Origin: Thermoanaerobaculia bacterium
Lineage (GTDB): Bacteria > Acidobacteriota > Thermoanaerobaculia > JALWYX01
Reading direction: 5' to 3'
Length of the DNA stretch: 38,923 nucleotides
NCBI GenBank assembly: GCA_027078415.1
Contig: JALWYX010000063.1
Span: 1-38,923, forward strand
Notes under the pieces: model-generated
The model's input: the letters and a program-made list of their open reading frames with translations, nothing else
The model's database searches: none
Told to the model about the DNA's origin: nothing
Made by a program: the position numbers and the translations under genes
In this document: positions 1-38,923 of the stretch, piece by piece
Numbering within the stretch: position 1 is the first letter of the stretch
Layout of the letters: each line of letters starts with the position of its first letter

Positions 1-775
1 CTCCTAGCGCTTTACCTGTGCAGAGTATATCTACGTCGATCTTCTTGTAGGTATGAAAAATTTCTCCTGTACGCCCCCATCCAGTTAGTACTTCGTCAAC
101 TATAAGTACTACTCTCTTACTATTTTTTAGTTCTGCCAATTTTTCAAGCCAATTGTCAGGTGGAAATATTATTCCTCCTCTGCCTTGTATTGGTTCTACT
201 ATTATTGCACCTACTTCTCCTTTATCTATTACCTCTTCTATATTTTCTATAGGAGATCCGAATTTTAGTTGGACAAAGTTTAGGTTTACAAAAGGATTGA
301 ACCTATTCTTAAATTTTTCAATGCCTGTAGCTGATAAGGCTAGTCCTAATGTCCCATGGTAGGAATTTTTAAAAGTTATAATTTGGGGCTTTTTTGTATA
401 TAGATAAGCTGTCTTTATAGCAATTTCCACAGCATCACTTCCACTTATTGCTGGATATATTTGCCATCCATCACCTATAAATTTTTTAACTGTGTAGTTG
501 AACTCTAGTCTTATTTCCGTTGCTGCTAAATCGCTTAATCCCTGTGTAACTTTTGAGAGTTGTTTTTTAACATTTTTGAGAACTTTGATGTGTGAATGCC
601 CTAGAGATAAGGTTCCAAATCCTGTAGCGAAGTCTATAAATTTTCTTCCTTTTATATCGTATACATAGCTGCCTTCACCCTTACTTAGTACTACATTTTC
701 AACAGTGTCGTTTAGAGTATTTATTCCGTTAGCTTCCAGTTTTAACAGCTGATTTGAATTGAGGTTTTTTTTCAC
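1..775 (-). CDS. Class III PLP-dependent aminotransferase, N-terminal part (3' end outside window)
   Basis: Translating the minus strand gives about 258 residues of a class III (acetylornithine/ornithine/GABA type) aminotransferase. Visible family motifs are GSDAVEIAIK (substrate and cofactor region), SYHGTLG, the EPIQGRGG loop and DEVLTGWGRTG, whose Asp contacts the PLP ring nitrogen. The window ends at TGKALG, just before the expected PLP lysine, so that residue cannot be checked. The best start is a GTG at 773-775, preceded by GGAAGAAAAGAAA; the first residues read MKKNLNSNQLLKLEANG. This makes a 47-base overlap with recR in another frame, so the pair is probably translationally linked. 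The specific substrate cannot be told from the N-terminal part; acetylornithine, ornithine and 4-aminobutyrate are all possible. Confidence 0.85.
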   Translation of the reverse strand, partial: MKKNLNSNQLLKLEANGINTLNDTVENVVLSKGEGSYVYDIKGRKFIDFATGFGTLSLGHSHIKVLKNVKKQLSKVTQGLSDLAATEIRLEFNYTVKKFIGDGWQIYPAISGSDAVEIAIKTAYLYTKKPQIITFKNSYHGTLGLALSATGIEKFKNRFNPFVNLNFVQLKFGSPIENIEEVIDKGEVGAIIVEPIQGRGGIIFPPDNWLEKLAELKNSKRVVLIVDEVLTGWGRTGEIFHTYKKIDVDILCTGKALG

Positions 776-1346
776 TTTCTTTTCTTCCCAAAATGGCCTG
801 AGCTAACGTTACTTCATCTACGTATTCCAGCGAACCACCAACAGGAACCCCGAAAGCTATTCTGGTTACTCTAGTTTTATCTTTTATGACGTTGTATATG
901 AATCGAGCTGTTATTTCTCCCTCTATAGTAGGGCTTGTAGCTATTATTACTTCTTGGGCATAATTTGATCTCTCTATTAATTTTTCTATATTCTTCTCAT
1001 CTAAGTTTTTTCCTCTTATTAAAGATATTAGATTGGGTAGTACGTGGTAGACTCCTTTATATACATTAGTTTTTTCTATCAATTCTATGTGGTGAATAGA
1101 TTCTACTATACATATAGTGCTTTTGTCTCTTGTCGGATCTTCGCATATTTGGCATATATCTTTTAAAGAAAGGTTTCCACATACCTTACATTTGGATACT
1201 CTTTGTTCTATCTCTAATAGAATTTTCCCCAAATTTTTACTAACTGATTTGTGGGTTAGTAGAAAATATACCAATCTTCTTGCAGTTTTGTTTCCTATAC
1301 CTGGAAGTTTTTTTAGCTCTTGTTCTAGTTTTTCTACTATTTTCAC
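729..1346 (-). CDS. recR: Recombination mediator protein RecR
   Basis: RecR works with RecF/RecO to load RecA at gapped DNA. The 205-residue protein has the normal family length and order: an N-terminal helix-hairpin-helix (LPGIGNKTARR, about residues 14-24), a four-cysteine zinc finger (Cys53, Cys56, Cys65, Cys68), and a Toprim domain from about residue 76 (STICIVE, later ATSPTIEGE), followed by the RIAFGVPVGG segment typical of the family. The start is a GTG that overlaps the TGA of the upstream ybaB gene as GTGA, which indicates translational coupling. The position after dnaX and ybaB is the conserved bacterial order. The last residues overlap the GTG start of the aminotransferase. Confidence 0.97.
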   Translation of the reverse strand: MKIVEKLEQELKKLPGIGNKTARRLVYFLLTHKSVSKNLGKILLEIEQRVSKCKVCGNLSLKDICQICEDPTRDKSTICIVESIHHIELIEKTNVYKGVYHVLPNLISLIRGKNLDEKNIEKLIERSNYAQEVIIATSPTIEGEITARFIYNVIKDKTRVTRIAFGVPVGGSLEYVDEVTLAQAILGRKESEKKPQFKSAVKTGS

Positions 1347-1633
1347 AGTAACCCTGGTATACCACCACCTAATTTTCCTGTTCGTTGCTGCAACTCTTCA
1401 TCTACTTTTTTAGAGGCTTCGTTTATAGCTGTCATTATCATATCTTCTAACATTTCTATATCTTCCGGGTCTATCGCTTCTTTGTCTATCTTGAGTTCTG
1501 TTATAAATTTGTATCCATTCATTTTAACTTTTACTGCTCCACCAACGGATGTTTCAACGTTTATGTTTTTTATCTCTTCCTGGAGTTTCTTTTGCATTAT
1601 CTCGAATTGCTTCATTAGCTTCCTTACGTTCAT
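1343..1633 (-). CDS. ybaB: YbaB/EbfC family nucleoid-associated DNA-binding protein
   Basis: A 96-residue protein of the YbaB/EbfC family, which forms small tweezer-like dimers that bind DNA and is thought to help organise the nucleoid or DNA repair. The sequence shows the family pattern: an N-terminal amphipathic helix (MKQFEIMQKKLQEEIKNI), a central strand region with GGAVKVKMNGYKFITELKID, a second helix with LEDMIMTAINEASKKVDEE, and a glycine-rich tail GGGIPGLL. Its ATG overlaps the stop of dnaX (ATGA) and its stop overlaps the recR start (GTGA), so dnaX-ybaB-recR behave as one coupled unit. Confidence 0.96.
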   Translation of the reverse strand: MNVRKLMKQFEIMQKKLQEEIKNINVETSVGGAVKVKMNGYKFITELKIDKEAIDPEDIEMLEDMIMTAINEASKKVDEELQQRTGKLGGGIPGLL

Positions 1634-3030
1634 AATTTTTCTCCTTTCGAGCTTAATTTTAACCGTATTTCACCACCTAGGTCCTTGGAAAGTTTTTCTA
1701 CTATCTTGGGTACTTTAAAGCTTTTTTCATTGCCGTTGCTGTTTATTAAAATTTCTACTTTGAAATCGTCTCCTAAGTGTTTTTTTACTATTTCTTTTAT
1801 CTTATCCTCTTTTCCTTCGCACACTTTACCCGCCTTAATTTTTACTAGCTTAAGAGACTCATATACAGAGATTCCATTTTTTACCTGGGCCGATATTCGG
1901 GGAGATATTGTAGCTAGTTCTTCTTGTAGATCTCTCATTTTGTCTCTAAAGTTGTTTTCTTTATATGTTGGTTCTGAATTTTTAGAGTTTTTGGCTTTTC
2001 TTATCTCAGAGACTACTTTCTCTATGTAGGTTAACTCTTTTATGTATGAGGCCTTGATTAGAGAAGTTTCTAAAGCTATGTAAGGTAGATCAACTTCTCG
2101 TATGAATTTGGTTGACTTTAGGAGTATTTCATTTATTCTTACTTTTTTGTCGTACGGTATTTCCGATTCCGCTATCTCTTTTATGGTTCTTCTTAAAAAT
2201 ATTAGAGGATCTATTTCTCTTTCGGACAGATCTTTTATGAGAGAAGATATTTTGTCCCTTTCACCTGTCTCTATATAAGTTTTTGCTTTTTGTACAGTTA
2301 TAGAAGGAGGGTATCCCAGGTAATGTTCAGTTTTTTCTTCGTCTATTCCATCTGAGAATATTAGTCTAAGTTCTTCTAGAGTCGTTATAGCGTCTCTTAC
2401 GCTTCCTTCTGAGTGTTCTGCTACTATTTCGGCAGCTTTTTGAGTTATATATATTTTCTCTTTTTTGCATATCTCTATTATTTGTTTAGTTAAAGTTTTT
2501 TTATCAAGTGGTTTTAGAGGTATTTCTATACATCTTGAAACTATCGTATCTGGTATGGAACTTGGATTTGTTGTTGCAAATATGAAAGTTGTTTTTGGAG
2601 GAGGTTCTTCTACTGTTTTTAGAAATACGTCAAAGGCTTGTTTTGATAGCCTATGAACTTCGTCTACTATAAGTACTCTTTTTTTTCCTTTGACTGGGCC
2701 GTAGGATAACGCTCGTATAAGTTCTCTAGCTTTCTCTACATTTGAGTTTGTTGCTGCGTCTACTTCAATTACATCTATAAATATACCCTTTTCTATTTCT
2801 AGACAGTTTGTACAACGCAGACATGGTTCTACTTCTTTTGGAGATAAGCAATTAAGACTTTTGGCTATAATTCTCGCTAATGATGTCTTTCCTATTCCTC
2901 TTATACCGGATAGTATATACGCATTAACACCACCTTTTTTTAATGAATTCTTTATGGCTTTTATTGCTAAAGAATGACCTATTACTTCTTTGAATCTACG
3001 AGGTCTATATTTTATAGGAAGGTTTTGCAT
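1630..3030 (-). CDS. dnaX: DNA polymerase III gamma/tau subunit
   Basis: The clamp-loader ATPase subunit of the replicative polymerase. Visible parts in order: family N-terminus LPIKYRPRRFKEVIG, Walker A GIRGIGKTS (about residues 42-50), the zinc-module cysteines within CLSPKEVEPCLRCTNC, Walker B with LIVDEVHRLSK, and sensor 1 (FIFATTNP) followed by SIPDTIVSRC. At 466 residues it is shorter than the E. coli tau form (643), with a short C-terminal polymerase-contacting part. The ATG at 3030 has no clear Shine-Dalgarno sequence and lies only 17 bases after the inferred 3' end of the SRP RNA, so both are probably on one primary transcript. No obvious A-rich slippery site for a gamma/tau frameshift was noticed. 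Confidence 0.97.
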   Translation of the reverse strand: MQNLPIKYRPRRFKEVIGHSLAIKAIKNSLKKGGVNAYILSGIRGIGKTSLARIIAKSLNCLSPKEVEPCLRCTNCLEIEKGIFIDVIEVDAATNSNVEKARELIRALSYGPVKGKKRVLIVDEVHRLSKQAFDVFLKTVEEPPPKTTFIFATTNPSSIPDTIVSRCIEIPLKPLDKKTLTKQIIEICKKEKIYITQKAAEIVAEHSEGSVRDAITTLEELRLIFSDGIDEEKTEHYLGYPPSITVQKAKTYIETGERDKISSLIKDLSEREIDPLIFLRRTIKEIAESEIPYDKKVRINEILLKSTKFIREVDLPYIALETSLIKASYIKELTYIEKVVSEIRKAKNSKNSEPTYKENNFRDKMRDLQEELATISPRISAQVKNGISVYESLKLVKIKAGKVCEGKEDKIKEIVKKHLGDDFKVEILINSNGNEKSFKVPKIVEKLSKDLGGEIRLKLSSKGEKL

Positions 3031-3047
3031 GGCTTTTACGCTGAGCG

Positions 3048-3150
3048 AAGAACCTGGGTTAACCTACGGCACCTGATCTGTCACCTTATCGCTGCTCCCT
3101 CTCGGGCCTGACGAGGTTCGGTGAGACCAGTGCATAGGACCCAGGTTCTT
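3048..3150 (-). ncRNA. ffs: Small bacterial SRP RNA (4.5S type)
   Basis: On the minus strand this stretch has the universally conserved domain IV hairpin of the signal recognition particle RNA: GTCAGGCCCGAGAGGGAGCAG, matching the GGTCAGG...GGAAGCAGC pattern that binds Ffh. The ends form a perfect 12-bp stem, AAGAACCTGGGT with ACCCAGGTTCTT, which gives a rod of about 103 nucleotides without an Alu domain. The RNA guides ribosomes making membrane proteins to the membrane. Its place directly before dnaX mirrors the scr-dnaX arrangement in Bacillus. The exact ends are inferred from the closing stem. Confidence 0.95.
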
Positions 3151-3158
3151 CAGGACTA

Positions 3159-3188
3159 ATTTTACCTTAAAATCTAGGTATGAGTAAA
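3159..3188 (-). promoter_or_regulatory. Candidate promoter of the SRP RNA
   Basis: On the minus strand a TAAAAT box (3159-3164) lies 8 bases upstream of the first base of the SRP RNA at 3150, the expected -10 distance. A weak -35 candidate, TTTACT (3183-3188), sits 18 bases further upstream, inside the first codons of the divergent tadA gene. The position relative to a known RNA 5' end supports it; the -35 match is poor. Confidence 0.45.
3168..3173 (+). promoter_or_regulatory. Candidate -10 box of tadA, consistent with a leaderless transcript
   Basis: TAAAAT ends six bases before the tadA ATG at 3180, and there is no Shine-Dalgarno sequence in the CTAGGT between them. A transcript starting at the usual distance would begin at or within a base or two of the ATG. 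The box lies only three bases from the opposing -10 of the SRP RNA, so the two promoters cannot easily be occupied at once. No good -35 is visible. Confidence 0.4.
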
Positions 3189-3635
3189 ACGGACGAGTTT
3201 TTTATGGATAAAGCTCTGCGGTTGGCATGGTTGGCTTGTAAAAAAGGAGAAGTTCCGGTAGGAAGCCTCATAGTTTTGGAAGAGAGGGTGATAAGTTGTG
3301 GCTTTAACAGTAAAGAGAGTAGAAAAAATGCAATAGCTCACGCGGAGATGATAGCCATTTGCAGAGCTTGTGAAAAAGTCTCCAGTTGGAGATTGGAAAG
3401 GGCGACCTTGTACTCTACTCTTGAACCTTGCGTTATGTGTATAGGAGCGATAGTTGAGGCTAGAATCTCTAAATTAGTGTTTGGTACTAGAGACGAAAAG
3501 TATGGTTTTTTTAATAAAGTGAATCTCTCTTTACTACCACATAAAGTGGAAATAGTATACGGTGTCAAAGAAGAAGAAAGCTCTTTTGTCCTTAGAAATT
3601 TTTTCGGGAATCTAAGAAAATGTTCTAAACGGTAA
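3180..3635 (+). CDS. tadA: tRNA-specific adenosine deaminase (A34 to inosine)
   Basis: TadA converts the wobble adenosine of tRNA-Arg(ACG) to inosine. The 151-residue protein has the cytidine/deoxycytidylate deaminase zinc site: His54 and the proton-shuttling Glu56 in HAEM, then Cys84 and Cys87 in PCVMC, followed by IGAIVEARISKLVFGTRDEKYG, which fits the TadA family. It diverges from the SRP RNA and dnaX with only 29 bases between, while in Bacillus tadA points the same way as scr-dnaX. No Shine-Dalgarno sequence precedes the ATG. Confidence 0.96.
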   Translation: MSKTDEFFMDKALRLAWLACKKGEVPVGSLIVLEERVISCGFNSKESRKNAIAHAEMIAICRACEKVSSWRLERATLYSTLEPCVMCIGAIVEARISKLVFGTRDEKYGFFNKVNLSLLPHKVEIVYGVKEEESSFVLRNFFGNLRKCSKR

Positions 3636-3651
3636 AATTTGTAAAGTCCTA

Positions 3652-3699
3652 GTTTCTATCTCTGCTTTTGATTGCATAAGACAAGGTGTCGATAGAAAC
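3652..3699. repeat. Perfect 9-bp inverted repeat between tadA and the tRNA-Ser genes
   Basis: GTTTCTATC (3652-3660) and GATAGAAAC (3691-3699) are exact reverse complements separated by 30 bases. They lie just after the tadA stop and 40 bases before the tRNA -10 box. There is no T tract directly after the second arm, so it is not a standard terminator. It could be an operator, or a folded 3' end of the tadA mRNA. Confidence 0.4.
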
Positions 3700-3736
3700 A
3701 ATATATTTAGAACCTTTTTAGCTATTATGTGTGGTA

Positions 3737-3745
3737 TGTTATAAT
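3737..3745 (+). promoter_or_regulatory. Extended -10 promoter for the tRNA-Ser/rpmH/rnpA unit
   Basis: TGTTATAAT combines a perfect TATAAT (3740-3745) with the TGn extended -10 element. A TTTAGC (3717-3722) lies 17 bases upstream as a weak -35, as expected when an extended -10 is present. Transcription would start about seven bases downstream, about ten bases before the first tRNA-Ser. The same nine-base element occurs before the small membrane gene at 10174. Confidence 0.75.
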
Positions 3746-3762
3746 CTTTGTGTTAATAGGAA

Positions 3763-3854
<92 letters not shown>

Positions 3855-3864
3855 AAGCTAGAGA

Positions 3865-3956
3865 GGAGAGGTGCCAGAGCGGTCGAATGGGGCGGTCTCG
3901 AAAACCGTTGACCGTCGAAAGACGGTCCGTGGGTTCGAATCCCACCCTCTCCGCCA
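3865..3956 (+). tRNA. tRNA-Ser(CGA)
   Basis: The anticodon loop CTCGAAA gives anticodon CGA (reads UCG). The long variable arm GACCGTC-GAAA-GACGGTC marks a class II serine tRNA. Acceptor stem, T arm and encoded CCA are identical to the neighbouring tRNA-Ser(GGA), so the pair probably arose by tandem duplication and anticodon change, or was homogenised by gene conversion. Its 3' end is 18 bases before the rpmH start codon, with no terminator between. Confidence 0.97.
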
Positions 3957-3974
3957 AAAAACGGAGGATCTGAA

Positions 3975-4109
3975 ATGAAAAGAACTTTTCAGCCCAACAA
4001 TAGGAAAAGAAAGAAAACTCACGGATTTCGTGTACGTATGAGGAGTAAAGGAGGTAGAAAGGTTCTAAACAGAAGAAGAAGGAAAGGTAGACACAGGATT
4101 GCAGTCTGA
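3975..4109 (+). CDS. rpmH: 50S ribosomal protein L34
   Basis: A 44-residue, highly basic protein starting [18 protein letters not shown] and ending in GRHRIAV, a full-length match to bacterial L34, which sits in 23S rRNA near the exit side of the large subunit. The Shine-Dalgarno sequence GGAGGATCTGAA directly precedes the ATG. The gene is followed by rnpA in the almost universal bacterial order, but here it is preceded by two serine tRNAs instead of dnaA. With no terminator after the tRNAs, it is probably translated from the RNA left after tRNA processing. Confidence 0.98.
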
Positions 4110-4482
4110 CCAAAGTTTTCCCAGAACGTTCAGCTTAAAGAAAAAAAATTTGTTCATAAAATGTTGGAAGGAGGGTAAGAAACTAAAGGGTAAATATATT
4201 ACAGTTTACGTCTTGGAAAATAAAGAAAATTTTCTTTTTAGAGTAGGAGTTGTAATTTCTAAGAAAGTGGTAAAGAAGGCTGTGGAACGAAACCTCTGGA
4301 GACGTAGGGTAAAAGAGATATTAAGGAGAGAGTTTGATAAAGATAAGTTGGCTGGATACGATTTTGTAATAAACTTTAACAAAAGGTGTATTCCACCGGG
4401 ATTTTGGGAGCTAAGAGAAGACTTAGTTAGTCTTAGAGAGAGGATATATGGCAGCAAAAAAACTCGTTATAGCAATTCTTAG
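4099..4482 (+). CDS. rnpA: Ribonuclease P protein component
   Basis: The protein cofactor of the RNase P ribozyme, which removes tRNA 5' leaders. The family core is clear: [11 protein letters not shown], then [19 protein letters not shown] and the arginine-rich helix [12 protein letters not shown]. The likely start is TTG at 4099, overlapping the end of rpmH by 11 bases, giving 127 residues. No ATG or GTG in this frame lies before the conserved core. The usual RNR signature reads RNL here (third residue Leu instead of Arg). It overlaps yidD by 35 bases. Confidence 0.94.
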
Positions 4483-4660
4483 GTTTTACAAGAAATATTT
4501 TTCTCCTATAATGCCTCCGGCGTGTAGGTACACGCCAACGTGCAGCGAATATACTGTCTTGGCTGTGGAAAAGTATGGGGTTGTAAAGGGTCTGTGGAAG
4601 GGTGTCTTGAGAATTTTACGATGTAATCCACTGGGAGGAAGTGGAGTTGACATGCCTTAG
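4448..4660 (+). CDS. yidD: Membrane protein insertion efficiency factor YidD
   Basis: A 70-residue protein with the whole YidD signature: YKKYFSPIMPPACRYTPTCSEY followed by a helix (AVEKYGVVKGLWKGVLRILRC) and NPLGGSGVDMP. The family has three conserved cysteines, all present, and an amphipathic membrane-associated helix. It aids YidC-dependent insertion of inner-membrane proteins. The ATG at 4448 has an AGAGAGGAT Shine-Dalgarno sequence and lies inside the end of rnpA, the usual arrangement. Confidence 0.97.
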   Translation: MAAKKLVIAILRFYKKYFSPIMPPACRYTPTCSEYTVLAVEKYGVVKGLWKGVLRILRCNPLGGSGVDMP

Positions 4661-4684
4661 TAAACCAGTTTATGTCGAGGTTAT

Positions 4685-6292
4685 ATGAGCGACGAAAAGA
4701 GACTTATTATAGCCCTGATCCTTATGATAATGGTTCCAATAGTGTGGTATAAGATTTTCCCTCCACCTGAAGTATCCAAAAACTTACCTGAAGAAGCTGA
4801 GATGGAGAGTGAAAGAAAAGATGAGGTAAAGGTGGATAGTAGAAAGGTTGAAGAGAGTGTTAGAGAGATTGAAGAAGATAAAGTAGAGAATTTTGAACCT
4901 CTGGAGGGTAAGAAAGAACGTTTGGTAGAGATAAAAAACGGTAAGGTGAGGTTCATCTTCTCTAACAGAGGAGCGGTTCTAAATTCTGCATTGGTAGAAT
5001 ATAACAATGAAGATAAGGTAGAACTTGTTATAAAACGTAGTGATCTTTGGCCGTTTGCTCTTATTGAAGGAACAGCTCCTTCCTATCTTAACGAAAAACT
5101 TTACGCTGTTTTTAAGAAAGAAAATTCTGTAAATTTTGTGTACAGGGAGCCAAAGCTTTCTGTGGAGAAAACCTTTAGGGTTACTAGAGAAGGTTTTCTT
5201 GAGATAGAGGTTAAAGTTGTAGGTATGGAAGGTTGGTCGCTTTTTGTTGGTCCTGATGTTGAAGGTGTGAGTAAAGGTATATCTTACAAAGGGGGTGTGA
5301 TTTTTCTAGTTAACAACGAGTTAGAGAGGGTTTCTGATAGCAAAGCTAAGGAGGATTTGAAGATATCTAACAGTGTCAAATGGGTTGCTTTGCATGGCAG
5401 ATATTTTATAAAGATATTTGTTCCTCTGAGTGTCTCTTCTATAATAGCTAAGCCTGTTACCGTTAAAAATGAAAAGCTGATTTTGTCTAGGGTGGACGAA
5501 GGGTATAATACCCAATCCCTTATCTTCTATCCTAGTGAAGGGACGGTAAAGTTAAAATCCTATTACGGTGAGAAAAGTTATACGGCGCTTTCCTCTTTTC
5601 CAGATCAATATAACTTTTCTAGAGCCCTTGAATGGGGTTTTTTTGGTTTCATAGCTAAATGGTTACTTATAGCTATATTAGGTATTTATAAATATATACC
5701 CAATTATGGTTGGAGTATAGTTATAGTAACTTTTCTACTTCGATTTGCCCTTTTACCTCTTACTATTTACAGCTATTCTTCTATGAAGAAGATGCAAAAG
5801 ATACAGCCTAAAGTGCAAAAAATAAAGGATAGATACAGGGGCAAATTACGAGATAAAAGAGGAAGAATAGACTTTGAAATGCAGAGAAAAATGAATGAAG
5901 AGATTCAGGAGCTTTTTAAAAGAGAAAAAGTTAGCCCTATGGGAGGATGTTTACCTGTTCTTATACAGATACCTATATTTTTTGCTTTCTTTCGTCTGCT
6001 TTCAACTGCAGCAGAGCTAAGGAAAGCAGAGTGGATACTTTGGATAAAAGATCTTTCGTCACCTGATCCACTGTATATTCTTCCTATAGCTATGGGTGTT
6101 ACACAATATATTCAACAACAGATGACTCCTCCTACGGACCCCTTACAAAAAAGGTTATTCACATTTTTCCCCGTAGTATTTACCGTTATCTCTTTTAGTT
6201 TCCCCAGCGGATTGGTACTATATTGGGTTGCTAGTAATGTATTTACTCTTGGGCAATCGTATATATACGACAAACTGTTTAGGGAAAAGTAA
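4685..6292 (+). CDS. yidC: Membrane protein insertase YidC
   Basis: A 535-residue insertase of the Gram-negative long form. It has one N-terminal membrane segment (about residues 7-22), an acidic linker rich in Glu and Lys, a large periplasmic beta-rich domain to about residue 310, then the conserved membrane core. The core includes WSIVIVTFLLRFALLPLT, with the arginine that sits in the hydrophilic groove, the coiled-coil cytoplasmic loop MKKMQKIQPKVQKIKDRYR, MGGCLPVLIQIPIFFAFF, and SFPSGLVLYW near the end. The presence of the periplasmic domain supports an outer-membrane-bearing organism. The Shine-Dalgarno sequence is GAGGT before the ATG. Confidence 0.98.
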   Translation: MSDEKRLIIALILMIMVPIVWYKIFPPPEVSKNLPEEAEMESERKDEVKVDSRKVEESVREIEEDKVENFEPLEGKKERLVEIKNGKVRFIFSNRGAVLNSALVEYNNEDKVELVIKRSDLWPFALIEGTAPSYLNEKLYAVFKKENSVNFVYREPKLSVEKTFRVTREGFLEIEVKVVGMEGWSLFVGPDVEGVSKGISYKGGVIFLVNNELERVSDSKAKEDLKISNSVKWVALHGRYFIKIFVPLSVSSIIAKPVTVKNEKLILSRVDEGYNTQSLIFYPSEGTVKLKSYYGEKSYTALSSFPDQYNFSRALEWGFFGFIAKWLLIAILGIYKYIPNYGWSIVIVTFLLRFALLPLTIYSYSSMKKMQKIQPKVQKIKDRYRGKLRDKRGRIDFEMQRKMNEEIQELFKREKVSPMGGCLPVLIQIPIFFAFFRLLSTAAELRKAEWILWIKDLSSPDPLYILPIAMGVTQYIQQQMTPPTDPLQKRLFTFFPVVFTVISFSFPSGLVLYWVASNVFTLGQSYIYDKLFREK

Positions 6293-6293
6293 A

Positions 6294-6731
6294 ATGAAGA
6301 AGGAAAGATTCTTTTATGGAACTACGCTTGAGCAAGCTAAAATAAAGGCTGCTACAGCGTTGGGGATAGATGAGAAGAATCTGAAATATAGAGAAATTAA
6401 AAAAGATTCATATCTGGATACGAAGCGGTTTGTTGTAATAGCTGTAGATGTTGAAAAGTCTGTTAATTCCTCTGCTTCTTCTGTAGATGAAGAGCTAGGA
6501 AGTGTAAAAGATTTAATTTTTGAGCTATGTAATTTCTCATTTGGAGATTTTTTTAAATTTGATATAGATTTAGAGGCGGGTGCAGTTAAAATAAAGGTGG
6601 AAGATGGAAAGGTTGATAAGGATCTAGCAGAGGCAGTAAAAGAGTTGGTCTTGGCTGTAGTTAAAAAGAGAGGTTTGAATGTGGAAATTGCGTTTGTATC
6701 TGGCGAGAAAACGAGAGTAGATAGTGATTGA
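6294..6731 (+). CDS. Short Jag/KhpB-like protein (Jag-N domain, degenerate KH-like C-terminus)
   Basis: A 145-residue protein in the position normally held by jag/khpB after yidC. The N-terminal 50 residues fit the Jag-N domain (FFYGTTLEQAKIKAATALGIDEKNLKYREI). The C-terminal half (FKFDIDLEAGAVKIKVEDG, then a helix AEAVKELVLAVVKKRG and strand NVEIAFV) resembles a KH fold in strand/helix order but has no GxxG loop. The C-terminal R3H domain of full-length Jag is absent. The ATG at 6294 was chosen because it follows the yidC stop by one base; a longer reading would run inside yidC. Known KhpB proteins bind RNA and affect cell division and elongation; whether this form binds RNA is open. Confidence 0.7.
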   Translation: MKKERFFYGTTLEQAKIKAATALGIDEKNLKYREIKKDSYLDTKRFVVIAVDVEKSVNSSASSVDEELGSVKDLIFELCNFSFGDFFKFDIDLEAGAVKIKVEDGKVDKDLAEAVKELVLAVVKKRGLNVEIAFVSGEKTRVDSD

Positions 6732-7342
6732 GACACGAGGATTTTATTTCTGCGCTATCCACTTTTGGGTTGTCTGAGAAGCAGAAAAGAAAAAGTGTGG
6801 AATACCTTAAAGTTCTTAAGGAGTGGAATAAAACGGTTCCTCTGGTTAGCAGAAGAGTATCGATGGGTGAGTTGAGAGAACATTTTGTTGATTCTCTGAA
6901 GGCTCTGGGCCTTATAAGGGAGGTTTCTTCGGAGGGTTTAACTATATTGGACATTGGTAGTGGAGGTGGTTTTCCAGCAATTGCATTAGCAATTTCTTTT
7001 CCTGATAACAAGTTTTTTCTCTTGGAACCCAGTATAAAAAAATTTACTTTTTTAACAGTTTTGAAGAGAAAAATAGATATAAATAATATATTTCCTCTAA
7101 GAGGTAGAGTGGAGGAGCTTAATCCCGAAATTAAGTACGATTTTATAACTGTAAAAGCTCTTAGGTTGGGTAAAGAAAACGTTGCAAAGTTAGTAGAGAT
7201 GTTAAATAGTAAAGGAAAGATAATAGTATGGCATGGGACAGATCTACCTCTGGAAGGCTGGGAAAAGAAACTTTTTTTGTGTAGGAGAATTGAGGGGGAG
7301 AAAGGGTGCATCTCTCTATTGAAGAAAATTGGGGTTGAATAG
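6728..7342 (+). CDS. rsmG: 16S rRNA m7G527 methyltransferase RsmG
   Basis: A SAM-dependent methyltransferase that modifies G527 of 16S rRNA. The 204-residue protein shows the RsmG layout: N-terminal helices with LKEWNKTVPLVSRR, then LREHFVDSLKAL, the SAM-binding motif TILDIGSGGGFPAIALAI, an acidic motif FFLLEPSIKKFTFL, and FITVKALR. The start is a TTG that overlaps the previous stop as TTGA, so translation is likely coupled. In many bacteria mnmE and mnmG stand between jag and rsmG; here they are absent. Confidence 0.95.
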   Translation: MRHEDFISALSTFGLSEKQKRKSVEYLKVLKEWNKTVPLVSRRVSMGELREHFVDSLKALGLIREVSSEGLTILDIGSGGGFPAIALAISFPDNKFFLLEPSIKKFTFLTVLKRKIDINNIFPLRGRVEELNPEIKYDFITVKALRLGKENVAKLVEMLNSKGKIIVWHGTDLPLEGWEKKLFLCRRIEGEKGCISLLKKIGVE

Positions 7343-7344
7343 TT

Positions 7345-7713
7345 ATGAGGAAGAATTTTAGTGGTTATTTGAATGAGGGATGTGTTATCAAAGGGTCTTT
7401 GTTTTTCGAAGGTGTATATAGGCTTGAAGGTACTGTGGAGGGAGATATAAAGGGTAACGGTTCTTTTTTCATAGGGAAAACAGGTAAGGTGAAAGGAAAG
7501 TTGGATGTGGATTTCGTGTCTGTTGAGGGAGTTGTAGAGGGTGAAATAGTGGCTTTGGAAAGAGTTGAGATTTTAAAAGGTGGTAGGGTCGAGGGCGAGA
7601 TAAAATCTCCCAATGTGCGTATAGCAGAAGGAGCTTTTGTCAAAGGATATATAGATATGAGTACCCAAGTTAAAGTTAGTAGGATATCTGAGATTTCCCA
7701 ACATCGCGCTTGA
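7345..7713 (+). CDS. Bactofilin family polymer-forming protein
   Basis: A 122-residue protein with the bactofilin right-handed beta-helix pattern of short repeats: GCVIKGSLFFEGVYRLEGTV, then EGDIKG, GKTGKVKGKLDV, GVVEGEIV, LKGGRVEGEIKSP and GAFVKGYIDM. Bactofilins polymerise without nucleotide and act as membrane-bound scaffolds in cell shape, polarity and chromosome organisation. It starts two bases after the rsmG stop, where parA/parB often sit in origin-linked clusters. Its 3' end overlaps the convergent gene at 7676 by 38 bases. Confidence 0.93.
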   Translation: MRKNFSGYLNEGCVIKGSLFFEGVYRLEGTVEGDIKGNGSFFIGKTGKVKGKLDVDFVSVEGVVEGEIVALERVEILKGGRVEGEIKSPNVRIAEGAFVKGYIDMSTQVKVSRISEISQHRA

Positions 7714-9058
7714 TTAAAGAGTGTATAGTTGGAATAAATACTATTGGATTTTTAGCAAGTTGAGTTGAGTCGATAGTTTTGGTAAGGACTTCTCCATCTA
7801 GTTCTCGAGCTATCGGAATGTTTTTTAAATAATATACGGTAGGAACTATATCCCAAATATTCACGTTTATCAAATGAGTTCCAGGTATTATCTTTTCTCC
7901 GTACATTATAAGTAGTCCAGACTCTCTCCTATCAAAATTAAGTGATAATTTACCTCTTAAAGGACCGTATGGATTAGCTACTATTACAACTCTGTCTTGC
8001 GGTAATATGTTCCAGAATTTTTCCACTTTTTGATCTATCTCTATATATTTTTTTACAAGAGCAATTTCGTAAGGTGCGGGAAATAATTCACCTTTTTGCC
8101 TTTTATGTATAAACTCTATATGTTCTCTGTCACTGTTTGTAAGGTCTGAGATTGCCAGAAAAATAATTTCAGCGTCGTGGATAGATATCGAGCCTATCTG
8201 AGAGTAAATATAGGGCAAAAGGTCGTGCCATTCTCCTACCAGTTTAATGTTTATTCCTAAGCGGTTGAATATATCCCACAAAGGTGGGAAAGAGAAAGTA
8301 ACGTGACAAACTTCGCCAAAAAGAAAGGGTTTTGGAAACAGATAAAGTCTTACCTGGCTTGCGGTAGTAGATATGCATACAGCTGTATCGTTAAATAGTT
8401 TATGTTTGTAAGGTTTTACACCTGTTGTAAGAGATGCCCACATAGGTATTTTCCAGTATGGATAAATAGGTTTAATACGTGCCCAGCTTCCATTCTTGTA
8501 TATCTTTTTAAAAAACGGTAGTTTCCCTTCTTCTATTAATTGGAGCAGTACATCTGTAGATAAATTTTCTATAGAAACAAAGAGAAGAGAAGTTTGATTC
8601 GGTTCAGGAATAGTAGGGAAAGGAGTAGGTTTAACCTCTGTTTTGTAAGCCATTCTTCTTTCTATAAGGGCTGTTAATATTAATACCCATAAAATTGTTT
8701 GAAGTAACGTTTTTTTCCTAAAGTTCTCTATTGCAACAGCTATTCCCGTTGCTAATATTACCCACCCACTGGCTTTTAACATTCTTATGTAAAGCCCTGG
8801 AACAAGAAAACTCTCTAAATATATACAATGGAAGATATAGTAGATTGAGGTAATAGCGACGGCGATAAGATTTGTTTTTTTGGTAATCAAGGATAAACCT
8901 ACTAGAATGGGAGCCCATATCATCCAATTGGATAGAAGTATGGTAAGGATTACTTTCCATTTTTTCTCTAAGTCGGGATTTAGATAATAGTAAGATACCG
9001 TTATAGAACAAGATAACATAAAGGACAACAGAAGTACTCGAATAATTTCTTTTCTCAT
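7676..9058 (-). CDS. Membrane protein with a degenerate alkaline-phosphatase-superfamily domain
   Basis: About 460 residues from the ATG at 9058. The first 130 residues hold about five hydrophobic segments. The rest follows the type I phosphodiesterase/nucleotide pyrophosphatase pattern: LLFVSIENLSTDVL, LPFFKKIYKNG, PMWASLTTGVKPYKHKLF, KYIEIDQKVEKFWNILPQDRVVIVA and NIWDIVPTVYYLKNIP...LDGEVL. Key catalytic positions look lost: the usual metal Asp in the first strand reads Glu, no convincing Thr/Ser nucleophile stands before PMWAS, and the usual SDHG reads NPYG. A longer reading to 9145 would run into pyrF, so 9058 is preferred; a TAGTAT box lies seven bases upstream. Probably a pseudoenzyme or a binding protein. 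Confidence 0.75.
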   Translation of the reverse strand: MRKEIIRVLLLSFMLSCSITVSYYYLNPDLEKKWKVILTILLSNWMIWAPILVGLSLITKKTNLIAVAITSIYYIFHCIYLESFLVPGLYIRMLKASGWVILATGIAVAIENFRKKTLLQTILWVLILTALIERRMAYKTEVKPTPFPTIPEPNQTSLLFVSIENLSTDVLLQLIEEGKLPFFKKIYKNGSWARIKPIYPYWKIPMWASLTTGVKPYKHKLFNDTAVCISTTASQVRLYLFPKPFLFGEVCHVTFSFPPLWDIFNRLGINIKLVGEWHDLLPYIYSQIGSISIHDAEIIFLAISDLTNSDREHIEFIHKRQKGELFPAPYEIALVKKYIEIDQKVEKFWNILPQDRVVIVANPYGPLRGKLSLNFDRRESGLLIMYGEKIIPGTHLINVNIWDIVPTVYYLKNIPIARELDGEVLTKTIDSTQLAKNPIVFIPTIHSLIKRDVGKSQISY

Positions 9059-9064
9059 TACTGA

Positions 9065-9071
9065 TATACTA
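9065..9071. promoter_or_regulatory. Overlapping divergent -10 boxes of pyrF and the phosphatase-fold gene
   Basis: The plus strand reads TATACT at 9065-9070, eight bases before the pyrF ATG (9079). The minus strand reads TAGTAT at 9071-9066, seven bases before the ATG of the opposite gene (9058). Only 20 bases separate the two start codons and neither gene has a Shine-Dalgarno sequence. Both transcripts would be leaderless or nearly so, and the promoters mutually exclusive. No convincing -35 was seen for either. Confidence 0.45.
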
Positions 9072-9078
9072 CAAAATA

Positions 9079-9798
9079 ATGGATTTTCGTTGGTGTAGAG
9101 AAAAAGTTTTTTTTGCTTTGGATTGTAACGATTGGGAAACAGCAAAGCGGTGGATATCGTTTTTTTCTCCCAGGGTTAGGGCAGTTAAGGTTGGTTTAGA
9201 GGCGTGGTTTTCCTTTGGTATAAAAGCTGTTGAAGAGATAGTGAAAAATGGAGGAAAAGTGTTTTTGGATCTTAAACTTCATGATATACCAAGGACTGTG
9301 GAAAGAACGGTCTCAGCTCTAAGCAGAAACAACGTTGAATTTTTAACTGTCCATCTTTCTGGAGGTAGAAGAGTTTTAAGGGCGGCTGTGGAAGGGTCGA
9401 AAAGCAGGATAAAAATTTTAGGAGTTACTTTGCTTACACATCTAAGTGAAGAGGAAATAGATTCGATTTACGGACACAAATACAAGGTTTTAGAACGTAT
9501 GAAAACTGTAGCTATTGAAGAAGGTGCTTACGGTGTAATAACTTCTCCTCACGAGTTGCATATTTTTAGGTGTTCTCGTTTAGTTAAGGTAACACCAGGT
9601 ATAAGAATTAGAAATGTGTCATTAGATGATCAGCGAAGGGTTGCCTCTCCTTTAGAAGCGTTGGAAAAAGGAGCAGATTTTATAGTGGTTGGTAGAGCTT
9701 TGTCTTTAGATGAAGAAAGTTCTCTAACAACCGATATGGAAGTTTTGAAAAGCAACTTAGCTGTATTAGAGAATAATATTTCTAGAAGTAGAAAATAG
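9079..9798 (+). CDS. pyrF: Orotidine 5'-phosphate decarboxylase
   Basis: Catalyses the last step of UMP synthesis, decarboxylation of OMP. The 239-residue TIM barrel has VFFALDCNDWETA at strand 1, the catalytic network FLDLKLHDIPRT (Asp-x-Lys-x-x-Asp), a later TPGIR loop binding the phosphate, and GADFIVVGRAL at the last phosphate-binding strand. Length is normal for the bacterial group I enzyme. No other pyr gene is nearby. The 3' end overlaps the convergent gene at 9782 by 17 bases. Confidence 0.96.
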   Translation: MDFRWCREKVFFALDCNDWETAKRWISFFSPRVRAVKVGLEAWFSFGIKAVEEIVKNGGKVFLDLKLHDIPRTVERTVSALSRNNVEFLTVHLSGGRRVLRAAVEGSKSRIKILGVTLLTHLSEEEIDSIYGHKYKVLERMKTVAIEEGAYGVITSPHELHIFRCSRLVKVTPGIRIRNVSLDDQRRVASPLEALEKGADFIVVGRALSLDEESSLTTDMEVLKSNLAVLENNISRSRK

Positions 9799-10174
9799 GT
9801 CTGTCTAGTTCTAATACTACATTTCTTTTATATGTGTAAAGATCGAATGGTAACAGTGGTACGTCTTCTACGTATCTTACTTTCATTATTATTCTTCCAG
9901 ATCTTATCTTTACATCTACATCTTTCCTTTTTACTGGTATACCCATCTCTATAGCTCTTTTGTATATGAAGCGCTCTATCTTCCTAGCTTCTGTACGCGC
10001 GGCCCATTTAGCTTGTTCTGTCATAAGATCTTGTAACTCCATCTCCTTTACCTTAGACTTTGATAGTTGTATAGCCATATATACCAATACTGCTACGAAT
10101 ACCAAGAAAATTATTACCTTTATGATAGTACCGTTACCTCTTTCTCGGGTTATAGTACTTATCTTTGTTAGCAT
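9782..10174 (-). CDS. Small one-TM membrane protein, possibly DUF4845-like
   Basis: A 130-residue protein with one N-terminal membrane segment (IIKVIIFLVFVAVLVYMAIQL, about residues 17-37) and a charged soluble domain rich in Arg/Lys that ends in beta-strand-like segments (VDVKIRSGRIIMKVRYVEDV). Topology, size and a place downstream of lepB recall the DUF4845 proteins found next to lepB in many Proteobacteria, but this is a weak recognition. The start is secure: AAGGAGGT precedes the ATG, and an extended -10 promoter lies just upstream, so it can be transcribed independently of the lepB genes. Confidence 0.7.
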   Translation of the reverse strand: MLTKISTITRERGNGTIIKVIIFLVFVAVLVYMAIQLSKSKVKEMELQDLMTEQAKWAARTEARKIERFIYKRAIEMGIPVKRKDVDVKIRSGRIIMKVRYVEDVPLLPFDLYTYKRNVVLELDRPIFYF

Positions 10175-10199
10175 ACTTTTAACCTCCTTACCTTTGAAG

Positions 10200-10208
10200 A
10201 TTATAACA
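10200..10208 (-). promoter_or_regulatory. Extended -10 promoter TGTTATAAT for the small membrane gene
   Basis: The minus strand carries TGTTATAAT, a consensus TATAAT with a TGn extension, about 25 bases before the ATG at 10174 and upstream of a strong AAGGAGGT ribosome binding site. It is identical to the element before the tRNA-Ser genes. A good -35 is not visible. Confidence 0.65.
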
Positions 10209-10231
10209 TTTTATAGGATTAGCTTTATTCT

Positions 10232-10783
10232 TTAGAAGAGTTGAAAAATGATCTTGGATTTTACAAAATTTTTTGCTACTAGTCCCCAGAATCTAGAGTC
10301 GTAAGACAGGTCTCTATTATCTCCTAGGACGAAGTAGTAGTTGTTGGTAACTTCAACGGAAGGCATATGGTCTCGGTAACGGAATTTTTCTTCTAGAAGG
10401 AACGAATTTGGGTATACCCTCGAGTCTTCGAATTGTACGTAATTTTCGTTGAGCTTTTTACCGTTAAGGTAAACACTCTTACTTTTTATAACTACTTTGT
10501 CTCCTGGTATTGCTATTACTCTTTTTATAAAAAGATTATCTGGTTTGTCGGGGTATCTAAACGCTATAATCTCTCCCCTTTTTGGTTCTCTTATAGGTAA
10601 CAAATTTTTCTCCCAGTCGAATAGATATTTTGAGAATATAAACTTGTTAGCTACAACAACTGATCCTACTGGTAAAGAGGGTTCCATAGATTTATCTGAT
10701 ATTTTGTAGGTTTCTATTAGATAGGTTCTTATGAATATGGCTACATTTAGATAAAGAAATATAAGGGTTTTATCTGACCACAT
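10232..10783 (-). CDS. Signal peptidase I, shorter paralogue
   Basis: A 183-residue S26 signal peptidase with one N-terminal membrane segment. The Ser/Lys dyad is present: Ser32 in DKSMEPSLPVG and Lys87 in FIKRVIAIPGD, followed by LGDNRDLSYDSRFWG. It cleaves signal peptides on the outer face of the inner membrane. It overlaps the upstream, longer lepB by 14 bases and shares its architecture, so it is a tandem duplicate that has diverged. It ends directly after the last conserved strand (KSKIIFQLF). Confidence 0.93.
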   Translation of the reverse strand: MWSDKTLIFLYLNVAIFIRTYLIETYKISDKSMEPSLPVGSVVVANKFIFSKYLFDWEKNLLPIREPKRGEIIAFRYPDKPDNLFIKRVIAIPGDKVVIKSKSVYLNGKKLNENYVQFEDSRVYPNSFLLEEKFRYRDHMPSVEVTNNYYFVLGDNRDLSYDSRFWGLVAKNFVKSKIIFQLF

Positions 10784-11468
10784 GAAAAGTTCGTGACCAT
10801 CGTGTTTTAGGTATAAATCCTATGGTAGTTCTTATTAGGTGGATAGCTAAAGTTATCGCGTTTATAGGTTCACCGTTAGCTCCTAATGTATGGCCTCCGT
10901 AAGACCAGTACACTAGGAAAGCTCTACCTCTTATGTGGCTTCTAGGAAGATCCCCCCAGAATCTAGAGTCGTTGGAAAAATCTCTGTTGTCACCTAAAAA
11001 GAAGAAGTGATTTTCTCGCACCTTGAAAGGTCCAAAGAAGTCTCGCGGTGGTGCTGAAGGTCCCTGCAAAATAAATGGATCTCTGAATATCGCGTAGGCG
11101 GATTCGTCGATATTTTTCCCGTTCAGATAGAGCTGTTTTGCTTGAATGGTTATTATATCTCCAGGTAATCCTATCAATCTTTTTACCAGATCCATCATAG
11201 GTGTCTCTTTCGATCTGAAAATTACCACGTCACCTCTTTTTGGGTCTCTAAAGGGTAAAAATTTCTTTTCCCACTCCCATTTTGTTGGTCCATATATGAA
11301 TTTGTTTACAAAAAGGTGGTCCCCTATAAGTAAAGTATTCTCCATAGAACTACTAGGTATATAAAACGTTTTAACTATATAAAGGTTTATAAAGATAAGG
11401 AATGCTACCGCTACTAGAATAGCATCTATATATTCTGTTGCTTTGCTTTTATTTTTTTCTTGAGCCAT
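10770..11468 (-). CDS. lepB: Signal peptidase I
   Basis: A 232-residue S26 leader peptidase. After a charged N-terminus there is one membrane segment (about residues 14-32). Then come box B with the nucleophile Ser41 (IPSSSMENTLLIGD), box C (PKRGDVVIFRS), the general-base Lys96 in VKRLIGLPGD, and box E GDNRDFSNDSRFWGDLPR. Compared with the neighbouring paralogue it keeps a C-terminal extension. It follows the PEBP-family gene by 11 bases at the distal end of the long minus-strand operon. Confidence 0.95.
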   Translation of the reverse strand: MAQEKNKSKATEYIDAILVAVAFLIFINLYIVKTFYIPSSSMENTLLIGDHLFVNKFIYGPTKWEWEKKFLPFRDPKRGDVVIFRSKETPMMDLVKRLIGLPGDIITIQAKQLYLNGKNIDESAYAIFRDPFILQGPSAPPRDFFGPFKVRENHFFFLGDNRDFSNDSRFWGDLPRSHIRGRAFLVYWSYGGHTLGANGEPINAITLAIHLIRTTIGFIPKTRWSRTFHVVR

Positions 11469-11479
11469 TTTATTTATAG

Positions 11480-12004
11480 CTATTTTTTCTTTTTGTATGT
11501 ACCCATTAGAACGGTCTCTGCTAATATGTGATTTTCCATAGCTGCCCGTAATTCTTTTGCAGTAGGTTTTTCGATTTCTAATTTTTTGTCTAGAGCGTAT
11601 AGTCGGAAAAAGTAACGGTGTCTACCTATAGGGGGGCAAGGACCTCCATACCCTGTTTTTCCCCAGCTGTTAATACCGTCCTTAGCTCCAGCTGGCGTTT
11701 GACCATCCTTAATGGAGTTTATTTCCGGAGGTATGTTAAATATAACCCAATGGATCCATAACATTTTTGGTTTTTCAGGATCAGGAGCATCAGGATCTTC
11801 CATTATAAGAGCTAAACTTTTTGTACCACTGGGTATGTTACTCCAAACTATAGTAGGGGCTATATCTTCTCCTTCACATGTAAATTTGGTAGGTATCTCT
11901 TTTCCGTTTTCTATATCAGGAGAATAGATTTTGAAGTTATTTGCCATAATTATCCTCCCTGCAAATAAGATGGATATTAGGATTGTACACACTTTTCTAT
12001 TCAT
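11480..12004 (-). CDS. YbhB/YbcL-type PEBP (Raf kinase inhibitor-like) protein
   Basis: A phosphatidylethanolamine-binding-protein fold: FTCEGEDIAPTIVWSNIPSGTKSLALIMEDPDAP, then LWIHWVIFNIPP and GYGGPCPPIGRHRYFFRLYALD, with the DPDAP and GxHRYxF ligand-pocket motifs. The biological role of bacterial members is poorly known. Two starts are possible. The ATG at 12004 overlaps the add stop (ATGA) and encodes a signal-peptide-like segment (MNRKVCTILISILFAG). An inner ATG at 11947 has a much better Shine-Dalgarno sequence (GGGAGGATAATT) and would give a 155-residue cytoplasmic protein beginning MANNFKIYSPD. Both may be used. Confidence 0.9.
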   Translation of the reverse strand: MNRKVCTILISILFAGRIIMANNFKIYSPDIENGKEIPTKFTCEGEDIAPTIVWSNIPSGTKSLALIMEDPDAPDPEKPKMLWIHWVIFNIPPEINSIKDGQTPAGAKDGINSWGKTGYGGPCPPIGRHRYFFRLYALDKKLEIEKPTAKELRAAMENHILAETVLMGTYKKKK

Positions 12005-12951
12005 TTTTTAACCTTCTTGAAAGAAAAATTAAAAGATTTCTCGATTATCTCGATTATACTACTTTCCTCTAAGATCTTTGCAACGTTTTCCAATTCCTTA
12101 TTTAGCGAAATGTTGAACATCCCAGGGTCATCTGTGGCTAAAGTTACTTCTATGCCTTTCTCTACGAAGGTTTTTATAGGGTGTTCTTCGAGCCTTTTTA
12201 CTGCTCCTAAAATAAGATTGGATGTGGGACAACACTCTACAATTATTGTGCGTTTTTTGATCTCCTCTATAAGATTAGGATAGTCTTTTATGGATAGTCC
12301 ATGGCCTATTCTACTCGGTTGAACAAATTCTAGTGCTTCCCATACTGCCTCAGGAGGCCCAAACTCTCCAGCATGAGCTACCGTTGCTAATCCATATTCT
12401 TTTGCTGTTTTGAAATGTTCTTTAAAAGCTTTGGCTTTTCCTAACTCCTCAAATCCTGATAATCCTAAAGCTACGACTCCCTTGTTCTTGTTGGTTATTG
12501 CTAATTCTAGTGTTTTATCAGCCAGTTCTAGAGGGTAACCTCTTACTATATCAAATATCCAAAAAAAGTATATACCTTTCTTTTCCAATTGTTTCTGTTC
12601 TTCTCCTAGAACTTCTACGAATTCGTCTATTGGTTTTTTCTGAGCTACGTGAGTTGCTATTGTGAAGTGTATTTCACTTAATATCACGTTGTTATTTTTC
12701 TGCTGAGAAGCTAGGTTTCTTATAACCATTGAAAGATCCTGAGGAGTTTTTATAAAAGAGCTTATAAATAAATAGCTTTCTACAAATTCTTTGAAGTTTT
12801 TAAAAGAGAAAAATTTTTTTACGCTATTGGAAGAATAGAGTGTAGAATTCTTTTCTACCAATTTTGCAAGAAGAGCAGGAGTGATGGATCCTTCTAAATG
12901 AAGGTGTAGTTCTACTTTAGGTAAGTAGGTGAAATTATATACATTTTTCAT
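12001..12951 (-). CDS. add: Adenosine deaminase family protein
   Basis: A 316-residue metal-dependent amidohydrolase of the adenosine/adenine deaminase family. Zinc and catalytic motifs are present: PKVELHLHLEGS near residue 11, VAHAGEFGPPEAVW, RIGHGLSI, ECCPTSNLILG and LATDDPGMF. It would deaminate adenosine or adenine in purine salvage. The sequence alone does not separate adenosine deaminase from the adenine deaminase subgroup. It overlaps coaD by 17 bases upstream and the PEBP gene downstream. Confidence 0.92.
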   Translation of the reverse strand: MKNVYNFTYLPKVELHLHLEGSITPALLAKLVEKNSTLYSSNSVKKFFSFKNFKEFVESYLFISSFIKTPQDLSMVIRNLASQQKNNNVILSEIHFTIATHVAQKKPIDEFVEVLGEEQKQLEKKGIYFFWIFDIVRGYPLELADKTLELAITNKNKGVVALGLSGFEELGKAKAFKEHFKTAKEYGLATVAHAGEFGPPEAVWEALEFVQPSRIGHGLSIKDYPNLIEEIKKRTIIVECCPTSNLILGAVKRLEEHPIKTFVEKGIEVTLATDDPGMFNISLNKELENVAKILEESSIIEIIEKSFNFSFKKVKK

Positions 12952-13429
12952 TGTATTTTTTCTTTAAGGCTTCTAATACAGGATCTGATACAAATTTGTC
13001 AACTTCACCTTTTAGGAAAAATATTTCCTTTATGAGTCTACTTGATAAAAAGCTAAACTCCTCCTTTGTTACAAAGAAAACCGTCTCTATTGTTGGAAGT
13101 AAACTTCGGTTTATATGAGCCATCTGAAGCTCGTATTCAAAATCTGAGTAAGTTCTCAATCCTCTTATTATTGTTAAAGCTCCCACCTCTTTTAGGAAAT
13201 CTACTAACAATCCTTCGAAGCTTTTTACCTCTATTTTGGGTATCTTTTTGACTGTCTCTTTTATCATCTCTATCCGTTCTTGTGGAGTAAAAAGGGTTTT
13301 TTTGTTTGCATTGTGCAATACACCTATTATTATTCTGTCGAATACTTTAGCAGCCCTGCTTACTATATCGAAGTGACCATTATGGAAAGGGTCAAATGAT
13401 CCTGGGTATACCGCGATCTTATTTACCAT
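12935..13429 (-). CDS. coaD: Phosphopantetheine adenylyltransferase
   Basis: Catalyses the fourth step of coenzyme A synthesis, joining ATP and 4'-phosphopantetheine. The 164-residue protein has the nucleotidyltransferase signature YPGSFDPFHNGHFDIV, with the HxGH-type motif near the N-terminus, then IIIGVLHNANKK, the family segment IIRGLRTYSDFEYE and the ETVFF...SSRLIKEI region. The ATG at 13429 overlaps the end of the propeller gene by 11 bases. Confidence 0.97.
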   Translation of the reverse strand: MVNKIAVYPGSFDPFHNGHFDIVSRAAKVFDRIIIGVLHNANKKTLFTPQERIEMIKETVKKIPKIEVKSFEGLLVDFLKEVGALTIIRGLRTYSDFEYELQMAHINRSLLPTIETVFFVTKEEFSFLSSRLIKEIFFLKGEVDKFVSDPVLEALKKKYNEKCI

Positions 13430-15491
13430 CTATAATTTTTGTTGTTTGGTTGTCAAAATCGTCTACAGCTTTTACTATTGCGAAGTCAAAATTTTTATCT
13501 ATTTTAAATTGCTCTTGCTTTTCATCTAGAAGACCGTCTTTTGGAACCATAGGTTGCCATTCTCCTCCATTATAGCTTATATACACATATTTTAAGGGAG
13601 AGATAGCGTCTTCTACATGCACTTCTCTACCTAAGATATTTATTATAGGAGGTGAATTGTCTACAGTTATTGGTATAGTAGTATACTCAGTCTCTTTGGG
13701 TTCCGAAAACTGTTTTTCACCTGCGTCGGAGAATATGACCTTTACAGGATATTTGCCATCGGGTAAAACTGAAAGATCGAAACTGTAAAAATTTTTCTCT
13801 ATCTCCTCCGCTACCGTTATCCATCTATCTTTAACCTTAACTTTTATAGCGGCTTTTACTTCGTCACCGTTTGGATCCTTTACTTTCCATTTGATTGTCC
13901 GGAAACCTTTTTTCCATGCCGTTCGCCACCTACCTTGTGAAGATTCTTTTGAATCTTTTATGGTAGTGAATATACTTTCTTTTGATGGGGAATAAGTTTC
14001 ATATGAGGAAGAGGGTGAGAAATTGTAACTTATATAAACTTTACCCGGTTCTAGTACCTCTATTTTCTCTATTTCGGGAGGCAAATTCTCTTGAATATAA
14101 GATAGATTGACCTCATTTATATAGGAGTAAGGAGATTTTATTATCGCTTTCCATTGGACGTATCTACCCTCGGGAACCTTTTGGGAATAGGGATAATTGC
14201 TGACCTTGTACCATTTGCTCCAACTAGAGTCTGGTTTACTACTCATGCCTGATCTTATTTCAAGTGTTATGTGCTGTTCACCTGAACCCTCATACCACAC
14301 TGTGCCAAACCTTGAGGGTAGTTTGGCATCGTATACGGGGCTTATATATTCGCCACTCTCGGCTTTCTCTAAGTAGAATAAGCCTGATGAGGAAGTGGTT
14401 AGCACGATAATTTTGTCCTCTGAACCGTTTACTTTTACCAAGTGTTGTTCTTTGAATCGGGCTTCTAAAGATAGATTTTTCCCATCCCAACGGTACAGAT
14501 TACCGTTTGCTCCAGTAGCTATCCATAGGGAGTTGTTTATCAAATGGATATCGTGGATAGTTTCGTTTTTAAATCTTTTTATCACTTTCGGTACTTTGTC
14601 GTTTAACTCTATAAGTTCTGAATCTACACCTTTAAAACCTGGAGGCCTAGAGCCTATTATTGTGGAGTAAAATTCTGAATCGGTTGAGTCTTTCTCATCT
14701 TTAGTATCGTCTTTTTTCTCTTTTTGTGGCGGAGAAAATGAAATTCTACTATCTTGTGACGATACTAAGGCAGCAAAGATCTTGCCCTCCTTTGTTATTT
14801 CTAAATCTACAACTTCTGTTAGTTCTGAGTTATACAATATTTCTATTTTTCCGTCGCTCGTTAGAGAGACTATTTGACCGTTGCCAGCTGTACCTATAAT
14901 TAATTTTTTATCGTTGGAAGACAACGATCTTATATGAAAGTCGCTGGATTGCCATATGACTTTACTTTTTCCTCCTTCTTGGAGTTGATATAGTTTTCCT
15001 TCTATACCAGTTGCAACATAGATTTTATCTTTAAATATCTCTATATCCCATATATAGGCCTCTTTTAGACTCCACTCTTCTACTACCTTACCGTCTACTA
15101 TTTTGTAAACTTTTCCCCACGGAGAGGTACCTGCTAATACTGTGTTGTTTTTTTGAACTTTTAGTGTGAAAATTTGGGATTCAGAAAGTTGAAGTAGTGT
15201 GTCTGTTTTTTTTCCCTCTTTTAAAATTAGTAATTTTCCCTCATTACCGGTTCCTACCAAAATACCTTCCTTGAACGGTGCAAATGTAAGGACAAAAGGT
15301 TCTTTTAACTGTATTTTTTCCTGTTTAGAATATCCTAGAGATACAACACCTTGATCGTTTATTCTAATTCCTTTAAACTCTCCTTTCTTAAAATTTTCAA
15401 AACCTGAGGTTTTAAAGATTTTAGGTCGACTGGCAAAAGCCGCATGCATATTTATAACCAAAATAACAACTTTAAGTATCCTTTTTTTCAT
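13419..15491 (-). CDS. Secreted beta-propeller protein, function unknown
   Basis: A 690-residue exported protein with an N-terminal signal peptide (hydrophobic run ILKVVILVINMHAAFA). Residues about 30-370 form a propeller of repeats with the pattern xhhGTxxxGKhhxh: LVGTGNEGKLLIL, LAGTSPWGKVYKI, YVATGIEGKLYQL, IIGTAGNGQIVSL and, after a lysine- and aspartate-rich insert, WIATGANGNLYRW. The C-terminal half is rich in short strands and includes a fibronectin-like segment (WRTAWKKGFRTIKWKVKDPNGDEV) and DNSPPIINILG. It begins inside the 3' end of the S55 protease gene, 20 bases of overlap, so the two are probably made together and may act together in the periplasm or on the surface. Confidence 0.8.
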   Translation of the reverse strand: MKKRILKVVILVINMHAAFASRPKIFKTSGFENFKKGEFKGIRINDQGVVSLGYSKQEKIQLKEPFVLTFAPFKEGILVGTGNEGKLLILKEGKKTDTLLQLSESQIFTLKVQKNNTVLAGTSPWGKVYKIVDGKVVEEWSLKEAYIWDIEIFKDKIYVATGIEGKLYQLQEGGKSKVIWQSSDFHIRSLSSNDKKLIIGTAGNGQIVSLTSDGKIEILYNSELTEVVDLEITKEGKIFAALVSSQDSRISFSPPQKEKKDDTKDEKDSTDSEFYSTIIGSRPPGFKGVDSELIELNDKVPKVIKRFKNETIHDIHLINNSLWIATGANGNLYRWDGKNLSLEARFKEQHLVKVNGSEDKIIVLTTSSSGLFYLEKAESGEYISPVYDAKLPSRFGTVWYEGSGEQHITLEIRSGMSSKPDSSWSKWYKVSNYPYSQKVPEGRYVQWKAIIKSPYSYINEVNLSYIQENLPPEIEKIEVLEPGKVYISYNFSPSSSYETYSPSKESIFTTIKDSKESSQGRWRTAWKKGFRTIKWKVKDPNGDEVKAAIKVKVKDRWITVAEEIEKNFYSFDLSVLPDGKYPVKVIFSDAGEKQFSEPKETEYTTIPITVDNSPPIINILGREVHVEDAISPLKYVYISYNGGEWQPMVPKDGLLDEKQEQFKIDKNFDFAIVKAVDDFDNQTTKIIDGK

Positions 15492-17259
15492 TTGTCGTTT
15501 TTATCTCTCCTTTGTTAACGTTATTTTCGTTTTTTACGTTGACTTCTACTATAACCAATCCTGAAAAAGGAATATCCATTTTTTTGCTCGTTGTTGTTAA
15601 TATGCTTATGGGCGAGCTGTTTTTGAATAAAGAATTTCCTCTCCAGATAGTATTTATGCTGTAAGGGGGTAGTGGTAGGGTTTCTCCGTTTAGATGGATA
15701 GAGTTCTCAAAAACCATGCCTAATGCTGCTATTTCTTTAGGAGAATGAAGCTCTCGTAGAGTTTTTAACAACTTTTCAAACTTAAAAAACTGTTGTTTTT
15801 GTAAACCTATTTTCAAAAGGTCTACGGAAGTTCCATCACCTACAGCTATTATAAATTTCCCCTCCTTTAAGGTTTCAGGAATTGGGAAGTTAATTTCGTA
15901 TTGTTTGTTTTCTCCTCTAAATTCTTTGCCTTTTATAAAAATTCTTAGTTTTTCTCCTTGGAAAACCGTACTTTTTTCTGGATAAGCTTCTATTACGGTA
16001 ATAGTACGCGGTTTAGGATACGTTTTTATGTCCACTTCTATACTTTCCAAGGTTATCTTAGCTAAGTCATTGTTTGCCAGGAAATCACTTACTACTAGTG
16101 TATATGCAACTGCTTGCAAAGAGGGTGATACTCCATCAAAAGAGTTTCGGAGTTCTATTTTACCCCATCTCTTTGTTTTAAGTGTTAGAACTATATCTAC
16201 TCCTCCTTCTGCGAGCCCTACGTTTTTACTAAACAAAGAACTCATAAGAGAGATTGCCGAGAGGGTAGGAACCAGTAGAGGAAAATTTGCAAGTTGGAAA
16301 TTGGAGCTTTCACCATCTATTGAAACTTTCATAGGCAGCATGGATGCGGTTTTAGAACTATCTATCACTACAGCATTTTCCCCGTCGTATATTAGAGCAC
16401 CTTTGCGAGGACCTATATTTGCTATCTTAAATGAAAAGTTTTGTGACGGTACAACTGTTACTATTTCACTGTGAGCCGCGGGTAACGTTAATTTCCCTAA
16501 TCCAAATAAGGGATGTCCAAAGGCGTAGATTTTATTTCTCTCTACCCATGTTACTGTTCCAGTGGCTCCTAAAGTTATATCACCATCTATGAGTACTATT
16601 GATATGGGAGCACCGGGTTTGAATTTTCTTTCTGAGTTTGTAGTAATTACTTTGGAAGCGAAAGTGTTTATGGGAAGCTTTATCCTTTCTGTCACTGTAT
16701 GTGGAATATTTATAGCGTACCAAGCTAAAGGAACATTGGAGGAGAAAGTGGGTATAGATAGATCTATTTTATCTAACGAAGGTTTGATTATATCTTCTAA
16801 GGAAACTTTTGTTGATACAGTTTGAGTGTTAAAAGGTGAGGGTTGATTTTTCATCTCGTCTGCTGGTGTTACTCCTCCTATAGGTTCTTTTGAGAAGGGA
16901 AAAGTGAAAGATAGTGCACCTAGAAGTTTATCGCCTATATAAACGGGACTCCCGCTCATACCTGCCGCTATTCCTATGTGGGAATATTTATCTCCTTTTA
17001 GCTTTACTAAAACTCTTTTTGAAGATATTGCTCTAGGCGTGTTGATTACTCCTAATACTTCCAATTCGATTTTTTCTATCCCATTTCCTAAGTCTGTTAA
17101 CATGTATCCTTGTATCCCTTTTTTTATTTCTTCGATAGGAAAGGGATCGGTTTTGTTATTATGTGAGTATAAGGGATGGATTAGCAGTAGGTAAATGATT
17201 TGCGCGTATATAAAGTAGTACTTTTTGTTCTCCATGTTCATAAAGAGTTTACGTCTCAA
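15472..17259 (-). CDS. SpoIVB-like (S55) peptidase domain protein
   Basis: A 595-residue protein with a hydrophobic export segment (about residues 15-30). Residues 40-260 carry the S55 features: IKKGIQGYMLTDLGNGIEKI, GMSGSPVYIGDKLLGALSF (candidate nucleophile serine in residues 101-105), GGVTPADEM, and YAFGHPLFGLGKLTLP with His249. In the sporulation protease SpoIVB the histidine comes before the serine; here the serine motif comes first, as I recall for long S55 proteins of Acidobacteriota. The C-terminal 330 residues look beta-rich and unrecognised. The start is uncertain: TTG at 17259 overlaps the tsaC stop (TTGA), and ATG codons lie at residues 7 and 9. Confidence 0.82.
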   Translation of the reverse strand: MRRKLFMNMENKKYYFIYAQIIYLLLIHPLYSHNNKTDPFPIEEIKKGIQGYMLTDLGNGIEKIELEVLGVINTPRAISSKRVLVKLKGDKYSHIGIAAGMSGSPVYIGDKLLGALSFTFPFSKEPIGGVTPADEMKNQPSPFNTQTVSTKVSLEDIIKPSLDKIDLSIPTFSSNVPLAWYAINIPHTVTERIKLPINTFASKVITTNSERKFKPGAPISIVLIDGDITLGATGTVTWVERNKIYAFGHPLFGLGKLTLPAAHSEIVTVVPSQNFSFKIANIGPRKGALIYDGENAVVIDSSKTASMLPMKVSIDGESSNFQLANFPLLVPTLSAISLMSSLFSKNVGLAEGGVDIVLTLKTKRWGKIELRNSFDGVSPSLQAVAYTLVVSDFLANNDLAKITLESIEVDIKTYPKPRTITVIEAYPEKSTVFQGEKLRIFIKGKEFRGENKQYEINFPIPETLKEGKFIIAVGDGTSVDLLKIGLQKQQFFKFEKLLKTLRELHSPKEIAALGMVFENSIHLNGETLPLPPYSINTIWRGNSLFKNSSPISILTTTSKKMDIPFSGLVIVEVNVKNENNVNKGEIKTTNEKKDT

Positions 17260-17876
17260 ATAACCGATAGTTTGTTTTTTACATCAAATGACCCTTCGCG
17301 AAGGATTTTCCATTTTCCTTTTCCTACGTATTCTATTATTGTAGATGGAGGTGATGGAGGTAGCACACCACCATCTATTACAAGGGCTTCTTCTTCCTGT
17401 AAAAATATCTTTACTTGTTCAGGGTCAAATATAGGTTCTAAGCCTGATCGATTACAACTTGTGGCTGTTAAAGGAGTATCAATAATATCTAGAAGCTTTC
17501 TCAACTTTCTGTGAGCTGGGATTCTCACCGCTAGAGTTTTTTTACCTTTTGATGCTGGTATAGGAGTAGTAATAGGTACTATGGCTGTTAAAGGGGCAGG
17601 CCATATTTTTTCTAGAGTTTCAAGCGCTTCCCACTCAGAGTTGCAGCCTAGGGCTATTATCTGTTTTATGTTGCTAGCTATTACTGGCAAAGGTTTTGTC
17701 TCTTCTCTGCCTTTTATATGAAATATTTTTTCTACTGCTGATTGATTGGTAGGGATAGCGCAGAGTCCATAGCTCGATTCTGTAGGTACAGCTATAATTT
17801 TTCCTTTTTCAAGAAAATTTTTTATGTAGCTATATCTATTTAGGGCATCATCGAAATCTATTACTACTGCTTTCAT
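17256..17876 (-). CDS. tsaC: L-threonylcarbamoyladenylate synthase (Sua5/YrdC/TsaC)
   Basis: Makes threonylcarbamoyl-AMP for t6A modification at position 37 of ANN-reading tRNAs. The 206-residue YrdC domain shows IIAVPTESSYGLCAI, KIFHIKGREETKPLPVIAS (the KxR...KP nucleotide/bicarbonate site), WPAPLTAIVP, LAVRIPAH and TPLTATSCNRSG, then STIIEY near the end. There is no Sua5 C-terminal domain, so it is the short TsaC form. It overlaps the upstream amidotransferase gene by 29 bases and the S55 gene by four. Confidence 0.95.
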   Translation of the reverse strand: MKAVVIDFDDALNRYSYIKNFLEKGKIIAVPTESSYGLCAIPTNQSAVEKIFHIKGREETKPLPVIASNIKQIIALGCNSEWEALETLEKIWPAPLTAIVPITTPIPASKGKKTLAVRIPAHRKLRKLLDIIDTPLTATSCNRSGLEPIFDPEQVKIFLQEEEALVIDGGVLPPSPPSTIIEYVGKGKWKILREGSFDVKNKLSVI

Positions 17877-18603
17877 ACGCTTTAAGGGAGTTAGACACTT
17901 CTTTTAAAAAGGCGGGTAATATTTTTATAGGTTCTGATGTTTCTTTAAGCGAAGTGTAAAATTTGCGTACACTTTCTTTATCTGGTATGTAACGGTGCTT
18001 ATACATAAGTAGTCTTTCTATCAACCTTTTTCTATTTAGTTCGCTATGGAACTGGGTCCCATATATAAGAGTATCTTTTACACGCCCTGCTTGTACAGGT
18101 GAGCGTTCAGATTTTGCTAACACTATCATATCTTTAGGTGGGATATCTATATGATCTACATGTCCACTGTTTGCCCAAAAAGATTCAGGTAACTTTGAGA
18201 ATATAGGATCTTTCAGGCCTTCTTTTGTCTGGTATATCTTAAACGATCCAACCTCAGCTCGGGAAATATCTTCTACTACTTTTGCCCCTAGAGTTTTAGC
18301 TAGGAATTGAAAACCGTAACATGCTCCGAAGAACGGTTTTTTTCTATCTACTATTTTAATTATTAGGTCTTCTAAATAAGGCGTGAAATTGTACCTTTCT
18401 AGAACCGAATGGTGACCTGCACCTCCTAGGATTACGTAATCAAATTTTTCTATATCTTTCCAGTGGATTTTTGGCTTTGAAATAAGATCGTAAGACACCA
18501 AGTTGTTTGGAGTCAAATCCATAACTTCAAGGAAGCATATATGCTCTTGAAAGAGGGCCGCTTTGTCGTCTCGTACCTGGATAAGTATTCCCTTTAATTT
18601 CAT
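17848..18603 (-). CDS. Class I glutamine amidotransferase (GMP-synthase-like)
   Basis: A 251-residue stand-alone class I amidotransferase. The nucleophile elbow is FFGACYGFQFLAKTLGAKVV with the catalytic Cys, and GTQFHSELN supplies the catalytic His and Glu. VILGGAGHHSVLE gives the oxyanion-loop region and WANSGHVDHID the usual mid-domain segment. It resembles the GuaA amidotransferase domain and related stand-alone enzymes that hydrolyse glutamine or gamma-glutamyl compounds. No synthetase domain follows; the next gene is tsaC. The true substrate is unknown. Confidence 0.88.
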   Translation of the reverse strand: MKLKGILIQVRDDKAALFQEHICFLEVMDLTPNNLVSYDLISKPKIHWKDIEKFDYVILGGAGHHSVLERYNFTPYLEDLIIKIVDRKKPFFGACYGFQFLAKTLGAKVVEDISRAEVGSFKIYQTKEGLKDPIFSKLPESFWANSGHVDHIDIPPKDMIVLAKSERSPVQAGRVKDTLIYGTQFHSELNRKRLIERLLMYKHRYIPDKESVRKFYTSLKETSEPIKILPAFLKEVSNSLKAYESSSNRFR

Positions 18604-18606
18604 TTG

Positions 18607-19434
18607 TTATCTTTTCCCATTTTTCGAATATAGATACGCAGCTTTTTTCGTCGCTTCTGATACTGCTTTTATGAGTGTTACTCTTAAGCCTCCTTCTTCT
18701 ATTTTAAGTAAACCGTCTACTGTGCATCCCGCTGGTGTTGTTACTTCATCTTTCAGAACTGCTGGATGTCTAGAAGTCTCGATAACCATTTTACCAGCAC
18801 CCAAACAGGTTTGAGCAGCTAATAGAGTCGCTATATCTCTTGGTAATCCTTCTTTTACTCCTCCTTCTGCTAAAGATTCTATTATTACATATATGTATGC
18901 TGGACCACTCGCAGATAAAGCTGTAACTGCGTCGAAATATTTTTCATCTAGTATCACTGTTTTGCCGAAAGATTTAAATATTTTTTCCGTTTTTCCTATA
19001 TCCTCCTTCTTAGCCCATCTACCTCCCACTATAGCTGTCATTCCTTCACCTATAAAGCACGGGGTATTTGGCATAGCTCTAACTACCCTTACCTTCTTAC
19101 CTATCAAATTTTCTATGTCTGAAGTTGTAGCTGAAGCTACTATAGAGATAATGAGCTTACTTTGGTCAAGCGATTCCCTCGTTTGTGAAATAACTGTAGA
19201 CAGTGCTTGAGGCTTTACTGCTAGAATGACTGTTTCGGAGTTTTCAACGGCCCACTTGTTGTCTAAGGATGTTGTTATTTTGTATTTGCTTTCTATTTTT
19301 TCTAGAGTTCTTTTTGTTTTTGCTGTAGCTAGTATGTTTTTTGATGAAGCAAAATCTTTGTCTATCAATCCGTTTATAAGTAGCTCTCCCATCTTTCCTG
19401 CACCTATTATGCAAAAGGCAAATTTTTTACTCAT
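18607..19434 (-). CDS. proC: Pyrroline-5-carboxylate reductase
   Basis: Reduces P5C to proline with NAD(P)H. The 275-residue protein has the N-terminal Rossmann motif FCIIGAGKMGELLINGL, the mid-domain VILAVKPQ and VRAMPNTPCFIGEGM, and the C-terminal dimer/active-site segment SASGPAYIYVIIESLAEGGVKEGLPR and DEVTTPAGCTVDGL. It starts in a four-base ATGA overlap with proline dehydrogenase, which runs the opposite reaction sequence, and is followed three bases later by the amidotransferase gene. Confidence 0.97.
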   Translation of the reverse strand: MSKKFAFCIIGAGKMGELLINGLIDKDFASSKNILATAKTKRTLEKIESKYKITTSLDNKWAVENSETVILAVKPQALSTVISQTRESLDQSKLIISIVASATTSDIENLIGKKVRVVRAMPNTPCFIGEGMTAIVGGRWAKKEDIGKTEKIFKSFGKTVILDEKYFDAVTALSASGPAYIYVIIESLAEGGVKEGLPRDIATLLAAQTCLGAGKMVIETSRHPAVLKDEVTTPAGCTVDGLLKIEEGGLRVTLIKAVSEATKKAAYLYSKNGKR

Positions 19435-20333
19435 CGTTTAATAACTGCTCTGAGTATATATCCAGCTATTTCAGGGTTCTCTCTAAGGCGTCGTATAGTG
19501 TAAGGATACCAATCTTTACCAAAGGGTACATATACTCTTAATGGGTGAGATTCTCTTACTAGTGAAAAAGCTTCTTTCTGTCTTACTCCGTATAGCATTT
19601 GAAATTCATAATCGTTTCTGCTTTTTTTTAGTTTGTCTATGATATTTATAGATTCTACTATTAGAAGCTCATCATGAGTTGCTATTCCTACATAAAATCC
19701 TCGTGAAAATAACTTATTTAGAGAAGCTAAGAAGTTTGCTCTTACGCTCTCGTATAGTTGCCACGCTATACCTGGTGGTTCATCGTATATTCCTTTACAT
19801 AACCTCACATTAGAGTTCTCTGGTAGTTCTGCTATATCTAACAGTGTTCTTCGAAGGTAAGCTTGTAAAACTACTCCTACATTGTCGAATCGTTCTTTTA
19901 GCTTTTTGTAAAGTTTTATGGTTGGTGTTGTAGCACTGCTATCCTCCATATCTATTCTTACAAATATCGATGCATCCGCAGCAGCAGACGTTAGCTTTTC
20001 GAAGTTTTCGTACATAAACTCCTCGTCTATCCTAAGTCCTAGCATAGAAGGTTTTACTGATATTCCAGAATTTAGATTCTCCGTATGTATCTTCTCCACT
20101 AGTTGCTTATACTCCTCTAGAAAATATTTAACCTTTTCTCTATCTGTAACTTCTTCTCCTAGAATATCTATCGTTGCTCTTATACCCAGAGAGTTGAGCC
20201 GTTTAACCTGTTCTATTGCTGATAGTATGTCTTCTCCAGCTACGTATCTCTTCGCTATTCTCCACAGGAGAGATTTAGGTATAAACGGTATCATAGCTAC
20301 AGCTATTTTGCCTACTAACCCTATAGCTCTCAT
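19431..20333 (-). CDS. Proline dehydrogenase, monofunctional
   Basis: A 300-residue FAD-dependent proline dehydrogenase that oxidises proline to P5C and passes electrons to quinone. The TIM-barrel motifs are clear: TIDILGEEV, SVKPSMLGL, FVRIDMED, NVRLCKGIYDEP, YEFQMLYGVR and VYVPFGKDWYPYTIRRLRENP. There is no P5C dehydrogenase domain as in PutA. It is the first gene of the long minus-strand run. No Shine-Dalgarno sequence precedes the ATG, but a perfect TATAAT lies nine bases upstream. Confidence 0.95.
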   Translation of the reverse strand: MRAIGLVGKIAVAMIPFIPKSLLWRIAKRYVAGEDILSAIEQVKRLNSLGIRATIDILGEEVTDREKVKYFLEEYKQLVEKIHTENLNSGISVKPSMLGLRIDEEFMYENFEKLTSAAADASIFVRIDMEDSSATTPTIKLYKKLKERFDNVGVVLQAYLRRTLLDIAELPENSNVRLCKGIYDEPPGIAWQLYESVRANFLASLNKLFSRGFYVGIATHDELLIVESINIIDKLKKSRNDYEFQMLYGVRQKEAFSLVRESHPLRVYVPFGKDWYPYTIRRLRENPEIAGYILRAVIKR

Positions 20334-20342
20334 GTTCCATAA

Positions 20343-20348
20343 ATTATA
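20343..20348 (-). promoter_or_regulatory. TATAAT -10 box of the proline dehydrogenase operon
   Basis: The minus strand reads TATAAT, then nine bases (TTATGGAAC), then the ATG at 20333. Initiation at the usual distance leaves a leader of about 0-3 bases. No clear -35 was found. This would drive the roughly 10-kb run down to the lepB genes. Confidence 0.55.
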
Positions 20349-20356
20349 TCTGATAA

Positions 20357-20385
20357 TTGTCGATCTTATCTATTGTTGATATATC
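20357..20385 (+). promoter_or_regulatory. Candidate promoter of the VWA gene (TTGTCG-17-TATATC)
   Basis: TTGTCG (20357-20362) and TATATC (20380-20385) are separated by 17 bases. The first ATG follows four bases after the -10 and the next in-frame ATG (20396) ten bases after it, and neither has a Shine-Dalgarno sequence. The second ATG is the better leaderless start. Confidence 0.45.
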
Positions 20386-20389
20386 ATAA

Positions 20390-21349
20390 ATGTTAATGAT
20401 TTTTCTCTTTTTTATTATCCTGTCTCTTCTGTTCCTCAACGTAGGAGCAACTTTTTCTCAAGATAACTCTTCTCCTTCTCACGAAATCAGAGGCGAAATA
20501 TTTGTTAGCGAGATAGTGGTACCCGTTGTTGTTAAATCCAAAAAAGGTTTCGTTTTGAATTTGAAAAAAGAAGATTTTGTAGTGGAAGTTGATGGTAGAA
20601 AAGTGCCAATTAGTAGTTTTATTTCTTATCACTGGGGAGTTGTAGATATAACGTTTTTCGTAGATGTGTCAGGAAGCATGAAAGGCCATAGAATGGAAAG
20701 TGTGAGAAAATTTGTAAGTTACATTTTTGCTAATACTCTTCCCGGTGATAGGTTTTCTTTAGTAGTGTTTAGCAATAAACTTACTGCATTTCTTATATCT
20801 TCAACAGCGGATAAAAAAAAGATTTTACTAGCTTTGAGTAAGATTGAACCTTATGGAAAAACTGGGCTACACGATGCTTTGGCATGGATTCCAGAAATTT
20901 CAAAAAATCTTTTTCGTAAAAGGAAAGTTGTAGCTTTGTTCACAGACGGTAATGATAACATTAGCTATATCCAAGCAGAAGAAGCCAGAGATATAGCTAA
21001 AACTAGCAATTTGCCCATTTACGTTTTTGATTTGAAAGGATGGACGTCTCCAGTAACCAACACTAATATTTATGAGAAAGAGAACAGTGTGGAGATCTCG
21101 AAGGTGTTAAGAAAACTTGCCGAGGTAACAGGAGGTAAATATTATCTCGTGCCCGTTCCGGAACACGCGATTAAAACTGCTAGAAGATTTCTTACAGAGA
21201 TAAGAAGCCAATATAGGTTAACTTTCAAAGCTAAGGGTAAAGAAGAATCAACGCACAGGATAAAAGTTTACTTGAAATCCAAGCGCTTGAGAAAGAAATG
21301 CTCTCTTTCTTATCGTTCAATATATAAAGGACCTCCTCCCGTTTTCTAG
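20390..21349 (+). CDS. Secreted VWA-domain protein (VWFA-related Acidobacterial type)
   Basis: A 319-residue protein with a strongly hydrophobic signal peptide (to about residue 24). A small N-terminal domain (VPVVVKSKKGFVLNLKKEDF then EVDGRKVPISSF) has the pattern of the TIGR03436 family, followed by a von Willebrand A domain with an intact MIDAS: DVSGSM, a threonine in KTGLHDAL, and FTDGNDN. The end has YRLTFKAKGKEESTHRIKVYLK, also typical. Family members are common in Acidobacteriota and are presumed metal-dependent adhesion or complex-assembly factors outside the cytoplasm. Start is ATG 20390 or 20396. Confidence 0.88.
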   Translation: MLMIFLFFIILSLLFLNVGATFSQDNSSPSHEIRGEIFVSEIVVPVVVKSKKGFVLNLKKEDFVVEVDGRKVPISSFISYHWGVVDITFFVDVSGSMKGHRMESVRKFVSYIFANTLPGDRFSLVVFSNKLTAFLISSTADKKKILLALSKIEPYGKTGLHDALAWIPEISKNLFRKRKVVALFTDGNDNISYIQAEEARDIAKTSNLPIYVFDLKGWTSPVTNTNIYEKENSVEISKVLRKLAEVTGGKYYLVPVPEHAIKTARRFLTEIRSQYRLTFKAKGKEESTHRIKVYLKSKRLRKKCSLSYRSIYKGPPPVF

Positions 21350-21393
21350 TTTTTATCTTTGAGTAACCCAGTCCCAGTGCAGTAAATGTTTTT

Positions 21394-21422
21394 TTGTATA
21401 TTTGTTAAAATTGGTGTATTAT
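21394..21422 (+). promoter_or_regulatory. Candidate promoter of the Pal-like lipoprotein gene
   Basis: TTGTAT (21394-21399), a 17-base spacer and TATTAT (21417-21422) make a good sigma-70-like pair in the 209-base gap after the VWA gene. It implies a leader of about 130 bases before the ATG at 21559, where GGAGGTTTAGGAG supplies the ribosome binding site. No riboswitch fold was recognised in the leader. Confidence 0.5.
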
Positions 21423-21558
21423 CTGGTCACTTTGTCGAAGTTTGAAGTTGTTTAGAGGAGGGTTTGTTCTATTTGAAAGTCGGTTGCTAGGTAACGGTTT
21501 TTTGAATAAACTAACATTACATCGTTATTTGGAATTAAAAATTATGGAGGTTTAGGAG

Positions 21559-22173
21559 ATGAAGGAAGTGAGTAAATTTGTTGTTCTTTCGATAGTTTTC
21601 TATAGTGTTGTGGGGTGTGCTAGCAAAAAATACGTTCAAGAACAGATTCAGACAGAATCAGCTGCTATTCACACACGGATAGATAGTGTTGAAGGTCAGA
21701 TAGAGGAGAACCAAATAAAACTCAAGGAGCATGAGAAACAGATAATGGAGCTCTCTTCAACTGCTCAGGAAGCTCTGAAAAGAGCCACAGAAGCGGGCAA
21801 ATTGGCTAAAGGTAAATTACTCTACGAGATAGTTTTATCTGAGGATAAAGTGAGATTTGGTTTTGGTGAGGCGGAACTTAGTGAAGAGGCAAAAGCTGCT
21901 ATAGATGAAATTATAGGTCCTATAGTTGCTCAGAATAGAAATGTCTATTTTGAAATTCAAGGGCATACAGATTCTACCGGTAGTGAGGAATACAATTACA
22001 GGCTTGGACTTAAAAGGGCTGAAGCAGTGAGAAGATACCTAAATCTTCGTTATAGAATTCCTCTTCATAGAATTTCTGTAATTTCTTATGGAGAAACAGT
22101 TCCGATAGCAGATAATAGTACTCCGGAAGGGAGAGCTAAAAACAGACGTGTGGTTATCCTAGTTCTTGAATAG
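21559..22173 (+). CDS. OmpA/Pal-family peptidoglycan-associated lipoprotein
   Basis: A 204-residue lipoprotein. The N-terminus has a hydrophobic signal with lipobox VVGC at about residues 17-20, then a coiled coil (residues about 24-85, EEN...KEHEKQIMELSSTAQEALKRA). It ends in an OmpA C-terminal domain with VYFEIQGHTDSTGSEEYNYRLGLKRAEAVRRYL, VISYGETVPIADN and GRAKNRRV, the segments that hold diaminopimelate in peptidoglycan. It should tether the outer membrane to the wall. The coiled coil between anchor and OmpA domain is longer than in standard Pal and may set the width of the periplasm. Its 3' end overlaps the convergent glycosylase gene by 20 bases. Confidence 0.93.
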   Translation: MKEVSKFVVLSIVFYSVVGCASKKYVQEQIQTESAAIHTRIDSVEGQIEENQIKLKEHEKQIMELSSTAQEALKRATEAGKLAKGKLLYEIVLSEDKVRFGFGEAELSEEAKAAIDEIIGPIVAQNRNVYFEIQGHTDSTGSEEYNYRLGLKRAEAVRRYLNLRYRIPLHRISVISYGETVPIADNSTPEGRAKNRRVVILVLE

Positions 22174-22771
22174 TTTTTCTGTCGTTTACTTGCCATAGGT
22201 ACCACGCTGCTACACTTTTCCAAGGATTAAATCTATCTCCTATTTTTTCCATCTCTTCAATCGAAGAGATGGAAAAAATTTTTTCTATACTTCTGCGTAT
22301 TCCTAGATCAGCTAGGGGCCAAACGTTTTTTCTTCCTAGACCAAATATTAAAGCCATTTGAGCACTCCAAAGACCTATGCCTTTTATTTTTGTTATTTCT
22401 TTTATAAAGAGATTGTCTGTTAAAACTTCTATTTCCTTTAATTCCCCTCTGCTTTCTAAATACGCTATTCTTTTGATCGTTTCTATTTTACTTTTGGATA
22501 AGCCGATTTTCCTTAACCTTTCAAAGTCTATATCGTTTATCTTTTCCGGACTTAATTTGTCCGTTACGTGAGCGAGTTTATAAAACATTTTTCTGGCTGT
22601 TTTGTTTGCTATTTGCTGCCCTACAACTGCCCTTATAAGAGATGGGTATAAACCGTGGATACCCCATCGGTAATTCTCACCGTATATTTTTATCAATTTT
22701 TTTAAAGTAGGATCTTTTTTCAATGTTTTTATAGCTGAAGGGGACTTTAAAACGTATCCTAAATGTTTCAT
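22154..22771 (-). CDS. HhH-GPD DNA glycosylase (AlkA-like, 3-methyladenine)
   Basis: A 205-residue base-excision repair glycosylase. It shows LIRAVVGQQIANKTARK (about 45-61), the helix-hairpin-helix ITKIKGIGLWSAQMALIF (about 126-143) and the catalytic aspartate Asp155 in WPLADLGIRR. It lacks the N-terminal beta domain of E. coli AlkA, like the short thermophile glycosylases. ATG 22771 is preferred over a TTG at 22780 because the TTG falls inside the terminator of the upstream gene. No Shine-Dalgarno sequence is visible. The coding strand contains a 17-bp perfect palindrome near the C-terminus that may serve as a terminator for the opposite strand. Confidence 0.9.
   Translation of the reverse strand: MKHLGYVLKSPSAIKTLKKDPTLKKLIKIYGENYRWGIHGLYPSLIRAVVGQQIANKTARKMFYKLAHVTDKLSPEKINDIDFERLRKIGLSKSKIETIKRIAYLESRGELKEIEVLTDNLFIKEITKIKGIGLWSAQMALIFGLGRKNVWPLADLGIRRSIEKIFSISSIEEMEKIGDRFNPWKSVAAWYLWQVNDRKTIQELG
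22242..22284 (+). terminator. Candidate terminator of the Pal gene inside the antisense glycosylase gene
   Basis: Arms 22242-22258 and 22263-22279 pair perfectly over 17 bp around a four-base AATC loop, with core CCATCTCTTC/GAAGAGATGG. The second arm runs into a tract of six T (22279-22284). Read on the plus strand this has the layout of an intrinsic terminator 69 bases after the stop of the Pal-like gene, although the stem is less G+C-rich than usual. Confidence 0.6.
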
Positions 22772-22778
22772 TGCAAGC

Positions 22779-22818
22779 AAAAAAGGGGAGAACCCTTTTC
22801 AGAGTCTCCCCTTTTTTT
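22779..22818 (-). terminator. Intrinsic terminator of the DUF4785-like/lipase cassette
   Basis: GGGGAGA (22785-22791) and TCTCCCC (22805-22811) form a 7-bp G+C-rich stem extended by A/T runs on both sides. On the minus strand it ends in a T run, 24 bases after the stop of the upstream gene at 22842. The A/T flanks on both sides would also let it work on the plus strand. Confidence 0.85.
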
Positions 22819-22841
22819 ACATCTAGAGAAGGGGTAAGCTT

Positions 22842-24086
22842 TTATTGTTTCTGCCTTAGCGGAATATTTCCTCCTCCGTTTGATGGAGGTGGAGTATAAC
22901 CTGTAAAGTCAAAAGAGTATCCTTTTTCTAATATAGCGACTCTGCTTTGATCTATCAATGTTACTCCTTTAATTCTATATTTCCTAAATTTTTTGTTTCT
23001 CAAAAGTCTTTTATCTGCTCTAAGAGTTATGACATCTTTGCCACTTTCCAGCCACTTGGCAGAATCTAAAACAGCTATAGGTACTTCTCTGGAACCGGCT
23101 AATCCGTACAGGTAACCTTTAACTTCGTATCTTCCAGGTGAAGCTACTTCTACTCCTATATGGATTTCTAAAGGAGCATTTTTTGCCACAAATGCTCTTG
23201 CTTCTCCTGTTAACCTCGCTGTAGGGAAGGAAACTCCTACGCCTACTCCACTACTTCTTCTTACCTTGATTCCATCCTTATTACCGCTTACGTGTATTTC
23301 GTACTCCCACAATCCTTGATGTATATCACGGGAGTTGATTTTTGCATATGCAGTGATTGTACCGTTTTCATCTTTAAAGGATAAAGGAATCTTATCACCG
23401 TTAGGGGAGAGTAAATACCCTTCGTAATGCGACAGATCGATCTTTTCATCTTCTTTGAGTAGTTCTACTGTTACTTGTATGCTTTCTCCTACAAGATAAG
23501 TGTCTTTTGTAGCTTGTGTTGCTAAGACAAATGGACTATCCTTTTCACGCACATGTACTATATATTCCGTTGATGGGTCGGCATTTAGATTTTGAGCTTT
23601 GAGTATAAAAGAGCCACTCCCTAGTTCCTCTTTTATTTTAAATATGGAGGTAAGGGAGGCTTCCTCTTGGGATAAGGTTTTTAGTCCGTTTTCAGTAGAG
23701 CTACTTCCTTGTTTATATATGGAGATATTAGGAGATAGAGCGTTTCTTTTTATTTCTAACTCGTTTGGAGAATTCGCTATAGGTGCCACTCTTAGGATAG
23801 CTCCAGGTACAGTAGTGTCGATTTTAACTCCCTTAGACAGTTCAGCTGCTGTTGTTTTATACCAGTATTCTCTGCTTGCATCTTTAAAAGCTTCCTGGTT
23901 GAAGTTTATCTGCTGTTTGTTATCTAGTGGCATACTGAGTATCATCTCTTGTGTAGGTGCTTTCCTAACACTTCTAACGTTTACCAACTGGGATTCTGAA
24001 TTTTCGTTTTTAAAAATTATCAGCTCTTGTGCGTTTAGTAGACTTAATGCCGTTATAGAACAGGTTAAGATTATAGTTTTTTTCAT
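22842..24086 (-). CDS. Secreted protein, probably DUF4785-like
   Basis: A 414-residue exported protein with signal peptide (KKTIILTCSITALSLLNAQ). The segment REYWYKTTAAELSKGVKIDTTVPGAILRVAPI recalls DUF4785 proteins of Gammaproteobacteria, a tentative match from memory. The rest is beta-rich: an Ig-like stretch with ATKDTYLVGESIQVTVELLK, then LWEYEIHVSGNKDG and a domain with VASPGRYEVKGYLYG. The tail is Gly/Pro/Asn-rich (TPPPSNGGGNIP). It follows the lipase gene by 19 bases in a cassette with its own promoter and terminator, so a joint extracellular role is likely. Cargo or substrate is unknown. Confidence 0.72.
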   Translation of the reverse strand: MKKTIILTCSITALSLLNAQELIIFKNENSESQLVNVRSVRKAPTQEMILSMPLDNKQQINFNQEAFKDASREYWYKTTAAELSKGVKIDTTVPGAILRVAPIANSPNELEIKRNALSPNISIYKQGSSSTENGLKTLSQEEASLTSIFKIKEELGSGSFILKAQNLNADPSTEYIVHVREKDSPFVLATQATKDTYLVGESIQVTVELLKEDEKIDLSHYEGYLLSPNGDKIPLSFKDENGTITAYAKINSRDIHQGLWEYEIHVSGNKDGIKVRRSSGVGVGVSFPTARLTGEARAFVAKNAPLEIHIGVEVASPGRYEVKGYLYGLAGSREVPIAVLDSAKWLESGKDVITLRADKRLLRNKKFRKYRIKGVTLIDQSRVAILEKGYSFDFTGYTPPPSNGGGNIPLRQKQ

Positions 24087-24105
24087 ATTTTCACCCCCCT
24101 AACTA

Positions 24106-24954
24106 TTAGAGATCGTTGCGTAAGATAACGTCCAATCCAAAACATGCTCTTCTGCTTTGTTGATGTGATAAAGGTTCTCCACCTGCCATATATTGGTAAT
24201 CATAAAACCATACTGAACCAGCTAGTTTTTGACTCCAGCAATCAAGAAAACCATCGGAACATGAGGTTAACCACTCTTGGGTTACTTCTAATGCTGCGTT
24301 GTACTGATAACCTCCGCAATAGGAATCGGGGTCCCAAATAGCACTTTCTACATCTGTCCCTACAACTGTCCAAAAACCTACAGGAAGAGACGGTCTTCCA
24401 GGTGTTCCTTTAAGCCAATTATTGTTGTAGTATTGCATCCAGCTTACCTGTTGCTGTCTAACTGCATCGGTTTTATACCCTAACAACCAAGCTACTCCCT
24501 GCTCAAAAACGGTACCGTTTATTGCGGCATCGGCTAGAGGTGTTCCGCCGCTGGAAGGAGCAAGAGCATTTACCCACCTTATAGCATTTATTATGGTTGG
24601 GTATCTAGGATCCCAGGTTGGATTGGAAAGAATCCATCTAATAACGTTACCGCCGTTAGAATGTGTGATCACTACTAAGTCGTCTATTCCTTGAGAGACT
24701 ATAAAGTTATAAAGGTAGTTTGCTAGACATCCTGCAGCAGCATCTTTCCACATGTACTGGGTAAAATCACAAGCCACAACTACATATTTGCTTCTGTCTG
24801 GTAACCCAGATACCACAGAATTTATAAACTCACTCGTCCAGTACTCCACCCCAGCGCCGCGATGATCCCCTGTACCATGAACAAAAGCAACTCCCGTTAC
24901 AGCCCACGTTACAGAGGAGACCAAAATCCCCAGAGACAACACTACTTTCCTCAT
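24106..24954 (-). CDS. Secreted lipase/esterase-like alpha/beta hydrolase
   Basis: A 282-residue exported hydrolase with a signal peptide ending near TWAVTG. VAFVHGTGDHRGAG carries the oxyanion-hole HG motif near the N-terminus, and DLVVITHSNGGNVIRW is the nucleophile elbow with Ser in HSNGG. Later segments (PSSGGTPLADAAI, WTVVGTDVESAIWDPDSYCGG, AGGEPLSHQQSRR) probably supply the acid and the histidine. Several cysteines (VVACDF, AAAGC, DSYC, TSCSDGFLDC, RRACF) suggest disulfides. The start has a strong GGAGG site. The gene is richer in G+C than its neighbours (34 of 60 bases at 24841-24900 against 19 of 60 at 25861-25920), which hints at acquisition. Confidence 0.85.
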   Translation of the reverse strand: MRKVVLSLGILVSSVTWAVTGVAFVHGTGDHRGAGVEYWTSEFINSVVSGLPDRSKYVVVACDFTQYMWKDAAAGCLANYLYNFIVSQGIDDLVVITHSNGGNVIRWILSNPTWDPRYPTIINAIRWVNALAPSSGGTPLADAAINGTVFEQGVAWLLGYKTDAVRQQQVSWMQYYNNNWLKGTPGRPSLPVGFWTVVGTDVESAIWDPDSYCGGYQYNAALEVTQEWLTSCSDGFLDCWSQKLAGSVWFYDYQYMAGGEPLSHQQSRRACFGLDVILRNDL

Positions 24955-24992
24955 ACCTTACCTCCTTCTCTAGCTTCTCATTGTTTAAGTAA

Positions 24993-25020
24993 ATTGTAAC
25001 TCAATACCCTATTTAAGCAA
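24993..25020 (-). promoter_or_regulatory. Candidate promoter of the lipase cassette (TTGCTT-16-TACAAT)
   Basis: On the minus strand TTGCTT (25020-25015) and TACAAT (24998-24993) lie 16 bases apart, with a start site expected near 24986 and an AAGGAGG ribosome binding site before the ATG at 24954. The rest of the 176-base gap to the thioredoxin gene shows no gene; a TGACCC direct repeat is visible around 25087-25114. Confidence 0.5.
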
Positions 25021-25130
25021 AAAACATTCCTGCTACAGTTTTTGCTGATACAAAAATAAAAAAGCTGTTTACACAGAAACCTAAGGGTCACATCTTGCCC
25101 CATTTGTGGGTCATTTTTTGTTTAAAGGGT

Positions 25131-25619
25131 CTAGTTTATACCCAGTTTTTTAAGGTGTAGTATTATTTTTTTTCTTTTTGTGAGTGTACTGTTTTTAAAG
25201 ACTATTTTTTTATTTTTGTCTAGAACTATAATGGTGGGTAAAGCTGTTATTTGGAGAGCATCAGAGACTTTTTGGTCGCTATCTAGTAGTTGGACAAATG
25301 GTATCGAATTTTTCTCAACGTATTTTTTTACTTTTTCTTGAGTTTCCCCCACGTTTATGCTTATTATTTTGACTCCTTTATTGGAGTAATCTCGATAGAT
25401 ATCTTTTAGGATTTCCGTTTGGGCTTTGCAAGGAAAACACCATGTTGCCCAGAAATCTAATATAATTGCGTTTGCATTTACCTCTTTTAATCTGAACTCT
25501 TTGTTATCTAGAGTTTTTAGGGTGAAATCTACAACGCTGCCGTCTGCTACCAAGGAGTTGGTATAATAACAGCTTGCTATTACAAAAAAAGTGAATATCG
25601 ATACTACTTTTCTTACCAT
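25131..25619 (-). CDS. TlpA/ResA-like thioredoxin-fold lipoprotein
   Basis: A 162-residue exported thioredoxin-fold protein. The N-terminus has a hydrophobic segment followed by IASC, a fair lipobox, so it is probably membrane-anchored. The redox site is WATWCFPCK, preceded by IILDFWA, and the cis-proline loop is TALPTIIVLD. It belongs with TlpA/ResA reductants used in cytochrome c maturation or periplasmic disulfide control. It follows the DUF4340 gene by ten bases and may be the last gene of that operon. No Shine-Dalgarno sequence is obvious. Confidence 0.9.
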   Translation of the reverse strand: MVRKVVSIFTFFVIASCYYTNSLVADGSVVDFTLKTLDNKEFRLKEVNANAIILDFWATWCFPCKAQTEILKDIYRDYSNKGVKIISINVGETQEKVKKYVEKNSIPFVQLLDSDQKVSDALQITALPTIIVLDKNKKIVFKNSTLTKRKKIILHLKKLGIN

Positions 25620-25629
25620 CTAGTTTGTA

Positions 25630-26925
25630 CTACGGTTTTTTATCGTTTTCGGATTTGTTGTTTTCAAGTTTTGAAATAATTTTTTCCAAATCTTGTATAT
25701 AAGAAGCTGGGTATTTAAGTATAGCCTTACGACCCTCACTTTTTAAAATAGCATAACCTGTGTCCTTTGAGATCGTTAGTTTAAAATTTTTTCCCTCTTC
25801 GTCTGTTAGTTTTATTGTATATATCTGTTGAAGTTCTTTGGGCTCTTTATCTAGAATTTCCAACGCTTCTTCTTCCAGTTTATCTAGAAGTTCATTTACT
25901 TTGCTAAACTCAATTTTTGAGTTATTTATAGTCCATTCATTTTCTTTTTTTACAAGTGATATTTTTTCTTCTCCTTTTTCTATTTCTATTTTTGAGATAG
26001 AGTAACGTTCAGGTAGAAGAGGTTTTTTAGAACGCCAATTTTCTACAGGTGTTTCTAAAAATTCTTTGATATCTACAGGTATTTCTACTACTTGGTTTCT
26101 AAATTTTGCTAGCAACGTTTCTTCTTTAGGCGATTCAGCCACTTCTAGTGTGAAAGACTCATTTTTATCGTTTACAATTTCCACTGTTGCAACTTTTGCT
26201 ATCTCTTTTTTGTAGTTATCTAAAAACTCTTTCACTTGTAAAGTGCCTAGAGTTGTTTTTAAGGATTGCACTTTATCCTCATCTGCTAGATCGGTTATAG
26301 GTGATTCGATCCAAAATTTATCGTCTTTTTTAGCCAGTAATATTTTATTTCCGTTGGGAAACGAAAAAGTTATTCTAGCTATTTCAAAAGAGGAGAATGG
26401 CAGGATATCTTTGGATCTCCATTCTTTTAGATCTTTTTCTAGATCACCAGATAAAGTGTCTTCCACGGCGTATTTTCTCCCATTTACTTCTACAAATATG
26501 CCACCTCCAGGTACTTTTTTCCCGAATCGTATAGTAGCTTGAGTTCCATCCTTGCTCGATATAGTTATAGTTATGTTTCTCTCTTCTATACCTATTTCGC
26601 CCCTAGATAGCTCTACTTCTCTAATTTTTCTCATGTTAACTATATTATTTATAAAAGAATCTACCTCCCAACCGCTAGCTGGATAGTCTAGCGGTTTTGT
26701 TATCATCCATTTTTCATCTTCACCTTTTTTTATTTTGTTTATCTGAATAAACTCTTTTCCTTTTGTTAGCTTTATAGAGTCTATATCTTCAGCTTTTAAG
26801 TCCAAAATTAGATTTTTTTTCTCTTCAAGTTCATCTGTAGAGGGTAGTTTCCTCTCGTAGAACCAGATAAATAACAGTAGTAAAACTACGGTGATTGCCA
26901 GAATTGCTAACCCTCTTTTGCCCAT
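25630..26925 (-). CDS. DUF4340 domain protein linked to Gld-type ABC exporter
   Basis: A 431-residue membrane-anchored protein: one N-terminal segment (LAILAITVVLLLLFIWFYE), then repeating beta-rich units with the DUF4340 pattern, for example IDSIKLTKGKEFIQINKI...WMITKPLDYPASGWEVDSFI, repeated as ISKIEIEKGEEKISLVKKENEWTI. Function is unknown; the family is usually found downstream of GldG-like proteins, as here. Its start shares a base with the upstream gene stop, so it is translationally coupled. Likely a periplasmic partner of the ABC complex. Confidence 0.88.
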   Translation of the reverse strand: MGKRGLAILAITVVLLLLFIWFYERKLPSTDELEEKKNLILDLKAEDIDSIKLTKGKEFIQINKIKKGEDEKWMITKPLDYPASGWEVDSFINNIVNMRKIREVELSRGEIGIEERNITITISSKDGTQATIRFGKKVPGGGIFVEVNGRKYAVEDTLSGDLEKDLKEWRSKDILPFSSFEIARITFSFPNGNKILLAKKDDKFWIESPITDLADEDKVQSLKTTLGTLQVKEFLDNYKKEIAKVATVEIVNDKNESFTLEVAESPKEETLLAKFRNQVVEIPVDIKEFLETPVENWRSKKPLLPERYSISKIEIEKGEEKISLVKKENEWTINNSKIEFSKVNELLDKLEEEALEILDKEPKELQQIYTIKLTDEEGKNFKLTISKDTGYAILKSEGRKAILKYPASYIQDLEKIISKLENNKSENDKKP

Positions 26926-28379
26926 TATCGTCTCCTCCTCCAGGTTATATAAACCCCTGCTACTAGTGCTATACTAGGTAATAATCCCATAATTATCCAT
27001 CTTATTGTATTCAATTCTGTGGGGGTTAAAGATAGTTTTTTTAGCTTAGGATCCTTGGGTGCTATTCCTAGAGATATTTCTCGTTGTACTAGGAAGTTAA
27101 AGAGGTTATGCACCAACGTTGCGTTGCCAGCTTGTCCTAGATATTCATCTGTTAGGAAGTCACTATCTCCAAATACAGCTAGATAGCCAACTTTACCTTC
27201 TTTTTCTTTTTGTTGTTTGTCGCTTTTTTGTTTTTCTACAGATATCTCAGATATAATAGCCAATGTTACTGGCCCTTCAAGATCATTTTCGTCTTTTTCC
27301 ACACTTTCAAGATTTTCTAGATTGACTTCCCCCCAACCTTCTTCTGTTGTCATTATTAGGTTTGTGGCGTTTTCTCCTCCTGTTACAGATCTTACAAGTG
27401 GGAGTAGAACAGCAGATTTTGTCTCTTTTAGAGCTTTTACAATAGCGTGATCTCCAAAGTTGTTGGAGAATATAACTGCAGCTCCGAAAAATGGTAAGGC
27501 TGTAGACGGATCTACTACTATATCTTTGCCTACTTTTACGTTTTTCGCTGCTAACCAATCTACAAGTTTTTGTTCTTTTAGTTGTTGAGTTTCACCTAAC
27601 GCAGGGTCTAAGAGTACTAGAATTCTTCCTCCTGAATGTAAGTATTTATCTAGCATAGCTAGTTCTTGTTCGGTAAACGCGTTTTTAGGTGATGCTATTA
27701 TTATTAGATCGGTATCTGGAGGTACTTCTTCCTTCCCAAGGGGGTTCCAACTTTCCATACTAAAGTTTCCTTTACTCAGAAAATTTTGTAGGAGTGCGAG
27801 CTCCTGTTTTGTTATGTCTAAAGATAGTTCTCCGTGCCCCTCTGTAAATAGTATTTTTGGTTTTTTCTCTTCTATCAGTTCAAGTATGGCTCTTGTAAAT
27901 TCTAGTTCTCCTTTGAAACTTTTTATTTCTCTTGCTCCTATAGGAGAGAACTCGTATTCTGCTAGTTCCGAAAAACTTACTACTCTTGAATCGTTACCCA
28001 TTTTAAAAATAACTACCTCTGCTTGTGCTAAGTTAAGTTCTTGCATAAGTTTTTCTGCTTTTTTAAGCTCAAGAGTTGGATCTATATATTCAACTTTTAC
28101 CAATTTAGGATTAAGTGCTTCGTAGCGCGATAGTAGTTCTTTAACCATGCCTAATAAAGCATCGTCTCGCTGAACGGTAAATACGTAGATATTTAAAGGT
28201 TTCTTTAGCTTGCTAATTACGTTTTTAGTTTCCTGAGAAAGAGTATATATTTCGCTTTGGGTTAGATCAAACCTTTTGTAATGTCTTAATGCTAGGTAGT
28301 TTACTATTATTAGCAGAGCGATGGATAAAAGTATAGCGGAAGAAGCGAAATATGAGGTTCTTGCTTCTATCTTGTTCAT
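26925..28379 (-). CDS. GldG-family ABC transporter auxiliary protein
   Basis: A 484-residue protein with membrane segments at both ends (about 12-30 and the C-terminal IIMGLLPSIALVAGVYITWRRRR) around a large periplasmic domain. KRFDLTQSEIYTLSQETKNVISKLKKPLNIYVF is the typical GldG/IFT52-like opening, followed by VEYIDPTLE and a second unit with ILFTEGHGEL and LIIIASPKNAFTEQEL...YLHSGGRILVLLDP. In gliding Bacteroidota GldA, GldF and GldG form an ABC transporter needed for motility; homologues are widespread in non-gliders with unknown cargo. Confidence 0.92.
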   Translation of the reverse strand: MNKIEARTSYFASSAILLSIALLIIVNYLALRHYKRFDLTQSEIYTLSQETKNVISKLKKPLNIYVFTVQRDDALLGMVKELLSRYEALNPKLVKVEYIDPTLELKKAEKLMQELNLAQAEVVIFKMGNDSRVVSFSELAEYEFSPIGAREIKSFKGELEFTRAILELIEEKKPKILFTEGHGELSLDITKQELALLQNFLSKGNFSMESWNPLGKEEVPPDTDLIIIASPKNAFTEQELAMLDKYLHSGGRILVLLDPALGETQQLKEQKLVDWLAAKNVKVGKDIVVDPSTALPFFGAAVIFSNNFGDHAIVKALKETKSAVLLPLVRSVTGGENATNLIMTTEEGWGEVNLENLESVEKDENDLEGPVTLAIISEISVEKQKSDKQQKEKEGKVGYLAVFGDSDFLTDEYLGQAGNATLVHNLFNFLVQREISLGIAPKDPKLKKLSLTPTELNTIRWIIMGLLPSIALVAGVYITWRRRR

Positions 28380-28382
28380 TTT

Positions 28383-29120
28383 TTACCTCCATTTCACCAT
28401 TTCCAAGGATCGTGCTGCTGTAAATAGAAAGAAGGCGATACCAGATAGGTAGTATACTAGTCTTCTGCTATCTACGACTCCTGCTGAAAATTCTTGCAGA
28501 TGAGATAGTACATCTAGGTATGAGATGACCGTTTTTAGGGGTTCACCGGTTACTATGAAGGTAAGGAATGAGGGGAGTAGTAAAAGAAAACTCATGATAA
28601 ACGCATACATAGCTGCTATTACCTGGTTTCTAGTAAGGGTCGAGGCAAATGTTCCTACGGATAGATAAAAGGCTCCGATAAGTATTATTCCTAAGTACCA
28701 ACTTGCTATATTACCCCAATCAAAGTCTATTTTGTCTTTTAAAAGGAAGATATACACCAGTGTAGGTAGCCAAAGTACTATGTAGAAGAGTAGAACACCT
28801 AGAAACTTTCCTATTACCGCTTCTCCTTCAGATATCGGAGTAGTCAGAAGCATTTCTATAGAACCGGTCTTTCTTTCTTCGCTAAATAGTCGCATTGTAA
28901 GTACCGGTGTTGCAAATAGTAGGAACATCCAGAAGAAGAAGCTTTCTGAATAGAATCTGAAGGGGTTTATAAACGGTGCCCGGGGATCTATAAGGACCGA
29001 GATTATCAACATGAAAGCAAAGCCTGTGTACAGCAAGAATGCTATTATTATTCCCCATCCCATAGGTGATACTAGAAAAGTTCTTAGCTCTCGTGTAAGG
29101 ACTGCAACTATTCTATTCAT
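28383..29120 (-). CDS. ABC transporter permease (GldF-like, ABC-2 type)
   Basis: A 245-residue polytopic membrane protein with about six hydrophobic helices. It begins with RIVAVLTRELRTFLVSPMGW, the cytoplasmic amphipathic start typical of ABC-2 permeases, and includes PVLTMRLFSEERKTGSIEMLLTTPISEGEAVIGKF, the conserved coupling segment. It lies between the ATPase gene (overlap of four bases) and the GldG-like gene (three-base gap), so the three form one complex. Confidence 0.93.
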   Translation of the reverse strand: MNRIVAVLTRELRTFLVSPMGWGIIIAFLLYTGFAFMLIISVLIDPRAPFINPFRFYSESFFFWMFLLFATPVLTMRLFSEERKTGSIEMLLTTPISEGEAVIGKFLGVLLFYIVLWLPTLVYIFLLKDKIDFDWGNIASWYLGIILIGAFYLSVGTFASTLTRNQVIAAMYAFIMSFLLLLPSFLTFIVTGEPLKTVISYLDVLSHLQEFSAGVVDSRRLVYYLSGIAFFLFTAARSLEMVKWR

Positions 29121-30064
29121 TGTTTTTCCTCCTCAAGTTCGAGATTTTCTTGAGTTGTAAGACGCACAAAAATGTCTTCTAACGATTTTTTCTCAGCCGA
29201 TAACTCTAGCAAGGTTAGGTTTTTGGCTACAGCGAAATTGAATATAGTTTCTCTCGCTTTATCTTGTTCTTTTACTAAGAGTTTTATAGTACCGTTATCC
29301 AGGTAAACGTTCTTAGCTTTTACAGCCTGAGATAATTCATTTATGGTTTCCTCTTTTACCTTCTCTTTAAATTGCACTATTAGGGTTTCTTCACCTTTTA
29401 GCTGTTTAGCAAGGTCATCTAATGTACCTTCAGCTATCTTTTTGCCTTTGTCGATTATGATTACTTTTTTGCATATAAGTTCTACTTCGGGAAGTATGTG
29501 GGTGGATAGTATAAGGGTTCTTTCTTTGCCTAGTTCTTTTATTAATTTTCTTATAGCTATTATTTGTCCAGGATCTAGTCCCACAGTTGGTTCGTCTAAA
29601 ATGAGTACTTTTGGTTTATGTAGAAGAGTTGCGGCCAAAGCAACCCTCTGTTTATAGCCTTTAGATAAGGTTCGTATAATTTGATGTCTTACATCTTCTA
29701 TTAGGCATTCTTCTATTGCACTGTTTATCATTTTTTTTCTTTCACTTTTTCTTATCCCTTCTAAGCGAGCTCTCATATAGAGGTACTCTTCTACCCGCAT
29801 TTCTGGATAAAGTGCAACGTTTTCCGGCAGATAGCCTATCTGCTTCTTGGCTTCTTTTGGATTTTCGAAGATATCTATATCTGCTATTCTAACGGTACCG
29901 GATGTGGGAGGTAAAAATCCTGTAAGCATTCTTAGTGTGGTGGTTTTTCCTGCACCGTTAGGCCCAAGCATTCCTACTATTTCTCCTTCATTTATAGAGA
30001 AAGATATATCTGATACTGCAGTAAAATCTCCATATTTACGTGTTAACGATCTAGCTTCCAACAT
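29117..30064 (-). CDS. ABC transporter ATPase (GldA-like)
   Basis: A 315-residue ATPase. It has Walker A GPNGAGKTT, the Q-loop IGYLPE, signature LSKGYKQRVALA, Walker B VLILDEPTVGLDP and the H-loop LSTH, followed by an about 90-residue C-terminal extension (VKEETINELSQAVKAKNVYL and the LEDIFVRLT tail) usual for ABC-2 type exporters. The ATG at 30064 was chosen because GGAGGATAACT directly precedes it; an in-frame start seven codons earlier would lie inside the channel gene. It energises the adjacent permease. Confidence 0.95.
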   Translation of the reverse strand: MLEARSLTRKYGDFTAVSDISFSINEGEIVGMLGPNGAGKTTTLRMLTGFLPPTSGTVRIADIDIFENPKEAKKQIGYLPENVALYPEMRVEEYLYMRARLEGIRKSERKKMINSAIEECLIEDVRHQIIRTLSKGYKQRVALAATLLHKPKVLILDEPTVGLDPGQIIAIRKLIKELGKERTLILSTHILPEVELICKKVIIIDKGKKIAEGTLDDLAKQLKGEETLIVQFKEKVKEETINELSQAVKAKNVYLDNGTIKLLVKEQDKARETIFNFAVAKNLTLLELSAEKKSLEDIFVRLTTQENLELEEEKQ

Positions 30065-30066
30065 AG

Positions 30067-31698
30067 TTATCCTCCTTGCAACCAATTTTCATCTAACTCG
30101 TCCAATCGTTGAGTTTTCCCTATGATATAGAGTTTGTCTCCTTTTCTTAACTCCATATCGGCATTTATATCTACTATCACTTTGTTGTCTCTCTCTATAG
30201 CTACTACGTTTAGTCCTAACTTTTCTCTTAGTTTTAGATCTTTTATTTTTATAGAACTAACCGGTAGGGTATAAGCTTTTATTCCAAAATCTTTAGATAA
30301 TTCAAGAGCGCTTTTTCCAAAAATCATACCTTGTAGTACCTGGGAAGTCACTTGCCCTATAGCTACTGTATAGTCTGCACCTGCTGAGTGGAATTTGTCT
30401 ATATTTGCTGAGTGATACACTCTTACAGCTATAGGTGACTTTACTTTGTTTGCTCTGAGTGCAAGGGTTGCCATTAATGCTCGATCGTCGCTACCTATGG
30501 ATATGACTATATATTCTGCATCCTTTATTGAAATTTTTTGGAGAAAGTCCATGTCTATAGCGTTCCCTGTTATATCTGGTTTTTGAGACTCATTTATGTC
30601 TATGGTTACGATCTGTTCTCCAACGTTGTTTAGTATTTCTGCAACTTTTTTTCCTATCTCTCCATATCCCAAGATGAATACTTTGCCATCTCGCCGCTTA
30701 TCGATTTGTAAAAATTCCAACGCTTTTTCTACGCCTTTGTGGGAGCCTACAAGTATAAGTATGTCTCCTTCAGATAACGTTATATCTGCAGTAATAGGGC
30801 ATTCTATTCTCCCTTTTTTCCAACGTGCTGCTACTATAGCTCCCGTATTTTTTCCTAAATCTAGCTCTTTTAATGTTTTGCCTACAGCAGGGTGGCCTCT
30901 GTTTAATCTTACTTCTTTTACTACTATACTTTTACCCAAACTTGTGATTCCAGCAATACGAGGATCTATCTTTCTGCTTACCCATGAGGCTAATGTTGCT
31001 GCTGTTACAACTTTCGGAGACAGAGAGTGATCAGCTCCCGCGGCTTTTAACGGTGTGTATAGTAAAGGAGAACGTGCTATAGCTATTTTTTGTGTCTTAA
31101 TCATCTGTTCTTTGAGAGATATTAAAATCTCTGCATTTTCCGCTTCTGAGCCGTTTAATATTATTGCTCTTGCATTGGATGGCCAGCCGTGGGACAATGC
31201 ATTTTCTAAATAAGGAGTATGAATAACTCGTTTCCCCTCCTCTAAAAGTTCTCTTACCGTTTCTCTGTTAGGTTCGGCGATCAAAAATTTAACTTTCTTC
31301 CTGTTTAAAAAATTTACAAAATCTTCTACAAGATGGTCGTACTTGTAGATAAGTATGTGGTTGCATAATTTTTTATGTTTTCTAGGGAGTCGCGATTCAA
31401 ACTTTTCTTCGAGTAGAGGAATTAAATAGATAGGAAGGAACAAGTAGGTGAAAATCATTCCTATCAGCTGCAGAGATATAACAAAGAGATTTAACGTAGG
31501 AGTTTCCCACTTGTTGTCTCCTCCGTAGCCAACGGAGGTGACCGTTTCACTTGCCCATTCTAGACTCTCCCAAAACGATTTGGGATTGCCTTCTACCGTG
31601 CTCATAAGAACCATATAACCGTAAGTGTAAGCGAGAATGATAACGGGTATAAAGCTGATGAGAAAAAGCAATTTAATAGTAGATTTTTTTAGTTTCAT
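30067..31698 (-). CDS. Potassium channel protein with two RCK (TrkA) modules
   Basis: A 543-residue channel with two membrane helices (about 8-30 and 68-93) around a pore loop whose filter reads TVTSVGYGG at residues 52-60 (K+ filter with Ser instead of Thr at the first position). The cytoplasmic part has two tandem RCK units. The first (from about 110) has a TrkA-N-like fold without GxGxxG (ILIYKYDHLVEDF) and a TrkA-C region with HPAVGKTLKELDLG. The second has VFILGYGEIGKKVAEIL, IVTIDIN and its own TrkA-C (KLREKLGLNVVAIERD...RKGDKLYIIGK). The layout matches GsuK-type channels gated by nucleotide or Ca2+. It ends two bases before the ATPase start. Confidence 0.93.
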   Translation of the reverse strand: MKLKKSTIKLLFLISFIPVIILAYTYGYMVLMSTVEGNPKSFWESLEWASETVTSVGYGGDNKWETPTLNLFVISLQLIGMIFTYLFLPIYLIPLLEEKFESRLPRKHKKLCNHILIYKYDHLVEDFVNFLNRKKVKFLIAEPNRETVRELLEEGKRVIHTPYLENALSHGWPSNARAIILNGSEAENAEILISLKEQMIKTQKIAIARSPLLYTPLKAAGADHSLSPKVVTAATLASWVSRKIDPRIAGITSLGKSIVVKEVRLNRGHPAVGKTLKELDLGKNTGAIVAARWKKGRIECPITADITLSEGDILILVGSHKGVEKALEFLQIDKRRDGKVFILGYGEIGKKVAEILNNVGEQIVTIDINESQKPDITGNAIDMDFLQKISIKDAEYIVISIGSDDRALMATLALRANKVKSPIAVRVYHSANIDKFHSAGADYTVAIGQVTSQVLQGMIFGKSALELSKDFGIKAYTLPVSSIKIKDLKLREKLGLNVVAIERDNKVIVDINADMELRKGDKLYIIGKTQRLDELDENWLQGG

Positions 31699-33104
31699 TA
31701 TTTTAAAATACCACCTCGAGTCATTCTAGCAGGGTTTAATATTTCTTTGGCTTTCTCAGCTGGAATCAGTTTTTCCTCTACGACTATTTCTAAGATAGTT
31801 CTCTCTTCTATGAAAGCCCTTTTTGCAACTTCTGCCGCTTTGTCATACCCTAAATGGGGTACCAACGCTGTGGCTAAAGCCAAAGTGAGTTCAGAATAAC
31901 GTTTACATTTTTCTTTGTTTGCCTTTATTCCTTTTATACATTTTTCATTTAGTATCTCTATAGCGTTTGCTAAAAGTTTTATCTGGTTTAAAATGTGGTA
32001 GCCTATAAGCGGCATCATGACGTTAAGTTCAAAGTTGCTTGCCAAACCGGAACCACCCCAACTTATAGCTGTGTCGCTTGCTATAATGTGGGCCGTTACT
32101 TGCAAAACAGATTCAGGTATTACAGGATTCACTTTTCCGGGCATTATAGAGCTACCCGGTTGAAGAGAGGGTATAGTTATTTCGTAAAGACCGCATCTTG
32201 GACCTGAGGATAACCACCTTATATCGTTAGCTATTTTTCCTATAGATATAGCTATAGTTTTCATTACACCTGATAGCTCAACACAGCTATCTTTTACAGA
32301 TAACGCTTCAAATTTATTAGGAGCAGGTTTGAAAGGGTAACCGGTGATAGAAGCGATATTTGCTATAACTTTTTCGGCGAAACCCTCAGGAGCGTTTAAG
32401 CCTGTTCCTGCTGCTGTTCCACCTAGTGCAAGTTCACTTATACGTGGTTTTACCGTGTTTATTCTTTCTATTCCATTTTCCACCTGCTGCTTATATCCAG
32501 AAAACTCTTGACCTAAACGCACAGGTACAGCGTCCTGTAGGTGGGTTCTTCCGGTTTTCACAACTTCCCAGAACTCTTCACTTTTAAGTTGCAGAGTGTC
32601 TACAAGCTTTCTCAAGGCAGGAAGCAGTTTTTCTTCTAACGCCTTGTAAGTAGCTATGTGAATGGCAGTTGGAAAAGTGTCGTTACTGGATTGTCCAGCG
32701 TTTACGTGGTCGTTGGGATGAACAGGAGTTTTTGTTCCTTTTATACCTCCTAGAATTTCTATAGCTCTGTTCGCTATAACTTCATTTACATTCATATTGG
32801 TTGAAGTACCTGATCCTGTCTGAAATATATCTAATGGAAAATGTTGGTCCAGTTTGCCGTCTACTACCTCAGTAGCAGCTTTGTAAATAGCCGAATATAT
32901 CCGCTCTTCCAAAATACCGTACTCAAGGTTAACCTTAGCAGCCTCTCTTTTGATAAGGGCTAACGCTTTCACTATTTCTAAGGGTACCCTTATATCACTT
33001 ACAGGAAAATTCTCTACTGCTCGCTGAGTTTGTGCTCCCCAGTAGGCCCAATTGGGCACTTTTACTTGACCTAAACTATCTTTCTCTATCCTAAAATTAC
33101 TCAT
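31698..33104 (-). CDS. fumC: Fumarate hydratase class II
   Basis: Interconverts fumarate and malate in the TCA cycle without an iron-sulfur cluster. The 468-residue protein has GSGTSTNMNVNEVIANRA near residue 96, the NDTFPTAIH region, VKTGRTHLQDAVPVRLGQE and the superfamily signature GSSIMPGKVNPV. Its C-terminal PARMTRGGI is also typical for FumC against aspartase. The start has GGGAGGT nearby. It is the first gene of the minus-strand run leading to the channel gene, which it touches. Confidence 0.96.
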   Translation of the reverse strand: MSNFRIEKDSLGQVKVPNWAYWGAQTQRAVENFPVSDIRVPLEIVKALALIKREAAKVNLEYGILEERIYSAIYKAATEVVDGKLDQHFPLDIFQTGSGTSTNMNVNEVIANRAIEILGGIKGTKTPVHPNDHVNAGQSSNDTFPTAIHIATYKALEEKLLPALRKLVDTLQLKSEEFWEVVKTGRTHLQDAVPVRLGQEFSGYKQQVENGIERINTVKPRISELALGGTAAGTGLNAPEGFAEKVIANIASITGYPFKPAPNKFEALSVKDSCVELSGVMKTIAISIGKIANDIRWLSSGPRCGLYEITIPSLQPGSSIMPGKVNPVIPESVLQVTAHIIASDTAISWGGSGLASNFELNVMMPLIGYHILNQIKLLANAIEILNEKCIKGIKANKEKCKRYSELTLALATALVPHLGYDKAAEVAKRAFIEERTILEIVVEEKLIPAEKAKEILNPARMTRGGILK

Positions 33105-33158
33105 CTTTACCTCCCTTTTTGAAATGTGAGAATGTTTAATTCGAGATTCTAGTTTATC

Positions 33159-33167
33159 TGTGATAAT
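33159..33167 (+). promoter_or_regulatory. Candidate extended -10 (TGTGATAAT) for the STAS-like gene
   Basis: A GATAAT box with a TGn extension lies about 50 bases before the ATG at 33219, in the 114-base divergent gap from fumC. A GGAGG ribosome binding site follows. No clear -35 is present. Confidence 0.45.
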
Positions 33168-33218
33168 TTTAATAATAGCAAAGATTGGTAACTTTTTACT
33201 CTTTTGTGGAGGTACAAA

Positions 33219-34328
33219 ATGGGTAAAAGCAGTAAAGTTGTAGCCAAAGAATTTGTTGCTTTGGGAAAACTTTTAGAAAACTTACGGGGAAAAATAATTA
33301 GCAGTTTTGTCACAGAACTTGGAAAAAGTAGTGTTAATATCGAAAAAGCTCAAAATGTTGCCGATAAGTTTTTTAATTTTTTCCTCGAGTATCTACTTAA
33401 AGGAGGAGAAAATAAAGAGTATTTTAAAAAAGCATTTTTCGATCTTGCCTCCACAGTAAGTTTTCATAAGTTTATTCATGTAGTTTTAGCTTTGCGTAGA
33501 AGTGTTTTAAATACAGCAGTAAGTGGTGGTATACCTATAGATACAGTAGCACCTGCTGTACAGATCTTCGATGATATAGTAGCAGAGGCGGGAAAAAGTG
33601 GATTATCTTCAAAAAACGAGAGTAAAAAGCAAGCTTTTGCAGAAGTAGAAAGATTGTGGGGTGATAGTTGGCTTCTCTCTTTTAGTAATGATCCAGGAGA
33701 AGCTATCAAAAAGGATGCTGAAGAGATAGTAGAAGGGGTAGTTGAAGAGAAAATAAGTACAGTTATCTTCTTTCTACCTTTCAGATACGACTCCTTAGAA
33801 AGTGTAGGAGAGATAATAACGGCTCTTTCTATTCTGGGGAAAGATATTTGGGTTGTTGGTGAAGATGAGTCTGTGATAAAACTTACCAAGAGTTTTGATA
33901 GTGTAGCTCATTACTACAATTTGGAAGAAGCTATAGAGGCCCTTTTGAAAGGGAAAGGAGTAGAAATAGAAATAGTACCTGTAAGCGAAGAGGGATATGA
34001 AGTCTCTCAAGAAGGCAATTTTACTGTACTCTATGTGCGAGAGGTGTTGAACGTTAAAGAGCTTGACAAAATGGCTAGGGATGTAGAAATAACCCTTTCT
34101 AATAGCCCCTTTTTTGTACTACAAGTAGGAGGTGAAGCTAGAGGAGATAAAGAGTTTATGAATATATTAGCTTCACTTATCGCTAGACTCCACACTAAAG
34201 CTTTAAAGATTGTTTTTATAGACACTCCGCCAACTCTAGCTTTAGCAGTAGCGAAAGCCGGCGTTCCTCCAAAGAAAATAGTTTCGTACCATAGGTTTGA
34301 AGAGGCTATAAATGATCTAGCATCGTAG
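33219..34328 (+). CDS. Unrecognised protein with helical N-terminus and two STAS-like repeats
   Basis: A 369-residue soluble protein with no signal peptide. The N-terminal 125 residues are helical and resemble in pattern the non-haem globin-like N-domains of RsbR-type stressosome proteins (FFNFFLEYLL...FHKFIHVVLALRRSVLNTAV), a weak call. Two later segments look homologous to each other and to the C-terminal half of a STAS domain: GKDIWVVGEDESVIKLTKSF...YNLEEAIEALL and ALKIVFIDTPPTLALAVAKAG...HRFEEAINDLA. The ATG at 33219 has GGAGG before it. It stands alone between fumC and a convergent gene. A regulatory scaffold is likely; the partner is unknown. Confidence 0.6.
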   Translation: MGKSSKVVAKEFVALGKLLENLRGKIISSFVTELGKSSVNIEKAQNVADKFFNFFLEYLLKGGENKEYFKKAFFDLASTVSFHKFIHVVLALRRSVLNTAVSGGIPIDTVAPAVQIFDDIVAEAGKSGLSSKNESKKQAFAEVERLWGDSWLLSFSNDPGEAIKKDAEEIVEGVVEEKISTVIFFLPFRYDSLESVGEIITALSILGKDIWVVGEDESVIKLTKSFDSVAHYYNLEEAIEALLKGKGVEIEIVPVSEEGYEVSQEGNFTVLYVREVLNVKELDKMARDVEITLSNSPFFVLQVGGEARGDKEFMNILASLIARLHTKALKIVFIDTPPTLALAVAKAGVPPKKIVSYHRFEEAINDLAS

Positions 34329-34336
34329 ATAGATTT

Positions 34337-34756
34337 TTATCTAGAAACAGAAACTTTTCTGATTCTGAAAGCTATAAAGTATATAAAAAGGAAAATAGAT
34401 AAAACTTGTAAGATGATCCCTATTGAGTAGAAAGGTTTAAATAGTTCTTCACTAAGAAAATAGGATGTAGAGCGCAAGATAATTCCGGTGTTTAAAAGTA
34501 AATATAGAGTTAACCCTCCTTTTTCTTGGGGTATCACTTTTCCTCCCGACAACCTAGGAAACATCCATAGGGCTACTCCCATTATTAGTTGTAAAAGAAA
34601 TCCTATTGTTAATATGTGGATATGTAGTGTTAACGGTACCACTATTGCGGTAGCTAATCCGACTTTTGCGAATGCTCTAAAAAGTCCTAAAATTGTTCCT
34701 ATAGCTAAGTATAAAATGGAAGTTCTTAAAAGAAGGCGTATGTATAAAAATTGCAT
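34337..34756 (-). CDS. Small four-helix haem-copper-oxidase-I-like membrane protein
   Basis: A 139-residue protein with four membrane helices. Helix 2 carries LTLHIHILTIGFLLQLIMGVALWMFPRLSG, the HxHxxxxG...G...PR pattern shared with cbb3-type cytochrome oxidase subunit I and NnrS-related small proteins. There are too few helices for an oxidase core, so it may bind haem or act in oxidase assembly or NO response. The start has no Shine-Dalgarno sequence; a TAAAAT lies seven bases before the ATG. It points away from the mutA operon and converges with the STAS-like gene. Confidence 0.75.
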   Translation of the reverse strand: MQFLYIRLLLRTSILYLAIGTILGLFRAFAKVGLATAIVVPLTLHIHILTIGFLLQLIMGVALWMFPRLSGGKVIPQEKGGLTLYLLLNTGIILRSTSYFLSEELFKPFYSIGIILQVLSIFLFIYFIAFRIRKVSVSR

Positions 34757-34763
34757 TTACCCA

Positions 34764-34769
34764 ATTTTA
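34764..34769 (-). promoter_or_regulatory. Candidate -10 box for the oxidase-I-like gene
   Basis: The minus strand reads TAAAAT, then TGGGTAA, then the ATG at 34756. The same hexamer and similar spacing occur at tadA, which fits a leaderless transcript. No -35 is evident. Confidence 0.35.
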
Positions 34770-34782
34770 AAAGAGGTAGCCT

Positions 34783-36258
34783 ATGAAGGAACCGTTTATA
34801 AGAGTAGGTTACAGTGATTGGTTAGCTAAAAGTGGATCGGATTTTGTAAGTAGGGAGCTAGGTGTGACCCATAAGGGGCTTTACACTCCTGAAAACAGCA
34901 ATTTTACCTTTTATTTTCCTGATTCACGTGAGGAATTGGATCTTTGGATAAGCGTTGAAAGAAAACAAGATATAAACTATGCACGGTTAATAAAAAGAAA
35001 GCTAAAAGGTATCTGGATAGATCCAGACGAGGTTAAGAATTTAAATAAGATCGATTTTTCTTTACATCCTAACGTTTCTCCTTCAAGGGTGCACGATAGA
35101 AGCTTTTGTGCGGGTATAGATCCTTTCTACTTTTCTATTACTCAAGGAACCACTCCTTCTTTCGATTTTTCTTTACCAGATGCTAAATATCCGTGGTTTG
35201 TTAAGACCTCCGTTATCTATGAAAATGGAGGTGACGTCGTAGAGGAGATCGCTTATATGTTGGTTTTACTTGAAACGTACTTAAAGTATCAAAGAGCTCC
35301 AGTTTTTGTTGAGTTGGCAACGGGTAGAAATTTTTTCTTGCAGATAGCAAAGATGCGTGCAGCACAAATTTTGGTAGAGATCTTTAGAAAAGAGTACGAT
35401 GTAGATATATGTGTTGGTGCTTCTATCGCCGTTCGTACAAAAACTGCCTACGATAAATGGGCCAATTTGGTACGAGAGACCATAGAAGGGTTGGCTGCTC
35501 TGTTGGCAGGAGTGAGAATACTTACCGTTAGAGCTTTTGACTTTTTGGAACGGGATAATGAAAACTCTTTGAACTTGGCTTTGGGTAATCAATTGGTGCT
35601 CGCTTATGAAGCGCAACTAACTAAACTTCATGACCCTTTAAGAGGTAGTTATTTTGTTGAATATCTAACGTATTCTATAACAGAAAAGGCGTGGAAGGTG
35701 GCTAAAAAAATTGTTAAGAAAGATCTTGCTGAAAGAGGATTGTGGTTTAGAAAAAAGTTGGCTGGAGAGCGAGAATTAAACAATAAGATGGTAGATGATC
35801 GGAACACTTTAATCGTAGCTATTAATCGATTTCCGCACGCTTCAGATACACTCGAGAGTTTACCTTACTCTCCCTATCGTGACTCTTTGATTGTTGAGAA
35901 AATTCGTTTTCAGATAGCCCAAGAGTTTAATACAGAAAAAGTAAAACTGTTTTTAGTTTATACGAAAGATAAAAAGGGTTTTAGAGATGAAGCTTTGCAA
36001 ATAAAGGAGTTTTTTGGTGTACTAGGTTTGGATGTTGAGGAATTGGATTTTTCTAAAATCGACGTTATAGATAGTTATAAGGGAAAGAAGAAAATAATAG
36101 TTTTTTTGCCTTTTCCCGAGTATAAGGTTGATTTGCCTCCTAATTGTTTGACCGCAGGAACTTTTTCTGGAGCTGATATAGAGTTAAATTTTGAGGAGCC
36201 TATATCTGTTTTTGCTAATAAAGTATTTAATGCGCTAAGGTGTAGCTATGGTTCTTGA
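34783..36258 (+). CDS. mutA: Methylmalonyl-CoA mutase small subunit
   Basis: A 491-residue homologue of the mutase barrel domain. Recognisable parts are [79 protein letters not shown] and [29 protein letters not shown]. The C-terminal region is shortened and lacks the DxHxxG cobalamin motif, so it is the non-catalytic beta subunit of the heterodimer. The known subunit is usually above 600 residues, so this one is short. AGAGGT precedes the ATG. It overlaps mutB by 11 bases. Confidence 0.93.
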
Positions 36259-38371
36259 GAAAGAGTTATCTTTTTTTATAAAAAAGGATGAGGTAGATAG
36301 AAAGGAGGATGAGTCAGTAGAGTTTTTTACACCTTATTCTGGAGAGGTGTCTATTCCCAAAAATTTAGATGGTTATCGCTCAACTATAAATGAGTTTTAT
36401 ATACCTGGGGTTCCTCCATATTTAAGAGGGCCGTATTTGACTATGTATTTGCAAAAGCCTTGGACAATTAGGCAGTATGCTGGCTTTTCAACTGCTGAAG
36501 AGAGCAATGCGTTCTATAAGCGCAATTTAGATGCAGGACAGATGGGGTTATCAGTAGCGTTTGATCTTCCTACTCACCGTGGTTACGACTCTGACGATCC
36601 GCGTGTAGTGGGTGATGTTGGTATGGCTGGTGTGGCTATAGATTCGATACTTGACATGAGAATTCTTTTTGAAGATATACCTTTAGATAAAGTTTCTGTG
36701 TCTATGACTATGAATGGAGCCGTTTTACCTATAATGGCTCTTTATATTGTTGCTGCTGAGGAGCAAGGAGTCGAGCCTAAATTTTTAAGGGGTACTATTC
36801 AAAACGATATTCTGAAAGAGTTTATGGTTCGTAATACTTATATATTCCCTCCAACTCCTTCTATGAGGATTGTCGGAGATATATTTGAATATTGCTCTAA
36901 GAATATGCCTAAGTTTAACCCGATAAGTGTATCTGGTTATCATATGCAGGAGGCAGGAGCGCCTCCGGAGATAGAACTTGCATATACTTTAGCTAACGGT
37001 CTTGAGTATGTAAGAGTAGGACTTGATAGAGGATTGAGATTAGATAACTTTGTTCCACGTTTTTCTTTCTTTTTTGGTATAGGAATGAATTTTATCCTTG
37101 AGATAGCTAAGCTTAGAGCTGCTAGATTTCTCTGGGCTAAATTGATAAAGAGTTTTTCTCCTGATAATCCGAAGTCTATGATGTTACGTTGTCATTGTCA
37201 GACATCGGGGTGGTCTCTTGCAGCACAAGATATCTATTTGAATGTAGCTCGTACGGCATTAGAAGCTATGGCTGCTGTGTGTGGACATACTCAATCGCTA
37301 CATACAAATTCTTTGGATGAAGCTTTAGCTTTACCATCAAATTTTTCAGCAAGGATAGCACGGGAAACACAACTATATCTGCAACTTGAAAGTGGAATAA
37401 CCAAGATTATAGATCCATGGGGAGGAAGCTTTTTAATAGAGTATTTGACTGAACAACTAGTCAATAAAGCGGAGAACCTTATAGAAGAAGTTGAAAAGAT
37501 GGGTGGAATGATAAAAGCTATAGAAGCTGGATTGCCTCAAGCAAAGATTCAAGAAGCCGCTTCTAGAATACAAGCTAAAATAGATGCAGGAGAATATCCT
37601 ATAATTGGAGTTAACTGTTTTGTAACAGATGTAAAAGAAGAAGTGCCTATACTTAAAATAGATAACAGAGAAGTTGTTCAACGGCAAATTGAAAAGCTAA
37701 ATAAACTCCGCCTTATGAGAGATACGAAAAAGGTTACAGAATCGTTGCAAGCTCTTACTAACGCTGCTGAAAAAGAGGAGGGGAATTTGTTAGAGCTTTC
37801 TATCAATGCTGCGCGCGCTAAAGCTACTGTGGGTGAAATGACGTTAGCTCTTGAAAAAGTATTTGGTAGGTATACTCCTCCTATAACTCTGCAACAAGGT
37901 ATATATGATAGCGAGTTTGTAGAAAAAAACGAGATTAATCAGGTCAGGGCAAGAGTAGAAAAATTTTACGAGCTAACGGGGAGAAGACCTCGTATTCTCA
38001 TAGCTAAGATAGGGCAAGATGGACACGATAGAGGGCAAAAAGTTGTAGCTAGTGCTTACGCCGATTTTGGTTTTGATGTTGATATTGGACCTCTTTTCCA
38101 AACTCCCGAAGAAGTTGCTAAACAGGCGGTCGAAAATGATGTACACGTGGTAGGAGTTAGCTCACTCGCAGGAGCACATTTGACCTTGGTACCAAAACTT
38201 ATAGATACACTTAAAAAGGAAAACAGAGAAGATATAGCTGTAGTTGTGGGAGGAGTCATCCCACCACAAGATTACGATGCACTTTATAAAGCTGGTGTAA
38301 AGGCTATATTTTCACCGGGAAGCAAGGTAGTAGATACAGCTAAAAAGGTACTGGAAATACTAGGTGCTTAA
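36248..38371 (+). CDS. mutB: Methylmalonyl-CoA mutase large (catalytic) subunit
   Basis: A 707-residue adenosylcobalamin enzyme interconverting methylmalonyl-CoA and succinyl-CoA. The barrel shows the CoA-binding entry [83 protein letters not shown] and the [12 protein letters not shown] segment with its histidine. The C-terminal cobalamin domain has [17 protein letters not shown], with the cobalt-ligand His in DGHDRG, and GVSSLAGAH. It serves propionate or branched-chain catabolism, or succinate to propionyl-CoA in the reverse direction. meaB follows immediately. Confidence 0.98.
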
Positions 38372-38923
38372 ATGGAACAACTAGATTCTCTTGTAGAAGG
38401 GATATTAGAAGGAAAACGTTCTTACGTGGGAAAAGCACTTTCTTTGGTAGAGAATCTTAAGAAAGAAAGAGAGCGGATATCCCTTCTAGAAAAAATATAT
38501 AAGTACACAGGAAATTCTCTCAGGATTGCTATAACTGGATTGCCAGGCGCTGGAAAAAGCACTTTTATTGACAAACTTACAGTTTTGATAGCAACAAGCG
38601 GCAAAAAGGTGGGAATTATAACAGTAGATCCGTCCTCTAGAATATCAGGAGGAAGTGTTCTGGGAGATAAAACGAGGATGGAAAATGCATCTAAATTGGA
38701 TAAAGTGTTTATTCGTCCTATAGCTAATAGAGCATACTTCGGCGGTATAGCACCTGCAACTAGAGATAGTATCCTGATCTTAGAAGCTGCAGGCTACGAA
38801 ACTATTATTGTAGAAACTGTAGGTATAGGACAGACTGAAGATCTTGCTTATAACCTCAGCGATATGTTTGTTGTAGTCCTAACACCGGAAATAGGGGACG
38901 AATTGCAAGCTATAAAAAAAGGT
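38372..38923 (+). CDS. meaB: Methylmalonyl-CoA mutase chaperone GTPase MeaB (C-terminus outside window)
   Basis: The first 184 residues of a MeaB/ArgK G3E GTPase that protects and reactivates the mutase. The ATG at 38372 directly follows the mutB stop (TAAATG). Present are an N-terminal helix, Walker A GLPGAGKST (about residues 56-64), VDPSSRISGGSVLGDKTRM (family-specific Mg and switch segment), AYFGGIAPATRDSILILEAAGYE and the Walker B-like ETVGIGQTE. The reading frame is still open at the window edge. Confidence 0.96.
   Translation, partial: MEQLDSLVEGILEGKRSYVGKALSLVENLKKERERISLLEKIYKYTGNSLRIAITGLPGAGKSTFIDKLTVLIATSGKKVGIITVDPSSRISGGSVLGDKTRMENASKLDKVFIRPIANRAYFGGIAPATRDSILILEAAGYETIIVETVGIGQTEDLAYNLSDMFVVVLTPEIGDELQAIKKG

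Follow-up and report, generated by a model that had tools for sequence, protein, structure and literature searches.

Two genes of a Thermoanaerobaculia bacterium converge and overlap by their tails in the stretch of DNA analysed here (the window, 38,923 nucleotides), and the locus raises the question of whether the transcription stop signal of one gene is written inside the coding sequence of the other. The forward-strand gene at 21559-22173 (+) encodes a Pal/OmpA-like lipoprotein of 204 amino acids (PF00691, E = 3.9e-22), which carries a lipobox-like VVGC motif near its N-terminus. Its neighbour at 22154-22771 (-) encodes an HhH-GPD DNA glycosylase (PF00730, E = 4.8e-12) of 205 amino acids from the ATG at 22771; in the list of open reading frames the same gene starts with a TTG at 22780 (22154-22780, -). 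The tail-to-tail overlap of these convergent frames is 20 bases, as the earlier note on this DNA had described. Upstream of the glycosylase gene, a gene for a DUF4785 protein was found at 22842-24086 (-) from the list of open reading frames and a domain match, and none of 120 glycosylase homologue loci has a relative of the Pal or DUF4785 genes alongside.

Form and position of the embedded hairpin

The sequence and geometry of the hairpin can be read directly from the DNA. Entirely within the glycosylase coding DNA, the 5' arm (22242-22258, +) and the 3' arm (22263-22279, +) form a perfect 17-bp stem around the four-nucleotide loop AATC (22259-22262, +), and a listing of repeats returned the same two arms as a 17-nt pair with 100% complementarity. 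A T-run at 22279-22284 (+) follows before a C, with T22279 doubling as the last stem base, so that the U-run starts no more than about 2 nt from the stem, as in an intrinsic terminator. The hairpin starts about 68-69 nt past the Pal stop, in agreement with the earlier note, which had reported a 17-bp perfect stem, a four-base loop and six T at 69 bases from this stop. The Pal-like gene is on the same strand and lies at most 200 nt upstream, the limit set for assigning downstream terminators in an excerpt of PMC12207403.

The plus-strand RNA of 22242-22290 was predicted to fold at -22.3 kcal/mol into a stable short-loop hairpin, and the RNA of 22230-22300 at -23.0 kcal/mol on the plus strand (z = -8.0) and at -24.9 kcal/mol on the minus strand; in each case none of 200 shuffles did as well. 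The strand asymmetry is equally visible, as the minus strand continues beyond the stem as AGGAGAUAG / AGGAGAUAGAUU, without a U-run. Since this minus-strand U-run is missing and the hairpin lies before the glycosylase stop, it would serve one strand only.

Intrinsic terminators usually, though not obligatorily, have a G+C-rich stem, especially at the base beside the U-run. The embedded hairpin resembles a Rho-independent terminator in its short loop, the U-run directly after the stem and its position downstream of a same-strand stop codon. It differs in lying completely inside the convergent gene's coding sequence, in its A-U stem base and in its GC content of 29%, the lowest among the 40 best hairpin+T sites listed (next lowest, 37%). 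Five of the 17 pairs are G-C, all in the upper 10 bp, and the seven basal pairs beside the U-run consist of A-U only, the A's lying in the 3' arm except for one T-A at the very end. This layout is the reverse of the A-tract/U-tract arrangement of several intergenic terminators of the same genome.

From these features we infer that the hairpin stops transcription, probably as an intrinsic (Rho-independent) terminator that serves the Pal-like lipoprotein gene in one direction only; its form, its strand, the T-run and its position all speak for this reading, and a terminator of the Pal-like gene is what the earlier note had proposed. RNA polymerase leaving the Pal-like gene would enter the 3' part of the glycosylase gene in the antisense direction for 69 nt, the nascent RNA would fold into the 17-bp hairpin, and the polymerase would be released on the U-run, with the transcript 3' end expected at about 22284-22288. 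In this way Pal-derived antisense RNA would reach over about 130 nt at the 3' end of the glycosylase gene and no farther; without the embedded signal it would cover nearly the whole gene. The hairpin might possibly also slow or fold the glycosylase mRNA.

Any read-through from the Pal-like gene would meet a second hairpin at 22779-22817, between the DUF4785 and glycosylase genes, which has 13 bp, a 13-nt loop and A6 before and T6 after it, and can be read on both strands (-19.3 kcal/mol on the minus strand, -13.1 kcal/mol on the plus strand). This hairpin is predicted to be the minus-strand terminator of the DUF4785 gene, of the bidirectional type, and, being terminator-like on the plus strand too, it is a possible back-stop about 610 nt past the Pal stop. 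Just 7 nt separate its end from the probable start codon of the glycosylase gene (ATG at 22771), and the last 20 nt before this ATG show no purine run resembling a Shine-Dalgarno sequence.

Comparable sites and palindromes in the same genome

A genome sample of 61 stretches (951,584 bases with 5,795 N; 807 genes called by a simple purpose-made gene caller) was searched on either strand for single hairpins that precede a stretch with at least six T in eight. Sites at -10 kcal/mol or below numbered 150, among which the embedded hairpin is fourth by energy and first among those in coding sequences. At -16 or below there are 20 sites, comprising 16 intergenic, two antisense and two sense to coding sequences; coding sequences make up 91% of the DNA, and strong hairpin+T sites therefore mark gene ends here. 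The other strong terminators of the genome show that this bacterium uses intrinsic termination. Among the four coding sites at this level, the embedded hairpin alone lies no more than 150 nt downstream of a stop on its own strand; for the other three the nearest such stop is 210 nt away, 3,890 nt away and absent from the stretch. The strand-specific coding DNA within 150 nt past a convergent stop amounts to 0.83% of coding sequence, so that with four coding sites about 0.03 would be expected there by chance.

Of the 16 intergenic sites at this level of -16, 14 are found 10-33 nt beyond a stop on their own strand (the other two at 76 and 763 nt). At 68-69 nt, the embedded hairpin is farther from its stop than these 14. 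Its distance falls in the range of median 3'-end distances of 37-91 nt given for several bacteria in the excerpt of PMC12207403. In E. coli, as part of PMC4824070 describes, a terminator near the stop codon was repressed by the ribosome and its efficiency rose with distance; by analogy, the extra distance at this locus may help termination.

Tail-to-tail arrangements are common in the sample, as 42 of its 89 convergent pairs overlap (29 pairs) or are no more than 20 nt apart, giving 84 gene ends. A site at -12 or below occurs at one of these ends, the embedded hairpin itself, versus 7 of 846 antisense-coding control places; at -10 or below the counts are 3 of 84 versus 16 of 846, and with a stricter tail one of the 84 ends reaches -6. 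No comparable hairpin+T site was found at the other 83 ends of the 42 pairs, and this count rules out that the genome generally embeds terminators where genes meet tail to tail. The premise of the earlier note that such a pair needs an embedded terminator is not borne out, given the single strong site among 84 ends and the presence of a rho gene in the genome.

The rarity of the palindrome was counted directly as perfect stems with loops of 3-10 in the 802 coding sequences without N (862,701 bp; about 868 kb of coding DNA overall). There are 39 stems of 9 bp, nine of 10 bp, two of 11 bp, one of 13 bp and one of 17 bp, which is the embedded hairpin; it is thus the longest perfect short-loop stem in about 868 kb of coding sequence, with a runner-up of 13 bp. 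Over 40 synonymous recodings of all coding sequences, the mean numbers of stems of 9 to 14 bp were 28.0, 8.0, 2.2, 0.35, 0.17 and 0.05, and no stem exceeded 14 bp, which is in keeping with the earlier view that such a palindrome is unlikely by chance. The 52 observed stems of at least 9 bp represent just a mild excess over the roughly 39 expected from recoding. When the glycosylase gene alone was recoded with the codon usage of the genome, stems of at least 14 bp appeared in 684 of 222,783 copies and stems of at least 17 bp in 85, about a 1-in-2,600 draw, and such chance figures overstate the significance because the hairpin was chosen as an oddity in a scan; a rare hairpin would be expected now and then when many genomes are scanned. 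The glycosylase peptide favours a palindrome more than most genes do, and chance alone accounts poorly for this one. In intergenic DNA, perfect hairpins of 15-18 bp without an adjoining T-run were seen at L133 11544-11584, L127 2678-2714, L158 4141-4174 and L173 18595-18630.

Coding context and origin of the palindrome

The coding context can likewise be observed directly. Read on the minus strand, the stem encodes IFSISSIEEMEKI; the ISSIEEMEKI given in the earlier note is correct for those residues and leaves out the first three. An AlphaFold2 model of the glycosylase (mean pLDDT 91.2, from a 20-row alignment) places the end of a helix (156-166) at the F of IFSISS, a linker at 167-170 (SISS) and the start of the next helix (171-179) at IEEMEKI. 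The 3' arm thus encodes IFSISS, which comprises the end of the helix and the short variable linker, and the 5' arm approximately EEMEKI, the first half of the conserved helix. The homologues vary in both sequence and length of this linker, which joins a helix to the helix region with WxPWRSxA. The spacer from PxxD to WxPW is 25 residues here and 28 residues in 79 of the 106 homologues showing both motifs, six others having 25 (14 of 120 homologues without a motif were left out). Pairing with GATGG, around the fixed Met codon, involves the linker codons TCC and ATC, and both are rare, TCC accounting for 10% of Ser codons (fifth of six) and ATC for 12% of Ile codons (third of three). It is this arrangement, with one arm over a linker whose sequence and length both vary and the other over a helix start, that would have let coding DNA accommodate the signal.

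None of the 120 glycosylase homologue genes contains a perfect stem longer than 10 bp. The 59 relatives searched first included none nearer than the same class; the best homologues in the phylum sample are 36-41% identical (87 of 396 genomes at E 1e-20 or better), those in the genome contigs searched reach 39% identity, and no homologue above about 41% was found in either. Taken together, the linker length, the rare linker codons and the lack of long stems in the homologues point to an origin of the palindrome in this lineage through a change of the linker, by selection, by template switching or by both. As the conserved WxPWRSxA helix follows the palindrome in the glycosylase reading direction, the signal would have arisen inside existing coding DNA; the conserved helix and the near-invariant motif (here FNPWKSVA) that follow exclude an origin as an intergenic terminator over which the glycosylase gene later extended. 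In this motif, the glycosylase has a Phe at 22229-22231 (-) before PW[RK]S, where at least 90% of the aligned homologues have Trp.

We further infer that the hairpin was selected for. It is conceivable, if rather doubtful, that the demand of the Pal terminator shaped the convergent neighbour, so that selection fixed a shortened and re-coded linker with rare synonymous codons in a conserved DNA-repair enzyme; the same DNA would then encode a portion of a protein domain on one strand while its other strand carries a transcription stop.

The palindrome might instead be functionless, coincidental or mutational in origin, which we consider unlikely. Its 10-bp core (CCATCTCTTC/GAAGAGATGG) would then derive from chance or from copying by template switching within the linker, and the A and T runs that come with Lys, Phe and Ile codons in an AT-rich genome would have extended it. 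Coding stems of 10 bp are indeed not rare (nine seen, eight expected from recoding), the seven outer pairs stem from AAA/TTT-type codons at residues typical of the family, and the share of glycosylase recodings with at least 14 bp is far above that of the average gene. The linker also lacks three residues compared with most homologues, which points to an indel just there, and the other tail-to-tail ends have no such site. However, the full 17 bp is improbable even given the peptide, and the mild excess of shorter stems indicates that palindrome-making mutation is no general habit of this genome. Place, strand and T-run, moreover, all suit a useful terminator, at a kind of position that takes up under one hundredth of strand-specific coding sequence.

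Rho, known systems and what the hairpin may mean

Most gene ends in the sample have no intrinsic terminator, and the compact genome probably leans on Rho. The hairpin could accordingly be a processing or stability element that blocks 3' exonucleases in the Pal or glycosylase mRNA or is cut as double-stranded RNA, with Rho terminating further on. The encoded Rho, the bare gene ends, the strong folding on both strands and the long intergenic hairpins without a T-run at L133 and L158 would all fit such a role, but a T-run directly after the stem, on the Pal strand only, is not needed for processing, and we regard this explanation as very improbable. A bidirectional terminator is ruled out by the missing U-run on the minus strand. 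A dispersed repeat, such as a REP or uptake-sequence hairpin, is likewise ruled out, as the hairpin is unique in the 1,956,489-base assembly: a DNA search found no second copy, and a pattern search allowing up to three mismatches found two other places (three matches in all per strand versus five for a reversed control). No Rfam family matched 21000-23500 at the gathering score, which speaks against a known structured RNA family.

For the preferred reading as an intrinsic terminator of the Pal-like gene, known systems offer partial parallels. The coding sequence of a convergent neighbour can hold termination sites, as part of a review on overlapping 3' UTRs and excludon-type overlap describes (PMC7154746). 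The locus resembles this type of overlap in the proposed 3' end within the neighbour's coding sequence and the short antisense overlap, and differs in that the predicted stop signal is an unusually long perfect palindrome coding for part of an enzyme. Bidirectional terminators between convergent genes have been reported in Zymomonas mobilis (PMC7566282) and Rickettsia prowazekii (PMC3027695); they share the convergent arrangement and the symmetrical stem, whereas the embedded hairpin has no minus-strand U-run and lies before the glycosylase stop. In the literature searched, no paper was recognised on exactly such a coding palindrome. Transcription stops within a neighbour's coding sequence have thus already been described, and the embedded hairpin would be a striking further case with a plausible function, most likely an ordinary stop signal that is unusual for its location and not for its mode of action.

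Caution is needed in generalising, as most tail-to-tail pairs in the same genome lack such a signal. If the hairpin works as proposed, it would be a clear stop signal written in the coding sequence of a neighbour, and the coding compromise would be visible in the variable linker under one arm, the conserved helix under the other and the rare codons at positions required for pairing. If this is true, it would show that a compact genome needs no extra DNA to insulate one particular pair of tail-to-tail genes.
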